DNA from: Zeus faber
Taxonomy: Eukaryota > Chordata > Actinopteri > Zeiformes > Zeidae
Direction of reading: 5' to 3'
DNA length: 64,000 bases
Assembly (NCBI GenBank): GCA_960531495.1
Contig: OY482859.1
Coordinates: 18,516,286-18,580,285, forward strand
The first letter of the stretch is position 1; each line of letters starts with the position of its first letter. Both the position numbers and the translations under genes were made by a program. Under the pieces are notes generated by a model. That model searched no databases and had not been told where the DNA came from. It saw only the letters and a list, made by a program, of their open reading frames with translations. This document shows positions 1-64,000 of the stretch, one piece after another.

Positions 1-96
1 ATATATATATATATGTATATATATGCATGTGTTGTAGTGCAGTCATGTGACAAATAAAGATTCTTCTGCTATATTGCTACATTATAATCACAAGAT
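1..96. repeat. AT microsatellite plus LINE-tail-like stretch
   Basis: An (AT)n run fills roughly the first 24 bases. The following bases (about 43-66) read TGTGACAAATAAAGATTCTT, which resembles the 3' tails seen at 3330-3428 and 9640-9705 but lacks the repeated TTGAATC units. It may be the end of another truncated LINE whose body lies outside the window. Confidence 0.45.
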
Positions 97-452
97 TTGC
101 ATATAAAGCGACAGGCAAGTGCGGTGGGTGGTAGCTCCGCTGTGCTGCTCCGGTTGCCCAGAGCAGCAAACTGCCTAGAACCGGAGCTGGGGGTCCATGT
201 GCCTTTCCTTTTTGTTTTTGAGCACCTGCCCCTCAAAGTCTCTTTACGGGACTGGAGAGGGGAAGTGAGACCCGATCACCAGTGGTTACTTGACAGCTCT
301 GAGCGGAGAGGGGGAGAGCCTCCGCCCCATCTCTCCCGCTCTCCCTCTTCCCTCCACTCCAGCTTCAGAACACGGTAAACTGCACTTACACCGTTTTTTC
401 GTGGCGGATAAAAAAAAAGTCGATCGTTGATAGATGATTTTGACGCCCAAGC

Positions 453-659
453 CTAGAAATGACGTACAGTAGTGCCGTAAAGCCTAACACACTTTCCCAT
501 GGTTTCGTACCCGAACGCAGAAGTTACGTTGTGCAAGAACAGACGTTCAGGGGGCGGGTGTGTAAAAGAGGTGTCATTCTCCATATTACAAGGCAGTGTA
601 TCATCAAAATGATTTTGAAGCTGTAATTCTAAGGTAAACAAGTTACATAGTGCTGCTTT
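453..659 (-). mobile_element. Partial copy of a TIR-bearing MITE
   Basis: Read on the minus strand, this stretch starts with AAAGCAGCACTATGTAAC at 659. It then follows the same order of sequence as the element at 42744-43334, sharing the block around ATCATTTTGATG, the TTGTAATATGGAGAAT block and the TTCGGGTACGAAAC block. The 42.7 kb copy has matching inverted termini at both ends. Here only one terminus is visible, and similarity fades beyond about 453, so the far half is missing or too diverged. The 189-bp minus-strand open frame inside it is not considered coding. Confidence 0.65.
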
Positions 660-662
660 AGA

Positions 663-2640
663 TTAACTATAAGTGTAAAAATATATTTCACTATCATCTA
701 TTCTATTTTTTTAATGCTTCCTTCGAGCGTGGCGGACTACATTTGTGAGTGCTATTTTTCACCCCCTTGTGTGACTTCTGGCTTTAACTGAAATGGCATT
801 TGTTCATTATCAGATGTTGAATCATTGCTCTAGGGGAAACCATCAACTTCCCTCAGACTAAAGGCACCCGTGCTGGTAGGGATTGTACTGACATACATCG
901 ACAGAAAGGTAAAGGAACAGTCTGTAAATCTTCAGGCTGCACTTCGGAGAATCATTGGCATTCATGATCTTTCTGGGTATGCTAACAATAATCCTCTGCT
1001 CGCCCTGTCTCTCACATCACCAGGCATAGCAAACACTCATCTTCACTGACTCTCAGGCAGTGTCAGCTTCTTCTCGCCATACAAATTTCAGGGTTGTGCC
1101 CTTCTCTGTATGAAAACTATGCGCTTAACCTTTTTCCAGCATGTTCTTTTTCATCAGCTGAAATGAATGAGATTTTTGGATGCTGCACCCAGCTGCTGGG
1201 ATTGGCAAGAATGAACCACAAACACAAGGGTAAGACAGGATCACATTAAGAGCATTGCCCAAGTGACACCTTGTGAAATAAATGTTGTTAGTTTGCCCTT
1301 CTTTTGGCAGATCAGAAAAATTATAATATATTGTATCCCTGAAGATTACAACCAAAAGCAATCCTGCTCTAGGAACAACTCACTACAGAAGAAAGTTCAA
1401 GATTGTTTTGTTACACTAGGCATAACAAATGTTTCGGCACTAAAAACTGCTGTATGAATAAAATGCAACTAAAGTAAAATGTGTGTTTGTGTTCAACTTT
1501 GTGCAGCGCTGCAGAATGAACTCCTAATTGGAAGCACCTCTTATATATGCCACTGTGGGCGGAGTTTTAGTTTGTGCTACACTAACAAGTGTAAGGTGAA
1601 CATATGCATTTGATATTTATCATGGTGAGTATATTTCAGGTGGAGCTTGTTATTGCTCTACAGAAAGCATTGTTTTTTAAATTTAATTTGATCGACCACA
1701 ACTCTAGTACCCGAGCACATCTATTGCTGTTTTCCTGCAGGGCAAAGCTGATGATATTTGGTGGAAAAAAATGTTTGCACAAGGACAATAATGAGGTTAC
1801 TAGGTTTGGAATTGCATACAATTGCATTGATTGTTATTACATTTGATAATGTGCTTCTCATTACTATGATGTTGGGCTATTTCAGCTGTCTCTCCTCCCA
1901 ACTAAACGCTTTAACAGTGTAAAGAAAGAGACAAAAACCAATTAATACAAAATCCGTCAAACTAACAGAGGTCAGATCCCAAGATGCTTTCGATCACTCG
2001 CAATTTCCTGCGGTGTTATGCCACACTAGCAGTGATAGCGATAAGAGTATGCCAGTTGGTGTGCATTTGAGCACACATTCACAAATATGTATAATATACA
2101 AACCACTTAGATAACCCCGTGTGAAGGCCATGTCTCAAAATCTGTTTTCCACAGTAGACTTACCAGTTAAGGAGGAACTTGTCCCCTAAAAGGCTGACCT
2201 CATCACTCCAAACAAACAAAGGTAGAGGTGACAGGACACACAGCCTTTGTTAATATCCATGTCCACAGATTTTGCATAAGGGCAGGAGCCTTTTGCTTGT
2301 TTTTAGGTGAGTGAGGGCTGGAGAATGATGGTGCAGCAAGCATGGGGCCTGTAGGGATGAAGGAGTAGTCCTGATAGTGTTTCTGTGCACGTCCTCCTCT
2401 GTTAGTCATTACTGTGTACAGATGAGGGGTGATGTTTACTCTGCTGAGACAAGCAAGTCTACTACTCTGGGGGGCAACCTTGTGACTCTCCTCTCCCTCC
2501 TGCTGCCAGCTCTTCTAACATCCAACCCTGGCTTGCCACTCTGTTGGCAACCACCACTGGAAACACCACCACTCACTGCCTATCGTGCACCAGGACCAGG
2601 TGGGCCAGGATGAAGCCGGCAACCGTGAATAAGTTGCCAC
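663..2640. other. No recognisable feature
   Basis: AT-rich sequence with several short open frames on both strands. None has recognisable protein motifs, splice context or repeat partners within the window. I see no gene or RNA here. Confidence 0.5.
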
Positions 2641-2676
2641 ATTTTTCTGAACATATATCTGACTGGTGTTTTCCTT

Positions 2677-2706
2677 GCCAACCCAATGAAAGGTCATTGG
2701 GTTGGC
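2677..2706. repeat. Perfect 13-bp hairpin
   Basis: GCCAACCCAATGA (2677-2689) is followed by the four-base loop AAGG and then its exact reverse complement TCATTGGGTTGGC (2694-2706). Partial pairing continues outward (TCCTT against AAGG after an offset). No transcript or element boundary is evident around it. Confidence 0.7.
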
Positions 2707-2719
2707 ATTGCAAGGTGCC

Positions 2720-3329
2720 ATTGCAAATTAGGGAAGGAACTATAAAATATGTACTATTGTTTACACTATGTACTATTGCTGAAGTGTATGTTGATCCGAC
2801 TATATCTTTGTCTCGCTGTTTTTTTGTTGTTGTTGTTCACATTGCTACGTTCAAATGCAAAGACTTTGCCATCCCCCAAATCGTATACATACCGCGGAAA
2901 GAGTGAGAACGAGAGAGAAAATTAAGGACAGAAAAATGAAGAGAGGCTATCTACAAAGGAGACATTGTAATCCCTAGTAATAGGGGGGAACGCAATGGAA
3001 ATATGATTGGATCACATCAACTTTATGAAAAGAATTAGAAAACATAATCAGAAATGAAACATGTGTGTAAACACAAGTGATTTAATTCACATGCCACTTT
3101 AAATGCACATATCTGTATATACATAGGCATATTCCTTCAACCTATTCCATTTTATTTCAATTTATTTTTCATTGTATTTTATTCTATATATTTTTTATCT
3201 TATTCTATAAGTATTCCACTTACTGTATTACGTTTTAGGAGTCAGTTAGTCGGTCTATTAGAAAGGAATTTTCTACTTTTTATTTTATTTTATTTTTGTA
3301 CTTTTTCCTAGGACTTATTGTGTGCTATC
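2720..3329. other. No recognisable feature
   Basis: AT-rich DNA with T-rich runs near 3150-3300. No protein motif, RNA gene or repeat partner was recognised. Confidence 0.45.
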
Positions 3330-3428
3330 ACCGGGTGCGTTGCATTACATTTCACTGCATATATGTATGGAAGTATGTATATGTATGTGACAAATAAAAA
3401 TCTTGAATCTTGAATCTTGAATCTTGAT
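3330..3428 (+). mobile_element. LINE 3' tail with TTGAATC repeats
   Basis: The segment reads through TTTCACTGCATATATGTATG and GTATGTGACAAATAAA and ends in about three to four copies of TTGAATC (about 3402-3428). The same tail, ending in the same heptamer repeat, occurs at 9640-9705. Heptamer-type tails after ACAAATAAA are typical of 5'-truncated CR1/L2-type non-LTR retrotransposons in fish; the clade is recalled, not proven. No reverse-transcriptase frame is present, so this is a tail-only remnant. Confidence 0.65.
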
Positions 3429-4329
3429 TAATTTGTGTAAAGCTAATGGCTCAAGTAGGGTGGAAGTAGCAGAAGACAAAAAATCTAGTGAGAAATAATA
3501 AAAAAGGACACATGAATAAATAAGGTACAACAGTCAAAGAAAACATGTAAATCAGAAACAAACACTTATGATAACAAACAAACATTGTAAAAAAGGAGAG
3601 GAGTGAAAAAACTGAGGCAACAAATCTCTTAACAATAGGTTAACTTTAGGTAATGGAAAATGTTATGACACATAATGGCAAAAAGGAGAAAATCAATCAG
3701 AATGCATCAAATAAAAATGAAATGATTACCAAGCTTATGCAGGAGGTCAGGGGTCAGAGGTCAAGTTCAATATAAACAGGGAACCATTGTGGCGCCTGCA
3801 TGGACGTCTCTGGAAGAAATAAAGCAAGGAGGTGATGTGAGAATACTTCAGTGTAAGTGCTGTATAAGTTGTACATCTCATTGACAATATGTTGCATTCA
3901 AATATTAATGGGTGACAAAAATATTACGATCAGCAATCTCCAGGAGGGAAGAAATGAAAACATTTTTCTCCAAAAAAAAATGGTATCTTCTTATGTATGA
4001 GACTTTATCTGGCTTCCAACTGAACAGACCATTTCAGTTGTTGCTTTCTTTACATGTGTTAACTTGACTAGCTATCTCACTTAGAGTGATAGGAAAGCGC
4101 CTCCCATCTCCTACCTGGGTCCTTAACAAGCAGGGTGTAAAGGCCCTACCTCTGCTCACCGTGAGGAAGGGCGCAGCAGGGAGTACAGAGGCAAAGCCAG
4201 CGCTAGTATCTAGTCTATGAGTCATCAAGAAGGCTGCGAGTAGGAAGAAATTGAAGAAATTGTGGAGAAATTGAAAAACTGTTCACATGCTTTCAGTTGC
4301 AAATTGTTTTTGTATTTGAACAAACGCAA
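3429..4329. other. No recognisable feature
   Basis: A-rich single-copy-like sequence. Open frames are short and carry no motifs. No RNA gene or element boundary was identified. Confidence 0.45.
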
Positions 4330-5179
4330 CTGTGTCCTGGGTCCAGGTAAATGGGCTCGGGATCAGGGTGTCTGTATGCCTGTTGCTCAGCAGAGCAATC
4401 AACAAGTAACAGGTAAATCACCCATCCCCACACACACAGGGAGAGCCTCTGTCATGATAAGTTTCCATCTGCTCCGGCTTGTTATATCTTGCCACTCTCT
4501 ACAATAAACTGCTGTGTTTGCAACATCTCTGTGCCTGTGTCTCTGTGTTGGAAGGCCCTGAAAACTCCAGTCGGGTGGCGAGCGGAACTGCCACAGTTGC
4601 CCCTGAACAGAGACTCTCCAGCACAGGGAACAGACACAGAAGGGCCGTCTGAATACACACAGGAGCCACCAGCAGGTCAAATGGTGACCACAGCACCAGC
4701 CCTCTCCTGACTGGCAGCGAAAGCACCCAGGATGTCCAGCGGAGGAACGGGGGAGAAGTAGCCACAGCAACCACCATATGTAACCGCCTGCAGCTAGCTG
4801 CGCCGCCGAGCAGCGGCTGGCGGGACCCCCAGCAGCCCAGCAGCCAGGCCACCCCTCCAAGCAGTCCACGCAACAGCCAAGCCCCGGCTATAACTCCACC
4901 AGCCAGCACAGCAGCCCGACGTTCTGAAAGGGAGGAGGGTGTAGTCTATATCATCGCCCTGGGGGCGGGTCGCCCATGGACTGTGTTGTTCCGGGGTTCC
5001 AGGTCTCCTGGAAAGGGGACTGTTTTCCTTGGACACTTTATTTACGGTATAGGAACCCTGTTTCAGAGTCCGGTCTTTTTATATGTTTAGGTATGTTAAC
5101 CCTGAGTCAGAGACCGCTATTTGAATTAGGGTTGATAAAAAAGCCACTCAGGTGGCAGGTGGCCGGCGGAACTGCAACA
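4330..5179 (+). mobile_element. Defective LTR retrotransposon without coding capacity (copy 1)
   Basis: The left LTR covers about 4330-4595, and its first ~20 bases are diverged. It contains ACAATAAACTGCTGTG (poly-A-signal-like) and ends in CCACA. A primer binding site follows at 4596-4615. The interior (4616 to about 5140) has no protein frame but matches the interior of copy 2 (47019-47623) block by block, for example around CCAGCCCTCTCCTGACTGGC and CCTGAGTCAGAG. At 5143-5179 the sequence resumes with a match to the last ~40 bases of the LTR (CTCAGGTGGC, then GCGGAACTGC), so the 3' LTR survives only as a stub. A deletion removed the polypurine region and most of the right LTR. Long minus-strand frames at 4399-4909 are shadows. 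Confidence 0.8.
4596..4615 (+). other. tRNA primer binding site, lysine-like
   Basis: GTTGCCCCTGAACAGAGACT directly follows the CCACA end of the LTR. It resembles the TGGCGCC(C/T)GAACAGGGAC primer site used by elements primed with lysine tRNA. Equivalent sites at 37784 and 47001 are better preserved. Confidence 0.65.
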
Positions 5180-6190
5180 GCAATTAAATTCAATGCAAAA
5201 GAAAGCCCTGTTGTTACACGCTTTTAATGTTGTGTTGTAAGAAAAACAGAGGATACAATTTGCCCCCATTGTCAAGTTTGCTTGAGTCGCTTTTGGCTAC
5301 ACAACATACACCTTTGAAAGGTCCACTGTAAACAGGGTCAAAGTTGAAATCATTTGAACTTTGAGTGCAGTGGCTTGCTGGCAATTTGGAGCGGTGTACC
5401 ACACCATGGGTAGCACTGCCGCACATGGTTTGGTGCACCGCTCCACAAGCAGTTGAGTACCACAACTCTTCCCATGCACCGATCCCTATGGTTCAGCCAA
5501 CTCAAAGCAATTTTCATCATGTGCATTGTCTAAGGGTGAGTTCATGTAGGTGATGTGTTAAAAATGATTTGCCTCAGGATTTCCCATTCAGAAAACACAA
5601 CTGATAAAGCACTTGGAAAACTATGACATTGGACATTGTGGCAGTGGGTTACATTAGTGTTTAGTGGCACAGCTATTCCTACTCTGAAAAGCAACAGCAG
5701 CATCTCTTTAGCATCCTTTCAGAGACCTAAACTATAAATAACATGTTTGCTCATTTAAAACCTCTCAAGAAAATTACAGTAGACAAAGTAAGACCCCAAA
5801 GTAATGCTGTATCATCACTCATGTTTTATGCTTTGAATCGTTCAACCCAGTTCCAAACCTCAAGCACAGAGACAGTTTAAGGCTTCCACACAATGGAACA
5901 AAGGGAATGCAAGTGGGATGTTTATTATGCTGTTAAGACAAAAAAAAAAACTAACATAACATCCAATCACAGATGCAACAAAGGCATTATTCACTGCCGT
6001 AAAACAACTTTGGTTTTTGACTAATTTTACTCAGAAGTAGCTATATTTAAATATCAACATTTTCAATGGAACATTTTCATTTTCACTTAATTTATTTGTG
6101 GCACATTTTTGTCTGAAGATTAAATGTCAAATAAACAATTCCATAATGATTATTTTGAGTAAGAAATATATACAATTTTACCAACTACTA
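5180..6190. other. Mostly featureless; one inverted repeat
   Basis: Nothing recognisable except the inverted repeat at 5388-5444 listed separately. There is a short poly-A run near 5940, and no coding evidence. Confidence 0.45.
5388..5444. repeat. Imperfect 19-bp inverted repeat
   Basis: GGAGCGGTGTACCACACCA (5388-5406) pairs with TGGTTTGGTGCACCGCTCC (5426-5444) at 17 of 19 positions across a 19-base spacer. The spacer itself carries CATGG near its start and CATGG near its end. It could be a short fold-back element or the core of a decayed MITE; no target duplication was found. Confidence 0.6.
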
Positions 6191-6192
6191 TA

Positions 6193-6510
6193 AAGGTACT
6201 CCTCACTTAATAACCTACTGTACCTGTTTAACGACCGTTCGGACTTATGACCAGCTGTCCGACCAGTCTGTATTGTGCGCTGCGTACAGTAGCGCAGCGT
6301 GCGCACGGCGTCTCAGCGTCAAGCATCTCATCGTGCATCACCGTTCTCAGTCTCAGTCTCGTTCCCGCAGTCTGCCAGTATTCACTACACTGGTGTTCGC
6401 AATGGTTATGCCCCCTTACCGTGAAATAACACGGGTCCTCACTTATTGACCAATTCACTTAGCGATCTGGTCCTAGGAATGGAACTCGGTCGTTAAGTGA
6501 GGAGTACCTG
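6193..6510 (-). mobile_element. TA-flanked MITE, copy 1 (Tc1/mariner-like)
   Basis: A 318-bp element bounded by TA dinucleotides (6191-6192 and 6511-6512), with terminal inverted repeats AGGTACTCCTCACTTAA and TTAAGTGAGGAGTACCT. Internal landmarks such as CCTTACCGTGAAATAACACG and GCGAT..CCTAGGAATGGAAC also appear, in reverse orientation, in copies at 41563-41870 and 55671-55989. It has no coding capacity. TA target duplication is the hallmark of the Tc1/mariner superfamily; the parent transposase is not in the window. Confidence 0.85.
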
Positions 6511-6593
6511 TAGTCTATTGGATGACCACAACAATTGTGCATTTTATGAGAAAAGCATGACATTTCTAACATAGTTAGTGCATACCATTAGAT

Positions 6594-6850
6594 TAATTTT
6601 CAGATGTGGAGGAAGATCAGATTTGATCTCTGAGGACTGTGAGAGGTCCAAGATGGTCCCCAGTCCACCAGGTCTAATATTCAAACGGGTTTAATTTTGG
6701 AACCAAACAGTTTAGAAAAACATTTAAGGTGCCATTTCCAACTAAGTTGGGGGTGCCCATTCATTTGGTGATACTTTTGAGATCGCTGGAACCCAAGGAC
6801 ATGCATTTAGATCAACATCAAGTTCAAATTGCGTTAAAGACTTTTGGACA
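6594..6850 (+). repeat. Left arm of a long inverted repeat
   Basis: This stretch, starting at TTTCAGATGTGGAGG, matches the reverse complement of 9535-9863. Shared landmarks are TCTGAGGACTGTGAGAGGTC, CAAGATGG, CAGGTCTAAT, TTAATTTTGGAA, GAAAAACATTT, TTTCCAACTAA, TTGGTGATA and TTTTGAGATCGC. Similarity weakens inward beyond about 6850 and outward before about 6590. The two arms point towards each other and enclose the protein pseudogene at 7070-8930, as terminal inverted repeats would. Confidence 0.7.
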
Positions 6851-7000
6851 TTCTTTTGCTATTACATTTATTTTAGCTTGGACACTGGATTGGACCAATG
6901 CAACATAGTGAAACTCTGCTTCCATTTGGACACTATAGGGATAATAATACAAAAACATAACAGAATAGACCCATGGTGCTGCTATTTTAATACTATATTA

Positions 7001-7045
7001 ATACTAATGATGATGATAATGATAATGATAATGGTAATGATCAAA
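7001..7045. repeat. GATAAT-type simple repeat
   Basis: A short interrupted run of GAT and AAT units (GATGATGATAATGATAATG). Minor low-complexity tract inside the element bounded by the inverted arms. Confidence 0.6.
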
Positions 7046-7069
7046 ATCTAACAGTCTCCAGAACAAAAG

Positions 7070-8930
7070 CACAGTGCAGTGCACTTTAGTTCAGTGCACT
7101 TGAGTTCAGCTTTGGCACACTTGCACCGTCAAGTGCACCCTTTCTCGTAGTGACAGCAGATCAATTCATGATGAAATTTTGATGCTTCAGGTAGAGTGGT
7201 CCAAAGCGGCTGCCACCCAGTTGTTTCCTTTGTCGAGCCCCAGTCAGGTGGCTCTGGCATCTCTGGATCCAGGACCAATGCCTGGTTCTAACAATTGGTT
7301 TGGTAGCAAGTGTGCTTGATGTGCTGCTTGAGTGCTGCCTGGTTTGGCGAAATGTTCTTTAGAGTTCTAGACTTCTGTGTGAAGAGCTGTCTCCTGGCAT
7401 CATTCACTTCTGTGCTCTCACTGGTTTGGTCGTACATCGGCACCACAAATAGCTGTAGCAGTAACATTTATCCTTCACTGACCTCACTTGGCATGCATAG
7501 GAGTTAACTGAAAGCATCATTCACCTCTGGGAAAGTCTTCTTTCCTCCTGCATCCAGGAGGTTGGAAGGTCTCACGGGTTCGTGTACAGCCGGCACACTG
7601 AAGTCCTTTGTCTCAAGGGCAGGTGGTGGCACAACTGTATAGGCTGATGGTAGAGGTGTCACTGACTTGGTGAAATAGCCACCCTGACTAATCACTAGTA
7701 CACCACGATAAGTTCCGCCATGTGTGTGTGACAGATGCTGCATAAGAGAGATTCCAGTGCCATGGAAGGAATCTTTGGCAATTGCAGATCTTAGGTTGTG
7801 GTTGATGTTGTCCACAGCTACTGTAGTGAACAGTCTATGACACAACTTTGGTGGGCACACAACATTTTTCACCCTACAGTGCTGGCAGACAGCATTGGCA
7901 ATGTCTGATGTGAGTTGCAACAGCCTGTCATAGGAAACACACAATCCCAGATTGACCAGTGTGTCAACCAGCCTTCTACTTAGTGTAATTGGATGGATCT
8001 TGAGGGACAGATAGAGTGGGAGTAGAGTTTCTCGGCTGCAGCTTTGATGTGCTGAGCTTTGTGAATCCACATTCCGTGGATTCTTTACGCTGCTGAACAC
8101 CATTAATTGGGAGATTGCTAAGGCAGGTTTGGTGGTGGTTGTATGGACCAGCTGAGTCTGATGCTTGATGTGTGCCCCATCAAGAATCATGTTGAATAGA
8201 GCCAAGAGGAATGGTGGCACAGCCTCCTGCTGGCAGATGGCCTGGAACGACCCTTCAAAGGAGGAAGTCAAAAATTACTTTGCGCACCACCTGTGCTGCT
8301 TGCATTAAGTGCATGGCATCACTGCCATGATGACAAGTCATCATGAGGGCTGGTCCTCTCAAAACTCAGAAGTGTCTCTTCCATGTGAATGTGCCCTCAG
8401 ATCAGGAAGCGCAGAAAGCAGTCTGTTTTTCAGTCTTGTGGTGTGAATCCATTTCTCTACAGTCAGACCAAGCTGCTCAAGTCCGACCTTGTACAGCTGA
8501 GGGATGTCTATCAGTTTGAACACAGGAGCACTGTCCTCATCACTATTCATGTCTTCCAAGAAGGCCACTAGCTCAGCAAAGGCTATGTCATGCAGGCAAG
8601 AATCATCTACATCATTGCATTTTGGTGCAGCCTGGCTGGCTCTGTTGTACAGTGAACGCAGACAGTCGTGATGGTACTTAACCTCAATGGCAATCATGTC
8701 TCCTGCTTCAAGCTTGGCTAGCAGAGCAGTGTCCTCAACTTCAAGGGCACACTTCCACACACTTGTACCAATGTTGTAGGTTGATGCATTATGTAAGTCT
8801 GCAGAATCAGCAGGCTCATTGCAGAAGAAAAAGTAGGCTCTGTGGTCTGTTGATGGCTGTGAGCAGATCGCGTGTGCACAGTAGAGGTACTTTGTTGTTG
8901 TCCTGTAGTTAATTATCCCTGACTTTGCTT
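7070..8930 (-). pseudogene. Broken copy of an unnamed multicopy protein family with cysteine-rich tail
   Basis: Read on the minus strand, conserved-looking blocks appear in order. They are NEPADSADLHNAST upstream of 8760; a block with LLAKLEAGDMIAIEVKYHHDCL and YNRA (8359-8760); GSDAMHLMQAAQVVRK (about 8275-8345, in a shifted frame); VPPFLLALFNMILDG, VCPPKLCHRLF and SFHGTGISLMQH (7504-8271); ARRQLFTQKSRTLKNISPNQ and WTTLPEA (about 7190-7400); and a tail with the cysteine pattern CCHYEKGC...RCKC...LKC...KCT near 7075-7175. Breaks include a stop at 8359, a frameshift on each side of the 8275-8345 block, a stop near 7504 and one inside the tail. I recall the same blocks in unannotated, highly repeated proteins of fish and cnidarian genomes, but I know no assigned function. 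The flanking inverted arms suggest that it was cargo or the mobility gene of a transposon. Confidence 0.7.
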
Positions 8931-9534
8931 ATCAAATGCCACTCCAAGTTGAGGTCCATCGGCATGTGCTGAAGGGTGTGGGACTGGAGCAGGTCTTCTG
9001 CCAGGGATGCTTAGCCACTACCGATGGGCACTGGAGGAGGTGGGACAGGTAGTAATGCCCAGCAGGTTATACCATCTACCTGTACATTTACTATATACCA
9101 CAAAAAATCGGACAATCATACTCCGGGACACAATTCAATGGATATATTTTTGTGACTATGAACAGGAAAAATCTTGCGACCGGAATGTTTGCTGACACCT
9201 GGTGGTTGGACTGCAGTATTCTGCTTGGGTGTCAGGACGTGTTGCTATGACATAATTTGTCTAGCAGATGATTAGCTGATATTATTGGTAAGGTGGGCCT
9301 ATAAGCTACATGTCATTAGCCAGGATTTATTTACTGGTACTCTACAAATAATGCATCTATACCCAGCTAGTTGAAGCATGGATATACACAATACATAACT
9401 AGAGGAAGAAGAAGAGAAGAAGAAGAAGTGCACCGTATCTGCCACAAGCACACACACACACACTGACAAGTTCAATAACTAAATTTGCCACAATGGCATC
9501 ACTGGGTGTTCATTTGCAAATTTTAACTTTTGAT

Positions 9535-9863
9535 TGCTTATTTTTTGGTGGAAATTTTCACCTTGACTTTCACCTAAATACATTTCTTTGATTTCTGGCG
9601 ATCTCAAAATATCACCAAAATAATTGGCATCCCCAATTTCACTGCATATGTATGCACGTATGTATTTGTATGTGACGAATAACTTGAATCTTGAATCTTG
9701 AATTTAGTTGGAAATGAAAGCTTGTTTTCTCAAATGTTTTTCTACACTGTTTGCTTCCAAAATTAAGCACATTTGAACATTAGACCTGATGGCCATCTTG
9801 GATCTGACCTCTCACAGTCCTCAGAGGTCAACTACGACTTGCCTCCACATCTGAAATTAAACA
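9535..9863 (-). repeat. Right arm of a long inverted repeat, interrupted by a LINE insertion
   Basis: The reverse complement of this stretch matches 6594-6850 (see that entry), except that 9640-9705 is an inserted LINE tail. Inward of about 9535 similarity to the left arm is lost, and outward of about 9863 (near ACATTACGGATAG) likewise. The divergence between arms suggests an old element. Confidence 0.7.
9640..9705 (+). mobile_element. Truncated LINE tail with AATTT target duplication
   Basis: CACTGCATATGTATGCACGT...GTATGTGACGAATAA followed by TTGAATC units matches the tail at 3330-3428. AATTT occurs at 9635-9639 and again at 9701-9705. In the left inverted arm the same neighbourhood is continuous (AACTAAGTTGGGGG), so it shows what the site looked like before insertion. 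Only the last ~60 bases of the element were copied in. Confidence 0.75.
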
Positions 9864-10476
9864 TTACGGATAGAGGTGTGCGCTGCAGGAGTTTTCCTTT
9901 CTCACATTGCATGCTTGAAAATTGCAACTTCACATAAGATTCGAGGGTCTCACGAAACCCAGCAGCGCAATGAAAGTGATGAAGATCCCATGAATCAGAA
10001 TGAAAGCCCCCCCCCCCCCTCACCTCGGCTGGCACGTGTGGGGGCTCGGGCGCAGCACCACCTCCGCCTGGTCCGCGGGTGTATATTTAGTCATTTATAT
10101 ATTTATATTTACATTTATTTAGATATTTATTGCCTTGTTTATTTATTTACAGATTTTTTTTTAAAGCATATAAATTTTGATTTGCTTGCTACATCCACAT
10201 ACATCATTTTTGTGTGTGCAAATGAATGAGCTGGTTGCCCTGCTGCTCCGTCTGTCGCTCTCCGGTTCAGGGGGTGTGTACTGGGACCGCATCGGGTGAC
10301 TTCTGCTGGACTGTCTGTCCGTTGCCCCATCTATTCCGGCATTCTCATGCCATGTGTAAAAACGTGCAAGACGGAAATATTCCTGAATGCATCTGCATGT
10401 GTGAATAGTGAAACTCACTAGCGGTGCCGGAAAGGTTATAGCAGAAATGTACCGGGACTTACGTGTGAAAGGGGCT
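9864..10476. other. No gene; poly-C tract and TTTA-rich stretch
   Basis: A C run lies at about 10007-10019 and a TTTA-rich stretch at 10083-10160. GTGTGAAAGGGGCTT at 10463-10477 looks like the edge of another decayed DNA transposon, but I could not pair it with a partner. No coding evidence. Confidence 0.4.
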
Positions 10477-10603
10477 TAACAATGGCATAGCCGTCAGTGC
10501 TAAAAATAATTACATGTGTTGAAATCGAAAATCGGATCGAATGATGACCTTAAAATCGAAAGTCAAATCGAATCGTGGATTTGGAGAATTGTGACACCCC
10601 TTA
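10477..10603. mobile_element. 3' end fragment of a hAT element
   Basis: About 125 bases match 56740-56865 (CAATGGC[A/G]TAGCCGTCAGTG, GACCTTAAAATC, and the final GAGAAT[T/C]GTGACACCCC type end). In reverse complement the end reads GGGGTGTCACAATTC, a typical hAT terminus in fish. The other end of the element is absent here, and upstream sequence differs between the two copies. Confidence 0.65.
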
Positions 10604-11766
10604 TTAGGGTATATACTAACTATGCTAGAAATGTCATGCTTTTCTCATATTTCACATTTCTCAAAAAGATTGTTCATTCTGTGGCTTTGCTAAAGGAGAT
10701 GAGCGGGTCAATTGAAGAGGTCTGTTTAGCACTATTAAAACGTGTTGTATTGCAAGAGCAGTGGCATTTCTCCCTACTAAACATAGGGATAACATCTAAC
10801 ACAATACACAGACAGTAACGGTTCAAATTTGAAGACAGAAATTATAAAAGAAACTATTCCCCCATTCCAACAGTTTGAGGTTTACTCCCATAATGGACAC
10901 TATTGGGAAAAAAGCGAGTGCAATTTATTTAAACAAAAAAGTGAATATGTAAATGTATTTAGAATGATCCATGGCTTCCTTACACTGAAGTCCCTTAGGA
11001 GAATACCAAAATACCTCTCAGATAAATCAATTTTGAAATATTTTTGTAGCACAATGACATTATGCAAAAAACAGAGCTAAGGGGCTGTGGGGGAGGATGG
11101 TACTTCCCCAGAAAACTGCATCTGTGTGCGATTAGTTCCACTACCTAAGATAGAGGATGCACTGCAAATGTGACCTCATCATAATCTGTGTCACCATGGC
11201 TAAAAGAAAAAACAGCCCGAACAAAAAAAGAGCATCAATGACATCAACTGTGACTTGCACAAACAGTAGTCCTTTGCACTACATTACAATATATTACATA
11301 ATTTAGGACTTACTATAAGTGAATTTTCCAGTCGTACTGGAGGCCCACAAGACATCACAGTCACTATCAGCAAAGCATTCAATAACAACTAGTAACATTA
11401 GTGGAGTCATCCAGCTTTGTGGGGTTTATTTTGGGGGGAGGGGGTTGCAACTGTTCTCCACCCATCATTAATTGTCTGATCATTGTGGAACTGAAAGCAG
11501 CACGGGGTTGAGCAGACGGGAGATCTCACAGGTATTAGCCGCTAATTGCTGTCAAGCAAACAAGCAGCATTTTCTGGAGAAAACAATCTATATTAATTCC
11601 TCCTGTTCTCCCTTGAAAAAATACACATTGGAACTTGGGCGAGCAAGATAAATGCTTAGACCATAATTACAACTAATTGTGCAAATAATTGCAAAGTTCT
11701 TGGGCCACCTATACCCGCAATAAAACAAAAGCAATCTATGTGGCTCTTGGCTGTGAAATTAGAAGG

Positions 11767-11768
<2 letters not shown>
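10604..11768. other. No recognisable feature
   Basis: Frames at 10516-10818 and 10829-11080 are uninterrupted but carry no motif I recognise and have no homologous partner in the window. A G-rich run (TTTTGGGGGGAGGGGG) lies near 11433. Confidence 0.4.

Positions 11769-11844
<76 letters not shown>
11769..11844. repeat. CT microsatellite
   Basis: An almost uninterrupted (CT)n tract of about 75 bases with one TTT interruption near its end. Serine/leucine and arginine/glutamate-repeat frames here are artefacts of the dinucleotide. Confidence 0.97.
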
Positions 11845-14800
11845 ATTCATATCTGCTATACACCAAAAGGAAAGAGAAGTCTTATGGGAGGGGGTGGGGT
11901 GGAGGAAAGTGGAAAGGGGGGCTGATGATAGGGATTCACAGATTCACAAACTCTCTGAATGCAGACACGCTGCTCAAGCATCTCGCCTCTCCCACCGAAA
12001 TATTTTAAAAGCTTCAGGGCTTTCTGCTTTGGAATACATCTCAAGATTATATCCAAGTCACCGCCTTTTTTTTCTATAAGGATGAAAAATACAAACAAAA
12101 CAAACAAAGCATCACCTGTAAATAGAGATAGCCCTTTTTGCAGAGGGTTTTTGTACCTCTTCTAGGATAATATTAGTGCTTTTTGGCTGCTCTGATGGTC
12201 AAAGCACACTTAAAAGATTCAGTGTGCTTCTCCAGCAGAGGGAAGAGCGGAGAGAGAGGGCAGAAGGGAGCCTAGGCAATCCCCCATCTATTACAGACCA
12301 ACCAATCATCAAAGACAAATTACTGTACACTTCACTGGGATATGCTAATTCAAAATTAGATGCAAGTCATCAAAAGATAAGCAGTGAAACATTTCACATC
12401 TACAAATTGAAAACGTCTTCTTTCAAATCATGTTTTAATACCAACTTAGAGTGAGAAACGGATGGGGGGATGTGATTTGTTATTAATAAAAATGTATCAG
12501 GTACCGCCATGCTGCTCTGTGTAGGGGAGATGCTTTAATACTGGCTACCAATTGGTATTGGCAGTTTTTGAAAGATACTTTAAATATTGCTTCATAATGA
12601 ATTTTTAAATGGAGTTTGGTCAACTTATGAGCAGCCATACATATAAATTTGATTCAAATTTCAAAGCATCCATCTCGGCCCATATTTTTAGGAAAAACAA
12701 AACTCCAATATTTCATGAGCAAAATGTATTAAACATCTTCATTGTCCTCATCAAATAAAAATATATTCAGTACCTGAAGCCCCCGCTGATCAGTACGGAT
12801 ACAACTTTTATACCACCATTATTGTTCTCTTGAGGTTTCTGCGGTTAATTTGAGGAGAGAGAGAGAGCCAAAATGTAGTTAGCTTTAAACAACAGAAACA
12901 CAGAGAGACAATTACCAGCTCCTCGGGGAGCCGCAGACTAAAGAGCTAGTCAATAGTTCTGTGCAACATACGCATCAAAATGGCTGGGTCAGCTCCAGCA
13001 CCTTGGGCATTCACAACGTTTACTCCATCCAAGTGCCGGTGCCCATTCTCTGTCCAAGGGGATTGCGATCCCTGCGTCACCAAGGTGTGAATGAGCTGAT
13101 GAATTTTGCCCTTATGTTCGACACCTGATATGTCAAAAGTGTGTTCAGAAGCGATGGGCAGGGTGTTTACAACGTCAATATTCCTCAGCAACATGCAGAG
13201 TAGGCATATAGACTAATGGCCGTCCAAGTGTATCAGCAAATGAATGCACAACTGGAGCAGACGACTGGAGGGAATTAATAGCTCCAACAACAAATGACCG
13301 GACAGGACGAATGCAAACACAAGACGAGCACAGATACACATGCATGCACGCGTGCACAGACAAGCTTTGTGTTATTTATGTTAGGTTGTGTTATTCTTCT
13401 AGAACTAAGAATATTAAATAAAGTTCTCAATGAAAATCCATGCAGTGGTGTTGGGATGATTTTTCTCTCAGCATTGTCTTGTTTTGGGCTACAGACCAAA
13501 TTCCTCCGTGCCTGTCACTCAAGACGGCCTACTTTATGTGAGGCATTTGCAGTCAAGTCAACAAATTCACATTTTTTCAATAGAGAAATGTCTCACCTGC
13601 GCCCCATTCCAGTAACCCCCTCAGGCCTGGTGAAGCTTATCATGTGTGCACAACATAGAGATATTGTCAAGACCACTTTTAACTTCTCCTGATTAAGGGG
13701 TCTGGCTTTTGCTTTATCAAGTACACTCGGCTCTCTTTTCCTTTCCACCGCGGTACACAAGGGTACTGTTCCGATGGCTGTGGACAAACATTCATCATGT
13801 GTCTGGGCTGTGAAACAAAATACACATACATCACCCAAAACTGCCCTCCCTCTCCTTTAAATCACGCTTTGTTTCCGTTGTGTGAAAATAAAACTGTCAC
13901 TGCTGTGAGCATCAGCACCCGCTGAGAAGAGACCCAAGAGTGGTGCCACAATGTCTAACTTGGGGGGGAGGGGGGACACACCCGGCCTATAAGAAGAATC
14001 AGGATAAAATAAAAAGGAAAATAAAAAAGCAAATTAATTTCAAAAGTTTAAATAAATATATGAGTTAGTTCATCTAGCTTTCGCAGATCCGAAGTGATTC
14101 AGGAAAAGGTTGACAAAAGTCAACCTCGGTGGCGAGCCCTGACTCTTACAAAGAAAGAAGAAAAGGACATAGAAAAGATTTTAAATCTCCTAATAGCTTT
14201 TGTTAAGGCATTAATGGTTTCATGTTAATATATTTTTCTGTTAAACATCACATTGTCCCATTTAGAAAAGGAGTGATTCCTCAGCATGGGAAGTTAAAGA
14301 TTGTGCACCTAAGAGGTATTATCAAAAGCGTTGCCCCGAAGAAGTACTAAGCTCTGCCACTTAAGGCGGGATCAGGCCATGATTTAGTAACCTCAGGCAG
14401 CAGTCGTTCTGCATTCTACTTCGCACTTTTCCCTTTGGGTCAGACAGCGATTTGGTAGTTGGAGTGTCCGTGTTTGATTGCCAGGAATCCCCATACTAAT
14501 TTTAGGCCAAATGAAAAAAGTTACATTGACTAGGCGGGCACAAGAACACCAATCAGTTTCCTAAAAGTAAGGAAGCAAATAAGCAAATTCACGGCAGCTA
14601 TCACTTTGGAACCGCCGAGTGTTTGGAGTTTTATTTTTCCTGATGAAACATTTACTGAAATAAACCACAGACAAGCACATTTCTTCCAAAACTCTATAAC
14701 CAACAGTGCAAGATGGTGTTGCATGTTCCTCAGCTGGACATCTTGTCCCAGTAGATGGAGCATGACTGGATTGCACACTGTATATGGGAGAGTTAATTGT

Positions 14801-15986
14801 AGTGGGATTATTTGCCATTTCTTCATTACACAAGCAATTTCTTTTGCATTATTCATCTTCTAACAGGATCCGGGGCATGTTTTAATCATATGTAGATTGA
14901 CAGCGCTGTGTCACTACTATTTTCAATTGAAAGCCAGTAGAAAGCATTGGCCCATCTTTGTTCAGTGCTACAAATGATAAAACATCAACATATTAAAAAA
15001 CTGTCTATGTGCAAATATCACTGGCATTTTAATGGAAAGAGGACGTTTACATGCTTTTTGTAAATGGATAGAAAATTCCCTTACAAAAGCAGCCTGGCTC
15101 CTGTGGTGTATTAGATTGCTGCGTACGAAGCTTTGATGGGCTTGCGCAGCTCAGCGGGGGGGCTTACAGCCTCTCCTCTATGGAGACTGTGTTTTGGACG
15201 AGAAGCCAGTGATCAGAGAGCGGGGGGAAGCGGCATCCAGACACAGAACCACGGAACGCCACTCCTCCCGTCCCGCACTGAAGCCGTCACTCGTGGTGTC
15301 TGGGTCCATGAGGCAGGCAATTTTAGTGTTCTGGTGTGAATCGATACCCAATCACATCACGTTCACAGGCGACGTCAACCTGAAGACGCCATGGCGCAAT
15401 TTACAGCATATTGTTTTTGGCCCTGGGAGCAAACAGGCCCAAGGTGCAATAGAAGAATCATGGTGGAATGAGACAAGGCCTTGTCATGGCTATAACTGCC
15501 TTATTACTGGTCATAGAAGTACTTGTCACAAACACTCGAGCCAAGTGTGGCTCAGGAACATATGTGGTGCGCTAAATGCACCCATTTTATGATTAAACTG
15601 TCATATAAAGCGTTGTGTTTAGACTATCCTAATATAAGAGTTTTCAAACTCTGCCACACTCAGGAAACAAAAGGATAAAGTGAGATCATAATGTTTTGAG
15701 CTTGTTTTTCTTCTCAGGACCCTTTGTGTTTTCTATAAAAGCCCTGGATTTCAGAAACCCACCCAGTGAAAACCGCTCTGTCGAACGGCTCTATACAAAA
15801 TCACCAACACGGGGTGTGTAGCATGGTTCTTTGAATTTGTTTTATGCTTACTCAAATGTCTCTAGGATGCCGTTTATTTTATATGAGAACTACTGTTTGG
15901 ATGAAAAGTAATACCCTAAACACAAATCAATCAATTTTTGTTTTTACATTACAGAAATTACTGTGATAACTCTTCACAGTAATTTC
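11845..15986. other. No recognisable gene
   Basis: About 4 kb without microsatellites or recognisable transposon termini. Several frames (12946-13194 and 13175-13363 on minus, 13294-13692 on plus, 14530-14856 on minus) lack known motifs and have no repeat partner here. I cannot exclude small exons or conserved non-coding elements. Confidence 0.4.
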
Positions 15987-16559
15987 TAGGGCCGTACCTG
16001 GCACAACTGTACCCGAATTTCGTCTTTCGAATGGCAGGGAGAGCTCGGCTCTTCCTGTAGGCAAGATAGGCGGCTGCCATCCCAAGCGGGGCGCGGAGGG
16101 GGAGCGATTGAGGCGCATTTTTTGCACCTCTCCGTCGCGCAGACTGTGCAAGCCAGCGATGGGGTCCCTGCGATCGGTGCGCCAGAACAGTGTGTTTTTT
16201 ATTTTACATCCCCTCACGGAACGAAACTTGCGGGTATGGAACGAAACCGTGCGTAATGGGGACACTTTCTCCGTGACCCTCTCCCCGGTCACCGCCTCTC
16301 CATGTGTTATGCGCAGAAAATAATCTTAACCAGTCTACGAGTCGTGACCCGTACCTCCGTGCCCTGTCCCCACAATTTATAATTCCTCATTGAAATGTTA
16401 TCCCTGTGCATTTTGTAAGCCTCTACTGTATCTGTTTTATCCTGTTATCGTAATGCACTCTGACTGACAAAAAAACGACTGCTCGACTTGAAGAATCTCA
16501 GCTGACTGACGGGTCCCCGACTGATGATTCCGCTCGTCGACTTTGAGGGGGCAGCCCTA
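15987..16559. mobile_element. Non-autonomous hAT element with 8-bp target duplication
   Basis: The element starts TAGGGCCGTACC and ends GGGGGCAGCCCTA, giving short inverted termini (TAGGGC[C/T]G). The flanking octamers GTAATTTC (15979-15986) and GTAAAGTC (16560-16567) agree at 6 of 8 bases, as expected for an aged hAT 8-bp duplication. The interior includes CpG-rich sequence and a GACT/GTCGA-rich right subterminal region, and has no transposase frame. The 16108-16323 and 15927-16292 frames lie wholly inside it and are not believed to be genes. Confidence 0.75.
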
Positions 16560-16567
16560 GTAAAGTC

Positions 16568-19500
16568 CCTGCTAGTGCGAAGATAACCAAAGGCAATGAG
16601 TGAATTCCTTTTTGATTAGCTGCTGTGTGAACTTTAACATTAATAAAATCAATCTACATGAAAGATATGTTTGCAAAGTAAAGTAAGTATGAGTACCGAG
16701 ACTGGTAAAAAAAAAAACATGCTACTTAGACAAAATATCAGTGTATATCCAATGTGTATGTATGCACATACTGTTTGTATGTACTGTATGCAAGTTTGTT
16801 TGTGTTGTGTGTGTGTTTTTGTGTCAGTATTTGTATGTGTGATTTTTGCATACCGTGGGTGATTGTGTGTGTTTGTGTGCTGCAATTTTTATCTCGTCTT
16901 GTCAACAAGTGGCTTCCATACACACCTGCAATCATTACCTTCACACAGCAGGACTGCCACTGTGGAACACACTGCCACGCTGTGAGCACAGTGTGCTGGA
17001 GGGATTCAAGTAGAGTGCCAATACAGAAGGTATTCTCACCAAGGAAAACAAACACCAAATAGGCTTATGCTAGACTATACAGTTTGCTATAACCACCTAT
17101 CAAAATGCACATTCCAAATTCAAAATATGTATGTTGCTGCACCATATAGTTTCCACCACATCAACTTGAACATGACAATTTTCTGACGGACTGCATTGAA
17201 AAGCAATTGTGAAATGACAGACTCGAGCTTAGTAATCAATAGCAGCCAATCAGTGACCTCAAGTGTACCAATTTATTTTTGTTTCATCAGATGTATTGAC
17301 GCATTGATTGAATTAATATCCATATTCTGAAAAAGGACAGCAGTTCGGCCAACAAGCGGTTGCTTGTACAGATCCAGTATATTAATGGATGTATGGGTAT
17401 GTTTCAAAGTCTCTGACATAGTTTTGGGAGCAGGTTCACTGCTGTTCCTGAGGACCCTTTTTTTCACTCTGTGTCTGAGCGCCTTACATAGTGGACGTCT
17501 ACTGTGCAATCACTAATCCGATCCAGGAGGCGACAGAAAACACGGCTGTTACATGTAAAAATTAAAGCCTCCCCCCTATTCCCTGGGGTTAGGGGGAGGC
17601 ACTACTTCACTTTAAAGAGCTGCGTCTGACACACCTAACACTCCTACCTAGGCCAGTTATTATGGCTATGTAAATTCAGCAAATTAAGCTTTTATTCAGT
17701 TTGAAAACCAACAAGAACAAATCAAGGGCAAGACCGTGATGGTGTTCCCGCGCAGCCGCAGCCCAATGTCGACTATAACCTGCTTGGCTTCTCTTTAATA
17801 ATGCAGTTGTTGTGATGAAGGTGTATAGGGGTTTGGCTTGAGAGCTCGCTAGTCTTCAGTGTGAATTGATTGTGTTTAGCCAGGGAAGTCAAATAGAGCT
17901 GGTGGTGGCCTATTATTTGGCCGTGTTTAGAACAGCTGGAGAGAGAATGTCATTATGAGGCACACTGTACGGTCCTCATACATATAAGACAGGGAGCTGA
18001 CATTATCTGAATGTCACATTCAAGAGACAATCAACAGCCACCACTCTACCCAAGCTCTGAATGGCTGTTTAAATCCAGGTCCAGTCCGAGACAAATAACG
18101 AGGCACAAATAATTGATTCGCTTATTTTCAAATTGATAAATTATGGTTTCAAATCACTGAATAAGAATGAGCAGTATCACAATATCTGTTTGATTTGATT
18201 GCCCTACATGAGCTCAGACACCCAGGTACAGTAAATTCACACCCAGATAATCCGTCTTGTTTGGGTTAACCAGGCTGATATGACCCCAGAGTGCCTAACA
18301 TGCGATCTGTGGCAGATGTGTGTAGCTGTGACTTCTCGTAGGCATGGCCAAGGGGTCAGGTGCTGACATTTCCATTTGGAGATAGCAATCTCTAATACCT
18401 GGACACTGATTAGGAGCTGTCAGTCCGGCATTTGAATCGCGATCAATAGATTATGTACACTGCTGCAAGGACGGTATTGAGGGGTGACGAAAGGGGTGCG
18501 GTGGGAGCAAGGACAACCGGCTAGTGGAATTTGTAGGTTTTGATGTAGCGACAATGGGCTGCTCTTCATCATCATTCCACAGAACGTTAAATTCATTTAA
18601 AACATTAAATTAGACAAACGCCTTCCAGACGGAAATCAGTGTGCATATAAGGCACATAAGTGTGAATTTTCATCATATCCTCATGCAGGGCATATTAATC
18701 AGCGGTGCTTCCCCTGCCGACCAGACCTCATCCATATTCCTGCAGGCTTATTGCACGAGGTGCCAGTGGCGATAAAACAGGATCGATATGCAGAGCTGGC
18801 GAAAACACAACAAGCACAACAGCATGGTACAAAAGTAAAGAACAGGGAGGAGAGGAGAGTGAGGGGAAAATGGCTGGTAAACCCAGCTTAAAGCTCATCA
18901 CCCTCAGCATAATGATGAGATCAGAGAAAGCATGGCTGCCTTAATCTTATAAAAATGACAAAGGAAGCATGACACGCTCCTGTTGCATTGTGGGCTAAGG
19001 TAGTCTACATAATATTCAATCCACAGTGGAGTATTTGTGCTTATCTACTCTGTAATTTGAAGGTGCAAATATTCATACTAATGGATACTAATAAGGTAAG
19101 TTATCCAAATGAGCAACACAACCCTCGAATGACAAAGGTCAAGGACTGTCTGCTGGATAATGAATAAATGAAAAAATACATAAGGAAACACTGTTTTGGC
19201 TATTGTTGTGTTAATTTATTTTCTTATTTGAAGACAAAAAAACTGTTAAGGTGTTGCACCAGCCGAGTATAACCTGGGACATACTGCCTTTAAACATTTC
19301 AGACAGGAAAACCTTAGAAGGCATCAAAGACGTTCTCTCTTTGGCATATCTCCAAACTGCCACAGAGAATTGAGTGACAACTTTATTTCTCATCTGTGAC
19401 GTAAATCAAGGAAACATTCTGAAGTAAGCTATGCAACTATAACATTTCCCGCAGCTTTCCAAGCTTCCAAGCATTTCTTTAACAAAGTTTCACACAGGAG

Positions 19501-19882
19501 CGAGAGAGAAAGTAATTTCTTTGACAGGCAGACATTATGTGATAGAAGGGGACTTCTCACTGCATTAAAGAATGGGCCCCCAAACAACAAAGCGATAGTA
19601 GCCGTTTAAAAGGCCAATTTCCAAGTCCACATTGTCATTGTCGCGCTCTTTACTCCAAAGGCAGACATGCACTCTGGCATCAAGGCCATTGATTTTCTAA
19701 TCAAGAACAAATGATGATTAAGGCATATCTGCCCCCTTATCTTTCCGTTTAAAATCCCCTTTCTGGATACAATTTGACTTTGGCTGTTTCTTCCTGCTGG
19801 GGGAGATCAGGACAGTCAAAGACAAAGACACCTTTTAGAGACAACAGCGGTGTCCTAGGCTAGTTGAACAAAAAATGATTTC

Positions 19883-19885
<3 letters not shown>
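16568..19885. other. No gene recognised; possible conserved non-coding DNA
   Basis: No transposon termini or microsatellites beyond a GT-rich patch near 16750-16880. Much of 17690-19760 has balanced composition and intact-looking motif-rich sequence (for example TTATTATGG, AATTGATT and TAATTG cores), of the kind seen in conserved enhancers. Conservation cannot be assessed from one sequence. Confidence 0.35.
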
Positions 19886-19936
<51 letters not shown>

Positions 19937-19937
19937 T
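19886..19937. repeat. CT microsatellite
   Basis: A (CT)n tract of about 50 bases with a single G interruption near 19924. Confidence 0.95.
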
Positions 19938-22900
19938 GCATTAGACTGTTACTGAGAGCTGCCAATGTTGCCATATTTGGAAACAACAATTTATCAATGT
20001 ACATTTCACTATGATAGGCCTGCTCAATAAACCCAATAATAATTTACCAGAGGAATGGTCAAATTAAACTTGACTCCAAGACTCCAAAGCAGGGTAGCAA
20101 TAAACAAAGTTGAAAAGCTTATGCCAATACAACTTTCCCCTCTTTCACCTTGATCACATAAGAAGTAATAGTGCGTGGCAGGTTTGTCTTGTCCTCAGGG
20201 TGGCAATGCACATTTCTTAGCAGACTTCAATTATCCCAACTTTCGCCCCCGGACTGTCTTCCTGTGTATCTGTTTAGCCTCTCTAATACACCTGCCTGTG
20301 GACCAGGGATTAAACTCTCTCCGTGTCTCTTACGTTTGGTCAGGACTTTGTGTCTGAATGTCCTTCAGGACCAGCCTACAGCTTGGCTTAAAAGCAAAAA
20401 AATCCCCCCACCCTCCCTCTCATTCTCTCTCACGGTAAACATTTAGCTTGGGGGGTATAATAAGTAACAAAGGCAGATGGACATTATCAGTTGCTGACCT
20501 TCACGCACTGACCACCCATATCAACACACGCTGTTAATGTTTTGCAGAACGGACTGCTGAGATATAGTGAAGGACGGGGAAAAGAAAAGGAATAGACATA
20601 TTGGAAAGAGAGAGCAGAAAAGAGTCTTGATGAATCGGGGGTTATTATTTTACAGCTGTTGATGCTAATTGTTCTGGTTTAACGGGCTATTATTTGGGGT
20701 CTGATCCTCTAACAGAGCGTTGTGAGTGAGGACACTAATTTCACCATTCGTATCCAGCTAGGACCCTCCATTCATCAGTGCTCTAGCAGCACTGTCTAGC
20801 TATAATAGGAGGGTTGTTTATGGTACATCTCATTCGGCCAATGCCTCCTCTTTAATGTTTTCACCGACTGTCATATCAATACTGTTCACTCAAAGCCCCA
20901 TGAAGCTGTGATGTCTCTGGAGATTAAGTCATTGGGAACACGGCATCCAGCATGTAGGACAGATGAGGAAACAAAGTTGCGGCTGCTCTTAGGCACAGCA
21001 AGAGAAGACTTTTTATAAAGTAGCAGGGCTGCACCGTCCCGCTGTATGGAGAAAGATGGGACTGTGGACAAATCTAGTTATGTTCTTTACATGTTTTCCT
21101 TGCACCAGCAGATGCTGGATGAATGGGTCTCTCAGTGCAGCATAGAGACAGGAGGTTCCCAATTTGCACCACAATAGCTTTTGTTTATTTGGATATTGAG
21201 AGCAGTTACTGTCACTATGAGAGACATATCACAGAGTCTTTCACAGCCCTGGGTTGCAACTTTGCCACTGCCTTGTAGCCAACCAAGTTTTAGACATTCT
21301 CTTTCACAATATTCTTGAAATTATGAACCATCAAAATATCAAGAATTTTACATTTGTAAAAAAAAAAAAACAAGCTTTAGTTAAAAAACATAAATCAGTG
21401 ATCATTTAAGTTATATTTTGGAGAGTGATAGTGATTGGAAGCCCTGTTTATCCACCATCAGATTAAGGAACTATTACGTGCCTCCCATGATTACCTCTTC
21501 CCGCCATTATCAGCTTTACTCTCAACACACATGTAACCCTGGAACCGTTGTGGTTCGATGTGTGTTTTCTTATGAAGAGGTTTCCGTAGATTTTAGCCTA
21601 ATCCTATCAGCTAATGTGAAGGCACTGATCCGCAACTGTCTTGAAGGTTATCTGTGCATGTTTCACACCCACAGGCATTCATTATTTACATAGCTGTTCC
21701 CCCGAGGCACCAGCAGCAACGGGAGGTGTGGATGGGAAATCTACCTCACAATCTTCGAGGGACACGTCCGTATCTATACTGCATGGCTGACTGACTTAGG
21801 AGGATGCAGTGTCAGGATTATCATCCTCTCCCTGGAAACCTCATCAGCGGCACAAGCTGTAGTGGCACTAGTCGCATTGGGAAAGGAATGGTTTCCTTTT
21901 CAAATCGGGGATCCCCAATGCTCAGAGACTCAGGGGAACCATTTTTTGTGAGAACAAAAAAGCAACTAAGGAGCAAATCCAATGCAACAATGCGAACACT
22001 CACTCATTGCAAATACTATTGAGGACATTTTCATGGTAAGGAGCATGACTTAATGCCATCATTCAAATAACAAAATATCATGCATAAATTCATGGATTCA
22101 TTGACTTGTCACATATAACTTGTATAAAATGTATCTAGTATTTATCACCAGGAGAAAGGAACAGAATGACAAGGATTCCAATGGTGTCAGTATGTAATAT
22201 AATATATATACATATACAGTATAACAAATGTTTTGTTAGTGTCTAAATCAGTCATTCATTCAACTTCCATAGGGCTATGCAGAGTGAGATAAATGCAGCA
22301 GTGGTTGAAAGGGACATTTCACAGCCTCATCCCATAACCCTCAGGATAATTAATTCTAATGATACTTTTCATCTGCGACACCCGTCACGATAAACGTCAA
22401 TACACGAGCCCACTCATATGAATGTGCTATTGAGCGTAACGCTGACCTTTCCGGACCCCGTGGACCTTTGCAGACGTGTGTGAAAAACACCCTCAGCGCT
22501 AACGCCAGCCCTTTAGTGCACAGGGCTCATTTGATATAAGCGTGACAGGGGTATTTATAGAGCCTCTCTCTCCTCTGATTCCTTACCATGAGCCTGTTCC
22601 ACCCCAGATGCTATTGGCAGCCCTGCTCACTCACTGGAAAAGCCATCATGTCAGCACACAGGAAATGGATAGTATGTTGTGCAAACGGGTTTGAGGGGGA
22701 AATAGAAAGGTCCTCGTTCGTTTTTTTTTAATGCAATATACATACAACACTGCACAACACATCCCTGACACAATCTACATTAAGCCCTAAGTTGTTTCAA
22801 TACAACACTCAACATAAGTTATCAGAAAACTGTGACATCTTTAGTCATATCACATTTTCTTCAGTTAATCACATACTAGTGATAATGGGCTGAGAGAGTC

Positions 22901-23439
22901 TGATGCAATGTGGAAAATAAATCTAAATGGTACAAGAAACATGATACATGATACATTTACTGTATATATTAATTTTATTGTCTTAACATAGGCTCAAATA
23001 AGATTTGGGGTGTTCCATGCTTTAAATCATACACTGTTAGAGTGCCTTTACATTGTTGTATCAAAGAACGGCGATTCAATGTGAAAAAAAACTGCCTCCA
23101 TAGACAATGATGTTGCTGAATCTGTATCACTGGTAAGTTTGGATGCAAGAAAAAGAGTGACTATATGTGGGCATAGAGTTATAGAATGAGATGTAACGCC
23201 CGAAGGACAACCTTTCATGCAGGGCTTCGTAGGGGCTGCAATTTTTGAAAATCTTACTGTGTATGTACTGTATTTATATTTTAGGGCTTTTTGCTCAGAA
23301 AACTTGAACTACTTTCCTTTGTTATCCACCACCTTGAACAATGCATTTAATTATTGCAGTCATAAATGGTTTAAGCTATTAAGATACAGGTGTCCTGTTG
23401 AAGAGGTTCCCCCATCTATGTGGTTCCTTTGCAAACTTA
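19938..23439. other. No gene recognised
   Basis: Single-copy-like sequence. Short A runs lie at about 21359-21371 and a T run near 22718. Frames such as 20171-20446, 21418-21693 and 23217-23471 have no motifs or splice support. Some stretches (20640-20720, 22300-22620) look enhancer-like by composition only. Confidence 0.35.
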
Positions 23440-24103
23440 TGCCGAGTTCAGACTACGTGATTTTAACCTGATTTTCCACTTGCCGACGGGTCTTTGGAGG
23501 TCGTCGAGCAAAACCCCAGATGGGAAGAAAATCATAGGGCGCCTGAGCGACGAGCCTGTGCTGTGAACTGCTCACAACGCAATCTGACTGCTCGCCAATG
23601 GCTCGCAGACGCCGGTGAGATATCAAGCAGGTTTAATATCTGGTCGCGTCTGGCTTGATTAGGGAGTGAGTGGGGGTGAGAAGGAGAGACGGAGAGACGG
23701 GAGTGCAGCACAGCAGCAGCCAGAAACACACAACAAACCTATTTTACTTTTCTTCTCGAGGTTATTAATATATTTCTTATTTAAATTCAGCTTTTATTTT
23801 TATTTTTTTTGCAGTGATCAAGAATATAATTTAAAAAAAATCCTGTCCCGTGCATGTCATTTCCGGTGTCACTTCTGACGTGTGTTTTCGTGACAAAAAC
23901 GCTGTTTCGAGACCTGACAGACTCGTCGGGTATTCTGATTCTCGTTGAAAGATCTTGTAATGGATGACCCCCTGTCGACGAACTATCATGTCGTGTGCAA
24001 ACCACAACGACTTCAAGATTCCTGATCACAAGACAGAAAGTTGTGCAGCGTGAACAGTACAGCGATCTGACGACTTTGAAAGTCGTGTCGTGTGTCCATG
24101 GCA
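23440..24103. mobile_element. Probable non-autonomous PIF/Harbinger-type element
   Basis: The left end TGCCGAGTTCAGACTACGTG is partly inverted at the right end (AAGTCGTGTCGTGTGTCCATGGCA). The interior is rich in CGTCG/CGACG and 'GTCGTG' motifs with a T-rich middle. The overall pattern (GAGTTCAGACT...CGTGATTTT at one end, GTCGTG-rich at the other) matches small Harbinger derivatives I recall from fish. The flanking trinucleotides TTA and TGA only roughly fit the 3-bp target duplication of that superfamily. There is no transposase. Confidence 0.4.
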
Positions 24104-24856
24104 TGAGTGGTCCCTTTATGAGCACAATAGGTATCTCCACTGTTAGAGTACTCTTGTTTTTTTTCTTTTGTCTCGGTTAATGTCATCTGTCGTACGGTTG
24201 AAGGTTGAATGTTGACCTCATGATTAACACATTTGCAGTCTAGATGTTGTAACCACTCAAACCTGCAGGAAGTACTGTATAGTTTGGGGTCTTCCCCAGC
24301 CGTGTGTGGTGCTTTTAGCTCAAACCTTGTCCGCATAAAACCAAATAATATAGGCTACTTTTAATCCTACAGAACTCTAGTTTATATGCTTGGAAACCAA
24401 AGGACTATTGGAAGTGTATTAATGAGATATTGTTGTGCATATTCCTATGAAGATGTATTTACTATGAAATAAGAAAAATATGTAGATGTATTCCCAACAA
24501 ATAACAAAAAGAGAGCACCCCCGAGAAGATGTATATGAAAACGTCATACAATGATATTATGTTTTGGCCAATGATCTTTCTGCTCCAATGGTATTTTCCG
24601 TCATGATTACAGGTATTCCCTTACAGTAAGGAGAGAGGCTGCTTTGATCAGCCTATCAGAAGAATACACTCTTTCATCTTTGCATGGAATCTTCGTTTAA
24701 AGGGAGGTCGAGGATCAAGGTGCATGCAGAGCATTGGCACTTCCCTTCCCGTTGTTTGGTGTTCATGGAGAGCATTGTGAGTAAGAACACCAACATCAAT
24801 CTCCAATTAATATGCAGTGAGAATATCTATTATTGAGAGCCAAGAAACAAGGTGCA
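24104..24856. other. No recognisable feature
   Basis: Ordinary AT-rich DNA leading up to the tetranucleotide array. No motif or repeat partner was seen. Confidence 0.45.
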
Positions 24857-25541
<685 letters not shown>

Positions 25542-26810
25542 AGTAAACAAAGCTGTTGTAGTCTGGATTGTTCCATTTTTTTCAACAGTGGATTTATATA
25601 GGTTTTTAAACTCAGATGTTATATATACAGGCTATAATATAATACAAGATTTCTAAGATAATGTAAGATATTACAATATTACCTGTTTTCATTTGAAATT
25701 AAATCATACGGATTTCAAAATCATAAACAACCTTCAGGTGTTCACCACTGCAAGCCAAACAAAAATCTATAGTTTGCTCTCCTCAATGAAAGCTATTTTT
25801 GATTTCTGACAACAGTGCATTTACTAAGCTGTTTGTTGATTTAAGAGGTTTACACTGCAGGCGTAGTGGTCATAGAAGCATCACAAACATAAATGTGGAA
25901 TTTTAAAAATGTGTCTGTTATAGGAGCAGCTGTCATCCGACTGGGCCTCCTTATCTTCAAGACCCAGTTTGTCTGACGGCTGGCAGTTTGGTCTTCAGAT
26001 AAGAAAGGCCAATCAAAAGCCTAAATCGATTGTACAATCCCAGGTAGCATCCGGAGGCTGTTTCCTTGCTGCGCTACTGGATGCTGGCTGCTATTACATC
26101 ACTAGTTTTCTACCAAACTTCTGTGCTGGGTCGAGTCCGTTCTGGGACTGACCTTGCACGCCAACCTCTCCAATGGCGTGTGTATGTGCACAGCTATAGG
26201 CATGCACATTTGTTAATATGTATATGTGAGTGCATGTGTCTGTCTGATACAAAAATATCAATTCCTGTTACTGTGGGTGATAGGGCTCATAAAATTATAT
26301 TCTCCTCTATGGTGCACATCAGTCTAACCACGCCGGGCAAGAGCTAGGGCTAGAAGCAAGACAGTGCCACTGACAAGTATGAACTAAGCTCAAAGCTAAA
26401 TTATTTATGTAGGGAGACCAGCTGATAAATGTTGGCAATGCAGGTCAATGCATTACAGAGATGTGAGGTAGGATTTATTATGCATTGGGTGTGATAAAGG
26501 CCATTGATTGTCTCCAACAAGGTCACATATAGGAGCCTTTTTTCACCGAAAAGGCTCTGTCTCTTGTGGCAACAATGTTATGCTATCATTTGGAGGTACC
26601 ATGCAATAAGGTTAATTACTGTAAATCTGTGGAAAGAAATTGTGAAACAGTCCTGCATCTACCGAGGATACAGAGCGATAATTGTCTGTATTTATTTAAG
26701 GGGATGTCTAACGTTTACATTATTCATGTGGCTGTGGAAAATGCAATGGCAGTGCTAATATAATATTGACCTAACCCCAACACTTTATGAATGGCAATAA
26801 AAGGACAGCT

Positions 26811-26812
<2 letters not shown>
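25542..26812. other. No recognisable feature
   Basis: Unremarkable sequence with a small hairpin, GAGCCTTTTTTCACCGAAAAGGCTC, near 26532-26556. No coding or element evidence. Confidence 0.4.
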
Positions 26813-26848
<36 letters not shown>

Positions 26849-26887
26849 ACACACACGCACACACAAACACACACTCAAACACACACT

Positions 26888-26966
<79 letters not shown>

Positions 26967-26972
26967 ACACAC
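26813..26972. repeat. CA microsatellite, left of inserted element
   Basis: A (CA)n tract of about 160 bases with scattered G and A variants. It ends exactly at the start of the hAT-like element at 26973 and resumes at 27653, so both tracts may derive from one array split by insertion. Confidence 0.95.
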
Positions 26973-29566
<2,594 letters not shown>

Positions 29567-29802
29567 TCAACCTATTTTGCCATGAAAGCATGTTGCGGCA
29601 CAGAAGTGACAGTAGACAGGACGTTCCACGCCGCTCCTCTTGGTAAGTGTTACTGAACAGCTGGCAGTCAGTACCGCCGCAGCATCTCCATAAACGTAGT
29701 CATCCTCCGGCAAACTCTTCAAAATGAGCTCTACAGATCTTTCATAGAAGGTAGAAAATGGTTTTGTAGTTAATGTAAGGTGGGGACGGTGCCAAAGGAA
29801 AT
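29567..29802 (-). CDS. Exon-like open frame of unknown identity
   Basis: On the minus strand a good splice-acceptor sequence (ATTTGCAG, ending at 29803) is followed by about 77 sense codons ending in TGA at 29567-29569. The product includes TTKPFSTFYERSVELILK, LPEDDYVYGDAAAVLTAS, TKRSGVERPVYCHFC and FHGKIG, a balanced composition with a CxxC pair, unlike the low-complexity frames elsewhere. No ATG lies in the frame, so it would be a last or internal exon or a pseudogene piece. I do not recognise the family. Against it, a single 77-codon open stretch can arise by chance, and a donor-like CTTGGTAAGTG lies on the opposite strand at 29638-29648. No neighbouring exon was found. Confidence 0.3.
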
Positions 29803-32037
29803 CTGCAAATCATTTATGTTTCCCACTCTGCTGTCATTCATTATTGCTCTGTACAATTTCTTCAAAGTTTAAGTAAGATTAATCATACGCCACAAACATT
29901 TCCCCTAAACCAGTTAATTAAGGGGTTAGTATAAAAGAAAAATTCTTGGCAGGCTGTATGAGATTGCTGTAGGCAAGATAACTCAAAGCCACTCAGGTAG
30001 CCACTACAAAGCAGAGGAGTTGGGCAAGGTGGATTCTGTCTTTCCTGTCCAACTAGCTACTTATAAAGATGACTGGATTATTGACACAGAATAAATGACC
30101 TATCACTTAAAAACAAACTTCAGAACAAAAACCTTCAGAGAGCTTCCTTATTCTGCAATTTCATCAGTGCTTAAAAGGTTCTAAGAACCTGTTTGGTCCC
30201 AGATCTGGGACCTACGGGATAGATCATTATGTCCTTGTCAGCTTATTTTGAAATTCAGCCAGTTTTATTGATGTGTAAACATCTAGCAGAGAAAGGGGAC
30301 TTCTCATGTAGCACGGATGAACAAAGGCCCAAGGACAACCATCCAAGAGAACATCTGAATCCTGCTGGACCCGGATCCTCTGAGGTGCCTAAACAGGCTG
30401 CTTTGACAATGGAAAAACAATTAACTTAATGTGGATAACCTTTGATAGCGCAGTGCAAAAAAAAAAAAAAAAAAAAAGGTCAGCCATATATTCCTATAGA
30501 CCTTGTGCCTCTTGGTGGGCAATCCATAATAAAGTTCTGGGTGCTTTAACCATAACATCAAATCCAAAAGCTGTCTCCTTCCACTGCAATTAAATATATT
30601 TATGTTTTACAAGCAATGACTATAAAAGTAGAGTCTATCTTTTTTTCATTTTGTTGCAACATAAGAAATCCGTGCATCCAACTTGTTCTTAAAAAGTTGA
30701 CTGTATGGTAATGTAAAAAGCGTTGGTCTGGAACAGGGTACAATGTCTTTATACGTATAAACTACAGTACATAGAAAGTGTAGTTTTAGCACCCTGCATA
30801 TAGAGGACTCTTAACATTTGAAAATAACATTCTACTCTTCAGAAAAACATCTATTTTCTATAACCTTTTATATAACCTGGTAGATCACTTATTTGAGGCT
30901 TATTTTTAAGAAAGTACATTGAAGTCAAACTAACAAGATATGTGTGATGATAATATTTTTGAAAGAATAGCCAGGTTATATTAAGGAGGAAATGACAGCC
31001 TAGCCAGTTGGACATCTTGTCAGCCTGCCAAATGTGCAGGTTCTCGGTCTGCAAATTTGATGAATTCTCAACTCATGCAGTGTGAATGCCAAAAAAAATG
31101 AACAGGGATCAATGAGACAGAGTTTTCCCCCAATCATCAGAGAATTCCAATTATCAGCTACAGCACCTCTTTGCTGAATACATTATTGTTGGAGACATAA
31201 ATGGATTAATAAATGCAAGATAAATGCCACTCCTACCATGAATAAACATGGTCAATGTTTAGCCTAAGCTCTCTCTTTCTTCTTTTGACGATATCAGGCC
31301 ACATCTTAACACGCCGGTGCGGCAGCGCTACAGAGGCACTGCCACGGCCGATGCTGTCCATCAGACAGAAAGGGGCATGACGGGCAGGGATCCAAGCAGG
31401 CCCAAAGAGAATCCCAGCCTGCTGTTGTTACGGGCTTCTCATTTTCAAGGACCTTTAGAGATCAAAGACTAACACACAACAAGAAAGGCCGGGAAACAGG
31501 GAGTGAGGAGGAGATAGATGGAATAGAGGGAGAAATTGCGCGGCGCACAGGAAGGATGCCCGTGAAGAGAAAGAACCTAAGCAGCATTCCACTGATTACC
31601 CAACGCTGAGGCCTCCTACTGAGCTGAAGGAAGGCGTCAAAGGGATTTCCTGGAGAACGTCTGTGAAACATCCACTATAACTCAGCCCGGCCTCCTCCAT
31701 CCGGAACCACATGAAGCATCTTCCGGCCTCGACTGCATCCCCTTTTCATGTTACATTTTGTAGTGTGGAAATGTTTTCCTTTGATAAACTAAAAAAAGAC
31801 CTTTTGCTCTGGGGAATTGTCGAAGTAGCCTCCCTCTCAGACTCTCTCAGTCTTTCTCGTGCTCATGCTCTCTTAACAGGAATAAAAAAAGATACATGGT
31901 GTTCCAATGCTGGCCAGCAGTGTTGTTTGAACTCGGCGAAATACAAAATGGGAACTTGTACTATAGATTAATAAATACTGAGCCAAGAAGTTACAAAACA
32001 AACAAGACTATCCTAAAATGCACAACTAAATGATAAC
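29803..32037. other. No recognisable feature
   Basis: There is a poly-A run at about 30456-30478. The plus frames 30229-30429 and 31711-31971 have no motif. Nothing else was identified. Confidence 0.4.
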
Positions 32038-32695
32038 TAGAGATGCACCGGTCGACCGGGCCATCAATCAGATTATTTTGGCCGGTTTTATTTTTTTGTT
32101 TTCTTTTCTGACGTTTTTTCTCCATCAGTCAAGTCGAATCAACTTTATTTCTATAGCCCTTAATCACAATACAGTCTCAAAGGGCCTCACAAACCCACAT
32201 TTCACCAACCCACGCTTGGGAGCGCCGAATACGAACAAGTAGTTAAAAAAGTAGATTCAAGCGGAATCGAAAGCTAATGTATATTTAACTTTTGAAGCTA
32301 TGATTTGTAATAAAAAACTGTGAGTGAATCTAAAGTAGTTTAAGCCATACAACTTCACCAAATATAGCAGAAGTCCTCAGAGCACTACGGAGCACAGCAC
32401 TTGTCGTGGCGGACCAGTGGCGTCACTGCGCCGGGACACAGGAGAGCGGACAAGGACGATGTATATGGACGTATGAGCGCAAGATTTCTCTAAAAAATGC
32501 ACAAACAATTTATAGACATTTTGGTGTCATTGCCCTTCCACCTGGTGCGGTTAAAGAGAAAATCAACATCTTGTTTATGTATTCTTTCTTTCTTGTCTGT
32601 TGCTTAGAAAAAGGGGAAAGAAACGGCCCATTTGCTTGTAAAAAAAAGAACGGCAATCGGAATCGGCCATGAAAAATCATGATCGGTTCTTCCTA
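32038..32695. mobile_element. Non-autonomous hAT element
   Basis: The left end TAGAGATGCACCGGTCGACC and the right end (inverted) TAGGAAGAACCGATCATGAT share a hAT-type 'TAGAGATGCACCGATC' terminus seen in many fish hATs. The interior contains CAACTTTATTTCTATAGCCC and a CAAAGGGCCTCACAAA block (32135-32190), a dispersed-repeat signature that also recurs in diverged form at 49546-49590. The flanking octamers do not match well, so the right boundary is approximate. There is no transposase. Confidence 0.55.
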
Positions 32696-35368
32696 ATGCA
32701 TGTTTTTGGCCAGTGTACAAGAGCTATGAAAGAAGGTTTAGGTCATGTTCAAATGGTTCAAAAACAACTGTTATTTTTTTGGATCGCCAATGAAAAATAT
32801 ATAAATGTTACACATACACAAAACACAAAGAAAATTGACACTCATTTTCTTCTAACACTCATGTGAAACCATTAAACAGTACGGCACATCAATAAACTCA
32901 GAAACGTGTAACTGCTTTTCCTTTATCTAGTAAATAAAGTTTAAGTCCATTACAAATTGTTCCACAAAGAAATCCCTGACCCAGCAATTTGGTGCAAAAA
33001 GGTAGAAATCTATTCGTCTACACCTGAATAGCTTTGCGGCTCACTGAACACATGAGGGAAAACAGGAAGAGACAGAAGATAAGAGTAAAGGAGGGACGCT
33101 GGTGGGAGCAAGAGTTGGGAGGAAATCGAAGACGCAAGCTGGGTTCAATTTAGAGGCTTCCCACAGGAAATGGAGTGACCTGTATTTTCTACAATAGAGG
33201 TCAGCCCTGCCTTCATACTGAGGACATACTGATACTGACGACCCCTGCCTTGATGTGCACATCCAGGGGAAAAAGCAAAAGGTCCCTGTAGTGTGCAGGA
33301 CCCCCTAAATGACCCAGCTGGTGGGTTCTTATTACAACTGCCTCGCTACGCCACAGCCTTACAATCGGCACTTCACAGCAAGCAACAACACTAGCAATCA
33401 GAAAAGCTATCAAACTTAGAGGAAGATACTATGAAGCCAGTCAACCAAAGAAATTCAGCCAATTCTTTATCTCCCCATTTTCTAATTTCCCCAGCCAAAT
33501 GTGATGATAAAAAGGTACCTTTGTGGACAGCATGATTCCGAAACTACATGATTTCACAAAATAACCCAGGGTAAATCAGCCCGGGTCCTTCAATTACAAA
33601 CATTACAATAAATACATTTGATGGTTTGTCTAACTGAAGGACTGTAGCCTAATAAGGGTGATCTTTAAGAAAACAGAGTAAATTGGACTGAGATTTTGCC
33701 ATCTATATAAACTGTAATGGAGTAGCTGAATAAAGAGCTAGTATAAATTAAGTTACAACCTTGGCAAAAATAACATAATTAAAATGCTATTTCCTCTTTA
33801 TCTCCCCTCGGAAATTTCAAGTATTATCAACCACTATACTATATTGTGTAGCCTTGTGCTAACTGTACCTATTCGCAATATGCCCGCACACCTGTTGCTG
33901 TGGAAACATTAAACCTACTAAAGGGAAAAAAAACAACAATCAAACAAACTGACAGACAAACATGACCTTTCATTTTCACTGATTGCCCCAGAGGAGCTAA
34001 TGAACATTTCCGTAAACATTTGCAATTGGAGGGAGTCGTTTTAATTACGCTCCACAGAGAGGGCTGTACTGGGTTAGGAGCTCAAATGAAGATAAGCATT
34101 TAATCAGGCATGACCTTGTGTTCGATTGGGTGAATTCTCTCGGCGCTGACATCCATGAAAACAGCATTGACACAAAATGTATTTGTGCAGTGTCAAAAAC
34201 ACATCAAAATGTGACAAACACCTTTTATGTTTGACGGTGGCAGCCCAATCACCCCAATAAAACGCATCCTAATCCATAAGAGAAAGTCTTAATCCAGCCA
34301 GTGTTCTAATGAGGTCGAAATATTCTGAGGGGGATTCTGCAGCCTTCGCATCAGGAGCTCTGAGCTACAGTCTTAAGGTTGCACCGGGAAAGAGCATATC
34401 CTTGTGAAGGATACAAACACATCATGTAAATGGACTACTTACAGCAAGCATCCGCTGACATTTAAAATCATAAATGTATTAACCAATATTATTTATATAT
34501 ATTTCTTTCTGGATGTAGACCTACTTTTGTAATGACGGCGCTTTTGAAAAAATATCGGGAGCCTGAGCCTTGATTCATGTAGGCCTTTCATAATTACTTT
34601 GAGTTAAAAAAAACCAAAACTAAAAAAAATCATTTCTGTTACAAAAGGAAAAAATACAGACTGGAAATAAAACATTCAAACAATGTCCAAATTTAAGCCA
34701 TCCCATCCAGCGGACTTTGAAAATCGGTATTGTGCAGTCCTAGCAGCAGGAGGTGAGAGAGGGTTAACTCAAATTATGTTTCAGTCAGAGATAAGGAGGG
34801 AATGATTACACCAGTGTATCCAATTGTCCCCATCATTATAGCCCCTTATAATGTCACTGGCTGTCTTCAGATTACTACTCTCTTCACTCCTATGCACTGT
34901 AATTCATTAACAGTGCTTTCTGACTGATGGCACTGGTTACTTCACCGCCTGTGCTGCTCAAATACAGTGAGAGTATCCACTGAGGCACTGCTGCTCTGTC
35001 CTGAGTGATGGCATATTGCATGTGGGCACCACGCTGTGCCAATGGCAGCAGTGGCACAAGGCAGAGAGGATTATTCCTGCCGACAGGGGCATTAAATGTG
35101 TAGCAGGCTACTGGAGGCCTTAGCTGATGCTCTCTTGTCTCTCTTGGTTCGGCACCAGTTGAGAAGCAGCCCCTCTAAGCTGAGGGGAGCTCACAGTACT
35201 GAGAGTTCTGTACCATTCATTAAGGGCTAAGGGTGTCACACCAGCTTAGGACCCTTGTCCCCTGTCTGCCGGGGCTTCGTGTTGTACTCTCCTGCCACTG
35301 CTTTTCAAGGCCGGCTGACTCAGAATCTCAGGTCTTCTCCTTACATAGCGAGTATTCTATGTTGGCAT
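32696..35368. other. Mostly featureless; possible conserved block and a hAT end
   Basis: TCGGTATTGTGCAGTCCTA at 34723-34741 is a hAT terminus in reverse (TAGGACTGCACAATACCGA) with no visible partner. The 33960-34340 stretch (GCTAATGAACATTTCC, TTTTAATTACGCTCC) looks like conserved non-coding DNA by texture alone. No gene was recognised. Confidence 0.35.
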
Positions 35369-36013
35369 TAGGGATGTTAACGACACAGTTTTTTGCTAGT
35401 CGATGCGTCGGAAGCATTAACCGATTAGTCGTCGTTGTTAGGTGCAGGAGGATGTCGCAAATGCATTTATTTGGATGCATTTGCGAATGTAGGCTAAAAT
35501 AAATACATCAATTAATCATAATGAATTAGATATTCAGCAATAAAAACGCTAGAGAACTGCGTGGTTTTACCCACACGTGATGGCAGTGTGACAGAGTGAG
35601 ATGATGACAAAGCAGCGTCTGAAATGAAACCTCATACAGTATATGTGATGTGCGTGCATTATGGGACAGGGCAGGAGGCAGTTTACATCCCAGGCACAAA
35701 AACAAATCTCTATGATAAGGCCCCGCCTCGCGAATTCTTAGAAAGAATTCTGAGAAAGCAAAACTCCTGCAGCGCACACCACCACCCGCACACGCACGCT
35801 CGGCTTCCTCGCCCACACCGCCACATGCACACGCACTCTTCTCCCTCTACCATTTGGAAAACAGTACCATTGTTTTTTTTTATTTTACATTGAACGTTTT
35901 GAATAGGCTATAAACAGTAACGTTTGTATAACATTAAAAAAAAAAAAACATTTTAGATTTTACTTTTTACCTTCGACCCTTGGTCGATTATTCTACAGAT
36001 TTTAGCATCCCTA
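35369..36013. mobile_element. Non-autonomous hAT element with 8-bp target duplication
   Basis: The left end TAGGGATGTTAACGAC and the right end, inverted, TAGGGATGCTAAAATC form terminal repeats. The flanking octamers GTTGGCAT (35361-35368) and GTTTGCAT (36014-36021) match at 7 of 8 bases. Subterminal regions are rich in GTCGA/TCGAC-like motifs (GCTAGTCGATGCGTCGG, CTTCGACCCTTGGTCGATTA). At 645 bp it has no transposase. Frames 35526-35816 and 35624-35893 lie inside it and are not genes. Confidence 0.85.
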
Positions 36014-36021
36014 GTTTGCAT

Positions 36022-37590
36022 GTGTTTAATAATCACTCAATATCAATGCTTTTGCAAACAGGTTGATTGCATGCTTCTGTGTCTATGGCTGGTGGATAAT
36101 CTATCATGTTTTTTCATGAAACGAAAGAATAAAAGAAAACTCTGCACCCTTTAGCAAGTACTTTAGAAGCAAATCTTTGATAAGAAACATAAATCATAGA
36201 TAGCTAAAATAAATTGTTTCTGCTTTATATTCAATTAAATACATTTTAATTTGTATCTTGTATTGAGCTGCCAATGTGCACCAATGCTATGGTCCTAAAG
36301 TGCAAAAAACTGTAGAGGTATACGACTGAGCAAGAATCTGTTCAAAAAATCACTGGTCAGCAGCAGCACAATTCTCCAGCACATTTGAAGCTCTACAACT
36401 TTCAAGCCAGGGTAACCAAACATCAGACTGGTTTGATCTTGAAAGGATATAAGCCTAAAGCCCCTCCCGTGTGAGCTGTCCTTCTTTAAAAAGATTCTAA
36501 TCTCAACAGAAATGTCTGGTAAAATAGAGGTCATCTTGCTGGAGCACCCAACAAACAATAGCAGTTGGTTGCGGACCTGAGAGGAATTCTGGGGGGGATT
36601 TGCTCCTCTGTGGCTCATCTCAGAGTGCCCAGGGGACAAAGTGGGCTCCAAGAGCCACGGAACAAACACAGTGAATAGACTTTGCAGATGCTTCTATTTT
36701 CTTGTGCAACAATGTGGAGCATTAAGTGCATTGCTTACAGAAAAATAAAATACATTAATTTGGGACATGGGAGACAGTTTGCAGTTTTCACTTTGCCGCG
36801 GTCATGTTTACTAATAGTCGAGCAGCGGCAGATATTTTTCTTGATCTCCCTTCGCCAATTTAAAGGCTGATAGCACATCCCTTCCTCACAGGCTGCTCAG
36901 GAGTCAGTGTGACACCATACCCATTCTCTGCTTCTGCTTCCCCTCTTGAATTTTGATCAGATTGGTTTATCTAATTTTCCAGTAAATGCTTGAAATGTAT
37001 TCCAGTACACCTTCGTCTCATAAACGTACACAGGGGAATCAGGAGAACGAGATAGAAATGAATAGTTTTGCATTAGATTCACCCTGCCACCCGAGTTGCA
37101 TCACTGCAACTCCAACCATCCGACGGCACTTACAGATTCCAAAAGGCAAAGTGTAGCCTCCGTCTTTAGTGCCTGAAGGGAAATAAAGGTGTCCTACTTC
37201 ATGAAAGAAGCTGGCAAAAATCGGTGTCAAAATTGAAGAAAATATTGTCAAACCTGTGCGAAGGCTTGATGGGGGAACGGTGATACTAAACCTACTTCCT
37301 TTAGCGTTTGTAATATAAATAAATAAAACCGATTTTGTCAAATGTGCCGGTTCAACACTTTTTAAGTGAATGCTAGGGGACTGTGGCGGATCTCCCTACC
37401 ACAAACTGAGCACGCCATTTTCAACCGTGCACACCTAAACCGGACACACAAACAGGCACGTCGTTCTAACCAACATAATTTGGTGCACACAATTAAGTTC
37501 GGGAAAACGATAGCGTCACTTTAAACAATATATGATCCAGCAACAAACCATGATTGCATTTTAAACAGTTTATTATAAATTTAGCAGGGA
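36022..37590. other. No recognisable feature
   Basis: Frames 36295-36669 (minus) and 37039-37341 (minus) are open but have no recognised motif or splice context. Nothing else was identified. Confidence 0.4.
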
Positions 37591-37782
37591 TGTGGGTATG
37601 GTGTGGTTTAAGCAGCCACACCTGTCTTGGCTCTAGGTAATTGCCTCTGACATGTGTCCATCTGCTCTCGGCTTGTTACATCTTGTCACTCTCTACAATA
37701 AACTGGTGTGTTTAAAACATCTCTGCCTGTGTCTCTGTGTCAGAGGGCCCTGAAAGCGGCACACAGGTGGGCGTGTGCCACA
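37591..37782 (+). mobile_element. 5' LTR of a Ty3/gypsy relic
   Basis: The LTR starts TGTGGG, continues GTGGTTTAAGCAGCCACACC, contains ACAATAAACTGGTGTG, and ends GTGTGCCACA, giving the inverted TGTGG/CCACA termini. It is about 190 bp because it lacks roughly 90 bases present in the LTRs at 46711 and 47624. The same LTR family is used by the non-coding elements at 4330 and 46711. Confidence 0.85.
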
Positions 37783-37783
37783 G

Positions 37784-37801
37784 TGGTGCCTGAACAGGGA
37801 G
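37784..37801 (+). other. tRNA primer binding site, lysine-like
   Basis: TGGTGCCTGAACAGGGAG lies two bases after the CCACA end of the LTR. It resembles the complement of the 3' end of lysine tRNA (TGGCGCCCGAACAGGGAC) and is the best conserved of the three sites in the window. Confidence 0.8.
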
Positions 37802-37802
37802 C

Positions 37803-38225
37803 ATGGAAGGAGAGCTGGAGACGAATCGTACCACCGAGCTCAAGGAGGAGCGCGACATCCTCCACTGCCAGCTGGACCGCTTAATTGCCGACATGAGCTC
37901 CCGTGATGACAGGGCAGACCCGCGGCGGCCAGCAAAGCTCCTGGCCCCTGGCCCTGGGTCTCCCTCTTCTCCCTCTCCCGGGAGGACCAGGTCCAACCCA
38001 GCCCTGCACCACCTGCAATGGCCCGGCACCCGGAGCCGCCACCACCGCTGCGTCACCACCGCCGCTGGGAGGTGCCAGAGCATGCCACGACCGACCCAGG
38101 ACCCACACCAGATTCGGCCGGCCGGACGGCTCCCTGGACCAAATCAGTTGGTGGTATGTGGCAGCCAAGGGGGTGTGGTTAAGCCACGGTCTGCAGGTGA
38201 CGGTGCTGGCTTCTTACCACGGTAG
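37803..38225 (+). pseudogene. Gag-like N-terminal fragment
   Basis: A plus-strand frame starts with ATG two bases after the primer binding site. Residues 1-40 are charged and coiled-coil-like (TTELKEERDILHCQLDRLIA), then the frame becomes proline- and arginine-rich and loses any gag character. Position and N-terminus fit the start of gag in a Ty3/gypsy element. No capsid or zinc-knuckle region follows; the sequence jumps to late pol at 38297, so most of gag, protease, reverse transcriptase and RNase H is deleted. Minus-strand frames over the same bases are shadows. Confidence 0.55.
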
Positions 38226-38296
38226 TTCAGTTATACCGGGTCCACCTGATCAGCCTTATTAGCGTTGATTAGTCAGACTCGGCTGGGAGTTTTCTT

Positions 38297-39494
38297 TTGT
38301 GTTATTTTGTCTTGCAGGACAAATTGGGAGGTTGCAGGAGACACCTCCATGCGGACCAGATTGCGAGGCATTCCTGGAAATGGGAGCACATGCCAGTTCA
38401 TTGCATTTTGGGGCGAAATATGCCCCTATTGTATGACTTGATTGAACAAAAAAGATTAACTGTAAAACTGTGTGCAGTGGTAACCAGATCACAGGTTAAA
38501 GCCAGCCTGGACTATGGTCTGTGTGAGAGTGGTTCCAAAGGCCCAAAAAAAATCATGACAACAACATCTATAGGGAAGCAGCAGGGGGCTGCAGATTTGG
38601 AACTTCCAGTCCCTGAACCGCAGAGTTTATATTGGGAACTATCTAATGACATCAGCCAATTGCAAATGGCTGACCCAAGTCGGTCTAAATATTATGAGAA
38701 GGCTGTATAGTATGTAGTGGAGGAAGAGGTTTTGTATGTGAGAAAAGAAGCAGAAGGACGATTGGTTATACCCAGCACTTGTAGGTCACTGGTGTTGCAC
38801 CTTGCACACACAATCCCATTAGCTGTATACTTAGGCTTACAGAAAACATACAGGAGGGTGGCAGGAAGGTTCTACTGGCCTACCATGTAAAAAGATGTGA
38901 AACAATTCTGCCAAACATGTTCACAATGCCAAATCACAGCACACGGCAAAACTCCACATTCTCTCCATTTGAGCTCCTCTATATGGCTGGCCAGTACGAG
39001 GACCCCTGGATCTGCTAAGAAAGGAACGGGAGAAACCAAAATTGCCCACTCCTGAGAGTCTCCTTTATACCGCAGATGAGGGACCATCTGAAGAAGTACC
39101 GCGAGGAGGCCCAAGTGAACCTGGAGCAAGCTCAAAGGGACCAGAAGCAATGGTACAACAAGAGAGCTTGCCAAAGAGAGCTAGAAGTGGGACAAAAAGT
39201 GCCAATTTTCCTTCCTTCCAGTACAACAAGCTGCTTGCTAAGTGGCAGGGGCCCTACCAGGTACTGAGGAAGATGTGGTCAGTGACCTATGAAGTGCTCC
39301 ACCCTGACAAGGGAAAAATCAAGCAGGTCTACCATCTCAAACTGCAGAAGGAGTGGAAGGAGGGGGAGACCCAACTGGCAGAGGTTATGCTTGTGCAGCA
39401 AGTGGAGGAAGAGGACGACGAGGCAGACATTGGCCCGCAGCAACTAGTTGAGCCAACAACCCTTAGCTTGGAGCACCTTCCAGACAGGCAGTAA
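38297..39494 (+). pseudogene. Ty3/gypsy pol remnant: integrase zinc finger and C-terminus
   Basis: The first part (38297-38710) ends in the RNase H to integrase linker, with CAVVTRSQ and a PSRSKYYEKA stretch. After an in-frame stop comes the HHCC zinc-binding domain of integrase (about 38740-38940): LAHTIPLAVYLGLQKTYRR, RFYWPTM, a stop, then DVKQFCQTCSQCQIT. One expected histidine position of the finger is changed (AVYLG where GHLG is usual). The DDE catalytic core is missing: the text jumps to SPFELLY and then, in another frame, to MRDHLKKYREEAQVNLEQAQ. The last frame (to 39494) has NKLLAKWQGPYQVLRK, the GPY/F module, and VYHLKLQKEWKE. Several stops and frame changes make it inactive. No 3' LTR was found downstream. 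Confidence 0.85.
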
Positions 39495-40893
39495 GAAGAT
39501 CTCCACAAGTTGTGTTGGGAGCTGAGACAAACTGTTCAGCGAGAAAAAATAATTTGCTGCGAGTCACACGATCAATTTCATTTTTACTACAGTCTTCAGC
39601 AGCCCTTACTTAGCCAAATACTGAGATGCTTTCAATGTACAGCGCGGGAGAACAACAAGTTTGCATTAAGCATGCTGAACCCGCTCCAGAAATATGCACA
39701 GAATTGATGAGGTGTCACTTTCACTAAGAGTCACACAATCGCGCTGACAAGAGACTCTCTGATCCCTCCCTGCCTGTCTGCCACCAATGAGGCACAGACA
39801 CCCTGGTCTGCATGGCGTGCATAAAAGAGAAATGTCCTTGATTTTAGGAAAGGTTGCTTTGCTTTCCTTCACCCTGGAAAGCACTTTTGGAATGCATAAA
39901 GACTCTGGCCTCAGAATGCTGCTTTAACACGATTTTGAACAAAACTTACAACCCACCAAATATTCAGACCAACACACATAAGTAACAAACCATCATGCTT
40001 TTGTGAACTATTTAGACCTATTTTAGTTTGGGTTTTAAATGAGAAGACATCAGCTGTAACGACAGCATTTGTGCCAAACAAGTGCTTAGGCTTACATTTT
40101 GAGATCAATTTTCAAAACATGTTAATTAATTTAGACTGCTAGCAGCACAATGCAGGTCAGACAGGGCAAACAAGTTACAACAACAGCCAATTAGAAACAC
40201 ACTCATGTTCTACATTTTTAATAACTAGACAAGGGCTAGAGAGCATGTAAGAGGCAGATGGAGACATACAGTATACATGTGTGTGTTGCTTATTGTCACT
40301 TGGCCTACTTCCTTATTCCGGTATGTTTATAGAAACAGGGATATGAATAAATTCCTTTTTCTATCTTGAAAAGCCTAACACAGACAGGACATGCAAAGGG
40401 AGACCATAACAACTAAACATAAAAAACATAACCTTCAACTTTAAGTCTTTTCCAACATTCTATAGTTCAGAGCCAAACAATGTGTCTTTCCAACACTATC
40501 TGCTGTCTGGAAATTTTGACTTTTGAATAACTGCATATTTCTATATTTATATGAGCAAAATATGTTGTCGTATCAGGTCTTCACTGAGTATTTTTATTTT
40601 TTTCTATAATTATTAGACTAAGTTTTTTTATATCTGTATTGAATATCAGAGTTACATACATTGGCTTGTCCAAATTTCAGAACTTTAACACCTTAACATG
40701 AAAACAGAGTGAATATGTGAAACGTAACTTGTGTGTAGGATATGTATAATATATGCACAGTAGGGAACACCAATGCAAATAAATTAATAAATCAACTCCT
40801 GAATATTTAAATAAAAATCAGTGATTTTAACAACATGGTTATTGCAAGTGAAAAAATCAATATGAGTAACTGAGAATGAGCATTTTGTATTTG
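39495..40893. other. No recognisable feature
   Basis: No LTR, poly-purine tract or recognised motif follows the pol remnant. AT-rich ordinary sequence. Confidence 0.4.
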
Positions 40894-41560
40894 TCACACC
40901 GATGAGCCACAACATTAAAACCACCATTAATAACCACTAATATTGTGTAGATTCCCCTCATGCTGCCAAAGCAAGACCTCTAAAGGTGTCTAGTGGTACA
41001 TGGCACCAAGACGTTAGCAACAGATCCTTGAAGTCCTGTGACATGCAAGGTGGGGTCTCCATGGATCGGAACCTAGCCTCGGCCATCCACATGATGTACA
41101 AGAAAATGTGATTGATCAGACCAGGCCACCTTCGTCCATTGCTCCATGGTCCAGTTCTGACGCTCACATGCCCATTGTAGGCGCTTTGGGTGGTGGACAG
41201 GGTCAGCATAGCTAGACGTGCTAGATGGGCGCCCCTGACCCCCTCGCTGGTTTGCTAGTTGTCCTTCCTTGGACCACTTTTGGTAGGTACTAACCACTGC
41301 ATACTGGGAACACCCCATAAGACCTGCTGTTTTGGAGATGCTCTGAGCCAGTCGTCTAGCCATCACAGTTTAGCCCTTGTTAGAGTCACTCAGATCCTTA
41401 TGCTTGCCCATTTTTCCTGCTTCCAACACATCAACTTCAAGAACTGACTGCTCACTTGCCGCCTAATATATCCCACCCCTTGACAGGTGCCATTGGAACC
41501 AGATGAGCAATGTTATTCACTTCACCTGTCAGTGGTTTAATGTTGTGGCTGATCAGTGTA
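40894..41560 (-). mobile_element. Tc1-like element with internally deleted transposase
   Basis: Inverted ends CACACCGATGAGCCACAACA...AACCACC (left) and GGTTTAATGTTGTGGCTGATCAGTGTA (right). On the minus strand the N-terminal helix-turn-helix remains (ARRLAQSISKTAGLMGCSQ, TYQKWSKEG), joined at SSTSSYADP to a later piece, RLQWACERQNWTMEQW and AWSDQSHF, which holds the first catalytic aspartate of the DDE domain. After VHHVDG a second deletion leads to the C-terminus SQDFKDLLLTSWCHVP..TFRGL. The other two catalytic residues are missing, so it cannot be active. Its right end directly abuts the MITE at 41563. Confidence 0.85.
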
Positions 41561-41562
41561 TA

Positions 41563-41870
41563 CAGGTAGTCCTCACTTAATGACCAAGTTCCATTCCTAG
41601 GACCAGGTCATTAAGAGAATTTGTCATCAAGCGAATTGGTCAATAAGCGAGGACCCGTGTTATTTCACCGTAAGGGGGCGTGGCGGTTGTGAACGCTAGC
41701 GTAGTGAATACTGACAGTCTGAACGAGACTGAGACTGAGAATGGTGATGCGCAATGAGATGCTTGACGCCGCGCACGCAGCAGTATTGTACAATACCGAC
41801 TGGTCGGAGAGCTGGTAGTCAGTCAGAGCGGTCGCTAAACGAGTAGGCCGTTAAGTGAGTTAAAGATACC
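41563..41870 (+). mobile_element. TA-flanked MITE, copy 2
   Basis: A 308-bp element flanked by TA (41561-41562 and 41871-41872). The left terminus CAGGTAGTCCTCACTTAATG is well kept; the right terminus TTAAGTGAGTTAAAGATACC is diverged. The interior has CCATTCCTAGGACCAGGTCA, GCGAGGACCCGTGTTATTTC and GTAAGGGGGCGTGGC, shared with copy 3 and, inverted, copy 1. Its left TA touches the TA at the end of the Tc1 element. Confidence 0.85.
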
Positions 41871-41872
41871 TA

Positions 41873-42650
41873 CCAAAGGGGTGTATACGTGCCCAATCGT
41901 TATAAAACTTGTTAGATTTATTTTATGCAGGTGTTAGCTATAAACACTTCTTGCCTCACCTTAATAGTCCACTTGGCCTTGAACCCCAAATATAGCTTGC
42001 AGCTATATTGAAAAGTATGTGTACTAAGTGTTATGTGTATTATGTGTGACTATAATTATGTGCAGAGCATGTTTTGAGCAACAAATTACACTTAGCACCA
42101 AAACACTTTTTAACTTCTATTAAATGAAGTAAAAGTGTCATAAAGGACGCCGCCGGTAGGCCACTAGAAAGGACAAAAAAAAGATTGTGTTTTCTTCTCA
42201 CACAAGCTTCAATAACGCAATCAACACCTTTTCCATTTTCCTTTCCAATAAAACATGTTGCTGATAACAAAGTACAGTTTGAGACAACAGCAGGCTTTTA
42301 TATGTCCAACATTAAAAGCTGCTTATGATAATAAAATGCTCTCTGAATCCAGCAGCCATGAAGTCATGCGAGAATCAGTGTGTGAGGAGGCCAAAAACAC
42401 ACAATGGAACTCAGTGATTTTATAGCTGGCGTATTTTATGTGGCTTATTTTATTTTATTTTGTCTTTCATTTTAATTAATTTTAATTGATTTTGTCTGTC
42501 TTCTTTCGCTAGAGATCACGGCGCGATGAAATGTCAGGCTATCCATGTGGAGCCCAATATGAGTGCACTCCATGTTGTGATGAATCAGTCACAGCAGTGC
42601 AGAATCAGTTCAATCAAACCTAGATCTGTCGTTGAAAATATGAACACATT
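41873..42650. other. No recognisable feature
   Basis: Ordinary AT-rich sequence with TTTTA-rich stretches near 42440-42480. Confidence 0.45.
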
Positions 42651-43575
42651 AGAGCTGGGCAATATATCAATATAAAATTAATATTGAAAAGTGAGACATT
42701 GCCTGGGATTTTGGTTACTGTAATATCATGTTACAATGGTGTTAAAGCAACACTAAGTAACTTTTATACCTTAAAAAAACAGCTTCAGAATCATTTTGAT
42801 GGTACACTGACTTGTAATATGGAGAATAGCACCATTTTCATTCTCACCAACCCCCTGAACGCCTGTTCTTAAACTATGTATCTTCTGTGTTCGGGTACGA
42901 AACAGCGGGAAAAGTGTGTCACGCTTTACAGCTCTAATTCCCTTCCTTGATGTTTGGCTCCGGTAATTACAGTTTTTTTGCCCGGTAAAATTGACTTGGA
43001 ATAAAAAAAAGATAAGTTATAAACTTGCCGGTCAAAATGTCCGGTAATAATGCTCATACAAAACGTAGTCACTCCACTTCCCCGACGGCGCGGTTGAGAC
43101 GGGCCCGTGGTGCGCCCGGCACCCGCACGCTGGCCGCTGTAACCTAAGTGTTCATTATATCTGTGTTTGTAACAGACTGTTATTGAAACATGATTGATAA
43201 GGCTCAAATTTGTCCGGTAAAAGAAATTATTTTCGAACACCAGAGTTTTACGACAATGGTGTAAAAATGCAACTGCACTCAGAAACTGTAGGGGACCATA
43301 TCCCAAATACCAAAAAGTTACATAGTGCTGCTTTCAAGGTTGCATTACAGTAAAGTAATGACATTTTCTAGACTTCATAAGACTGTTCCAGCTGCTCTAA
43401 TCAATGCCTCTACCTGTTTGTCATAATAACCACATTACTAACGACTGTTTCTCAAATATTTCTTGTGTGTAAATATCTTATGAAAGAACCAGTAGTCATC
43501 CCAGAAATATTGAGGTATTTGTATAAAAGAATAATGTGATATTGTTAATATTGATTTTGTCAATATCGATGACAG
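42651..43575 (+). mobile_element. hAT-type element interrupted by a MITE
   Basis: The left end TTAGAGCTGGGCAATATATC, with AATATTGAAAAGTGAGAC after it, and the right part TTGCATTACAGTAAAG...GATTTTGTCAATATCGATGAC follow the layout of a common fish DNA transposon whose ends read TAGAGCTGGGCAATAT...ATATCGCCCAGCTCTA (recalled). The MITE at 42744-43334 splits it. The exact right end is eroded; 43575 is an estimate. There is no transposase frame. Confidence 0.55.
42744..43334 (+). mobile_element. TIR-bearing MITE nested in a hAT-type element
   Basis: A 591-bp element with inverted termini AAAGCAACACTAAGTAAC and GTTACATAGTGCTGCTTT. Its left 190 bases match 453-659 in reverse orientation. The flanks CAATGGTG and CAAGGTTG agree at 6 of 8 bases, compatible with a hAT-like 8-bp duplication once two flanking T bases are allowed for. 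The interior contains a CpG-rich patch (about 43083-43135). The minus frame 42926-43306 lies entirely inside and is not believed coding. Confidence 0.7.
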
Positions 43576-45034
43576 CGATGTGCATTTGTAAAGCAGGACA
43601 AAAATTACACCATTTTAAATTAAATGAATCAATAAATGAAGAAGCAACCGAACTAACAATGTGTGGTACTGTCACAATGTGGTACTGGTAAGATTGTACA
43701 ACCCTGCACTGTAATATGTTTACTGAAGCCAACACTCTGTGGTCAAGTGACAATCAAAGCTATAGAATAGCCATGAAATAGGAGCCCATTCTTAAGGATT
43801 CATAGAAGAGAATGTTCTCATTGCTTAGAAATCTGTCTGCTTAGGAAAAAAAAACACCTGAAAGATCAATCTGTGTCATGGCTGGCTGCTCGGGAAACGT
43901 GATGGATTGAGAAGAAAGTTATGGGATAAGGAGAGGTGGCCTTACCTCATTAGTGTTCCAGCGGTGTCTCTCCTTTGGGAGCGAAGAGCATTTTGGTAGA
44001 CATTCAAGCAGCTTTTTGGGCAGGTATATTTTCAAATGTCCATGTTCATCTAAAACGACAGTAAAAGCAGAACAAAATAATCAGCACATATATCTTACCT
44101 TGTTGACTTGCATCCATTTCTACATCAGTCTAGGATACTCTAACTTAACAAGAACAATACATTTAGCCTCATGATAGAGCCATTGTTAGCACTATTGTTG
44201 TTAGACAAATATTTTTTTGTCATCATATTATTGCAAATATTTCACTGATTTGTTTAGACTGCATCAACTCATTATTCACACTAAATAAATACCCCTTAGT
44301 GATTTTTGTTATGTATGGGAACATAATGCATATCATGACTTTGTATATTATTTAGGGGAAATAATTATTTTGTCGTAACACCCACCACCAAGATCTTAAT
44401 GCTTGTTACCTGGCTGATATGTTTCAGATATGTTTCACAAATAGTTCACAAGCATTAAAAGTATCGCCATGGCTTGGAGCACATTGTGCACAGTTATATG
44501 CAACTGTTCTTTGTATTATCCTCTCTTCATCCTATTCAAATATGACTATGGTAATTCAAGAGTGAGGTATCTGCAGATTATATTTGTTTGGAGAGGAAAA
44601 AAGGAGACACTGGCTTTATAATATTATGGACAAAACTAACGCTGTCTTTGTGCTGATTCTTTTTTTCATCACAACATAAATACATGCTTGTTAGAAAGTG
44701 TACGGCTATGTGTCCACAGCTTTTGCAATTTACATACAAAATGAGGATACTTAAAGCAAGCACCTTATCATTAGAATGGACCATTTTCACAGAGGTGTCG
44801 GGCAGGGTGGGGCACAGCCATTGCGCATAACATTACAAAAGCAAAAAACACTTTCGAAGCAACCATATATTTTTGGGGCTCTGGCAAAGCGAAATAGAAC
44901 AGACCCAAATGTAAGGTGGGGAGCTACACCAGTGTTTGCCATGCCACGACACCCATGGGAAAAAGGTCCAACAGCCACGATCAGTCGCAGCTCCTGGTGT
45001 TGTCACTGACTAGGGGCAGCGAAGCTCAACTTGT
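43576..45034. other. No recognisable feature
   Basis: Ordinary sequence. The frame 44776-45009 and its opposite shadow 44787-44978 have no recognised motif. Confidence 0.4.
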
Positions 45035-45525
45035 TGGTCTGTGCCTGAAGGTTTGACGTGTTGTGCATTCTGAGATGTCTTTCTGCTTACCACAATTGTA
45101 CAGAGTGGTTATCTGAGTTACTGTTGCCTTTCTGTCAGCTCGAACCAGTCTAGCCATTCTCCGTTGACCTCTCTCATCAACAAGGCGTTACCCTTTGCAG
45201 AACTGCCGTTCACTAGATGTTTTTTTGTTTTTCGCAGCATTCTGAATAATCTCTAGAGACTGTTTTGTGTGAAAATTCCAGGAGATCAGCAGTTACAGAA
45301 ATACTCAAGCCCAGCCGTCTTGCATCAACAATCATGACACGGTCAAAAACACTGAGATCACATTTTTTCCCCATTCTTATGGTTGATGTGAACATTAACT
45401 GAAGCTGCCAACCCGTATCTGCATGATTTTATGCATTGCACTGCTGTCACACAATTGGCTGATTAGATAATTGCATGAAGAAGTAGGTGTATAGGTGTTC
45501 CTAATAAAGTGCTAAGTGAGTGTAT
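45035..45525 (-). mobile_element. 5' portion of a different Tc1-like element with transposase pseudogene
   Basis: The element edge reads CTAATAAAGTGCTAAGTGAGTGTA at the right. On the minus strand the transposase starts near 45375 with MGKKCDLSVFDRVMIVDARR and LGLSISVTADLLEFSHKTVS, the paired helix-turn-helix DNA-binding domain. The frame stops near 45213, then resumes shifted with RMARLVRADRKATVTQIT and CTTRQT near 45045-45175. The catalytic domain and left terminus are absent, so only the first third of the gene is present. It differs in sequence from the Tc1 family at 40894 and 50458. Confidence 0.85.
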
Positions 45526-46710
45526 GTGGCTTTCAGGCATAAGGCACCAGTGATGAGAAATATGCATGTGGATGGTGATTGTGAAGGGAGGAAGCTACTG
45601 ACGAGTTTAAATAGTCTAGATCAGATGTTAAGAACGGAATATGTCTGACCAAAGCAAAACAATTCTATAGAATCTTCACATATAATTGAAAAATGCTGTT
45701 GATGCTGTCCACATTACAAGAGCATTCACAGCTCACTGCACATCCCTGCAACAGCACTGTGCTATAATGCTCCCACATATGGAAAAATAAATGGAAATGA
45801 ATAGAATTGGCCCATAGAGAAAGGCCTGGCTAGCAACCTCAGAGCGTAATGTGCGAGGTGGAACATCACGGACTGTTGCTGCAGAGCAATGCCCCAGTAT
45901 CACTCCCAGAGGAACGCAGGAATAGGTTTGTAGTTCTGTAGCATTTGCTGAATCCATCTGTACCTGTAATTCCGCCTGTGTAACCTCCTTTTTATATGAG
46001 CTGAACAGGTATCTGTAATCATTTGCTGCGCCCAATTAACAATCACATGCAACATCTGCTACTAGGTACACCAAAGTGGTGTCACTGATGTATCAGATCT
46101 GGGAAATCTGATACAGCTGAATGATCAGAGACGTGCCATGTGAAAGACGGAAGAAGAAAAAAAATGCTTTCAAATGAATGACAGAGATGATACAGTTGAT
46201 GTTTGTAAAAATAGCTCTTAATAGGAATCTGACTACATTTATGTTCCTTTATACCTTTAGGGACCACACGTCTTCTACCAGAGAGGAGATGGGGGTTTTA
46301 CATTGCATATTGATTCAGATATATCATAAGCCAGTGGCATATCTTGGATACTTCTCACTACACAATGTGTGTTCTGATGACTTGCTCCTTACACCCTCAG
46401 AGGACATCAAGACTAAGACTAAGGTAGAATCAAATAAGCAGCAAAAGCACATTGTAGGTTTTCTATTCATCTGAATCTAGATATAACTATATATGGCTAC
46501 ACACAAGGGAAAATAACAAGAAAGATATTTGAGATTTATAGTAACATTTGTTGTCTCTGACTAGGCTTTACATTATCTGGCATTCATAACAGAGCCAGTC
46601 CATTCTAGTTTCAGTGGATCCTCCACTCTTTGTGACTTTGAATTATAGAAAAATACACACTTTGTATTAGTAATGATTGAGAATAAGAAATGACTGTGGT
46701 GTAGTGGTAG
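45526..46710. other. No recognisable feature
   Basis: Ordinary sequence. Open frames here are short and without motifs. Confidence 0.4.
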
Positions 46711-47868
46711 TGTGGTTTAAGCAGCCACACCTGTCTTGGGCCTCGGTAATTGGGCTCAGTATCAGGGTGACTGTACGCCTGTTGCTCTTCAGAGCAATAA
46801 ACGAGCAACAGATAAATCACCCATCCCCACACACACACGGGAAGAGCCTCCATCATGACAAGTTTCCATCTGCTCCCGGCTTGTTACATCTTTCCGCTCT
46901 CTACAATAAACTGCTGTGTTTGCACCTCTATCGGTATCTCTGACGCAGAGTGCCCTGAAAACACCGCTCGGGTGGCACATGTTAGGCAGAACTGCCACGG
47001 TGGCACCCTAACAGGGACTCTCCGGTACAGTCAAGGGACACAGAAGAGTCGTCCGAAGACGCACCGGAGCCACCAGCAGGTCAGCGGGCGGCCACAGCAC
47101 CAGCCCTCTCCTGACTGGCAGCAGGAGCACCCAGGATGTCCAGTGGAGGACCGGGGGAGTAGCAGCCATAGCAGCCACCATGGGTAACAACCTGCGGGCT
47201 AGCTGCACCTCCCAGCAGCCACCACCAGGACCATCTAGCAGCCCAGCAGCCAGGCCACCCCTCCAAGCGGCACCCGCAACAGCCAAGCACAGCTACACAT
47301 CCCCCAGCCAGCACAGCAGCCTGAGGCCCGACAACCCGGAACAGAGGAGGGGGTAGTCTGTTTCGTCGCCCTGGGGGAGGGTCGCCCATAAACCGTGCTA
47401 CTCCGGGGTTCAAGGTCTCCTGGAAAGGAGACTGTTTTTGTTGGACACTTTTGTTTATTTAAGGTATGGGAACTCTGTTTCAGAGTCCAGGCATTTTATT
47501 GTGTTAGGTATGGCAACCCTGAGTCAGAGTCCGCTATTTGAGTCAATGTTTTTTTTCTTCTTGGTTGGGGGGTAAGGTTTTCGGCCAGGGATACTCCCTA
47601 GCCACAGTTAGGTGTTGGGGGCATGTGGTGTAATTTAAGCAGCCACACCTGTCTTGGGTCTGGATTCAGGGCGGCTATTTGCCTGTTACTCGTCAGAGCA
47701 ATCAACGGGCTTCAGGTAAATCACCAATCCCCACATACCCATGGGAGAGCCTCTGTCACGGCAGGTTTCCATGTGCTCCCAGCTTGTTACATCTTGCCAC
47801 TCTTTACAATAAGCTGGTGGGTTCGCAACATCGCTGACTCTCTGTGTTGGAGGGCCCTGAAAACTGCC
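46711..47868 (+). mobile_element. LTR retrotransposon without coding capacity, two LTRs (copy 2)
   Basis: The 5' LTR (about 46711-46999) starts TGTGGTTTAAGCAGCC and ends ACTGCCACG. The primer binding site TGGCACCCTAACAGGGAC is at 47001-47018. A non-coding interior (47019-47623) follows, ending in a G-rich stretch (GGTTGGGGGGTAAGG and GTGTTGGGGGCA) that fits the polypurine tract. The 3' LTR runs 47624-47868, lacks its last ~45 bases, and carries its own AATAAGCTGGTG. The interior of about 605 bp has no gag or pol and matches the 4.6-5.1 kb interior. Frames 47008-47413 are GC-rich shadows. It resembles terminal-repeat retrotransposons in miniature. Confidence 0.85.
47001..47018 (+). other. tRNA primer binding site, lysine-like
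   Basis: TGGCACCCTAACAGGGAC lies one base after the LTR end and differs from the lysine-tRNA-type site at only a few positions. Confidence 0.75.
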
Positions 47869-48092
47869 TGCAGCTAATAAATATAGCTGGAGGCCGCAAT
47901 AAGTCCAGGGTAGTCGGCCCTTTGTTAAACTTCAATGGACGAGTGTGCTTTGGCTCTTTGTTCCGATGTGCTTTGTGCCTGCAGAATTTCATTTGTTCCA
48001 GCCTGGTTACAGTGTAATTCTATGATTGGGTGGTGTTTACATCTGTGGGTGGTTTTCCTACGCAGCAAATAATGGCGGTTATCATTCTGAAG

Positions 48093-48839
48093 TAGGGCTG
48101 CATGATTATGGCTAAAATGATAATCAAGATTATTTTAGTCAATATTGTGATCATGATTATTTATCACAATTATTAATCCATTTTGGAAAACACAATCTTT
48201 TATGGCACTTTGTAAATCAACAGAAAACTGCCTTCACAATAATAATGTATTATATAAACCTATAAATAAACTCAAATGTACAAATCTTAGTTCATACCCC
48301 CCTGGCACCAGCACAGCACCCCCAAGAATTTCCTTACAATTCAACATTTTCACTTTAACATATCAAAAATAGCTACTGTGAAACAAGTATTTTAAGTTTT
48401 ATATTTATTTAAGACTGATAACTCGTAAAACAGGCAAGTGTAGAGAAGTGGTGTAAATGCGTAAATGCATGAAACAAATAAAAAGAGTGTGTTTTTATTA
48501 TTTTAGATTAAGTTACTTTTTCGTAATTGAACAAAACAAAAGAAAAAAAACACAGCCTGTGTGTGTGTGCGCGCTCCACGGAGCCTGAAGCGGGTTCCCG
48601 CTCTTGCACGGATGCACAGATTATTTACTTTGCCACACATGGATAATTGCGATCAGAAAAAAAACAAGGGCAAATTGCTCTCTGAAAGTGCAGTTGGCGG
48701 GCAGGTCGATTGGAGCCGACAATGCCGCCTGCTGGAGCCGACAACGATCCATGGAGAGCCTGGCTATTTCTTCCGGTATATTTTATGTGCAGATTGCAGA
48801 GTGCACATTTGTAATAGCCTGGTAGACTGCAGTTCTATT
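48093..48839. mobile_element. Non-autonomous hAT element
   Basis: It starts TAGGGCTGCATGATTATGGC, followed by AAAATGATAATCAAGATTAT and GATCATGATTATTTATCACA, the subterminal pattern of a widespread fish hAT family (recalled). The right end is placed at TGCAGTTCTA (48830-48839), which pairs with the left TAGGGCTGCA through two C-to-T changes. The flanking octamers TTCTGAAG and TTATGTGA agree weakly. Inside is a GC-rich patch near 48565-48625. There is no transposase. Confidence 0.6.
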
Positions 48840-50109
48840 ATGTGATCTGCGTACTCCGTCAACTTGCGCACGCGCACAAGGATTTATACATCTGTGTATG
48901 GTGGCACCATCTTGGTGAGGTAGTGATTGTTGATCACAAACTCCATCTACAATACTGAACCGATCTGGATGAAACTCGAATGACGCCATGTTGGAACTGC
49001 CCCGAATAAACATCTTGTTCAGATTGTCTTTGGGTTCGTCGGATCCATGACGTCCATGAAAGTCAGTCACATCTGCAAGTGCCGCCATTTTGGTGAGGAT
49101 ATATTTAGGGGATATATATATATATAAAATAAAATAAAATAATAAAAATAATATCCTGCACAAAGCAACTTATACACACCAATGGAGTCTAGACCGCAGT
49201 GCACCAGGCACCTCGCCCCATGCAAAAGCCCCCCAGAGCCACACCCTGCACCTATATAACAAATTGGATGATGATGTCACAAAGCACCCCGCTCGACTCC
49301 GCGTCCTTCAGCAAAATGTTTTTTCTTGGATCACAAAATTTCTGGGCTGCCCCGAATACAACAATGCTTCTTCATTCACGTTCATGGGTTCGGCGGTTGC
49401 TGTGCGCCAGGCACTTTCAGCCGGCAAAATGCCGAGGAGAAAAATATAGGGCTGTACCTGACTCAGAATTTTGTCCCTCAAATCGTATTTGGCTGTTCGA
49501 CGGTTCGGGGGGCGGCCGCATGGAGAGGTGCGGAGAGAATAATACATTGAATTTATAAAGCACTTTTCCCAAGTACCCAAAGATGCTTAAATACTGCCTT
49601 TGAAGTAACACAATTGTTTTATCACTCCTCGTTTTTCACACAATCAAAACCACAACTCATGCAAACACTGAGAGACCGCAGCTCTATTATGGGACCATTG
49701 TCGCGAAGAATCTCTGACAAAGCCGTGTCAATTTTACAGGGAACACTTGTAAAATGTATGCTCTCTCTAGCCCCTCCAGAGAGCCATTACATAGCCATTA
49801 GCAACCCACATAAAACTGTATTTCCAGGTTCTGTATGTTTTGTTTTTTTTGCATTCCACAAATCAGACTGACTTGTGGTTTATATTGTGATTATAAATGG
49901 ATATTAAGATAAACAGCAAAGTGATAAATGAATTGTAGTTTCTTATTTCAAAATGAACATACTTTATAGTTAGATTGCATACTTTAATTAAGTTATTGCC
50001 AACCGATGTTTTGTCACTAAATACATTTTAGGCAAAACTAACGACAAGTGCCGTCACCACAGCAAAGTAATTGGCCTCCCTTGTCCTGTATTTTTCTGTC
50101 ACTGGCGTG
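48840..50109. other. Patchwork of decayed repeat ends
   Basis: Two related lines, GGCACCATCTTGGTGAGG (48903-48920) and GCCGCCATTTTGGTGAGG (49081-49098), recur about 180 bases apart. CTGCCCCGAATA occurs twice (about 48997 and 49347). TAGGGCTGTACCTGAC at 49447 is a hAT-type terminus similar to 15987. TTGAATTTATAAAGCACTTT at 49549-49568 is a dispersed-repeat signature. I could not assemble complete elements. An AT-rich run lies at 49111-49150. Confidence 0.4.
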
Positions 50110-50146
50110 AAATTATGACTATCAATTAATTTGATAGTCATAATTT
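50110..50146. repeat. Perfect 16-bp palindromic hairpin
   Basis: AAATTATGACTATCAA (50110-50125) and TTGATAGTCATAATTT (50131-50146) are exact reverse complements with a five-base TTAAT loop. Nothing nearby explains it. Confidence 0.85.
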
Positions 50147-50457
50147 GAAAAGATTGCCTCTCTTATTAACATACGTGTTCCACATAAAGTATGATTTGAG
50201 ATACACTTCTATTTTGTTCAACAAAATGTGACATAATAATACAGGATTTCGATGGCTAGACTTTAGCTAAAGCTTTATTGTGCACAAATATGTAACGGAT
50301 GGCAAATTGCAATGCACAATACACATCATCGTGTATGACCTATTTTGGATTCATAAAAGCAAATTACATCGAAAGGTGCCAAGTTTGAATCCCTGCATTT
50401 AGAAACTGTCTATATTTTCTGATTGTCTGGCAGAGATCTTTATGGAAGTCCATATAC

Positions 50458-51278
50458 ACCGATCAGCCACAACATTAAAACCTCTGACAGGTGAAGACTT
50501 TGCTCATCCGGTTCCAATGGAACCTGCCAAGGGGTGGGATATATTAGTCAGCAAGTGAACAGTCAGTTCTTGAAGTTGATGTGTTGGAAGCAGGATAAAT
50601 GGGCAAACGTTCGGATCTGAGCACCAAATTGTGATGGCTAGACGACTGGGTCAGAGCATCTCCAAAACAGCAGGGCTTGTGGGGTGTTCCTGGTATGCAG
50701 TGGTTAGTACCGACCAAAAGTGGTCCGGTCAGCATGGGCGCCCATGAGCCTGTCGCTCATGGGCTCATTGATAGCGAAGGCTAGCCCATCTCGTCCGATC
50801 CCACAGAAGAGCTACTGTAGCACAAATTGCTGAAAAAGTTAACGCTGCTATGATAGAAAGGTGTCAGAACACACAGTGCATCACAGCTTTCTGGTGCTGT
50901 GTAGACACAGACCAGTCAAAGTGTCCATGCTGACTCATGTCCACTGGTGAAAGCGCCTACAATGGGCACGTGAGCATCAGAACTGGACCATGGAGCAATG
51001 GAAGAAGGTGGCCTGTTCTGATGAATCACATTTTCTTCTACATCATGTGGATAGTCAGGGTTAGGGTCTGATCCGATCGAGCATCAGTGGGATGTGCTGG
51101 AACAACAAGCCCGATCCATGGGGGCCCCACCTGTCAACTTCCAGGACTTAAAGGATCTGCTGCTAACGTCTTGGTGCCATGTACCACAGGACACCTTCAG
51201 AGGTGTGGAGTCCATGGAGCCCGAATACACAATATTAGTCATTATTAGTGGTGGTTTTGATGCAGCAGCTGAACAACT
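50458..51278 (+). mobile_element. Decayed Tc1-like element, same family as 40894
   Basis: The left end ACCGATCAGCCACAACATTA is clear; the right end GTGGTTTTGATGCAGCAGCTGAAC is a mutated inverted copy. Between them run degraded transposase blocks on the plus strand: the start near 50598, the helix-turn-helix around 50635-50715 (GGCTAGACGACTGGGTCAGA), TGGACCATGGAGCAATGGAA near 50985, and the C-terminus FQDLKDLLLTSWCHVPQDTF near 51141. Many frameshifts and stops are present. It is longer than the 40.9 kb copy and keeps sequence from the region deleted there. Confidence 0.8.
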
Positions 51279-53220
51279 GTCATATTTGAAGAATACATCT
51301 AAGACTGGGATGCTAAGTTGCAGGCTCCTAACTTTTCTCTCAAATCGGGGAAAAAAATAAATAAAATAAAATACTATAGGTCATAACGTTGCAACCCACA
51401 AGAAATTATTTTGTGACTGGATTTGACCAGTTTGCATGTATTAAGTCTATACCAAGCGGATTCTCTTTGTCCTACTCAATAAAGGGTTGCCCATGCCCCA
51501 CCTATTTCCCACAGATAAACCGTATCTCAGTAAACTTGACTTGAGCTACGGTCATGGACGTGACCCAGACAATTAACTTGTTAACTGCCTTTACTCCCTA
51601 ATTGGCTAAATTGAATGTCAACTGAACAGCCAAGCTTACGATCAGAATTAAGAAGGTATACGAACAATGCTATAGATTCACATCTACCGTTGAAAGTGTT
51701 GAATGTAAAGTTTTTTACTGCTACTTTACCTGCTAGGGAACTCACGTTATGCACGCTATGAGCCTTGCGTTGGTAAGTGGAGTGCCCTGGATAACCCAAG
51801 GTGAAAATAATTCAACTCAGAGCAGAGAAGATGCTATTGCTATTTTTCCCCTTGTCAAAACAAATGAGTTGAGAGGCAGGCTTTTTAAGGTGACAACAAC
51901 AACCTTATAGTTGGAAACAACAATCCTCAGTGAAGATAACCTCGTAGTGGCTGTTGCTAGATACCATTACCAGGATTTGATCAAAAACACCAACACTGCA
52001 GACAAATTAGTCCAGTAGTAAAGACTTTGGCTAAGTTGTTTCCCTGAGTTGAAGCTGTTTGGTTGTAGTGGTGTTTAACTTAGCTAAATTAGCTAATTGA
52101 TACTGTTAAAAGTAGTCGATTTGTAATTACGAAGACAGCAAAAATAAATATTAACGAGCTAAAAGGGACTGACAGCTGACTCTGCGGTTGCTCCGCAACA
52201 ACAAGAGTGAAAGGTGCAGCAAGGTGCTCACTTTGTAGGCTTCACAAAAAAATGCAATGCGGTGCAGCTCGTTTTTTCAGGCCTGCAAACCGCCTCTAGT
52301 CTGATCTGAACCCAACTGCTGAATAAACTATGTTCTAGACATTGTCTTTATTTTTCACATGCTCCATGCACCTGAGATACTCTTCAATCTCTCTTTCAAT
52401 TGGATCTTGTTTTCTGCTTTTATTTTCATAGTCCACTCTAATTTTAGGGGGACTTTAAAAAGGATCAAAAATACTCAACTTGTTAAATGAGACATTTTTC
52501 CTCCAGCACTGAAGCATCATTTGTCTATTCCAATTTTGCTTTCACCAGACAGTATATGTTTTGAGCTTTTTCCTTTACCAGACATTTAAGAGAGGAAAGC
52601 ATGTCTGCCTGTAAGAGTTCAAGCAGACTACTGCTTACTAATAAAAGATTTGTCCGCTGTGGCATGGAGATTCATCCAAGTCCATGTGTCAGCTAAAATC
52701 AACCCACATGGGAATAGCTCGGATGCCAGAGTAGGAATACGATTAAAGCATTGAGACAAGTTTCTTTTAATCAATTCAGTGTCTCATTAATCAATATATA
52801 AGCAAAGAATTACCCACTGCCAAATCTTTTTCTATACCTGGACAGAAGCAGGTAAAGCACTAAGGCTATAGATTAGGCAGCCTTTAGATTTCACTGTAAA
52901 CCAGTGAGGCCGAGTGTTCATTTTAAGAGAGAAACTGTGTGCTTAATGGCTGCCTGTACATTATCCAGGAAACAAACACACAGAAAACAACTTGGTTGTA
53001 AAATACTAAAGTACAAGAAAGGCTGAAACAATGCTTGTTACAACATTTAGAGGCTGTGCTGAGCTGCGCTGGACCACAATGGAGCCAATTACGGCCCTGG
53101 TCCTGATGAAAGAGCCTACATGTAAAGCTACACAAGGAGAGGAGCTTTGTTTATCATTCACGCCACAGGTCCGCAACGCATGTTAATGAACATTTTTTCC
53201 AGGCTATATACTAAGTATAT
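51279..53220. other. No recognisable feature
   Basis: Ordinary AT-rich sequence. No coding motif, RNA gene or element terminus was recognised. Confidence 0.4.
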
Positions 53221-53350
53221 TAGGGGTGCAATGGATCACAAAACTCACATTTCAGATTGTAACCAGTTTTGAGGAACAGATCAGTTAATTTTAATCACTA
53301 CGATGGTTAAATTCTGCCATTAATCCACGGTTCACATGCGTGCCAACCGT
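53221..53350 (+). mobile_element. hAT left-end fragment
   Basis: TAGGGGTGCAATGGATCACA followed by AAACTCACATTTCAGATTGT matches the start of a common fish hAT (TAGGGGTGCAACGG[A/T]TCACAAAA..., recalled). The partner terminus was not found. Confidence 0.5.
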
Positions 53351-53406
53351 GGGGGGAGATCCTCACGGATCAACAACATTCCGTTACACCACTTCTGTAT
53401 ATGATG

Positions 53407-53409
<3 letters not shown>

Positions 53410-53467
<58 letters not shown>
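53410..53467. repeat. TA microsatellite
   Basis: A (TA)n tract of about 57 bases. Tyrosine/isoleucine frames across it are artefacts. Confidence 0.97.
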
Positions 53468-53470
<3 letters not shown>

Positions 53471-54845
53471 GCACTGATGTTAGGATTATCACTGATCCTT
53501 GCTGTAAAGCAAACACTTGGGGAGAATTTAAGGGTATCTGTCATGCTAGCCTGCTCCCACCCCACCCAAGAGATGAGAGCTAGGGTCATGAGACTGGAAA
53601 GGCCGACAAAAGGAAATCTTTAATCAATAGCCCAGCCCTCAACACAAAACCGTCTCTCTTCCATCTCACACTGTGCGACCGTTCACGTTTTTTATTTCTC
53701 TGCCCACAATGAGAAGAAATGACACGCTAATGTTTCTACAGCATTTTTCAACAAACTGCTGGTGGAGCCCTCTTTGGAACTTTAACTAGTTTGCATATAA
53801 ACATCATCCACAACAATTCAGTTCCAGTCATAGCTGTAGGTGGTGTTAAGGGCAGTGTAGTGTATTTGTAACTACATATATCTTAGTTCTGGGGGTTAAA
53901 TCCTTACAAGAAGCTGCACCTTGGATTAACATTTGGCTGTGATGCTGAAATGATTAGGCCTCGGGCCATGTCTCTTGTCTTAAGGTTGGATGACAGCCAT
54001 CCGCTGGGACCAGACCAGCAATGCCCTCAACAGTTCAGCTCCAAAAATTAGCAGCAAGGCTAACATACTTGGCTTACATTTGCATATAAATCACACAAAA
54101 TGTATGTTTTTATTGCGCATACCAACAGGGGTGACAAGACACATCAAGACATGAAATAACATTGAAACTAAATTAAAGTTGTATGTGTTTTAAGAATTTT
54201 AGAAGTTCCCTGATTTTAAAATAAATTTTGGTCAATAGTTAAAAGCTACAGACAGCCAGCGACAAAAAAGAAATACAAATAAGAAAATTACAAGGCTCTG
54301 CCTTCCTTTTAAAAAAAGCGTGGAAAAAAAAGCACACTGAGTGAGAATGTGATGCCTCTCTACCCTTTTCATTCAACGCATTATCACTGTATCCTTGCCA
54401 AGTTTGGCTGTTGATCGGGATTGAATAAACATATCAGTTTGCCAATCACTGTGCCTAGCCTCACCTAATGCATAATAGCCTGCAGGACTTCTGTCAAAAA
54501 ACAACTTACACGGGCAACTGTTTGCAAAACAAGATATTCTGGAAAAAAATAGAACCTGTATTTTAAATAAATAGCACAAGGCTGCATTTTAACATGGCAT
54601 GGTTCCTTCAATGCAGCTGTGAAAAAACAGTTTATATAATAATCACTGTTTTCTGTAGATCTGTTTATGTAGATATAACTACACAAGTATGTTAATAGTT
54701 TCAGGGAAGGGAGAATGTATGGAAAGTAGGAAATGAACAGTATGTTTAACATGAAATATATATACATTGATTTTTTTTCAACAGCATTTAGAGAATTGAA
54801 AGTAATTATAAAAAATATACTATTCTCTACCATCACCCCCCCCCC
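53468..54845. other. No recognisable feature
   Basis: Ordinary sequence. No motif or repeat partner was recognised. Confidence 0.45.
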
Positions 54846-54856
54846 TCCACACACAA

Positions 54857-54901
<45 letters not shown>

Positions 54902-54942
54902 AACTCACACAAACACCCACACACACACACACACACACACAT
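54846..54942. repeat. CA microsatellite preceded by poly-C
   Basis: A C run at 54837-54845 is followed by interrupted (CA)n to 54942. Confidence 0.95.
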
Positions 54943-55499
54943 AGAAAGACGAGTATTACTTATTATTGAAACACATCCGACAACAACAAAAATCTGAGAA
55001 CAAAGCAACAGACATGTTCTGCAGCAAGTGATTTCATTAAGCGATTTCAATAAGCATGGACATCAATTGTATAAAACATGTAAGGAAACCATCGCAGACA
55101 TCTAGTATAAAATACAAAATAATCTTTTTAAATCTGTAATAGAATCAGCCTAACTACTTTTAGTAATTCCGCCCTAACCCTATACCCTAACCCTTATCCA
55201 AAGTTTCTCAGATGCCTCGATCATACGGAGCCAAGAAAGATGTGACCTACTGCATGTAACATCTAGCTGGAAAAAGTCTGTTCAGGAGATTTTTTAACGG
55301 TCAAAATGTTTCTTCAGAAAATAAGAGTACAAATAAAATATGCAGCAAAGCGTAATTCTGTCGGTCTAGGTGCAGTGGCTGACTAATGACACCGATAAAC
55401 AAAAGCAATCAAGGTGCTTCTTGCCACGTGGGAGCAGCGGGGTAAAAGTGCAAGTGAGGATAGGCTTCAATGGGCTATTGCACTGGCACAGAAAAGTCA
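54943..55499. other. No gene; telomere-like hexamers
   Basis: Contains CCCTAACCCTATACCCTAAC at 55172-55191, a few telomere-type hexamers in otherwise ordinary sequence. No coding evidence. Confidence 0.45.
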
Positions 55500-55632
55500 T
55501 TCTATGATTGGGGTGTGACGATTCCAATTGGAAATAGAAAATCGTTTGAAATGAGCGTTTGATTTTAAACTTCGGAATCACATGCAGGTGCGCTGCATCC
55601 CTCAACGCACACTGCACCCGCCCACCTGGCAC

Positions 55633-56455
55633 CAGGGCTGCAGGAACAAAATTCTAATAGAATTTGAATACAGGCACTCCTCACTTAACCACCGAGTTCC
55701 GTCCCAAGGACTAGATTGTTAAGCGAATTGGTGGATAAGCGAGGACCCGTGTTATTTCACGGTAAGGGGGCGTGGCCATTGCGAACACTAGTGTAGTGAA
55801 TACTGACAGACAACGGGAACGACACTGAGACTGAGAACAGTGATGAGATGAGATGCTTGACGCTCAGACGCCGTGCACACCACACGCCGGTCGGTCTTGT
55901 ACCAGTCGGTACAAAACCGACTGGTAGGAGAACTGGTCGCAAGTCCGAATGGTCATTAAATAGGTAGATCGTTAAGTGAGGAACACCTGTATTACAAAAA
56001 TAAATAACGATAAAGTTCAATGTAAGTTCATCCAATTTGTTGCACAGTGAACGCACATCAGAGAGAAATAATCCCGGTAACAGTCTGCGAAATCCGCATC
56101 AGCAGAGATGCACAAGCACGCTGACGCGTTTCCCTCTCCTCCGGCGTTTCACTGTATGTACAAGGGAGTGCACCTTTGACCAGAATGTCCAGTAATTCCA
56201 AAGATGTGCTATGAAAGTGGGAGACAAACCTGACCATCACCGAATGTCCTCTAGTGCAGAGGTTCCCAACCAACGGCTTACGGACGGTGTTGGGCCGTGG
56301 GGTATTTGCCCGGACCGTGAGAACGAGGGGGGGGATTTTTTCAGGAGCGATCTGCTCCACTGCAGAGCAGCTGCAGGGAACAGAGTAAATTAAATACATC
56401 TAGAAGTTTTATTTGCTTTGTTTGGAGAAAAGATCACCCTGAACAGAGCTGCAGG
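55633..56455. mobile_element. Second copy of the hAT-like/LINE composite, right end lost
   Basis: It starts CAGGGCTGCAGGAACAAA, is interrupted at 55671-55989 by a MITE, and then matches 27140-27545 closely, including the antisense LINE start (VRSLCNKLDELTLNF on the minus strand). After CAGAGCTGCAGG near 56450 it diverges from the 26973-27652 copy and lacks that copy's right terminus. Confidence 0.65.
55671..55989 (+). mobile_element. TA-flanked MITE, copy 3 (nested)
   Basis: A 319-bp element with TA at 55669-55670 and 55990-55991 and termini CAGGCACTCCTCACTTAA and TTAAGTGAGGAACACCTG. It is the best preserved of the three copies, with GCGAGGACCCGTGTTATTTC and GTAAGGGGGCGTGGCC inside. Confidence 0.9.
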
Positions 56456-56865
56456 TAGTTATTTGCCTTTTACTACCAGCGTTCCCCTCTGGCAAAAATA
56501 ACATCTGTTTTTCTGCCCTTATTTTGGTGAGTAACTTAAAAGTAGTGTAATAAGCAACTTATTGTTTATTATTCTAAAGGCTAGTTTTGCTAAAACCCTT
56601 ACTGTAACTGCTTCGGTGTGTTGTTTAAATATTCTCATATTTATGTTATTATTATTTGTTACTATTATTAAATTATTAATTATAAACGTTACAACAACAA
56701 CAAACAAGTGTTTTTCTTTACAAATAAAGACTCGATAGTCTAACAATGGCGTAGCCGTCAGTGCTGAAAAAAATACATATGTTTAAATCGAAAATCAAAT
56801 CGAATCGTGACCTTAAAATCCAAAGTCAAATTGAATCGCGGAGTTGGAGAATCGTGACGCCCCTA

Positions 56866-58041
56866 TTTTATAATGAGGGGCGTAATATGGCTCCAGCATT
56901 CCAACCTACAAAATAGGCTGCTTCTCTATAGTCTAGAGCGCTGTGCTACGGAAGCTGCTAACTTGGTTCATCTTTCATGCTGTAAGCCATATCCTCATAT
57001 CCATATATTGAACAGGCATGACCTGTAAAAACATTCTGTATGCTAGTATTTAGCCTGCTCTGCCGTTGATTAGCAGCACTTGTATAAAATGTTCTGACAT
57101 CAATGGCTACAACAGTCATTACGCTGTATCGACGTCCTACTTGATAAAAACAGGACTTTGTTCGTCCAAGAGGATTTGATTTCATCAAAGCCTAAAGCCC
57201 ACTTTATTGGGAAATTTGACTTGAGGTTGACTACAACACAGCAAAAATTGTGTAATATTTCACTGGTAGTAATAACAATGACTGGTCGAGGTTCCTCAGG
57301 CCGGTTGCCATGTAGTAGGATGGTTCTTGATGGTGAGCGAAATATGTAGACTTAATATAGCGATGTTTTCACTAGACAACCAGGAAGCCAATTATCTTTA
57401 TCATTTGGCCTATTGCCTGCTACACAATTCTCTTAAATACAGTGGAAAAAACTCACCACCCACAAGCCAAAAACTATTCACCATGGTGTTGCTATGTTAC
57501 CGCAAAACTACAAAGAGACCACAGTGTTGCTTCCAGCAGCAGTATCTAGAATGAGTGTAGACTTGCGACGCTGATCACAGCTGTTGTAAAGGCAATCAGT
57601 AATAAGTTACTAATGGTTGAGAATAGATGAGAGGGAGGTTTGTACCAGCAAATAAATTAGTTTTGCACCAGACACCCCTGTAAATTCCACCGTGCAGCCC
57701 TTAAATAATGTATGCACCGTGTGCAGCTTAGAGGCATAAACTACTATGACCATTATGTTGTTTACCTTACCTTCAATGGCCAATGGCTACCTTGGACAAC
57801 TTATTGCTCCAGTATGGTTGGGTGATGTGGTGGAGGTGAAGTGTAATATGGGAAGACTGTCAACAAGTCAAACAGCTGAAAGAAAAATAAAAATAAAAGC
57901 CTGGGCCTATTACTGGAAGTTCAACAAACATGCACACATGGTTAACTGCCTGCAACAAACTGAAAATGACTCTTTATGTGTTCACAGCCCTCACCGAGCT
58001 CACCCAGCCATGAAAATCCCATCTCAAGGAGAGCAGAGGTG

Positions 58042-58042
<1 letters not shown>
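56866..58042. other. No recognisable feature
   Basis: Ordinary sequence. Frames here have no recognised motif. Confidence 0.4.
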
Positions 58043-58080
<38 letters not shown>

Positions 58081-58196
58081 TCTCTCTCTCTCTCTCTCTC
58101 CCTCTCTGTTACTCAGTCTCTCTCTCTTCCTTTCATTATCTCCCTCTTTTGGTCACTTTCTCTCTCTTGGTTTCGCTTTCTCTCTCTCTCTTTAGT
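58043..58196. repeat. CT microsatellite and pyrimidine-rich tract
   Basis: A (CT)n core at about 58043-58108 followed by interrupted CTCT/CTTT sequence to about 58196. Confidence 0.93.
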
Positions 58197-58216
58197 CCTT
58201 TTTGCTTACACCTACA

Positions 58217-58273
58217 CACACGCGCGCGCGTGCACGTACGCACGCGCACACACACACACACACACACACACAG

Positions 58274-58317
<44 letters not shown>
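58217..58317. repeat. CA microsatellite with CGCG patch
   Basis: ACACACGCGCGCGCGTGCACG leads into (CA)n with two G interruptions. The alternating purine-pyrimidine CG/CA stretch has Z-DNA-forming character. Confidence 0.93.
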
Positions 58318-58319
<2 letters not shown>

Positions 58320-60067
58320 CCCAATGGAGAAAGGACACAGCTTCAGGGCTTTGTCAGTGCCTTTTATCCTTATCATAACTACTCCCACAATTACTCAGAT
58401 GATTACACAGATCAATGGTTTACCTGCCTGTTTGAAATGCTGTATGCAGCACTGTAGTGTTCTAGTGAACCACACAAACCTCCGGGCGGAACACATTAAA
58501 TAGGGTGCCTGACATGAGCATAGGATACTGTAATACCACGCAATAACATGGAGGGAAAAAGCAAGATTTGCAAAAACTATTGTCAGTCACTGCTGTCACA
58601 CATGAGGGGGTTAATACAGAAGTCTATCAACAGTGTCCCAGCCACCATCTGTATCTCTGTCTCGTTGATCTTCACAAGCACTAAGTCCCCTGCTGCTAAA
58701 TCTCTGCTCCCCTCGAAACATTCTCTTTGAAAAACACCAAAAGCTTTGGTATGGCAGAGCTCTTTCCCTGACTGATATCGAGTGAGAAGTGTAATAAAGG
58801 GCTGTTGGTGATTTCCGACTCTATTTAGAAATGACACAATACATGAGCAGTTGAGCACACTTAATTACACAGACTCAAGTCGAGATCAACAGAGTTCTCC
58901 AGCAGTGAGGACACTGGGACTTGTGTATTCATTAGGCATGAAGGCGCTCCTTTCTACTCAGAAACAATCTTCTTCACATACAAGGCCATTTTAACATTGA
59001 GCAAAGAAAGAGGCTAATGCCACTGAAGGTTTTCTGAAGAGGAATTACGGAAAAATCAACCCCATGTCATCTCAGTAGTTTGGCCTGTAAACGTCACTGG
59101 TTTTATGGGCCTTTGTGTGCATTTCTACAAAAGTTGTGTTATAGAAGTCAAGGGCGAGCAAAGAATATGGAGTGTCTTTGTAGTTTGCACCCTGCCTACA
59201 ATTATCGTAGAGCGCAACATTACGCAAGGAAGCCAAAAAGAATCTTAGTATCTAGAAACTGTGAAGGAGCCAGAGATGCAACCAGGCAGCCATTTCTCTG
59301 CCGCCTTGCAACTCATTTTTGCATTGCAATTCAGATCGAGTTTAAAGGCTATGTTATTAATTTGGCTGGGGTTTTCCTACATATGCAGGACGGGGAACCG
59401 TAGAGGAGAGGGAGAGTAAAAAGGCTGTAATTGATGGCTCAACATACAAGAGGCCTCTCTGAGGGTCTGCTCAGGTCTTGATCCCCCGGCCTCAACCTGG
59501 AACAATCACTCTTAGTTAACGACAACACTTCAGCTATTGACAGCATGATCCCGTAAAGCAGACACTTCAATCAACAAAGCTGAGCACCCAGGGGGAGCGG
59601 GTGGAGCCGGGGAGAGGGTGGGGGAGTGGAGGAAGGGCACGAAAAGGGGGTGAAAGTGCGTAATGTCAAACAATGGAATCAAGAAGTAAATACATGGATA
59701 GATGAATGAATGAGACACTTGCTGGCTAGCAGCCTCTCAGTGCAGGTATGAATAACCAACTCTTACTGTTCATCTCCGTGTCATCACTGATACTCTTAGG
59801 TGGACCATGGCCAGCATAACACACTGCTGATCTGTACATTCGATCCGGATTACGAACTTTCTTCAGTCCTTCAGGGGGCAAAGAGAAAAGTAGAGAAAAT
59901 CGAGCAAAATAAGCGTTCTCCTGACCTTAAAACAACTAATCATTCTGCACCCATGCAAGTACATCAACACAAGGTAGCCCGTTTAGTTACAGTAGGAGCA
60001 CAGGACACAACAAGGAAAACATTGCATGAAAGACAGATCTGCTCTGGAAAACAAATACAATATTCTA
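58318..60067. other. No gene recognised; one G-quadruplex-like motif
   Basis: Ordinary sequence apart from the G-rich tract at 59591-59624. Frames such as 58583-58858 (minus) and 59080-59403 (plus) have no recognised motif. Confidence 0.4.
59591..59624 (+). other. Potential G-quadruplex motif
   Basis: Five G runs of at least three bases at 59591-59595, 59599-59601, 59609-59612, 59616-59618 and 59620-59624, with loops of 3, 7, 3 and 1 bases, fit the standard quadruplex rule on the plus strand. Confidence 0.7.
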
Positions 60068-60114
60068 CATAGTCATAATAATAATAAAAATAATAATAAT
60101 ATTAATAATAATAA

Positions 60115-60145
<31 letters not shown>

Positions 60146-60182
60146 AAGAAGAAGAAGAAGAAGAAGAAGAAGAAGAAGAAGC
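60068..60182. repeat. AAT then GAA trinucleotide repeats
   Basis: An (AAT)n stretch (about 60075-60116) passes directly into about 22 GAA units (60116-60182). The asparagine/lysine frame 60026-60451 is an artefact of it. Confidence 0.95.
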
Positions 60183-60582
60183 ACAACAACAACAATAACA
60201 ATAATAATCAACGAGTGTATTGTTTGAACATTTTTGGTTACCCTGACTTGAAACACCAGTGCCTTAACTATACTTTTTTCTTTAATACTGAACATACTGA
60301 TTTAATACTCATTTACATATCACATGCTGTTTTAAACAAAAGTACACCCGCCTATCTTTTAGAAACAAATAACTTTTTATATCAAATAACTAAAGTAAAA
60401 GAACACAAGAAATGTTTACTACTTATTGCACAAACCATTTTTAAGTTTTGAGTAATAAGCAAGTTATTTTTGGCTCGCTGATGTGGAAATTTTGAATGGA
60501 ACGCTGCAGAATATTTAAATATTTAATAGTATTGATTAGATTCGGTCAATGCCATAAAATCACGGCATTTCGCACCCATCCA

Positions 60583-60658
60583 TAAATAAGAAGAAGACGA
60601 AGAAGAAGAAGAAGAAGAAGAAGAAGAAGAAGAAGAAGAAGAAGAAGAAGAAGAAGAA
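60583..60658. repeat. GAA trinucleotide repeat
   Basis: About 25 GAA units with a CGA interruption near the start. This is the second long GAA array within 500 bases. Confidence 0.95.
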
Positions 60659-61353
60659 ATAATTCTGTACTGCGTGTGGTGATGCATGCATCCATTACTG
60701 CATCTATCAATTCTGATCGCAGTTGACATTCCTGCAATCAGGCTCAACACACTGTAGCCCTGGCTCCCTTTGATTAGGGTCAATGACATTCCCATCGCAT
60801 CAAAACTGGATCAATCAATGGGATCAATCAGGGGAGGCCGTGTGAGGCAGCCACTCAGGGTCTGTGAGAGTAATGCATTACGACCAATATGTCTCAGAAA
60901 CTGCTGTCTCAACCATTAACCCATCTATACATACCTCTGTAATTCAATTAGGCAAAATAAAAACAAAAGAATTAGCAGCCAGATTAAACACAAAACTGGC
61001 AGAGGGAGACAGACGTCAGAGCACAGACAGATTAACCATGTCCCTCTTCACAAGAGTGGAGAATTGTTTTTTTTTTTTTGTATGCCTCACAAGCATTTCT
61101 GTAAGTTAGCGGCGGGTGCGCATTTTACCCTCAACTTTGAATGAAATGATAAAATCTTAAAAATGTATTAGACTCCTTTGACTCTACCGAAGAAAAATGG
61201 TTCCCCCTGGCTACATATGGGATGCGCTTGATTCATGGAAATTCTACTTAATAACTTTTTTTGTTTGATTATGTTGTCAAGAAAGCACTGATTGCCATCA
61301 GCTTAGAATTGAATGTGATGAAAAACAAACATTTTATACAGCACATCTGATTT
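60659..61353. other. No recognisable feature
   Basis: Ordinary sequence with a short T run near 61069-61079. Confidence 0.45.
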
Positions 61354-61668
61354 TAGGCCTGTCATACAAATAATTGCAATTAATCAAATTAAATTGTGGT
61401 TTTTTTTGTTCATTCTATGCCAGAATTGTAATATAACCCTACAATAGGGGAATATTACATGTACACCTTATGAAGAACAGCCATTTATTGCCATTGAACA
61501 TTGGAATAAAAACCTTAAGGTTGACATTAAGGTTATTTTTCCTAAACTGAACTAATGGAAACCTATTTGTTGCAACATTTCTGACATTGGCTTGAAATTC
61601 CCTTCCTCCTCCCATTTTACAGAATGAGCTGAAATAACTGTGATTATATAATAATTGTGACAGCCCTA
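61354..61668. mobile_element. Small non-autonomous hAT element
   Basis: The left end TAGGCCTGTCATACAAATAA and the right end, inverted, TAGGGCTGTCACAATTATTA. The flanking octamers TCTGATTT and CCTGAGCT agree at 5 of 8 bases. At 315 bp it has TTGCAATTAATCAAATTAAA just inside the left end, typical of fish hATs with a TAGGGCTGTCA terminus, and no coding capacity. Confidence 0.65.
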
Positions 61669-62831
61669 CCTGAGCTATTTCTTTGTTTTTGTTTGTTTTT
61701 TTTTTGTTTTTTTTACACTTTTACATATTTGTGACTAGAGATGAGATGCGGGAGCATCTATTTTCTCGAAATACCAAGAGTCACCTTTAGAAAATTGTGT
61801 TGGAAACCAAAGGGTCCCAGCGTAGACTGAAGTTCTTGCAGCACTTGTTTACAAAAGGACTCTGAACTGAACACTGAACTGAACTAAATATTCTCCCATT
61901 TAGGTCTTGTCCTAAAAAGGATTTAAGATCCCACAGCATCAAAACACCATTGCCTGAAGTAGCGTTATCCAAAGCAGTCTCAATGCAAGACAGATCAAGC
62001 TTGCCATTTTGATACCTTTCGGGCATTGTGCTTATACTAGCAGATCCACACTGCCTTTAATAAGTGTAGAGGAAAAAAAAACAATCCTTGAGGGCCCTGA
62101 CAATCAGTTTGGTGGGAGAAAAGAACCCCAGGATGTAAACATTAGACCACTAAGCGAGACTGAGCCAAGCCCCTGGGTTTAACACAAGATGTGACCCAGG
62201 GTTGTTATGGGCCATCATACGACCTGCCAAACAACTGAGAGTGATTGCTGCACACAGCACAGCCGGCATGCCTCAAGGACAAAAGGTTAAGGAGAGGCTG
62301 TTCCGATCTATCTGTGGTTCCCTGGCCCAGAGGGAAATTGCCTTGAATAACTATTACAATCCATAATGGAGTTGTACTTAAAAAATGTTCTTTTCTTTAC
62401 TTGGTCTGTAATCAATAGCCATGCAGATTGAATTCATAACCAAAGATCCAACATGGCAACTCTATGTATAAGATCTTGAGGTCCGGTTGGCAATGTGACA
62501 ACGTTCTGATTATGCGAACGCTTGAGATTCTCCCCATCCACATTCTCTGTCTCTTCCTCACTCGTAACTGACCGACCTCACAGGAACACTGAATATAACC
62601 TGCTCAGCAGGGGTTTAAAGTCGGGCTTTTTTCAATGTGGGCTTCTACGAGGAGGGCAATATAACAAATGTTGCTTATTTGTTTAATGTAGAAGTGTTGA
62701 TGGATAGATTAGGCTTATACGCAACAGTGAAGTCATTACTTTCATAAAACCAGACGTCTTCATGTTTTGTCATTTACACACGCAGATCTGAACGGATTGT
62801 GTTTATAGCTGATTTCTAAAGCTCAATACCA
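61669..62831. other. No recognisable feature
   Basis: Ordinary sequence. T-rich near 61684-61712. Confidence 0.45.
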
Positions 62832-62842
62832 CCCCCTGGTGG
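62832..62842 (-). promoter_or_regulatory. CTCF-core-like motif
   Basis: CCCCCTGGTGG on the plus strand reads CCACCAGGGGG on the minus strand, the core of the vertebrate CTCF consensus. It sits in a near-palindrome (TACCACCCCCTGGTGGTA, 62827-62844). Occupancy cannot be judged from sequence. Confidence 0.4.
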
Positions 62843-63469
62843 TACTTTGATCGAGGGTTGGCACGCTCACGTTAAAAGAACAGGATGTCCCACATTTGTT
62901 ATCCTTTTTTTTTTTAAATACAAATTAGAAATGCGCGGTTTTTAGAACACTTTTGCTCTTCATATTGAATTTCAAAAGACGGCGGGTACATGTTTGAACA
63001 AAACCATGAATTGTTGGTGCTTAGATCGTTCTCGGGAAGACACTCAATCTGCCCTTTAACTGTTTGACGCCGGAGCGTGCCATAACCAACCCACATACGA
63101 CTCGCTAGGTCGTACTTTTTGCAGAACTATTTTATGTTCGGAGGGATTGAATATCGCAAATTCTGCCCAGTGTAAGAGTCTCGGCTCGCTCCGTGTTAGC
63201 AGCAGCGCCCATACATCTCAACAGATTGACGAGCACAGTCGAGAACATAAAAATAGAGAAGAACACGTTATGTTGACGTGATATCACGATGAAAGACTAT
63301 AGTGGGAAACAAATCCTCACGAGTGAGAGGCTACTCCACCCACTGTTTGCAGGATACTCATCAGGAAGAAGAAAAAAAAAACAAAACCGCTCCTCTGGAA
63401 CTAATATTCTCTAAAGATTCTAATAAACATTGCTGTAAGGGTGGTGGGAGGGGTACATTTTTAGGGGAT
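62843..63469. other. No gene recognised
   Basis: Between the CTCF-like motif and the CpG-rich end. CpG density rises from about 63170 (GTCTCGGCTCGCTCCG). No motif-bearing frame. Confidence 0.4.
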
Positions 63470-63860
63470 TGCCGGTGGGGGCTAATGGTTTGAAATGTAA
63501 AAACGTCGATGGCAAATTCTGGTCGGATCGAATAGCTCCGTCTTCACGACGAGCGGTGCGTGCAAACTGATCGTCGTTATTAAAAAGTTTCGGCGGCGCA
63601 GCATGGCCATCTGGGTCACCGCGTCAAATCGGCGAAGACGAATATTTAAAAACGGGATCATTCGCATTGGTCTCTCGAATCGGCGGGCGGCCGAGCGGAC
63701 TCGTTAATAAACTGTCTTTTTGTGATTTTGTGATTTTTTTTTTTTTTACACACGGACAAAGTAGTGTAACGCACAGAGGGCGCTTCCTGGACGTTTCACT
63801 CTCCATCACCCCGCTGGTGTGGAGGCATCTCCCATATAAAACCTGCTTGTCTCATAACAC
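63470..63860. promoter_or_regulatory. CpG-rich segment, possible promoter region
   Basis: From 63500 to 63710 CpG dinucleotides are frequent (GGTCGGATCGAATAG, CACGACGAGCGGTGCGTG, TTTCGGCGGCGCAGC, CGGCGGGCGGCCGAGCGG), while nearly all the rest of the window is CpG-poor. CCATATAAAA at 63831-63840 is a TATA-like motif on the plus strand. A gene might start at or beyond the right edge, but a CpG-rich transposon, such as those at 15987 and 42744, is the main alternative. No open frame here is recognisable. Confidence 0.3.
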
Positions 63861-64000
63861 GGGCCGATAATAAACACGTTATTTTACAAATGTCACCAGT
63901 GAGAAGCAATGCTGTTTGCTAAGAATTGATATATGTATTTATTTATTTATTTATTCTCTTCATTTAATTTCATTTTAACCTTGAATGAGGTTTAGCGATC
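63861..64000. other. No gene; TTTA repeat
   Basis: A short TATTTATTTATTTATTTATT tract at about 63937-63955 in otherwise plain AT-rich sequence. Confidence 0.5.

Follow-up and report, generated by a model that had tools for sequence, protein, structure and literature searches.

The window analysed here, a stretch of 64,000 nucleotides from the genome of Zeus faber, contains two sequence arms in inverted orientation that enclose the remains of a gene for an unnamed, cysteine-tailed protein. This arrangement raises the question of whether the arms and the protein belong together as one mobile unit. Comparison of the window copy (W, on contig C15 of the 803-Mb genome) with its relatives indicates that they do, with a probability of roughly 0.88, and that W is a dead, internally deleted and non-autonomous class II DNA transposon of the terminal inverted repeat (TIR) type.

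The inverted arms of W are real and far from chance. They were detected as two inverted pairs, 6593-6748 against 9701-9860 (76% identity) and 6744-6828 against 9556-9639 (78% identity), and the top inverted match within positions 6300-10899 reached 127 bits, compared with at most 36.5 bits in 100 dinucleotide shuffles. The initial annotation had placed inverted arms at 6594-6850 and 9535-9863; their existence was corroborated, but these limits turned out to be too narrow. A further, outer inverted pair (6545-6586 against 10608-10649, 93% identity) demonstrated that the arms extend outward and that inserted sequence, from about 9863 to 10607, interrupts the right one. This insert is missing from the left arm of W and from the arms of the copy on contig C8. 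The right arm consists of three pieces (about 9541-9638, 9704-9862 and 10608-10692), and once the insert and the dispersed repeat at 9639-9703 are excluded, each arm comprises about 320 bp and the two are the same at 257 of the 301 bases aligned. The left arm, an inverted copy of the right one, was compared in an alignment with 17 further family ends, and its terminus was located. The whole element runs from about 6511 to about 10692 (Table 1), which corresponds to 4182 bp with the inserts and about 3.4 kb without them, in place of the previous estimate of about 3.3 kb.

Table 1. Features of the window copy W, with positions in the window.
Feature	Position	Strand	Remarks
Left terminal inverted repeat	6511..6830	+	3' end relative to the protein; starts TAGTCTATTGG
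C-terminal part of the protein, with WTTLPEA and Cys-rich tail	7048..7540	-	broken by stops; 49% amino acid identity to the C7 tail over 163 aa
Internal deletion junction, common to W and C8	7540 (approximate)	.	alignment of W with C8 runs through it
256-aa open piece, with SFHGTGISLMQH	7504..8274	-	72-77% amino acid identity to C8 in the best two stretches
189-aa open piece, with the zinc-finger-like block KYHHDC	8359..8928	-	71% amino acid identity to C8 over 93 aa
N-terminal protein piece	8942..9101	-	frame differs from the rest; 86% DNA identity to the C8 copy
Right terminal inverted repeat	9541..10692	-	5' end relative to the protein; 3 pieces
Short dispersed repeat of about 65 bp, inside the right arm	9639..9703	.	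genome matches
Insert of about 745 bp in the right arm	9863..10607	.	ends TAGAGGTGTG...GACACCCCTTA; hAT-like by eye

The minus-strand pseudogene with named blocks and a Cys-rich tail that had been described between the arms was recovered in a single frame. The blocks LLAKLEAGDMIAIEVKYH (8724-8671), SFHGTGISLMQH (7770-7735) and WTTLPEA (7203-7183) share this frame with the Cys-rich tail, which runs up to a stop codon at 7050-7048. Ahead of that final stop the frame is broken by about nine others below 8889, and the protein gene of W is therefore a pseudogene. The N-terminal piece matches module 1 of the copy on contig C20, and the first catalytic Asp of a putative transposase may lie in an AVDN block located upstream in the 256-aa piece. 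The loss of the central part of the protein had escaped the first reading. At the junction near 7540 W and C8 are contiguous, whereas the copies C21 and C7 match W on the downstream side only and hold other sequence at this point, which is part of the protein's middle. The protein gene of W is thus without its middle.

This deletion turned out to be informative about the history of the element. The C8 copy, which is located on another chromosome, agrees with W in its two ends, in its protein and in the deletion junction. The similarity is confined to the arms and the interior, and several kb of flanking sequence on each side are unmatched in this one pair of copies. The conclusion from this comparison is that an element that was already deleted reached a second chromosome. 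The resemblance of W and C8 (81% identity over 1853 aligned columns) might alternatively be attributed to a segmental duplication, in which a piece of chromosome was copied with no movement of an element. This explanation is very unlikely, because several kb of flank were available on each side and no similarity continues past the element ends, and because five further elements with paired ends, protein-bearing or empty, are found in other surroundings.

Searches of the genome with five protein fragments, in which fragments of one copy were counted once, identified at least 15 loci: W on C15, C8 at 9.69 Mb (the copy C8), C21 at 9.52 Mb (C21), C7 at 7.74 Mb, C22 at 9.49 Mb (C22a) and 8.20 Mb (C22b), C20 at 24.16 Mb, C8 at 18.05 Mb (C8b, two protein matches 5 kb apart that were joined), C5 at 1.53 Mb (C5a) and 3.58 Mb (C5b), C6 at 3.20 Mb, C1 at 27.52 Mb, C21 at 13.57 Mb, C13 at 22.38 Mb and C4 at 26.10 Mb. 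Searches with the arms revealed at least 16 arm-bearing places, a count that leaves out one search in which the matches beyond the element were to the dispersed repeat. Nine of the 16 are protein loci, and the chance that an arm match falls at a protein locus is about 0.0002 per match. An arm is present on at least one side at 10 of the 15 protein loci. Both sides carry one at six of them (W, C8, C7, C5b, C20 and C22b), always in inverted order; C22a, C8b and C5a have an arm on one side and C21 retains the inner part of one arm. The proposal that the arms and the protein move together as a single unit is supported by the W/C8 similarity that stops at the arms and by the diverged C7, C5, C20 and C22 copies, in which the protein is flanked by an end on either side.

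Arms alone and protein copies without arms, the two situations that the initial annotation regarded as contrary to a single unit, were encountered in part, and they do not refute it. Seven of the 16 arm-bearing places have no protein match within 6 kb. One of these, on contig C11, is a two-ended element of 1306 bp with no protein match, as expected of a deletion derivative. At the other six (C1 at 18.34 and 27.88 Mb, C21 at 12.81 Mb, C17 at 12.19 and 30.25 Mb and C18 at 15.03 Mb) one end was seen, the far end having been looked for only within the extracted stretch. Conversely, no arm was found at five of the 15 protein loci, a point against the unit; of these five, only C6 had its surroundings extracted, and in part. 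The seven places without a nearby protein match would also fit two unrelated dispersed repeats that came to lie in inverted orientation around a host pseudogene by coincidence, but the presence of both ends at six protein loci, invariably inverted, makes such an origin extremely improbable. Equally hard to credit is that the arms bound something larger, for instance a retroelement or a giant self-synthesising transposon: the frames that by eye look gag- and RNase H-like are in a stretch of about 4.5 kb (L037 2206-6738) that was seen in C8 alone and splits its protein gene, and is thus a later insertion, and the seven two-ended copies span 1.3-7.5 kb.

Besides W and C11, the two-ended copies measure 7481 bp (C8), 4330 bp (C7), 2630 bp (C5b), 3370 bp (C20) and 5418 bp (C22b, itself interrupted by about 1.6 kb). 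The protein modules are colinear among the copies compared. The protein end is separated from the 3' terminus by 540 bp in W, 473 bp in C7, 420 bp in C22a and 506 bp in C22b; in C20 the separation is only 240 bp, which speaks against a constant distance. No complete copy was seen among the copies found, in a genome where some stretches read N and the counts are lower bounds. At one site of the protein, in module 6, the copies C7, C22a and C5a hold an extra 0.7-1.1 kb (L050 6563-7640, L052 5013-5711 and L074 3957-4723) that C20 is without. An intron was considered for this sequence and set aside, as its start resembles by eye a dispersed repeat that is also present in C5b, and a shared insertion is likelier.

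The anatomy of the family suggests how such elements might have moved. In a complete relative, a single large protein would comprise a zinc-finger-like N-terminus, a transposase-like core, a further conserved region and the Cys-rich tail. Protein produced by another, complete copy would bind the inverted ends of about 320 bp, excise the element and join the DNA elsewhere in a cut-and-paste reaction, and the insertion would probably duplicate 3 bp of the target. In this scheme the W/C8 lineage would have lost the middle of the gene, retained both ends and kept moving in trans; that movement took place after the deletion follows from the presence of the same deletion on two chromosomes. Copies without the middle of the gene could still move for as long as a complete copy was active, which fits W, C8 and C11, and at 81% identity between W and C8 the mobilisation of the deleted copies would be old.

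Target duplications were looked for in the seven two-ended copies, with the termini set at TAGT or TAGC, the start found in 14 of 18 aligned ends, and with nine lengths in all (2-8 bp and 9-10 bp). At 3 bp outside the termini, 11 of 21 positions agree, with a permutation fraction of 0.0143 that is uncorrected for the nine lengths. Agreement is complete in C5b and C22b, two of three positions in C7 and C20, one of three in C8 and none of three in W and C11. With flanks of 4 bp, 11 of 28 positions agree (permutation fraction 0.098), and at 9 and 10 bp there is no excess (18 of 63 and 19 of 70 positions, fractions 0.48 and 0.59). This distribution weakly suggests that the family duplicates 3 bp of its target. 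Nine lengths were tried, and the duplication could instead be a 2-bp TA with a shorter terminus. When the flanks of C5b were joined and searched against the genome, the two flanks themselves were the only matches, which indicates that this copy is inserted in unique DNA and has no paralogous empty site.

The initial annotation had proposed an undescribed transposon. As to the superfamily, Academ, and within it the AcademX lineage, would be a plausible known home and is the most likely assignment, at about even odds; it is based largely on the type of protein, together with size, the suggested length of the target duplication and motif-like blocks. Proteins with these blocks are presumably Academ-like, with an XPG-type nuclease ahead of the Cys-rich tail. 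By eye, blocks in the expected XPG-like order can be made out in C21, C20, C22a and C22b, within the last third of the protein. AcademX is described as having a target duplication of 3-4 bp and a nuclease, and AcademH one of 9-10 bp and a helicase (PMC10045372). The 3 bp suggested here would fit AcademX. No nuclease similarity was found in the decayed fragments of this family. AcademH would be of the same superfamily as the family of W if the latter is Academ at all; it differs in the length of its duplication, given the lack of excess at 9 or 10 bp, and in being a helicase type, for which there was no match in Pfam. In size, the longest copy outside the interrupted C8 (C22b, 5418 bp, itself carrying the interruption mentioned above) is close to the mean of 5565 bp stated for Academ of bivalves (PMC10294476), and Academ is reported from zebrafish, medaka and stickleback (PMC4746887). 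PIF/Harbinger elements have TIRs and a 3-bp target duplication (PMC2213677), both of which are comparable to the ends described here, the 3 bp being a suggestion. The fragments gave no match to a Harbinger transposase in Pfam. The large Cys-tailed protein is unlike what is known of the PIF/Harbinger group.

A TIR transposon of the same anatomy that is not Academ, whether it stands as a separate superfamily or is a divergent branch of another whose target duplications are short, has a chance a little short of one half. It would account for the failure of every fragment tried to reach the cut-off in Pfam searches with HMMER, and for the failure of the XPG-like reading in profile searches: an XPG-type nuclease had no match in Pfam or PDB (HMMER), and an hhalign profile against FEN-1 gave a probability of 0.1, in both cases with decayed fragments. 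These are weak tests on decayed sequence, and the size and the suggested 3-bp duplication fit the descriptions of Academ. That the family represents a superfamily of its own is rather unlikely; it would then be defined by an element of about 5 kb, inverted ends of about 320 bp starting from TAGTGG and one large protein that combines a zinc-finger-like N-terminus with a transposase core and a CxC tail rich in Cys. Many of the repetitive proteins that lack annotation in fish and cnidarians would then stem from it.

Other database searches were also negative. The best match of the W fragments below the Pfam cut-off, DUF6736 (E 0.025), was taken for chance, and sequence and profile searches of PDB with protein fragments produced no meaningful match. 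For a DDE/D transposase fold, Pfam gave no match at the cut-off, and a single-sequence structural model of the 256-aa piece had a pLDDT of 35.5. Viral contigs returned 0 matches with the protein and 0 with the motif; the sole motif match in genome contigs, in a bacterial contig, was discarded as it is inside a long unrelated open reading frame but out of frame. A literature search on a CXC-tailed transposon protein gave nothing recognisable among the matches listed.

Taken by itself, W belongs to yet another DNA transposon family that is old and low in copy number. Its description nevertheless links a protein that has neither a name nor a Pfam family to defined transposon ends. The blocks could then serve to recognise transposon genes among the proteins of other genomes, and non-autonomous copies of the family can be found through its terminal sequence.

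Other repeats occur in and beside the arms of W and elsewhere in the window. The dispersed repeat in the right arm accounts for most of the rows in one arm search of the genome, 38 of 41 matching 9639-9703 or little more, and has an additional copy at 3349-3422. The longer insert in the same arm has an imperfect candidate duplication of 8 bp, and its last part has a paralogue at 56741-56864. A MITE of about 320 bp with inverted ends of 25 bp, probably flanked by TA, adjoins the left terminus of W at about 6191-6512, and two more copies of it are present in the window at 55666-55992 (81%) and 41561-41859 (74%). An unrelated repeat of about 800 bp also occurs twice in the window, at 4333-5124 and 46732-47541, with 80% identity between the copies.
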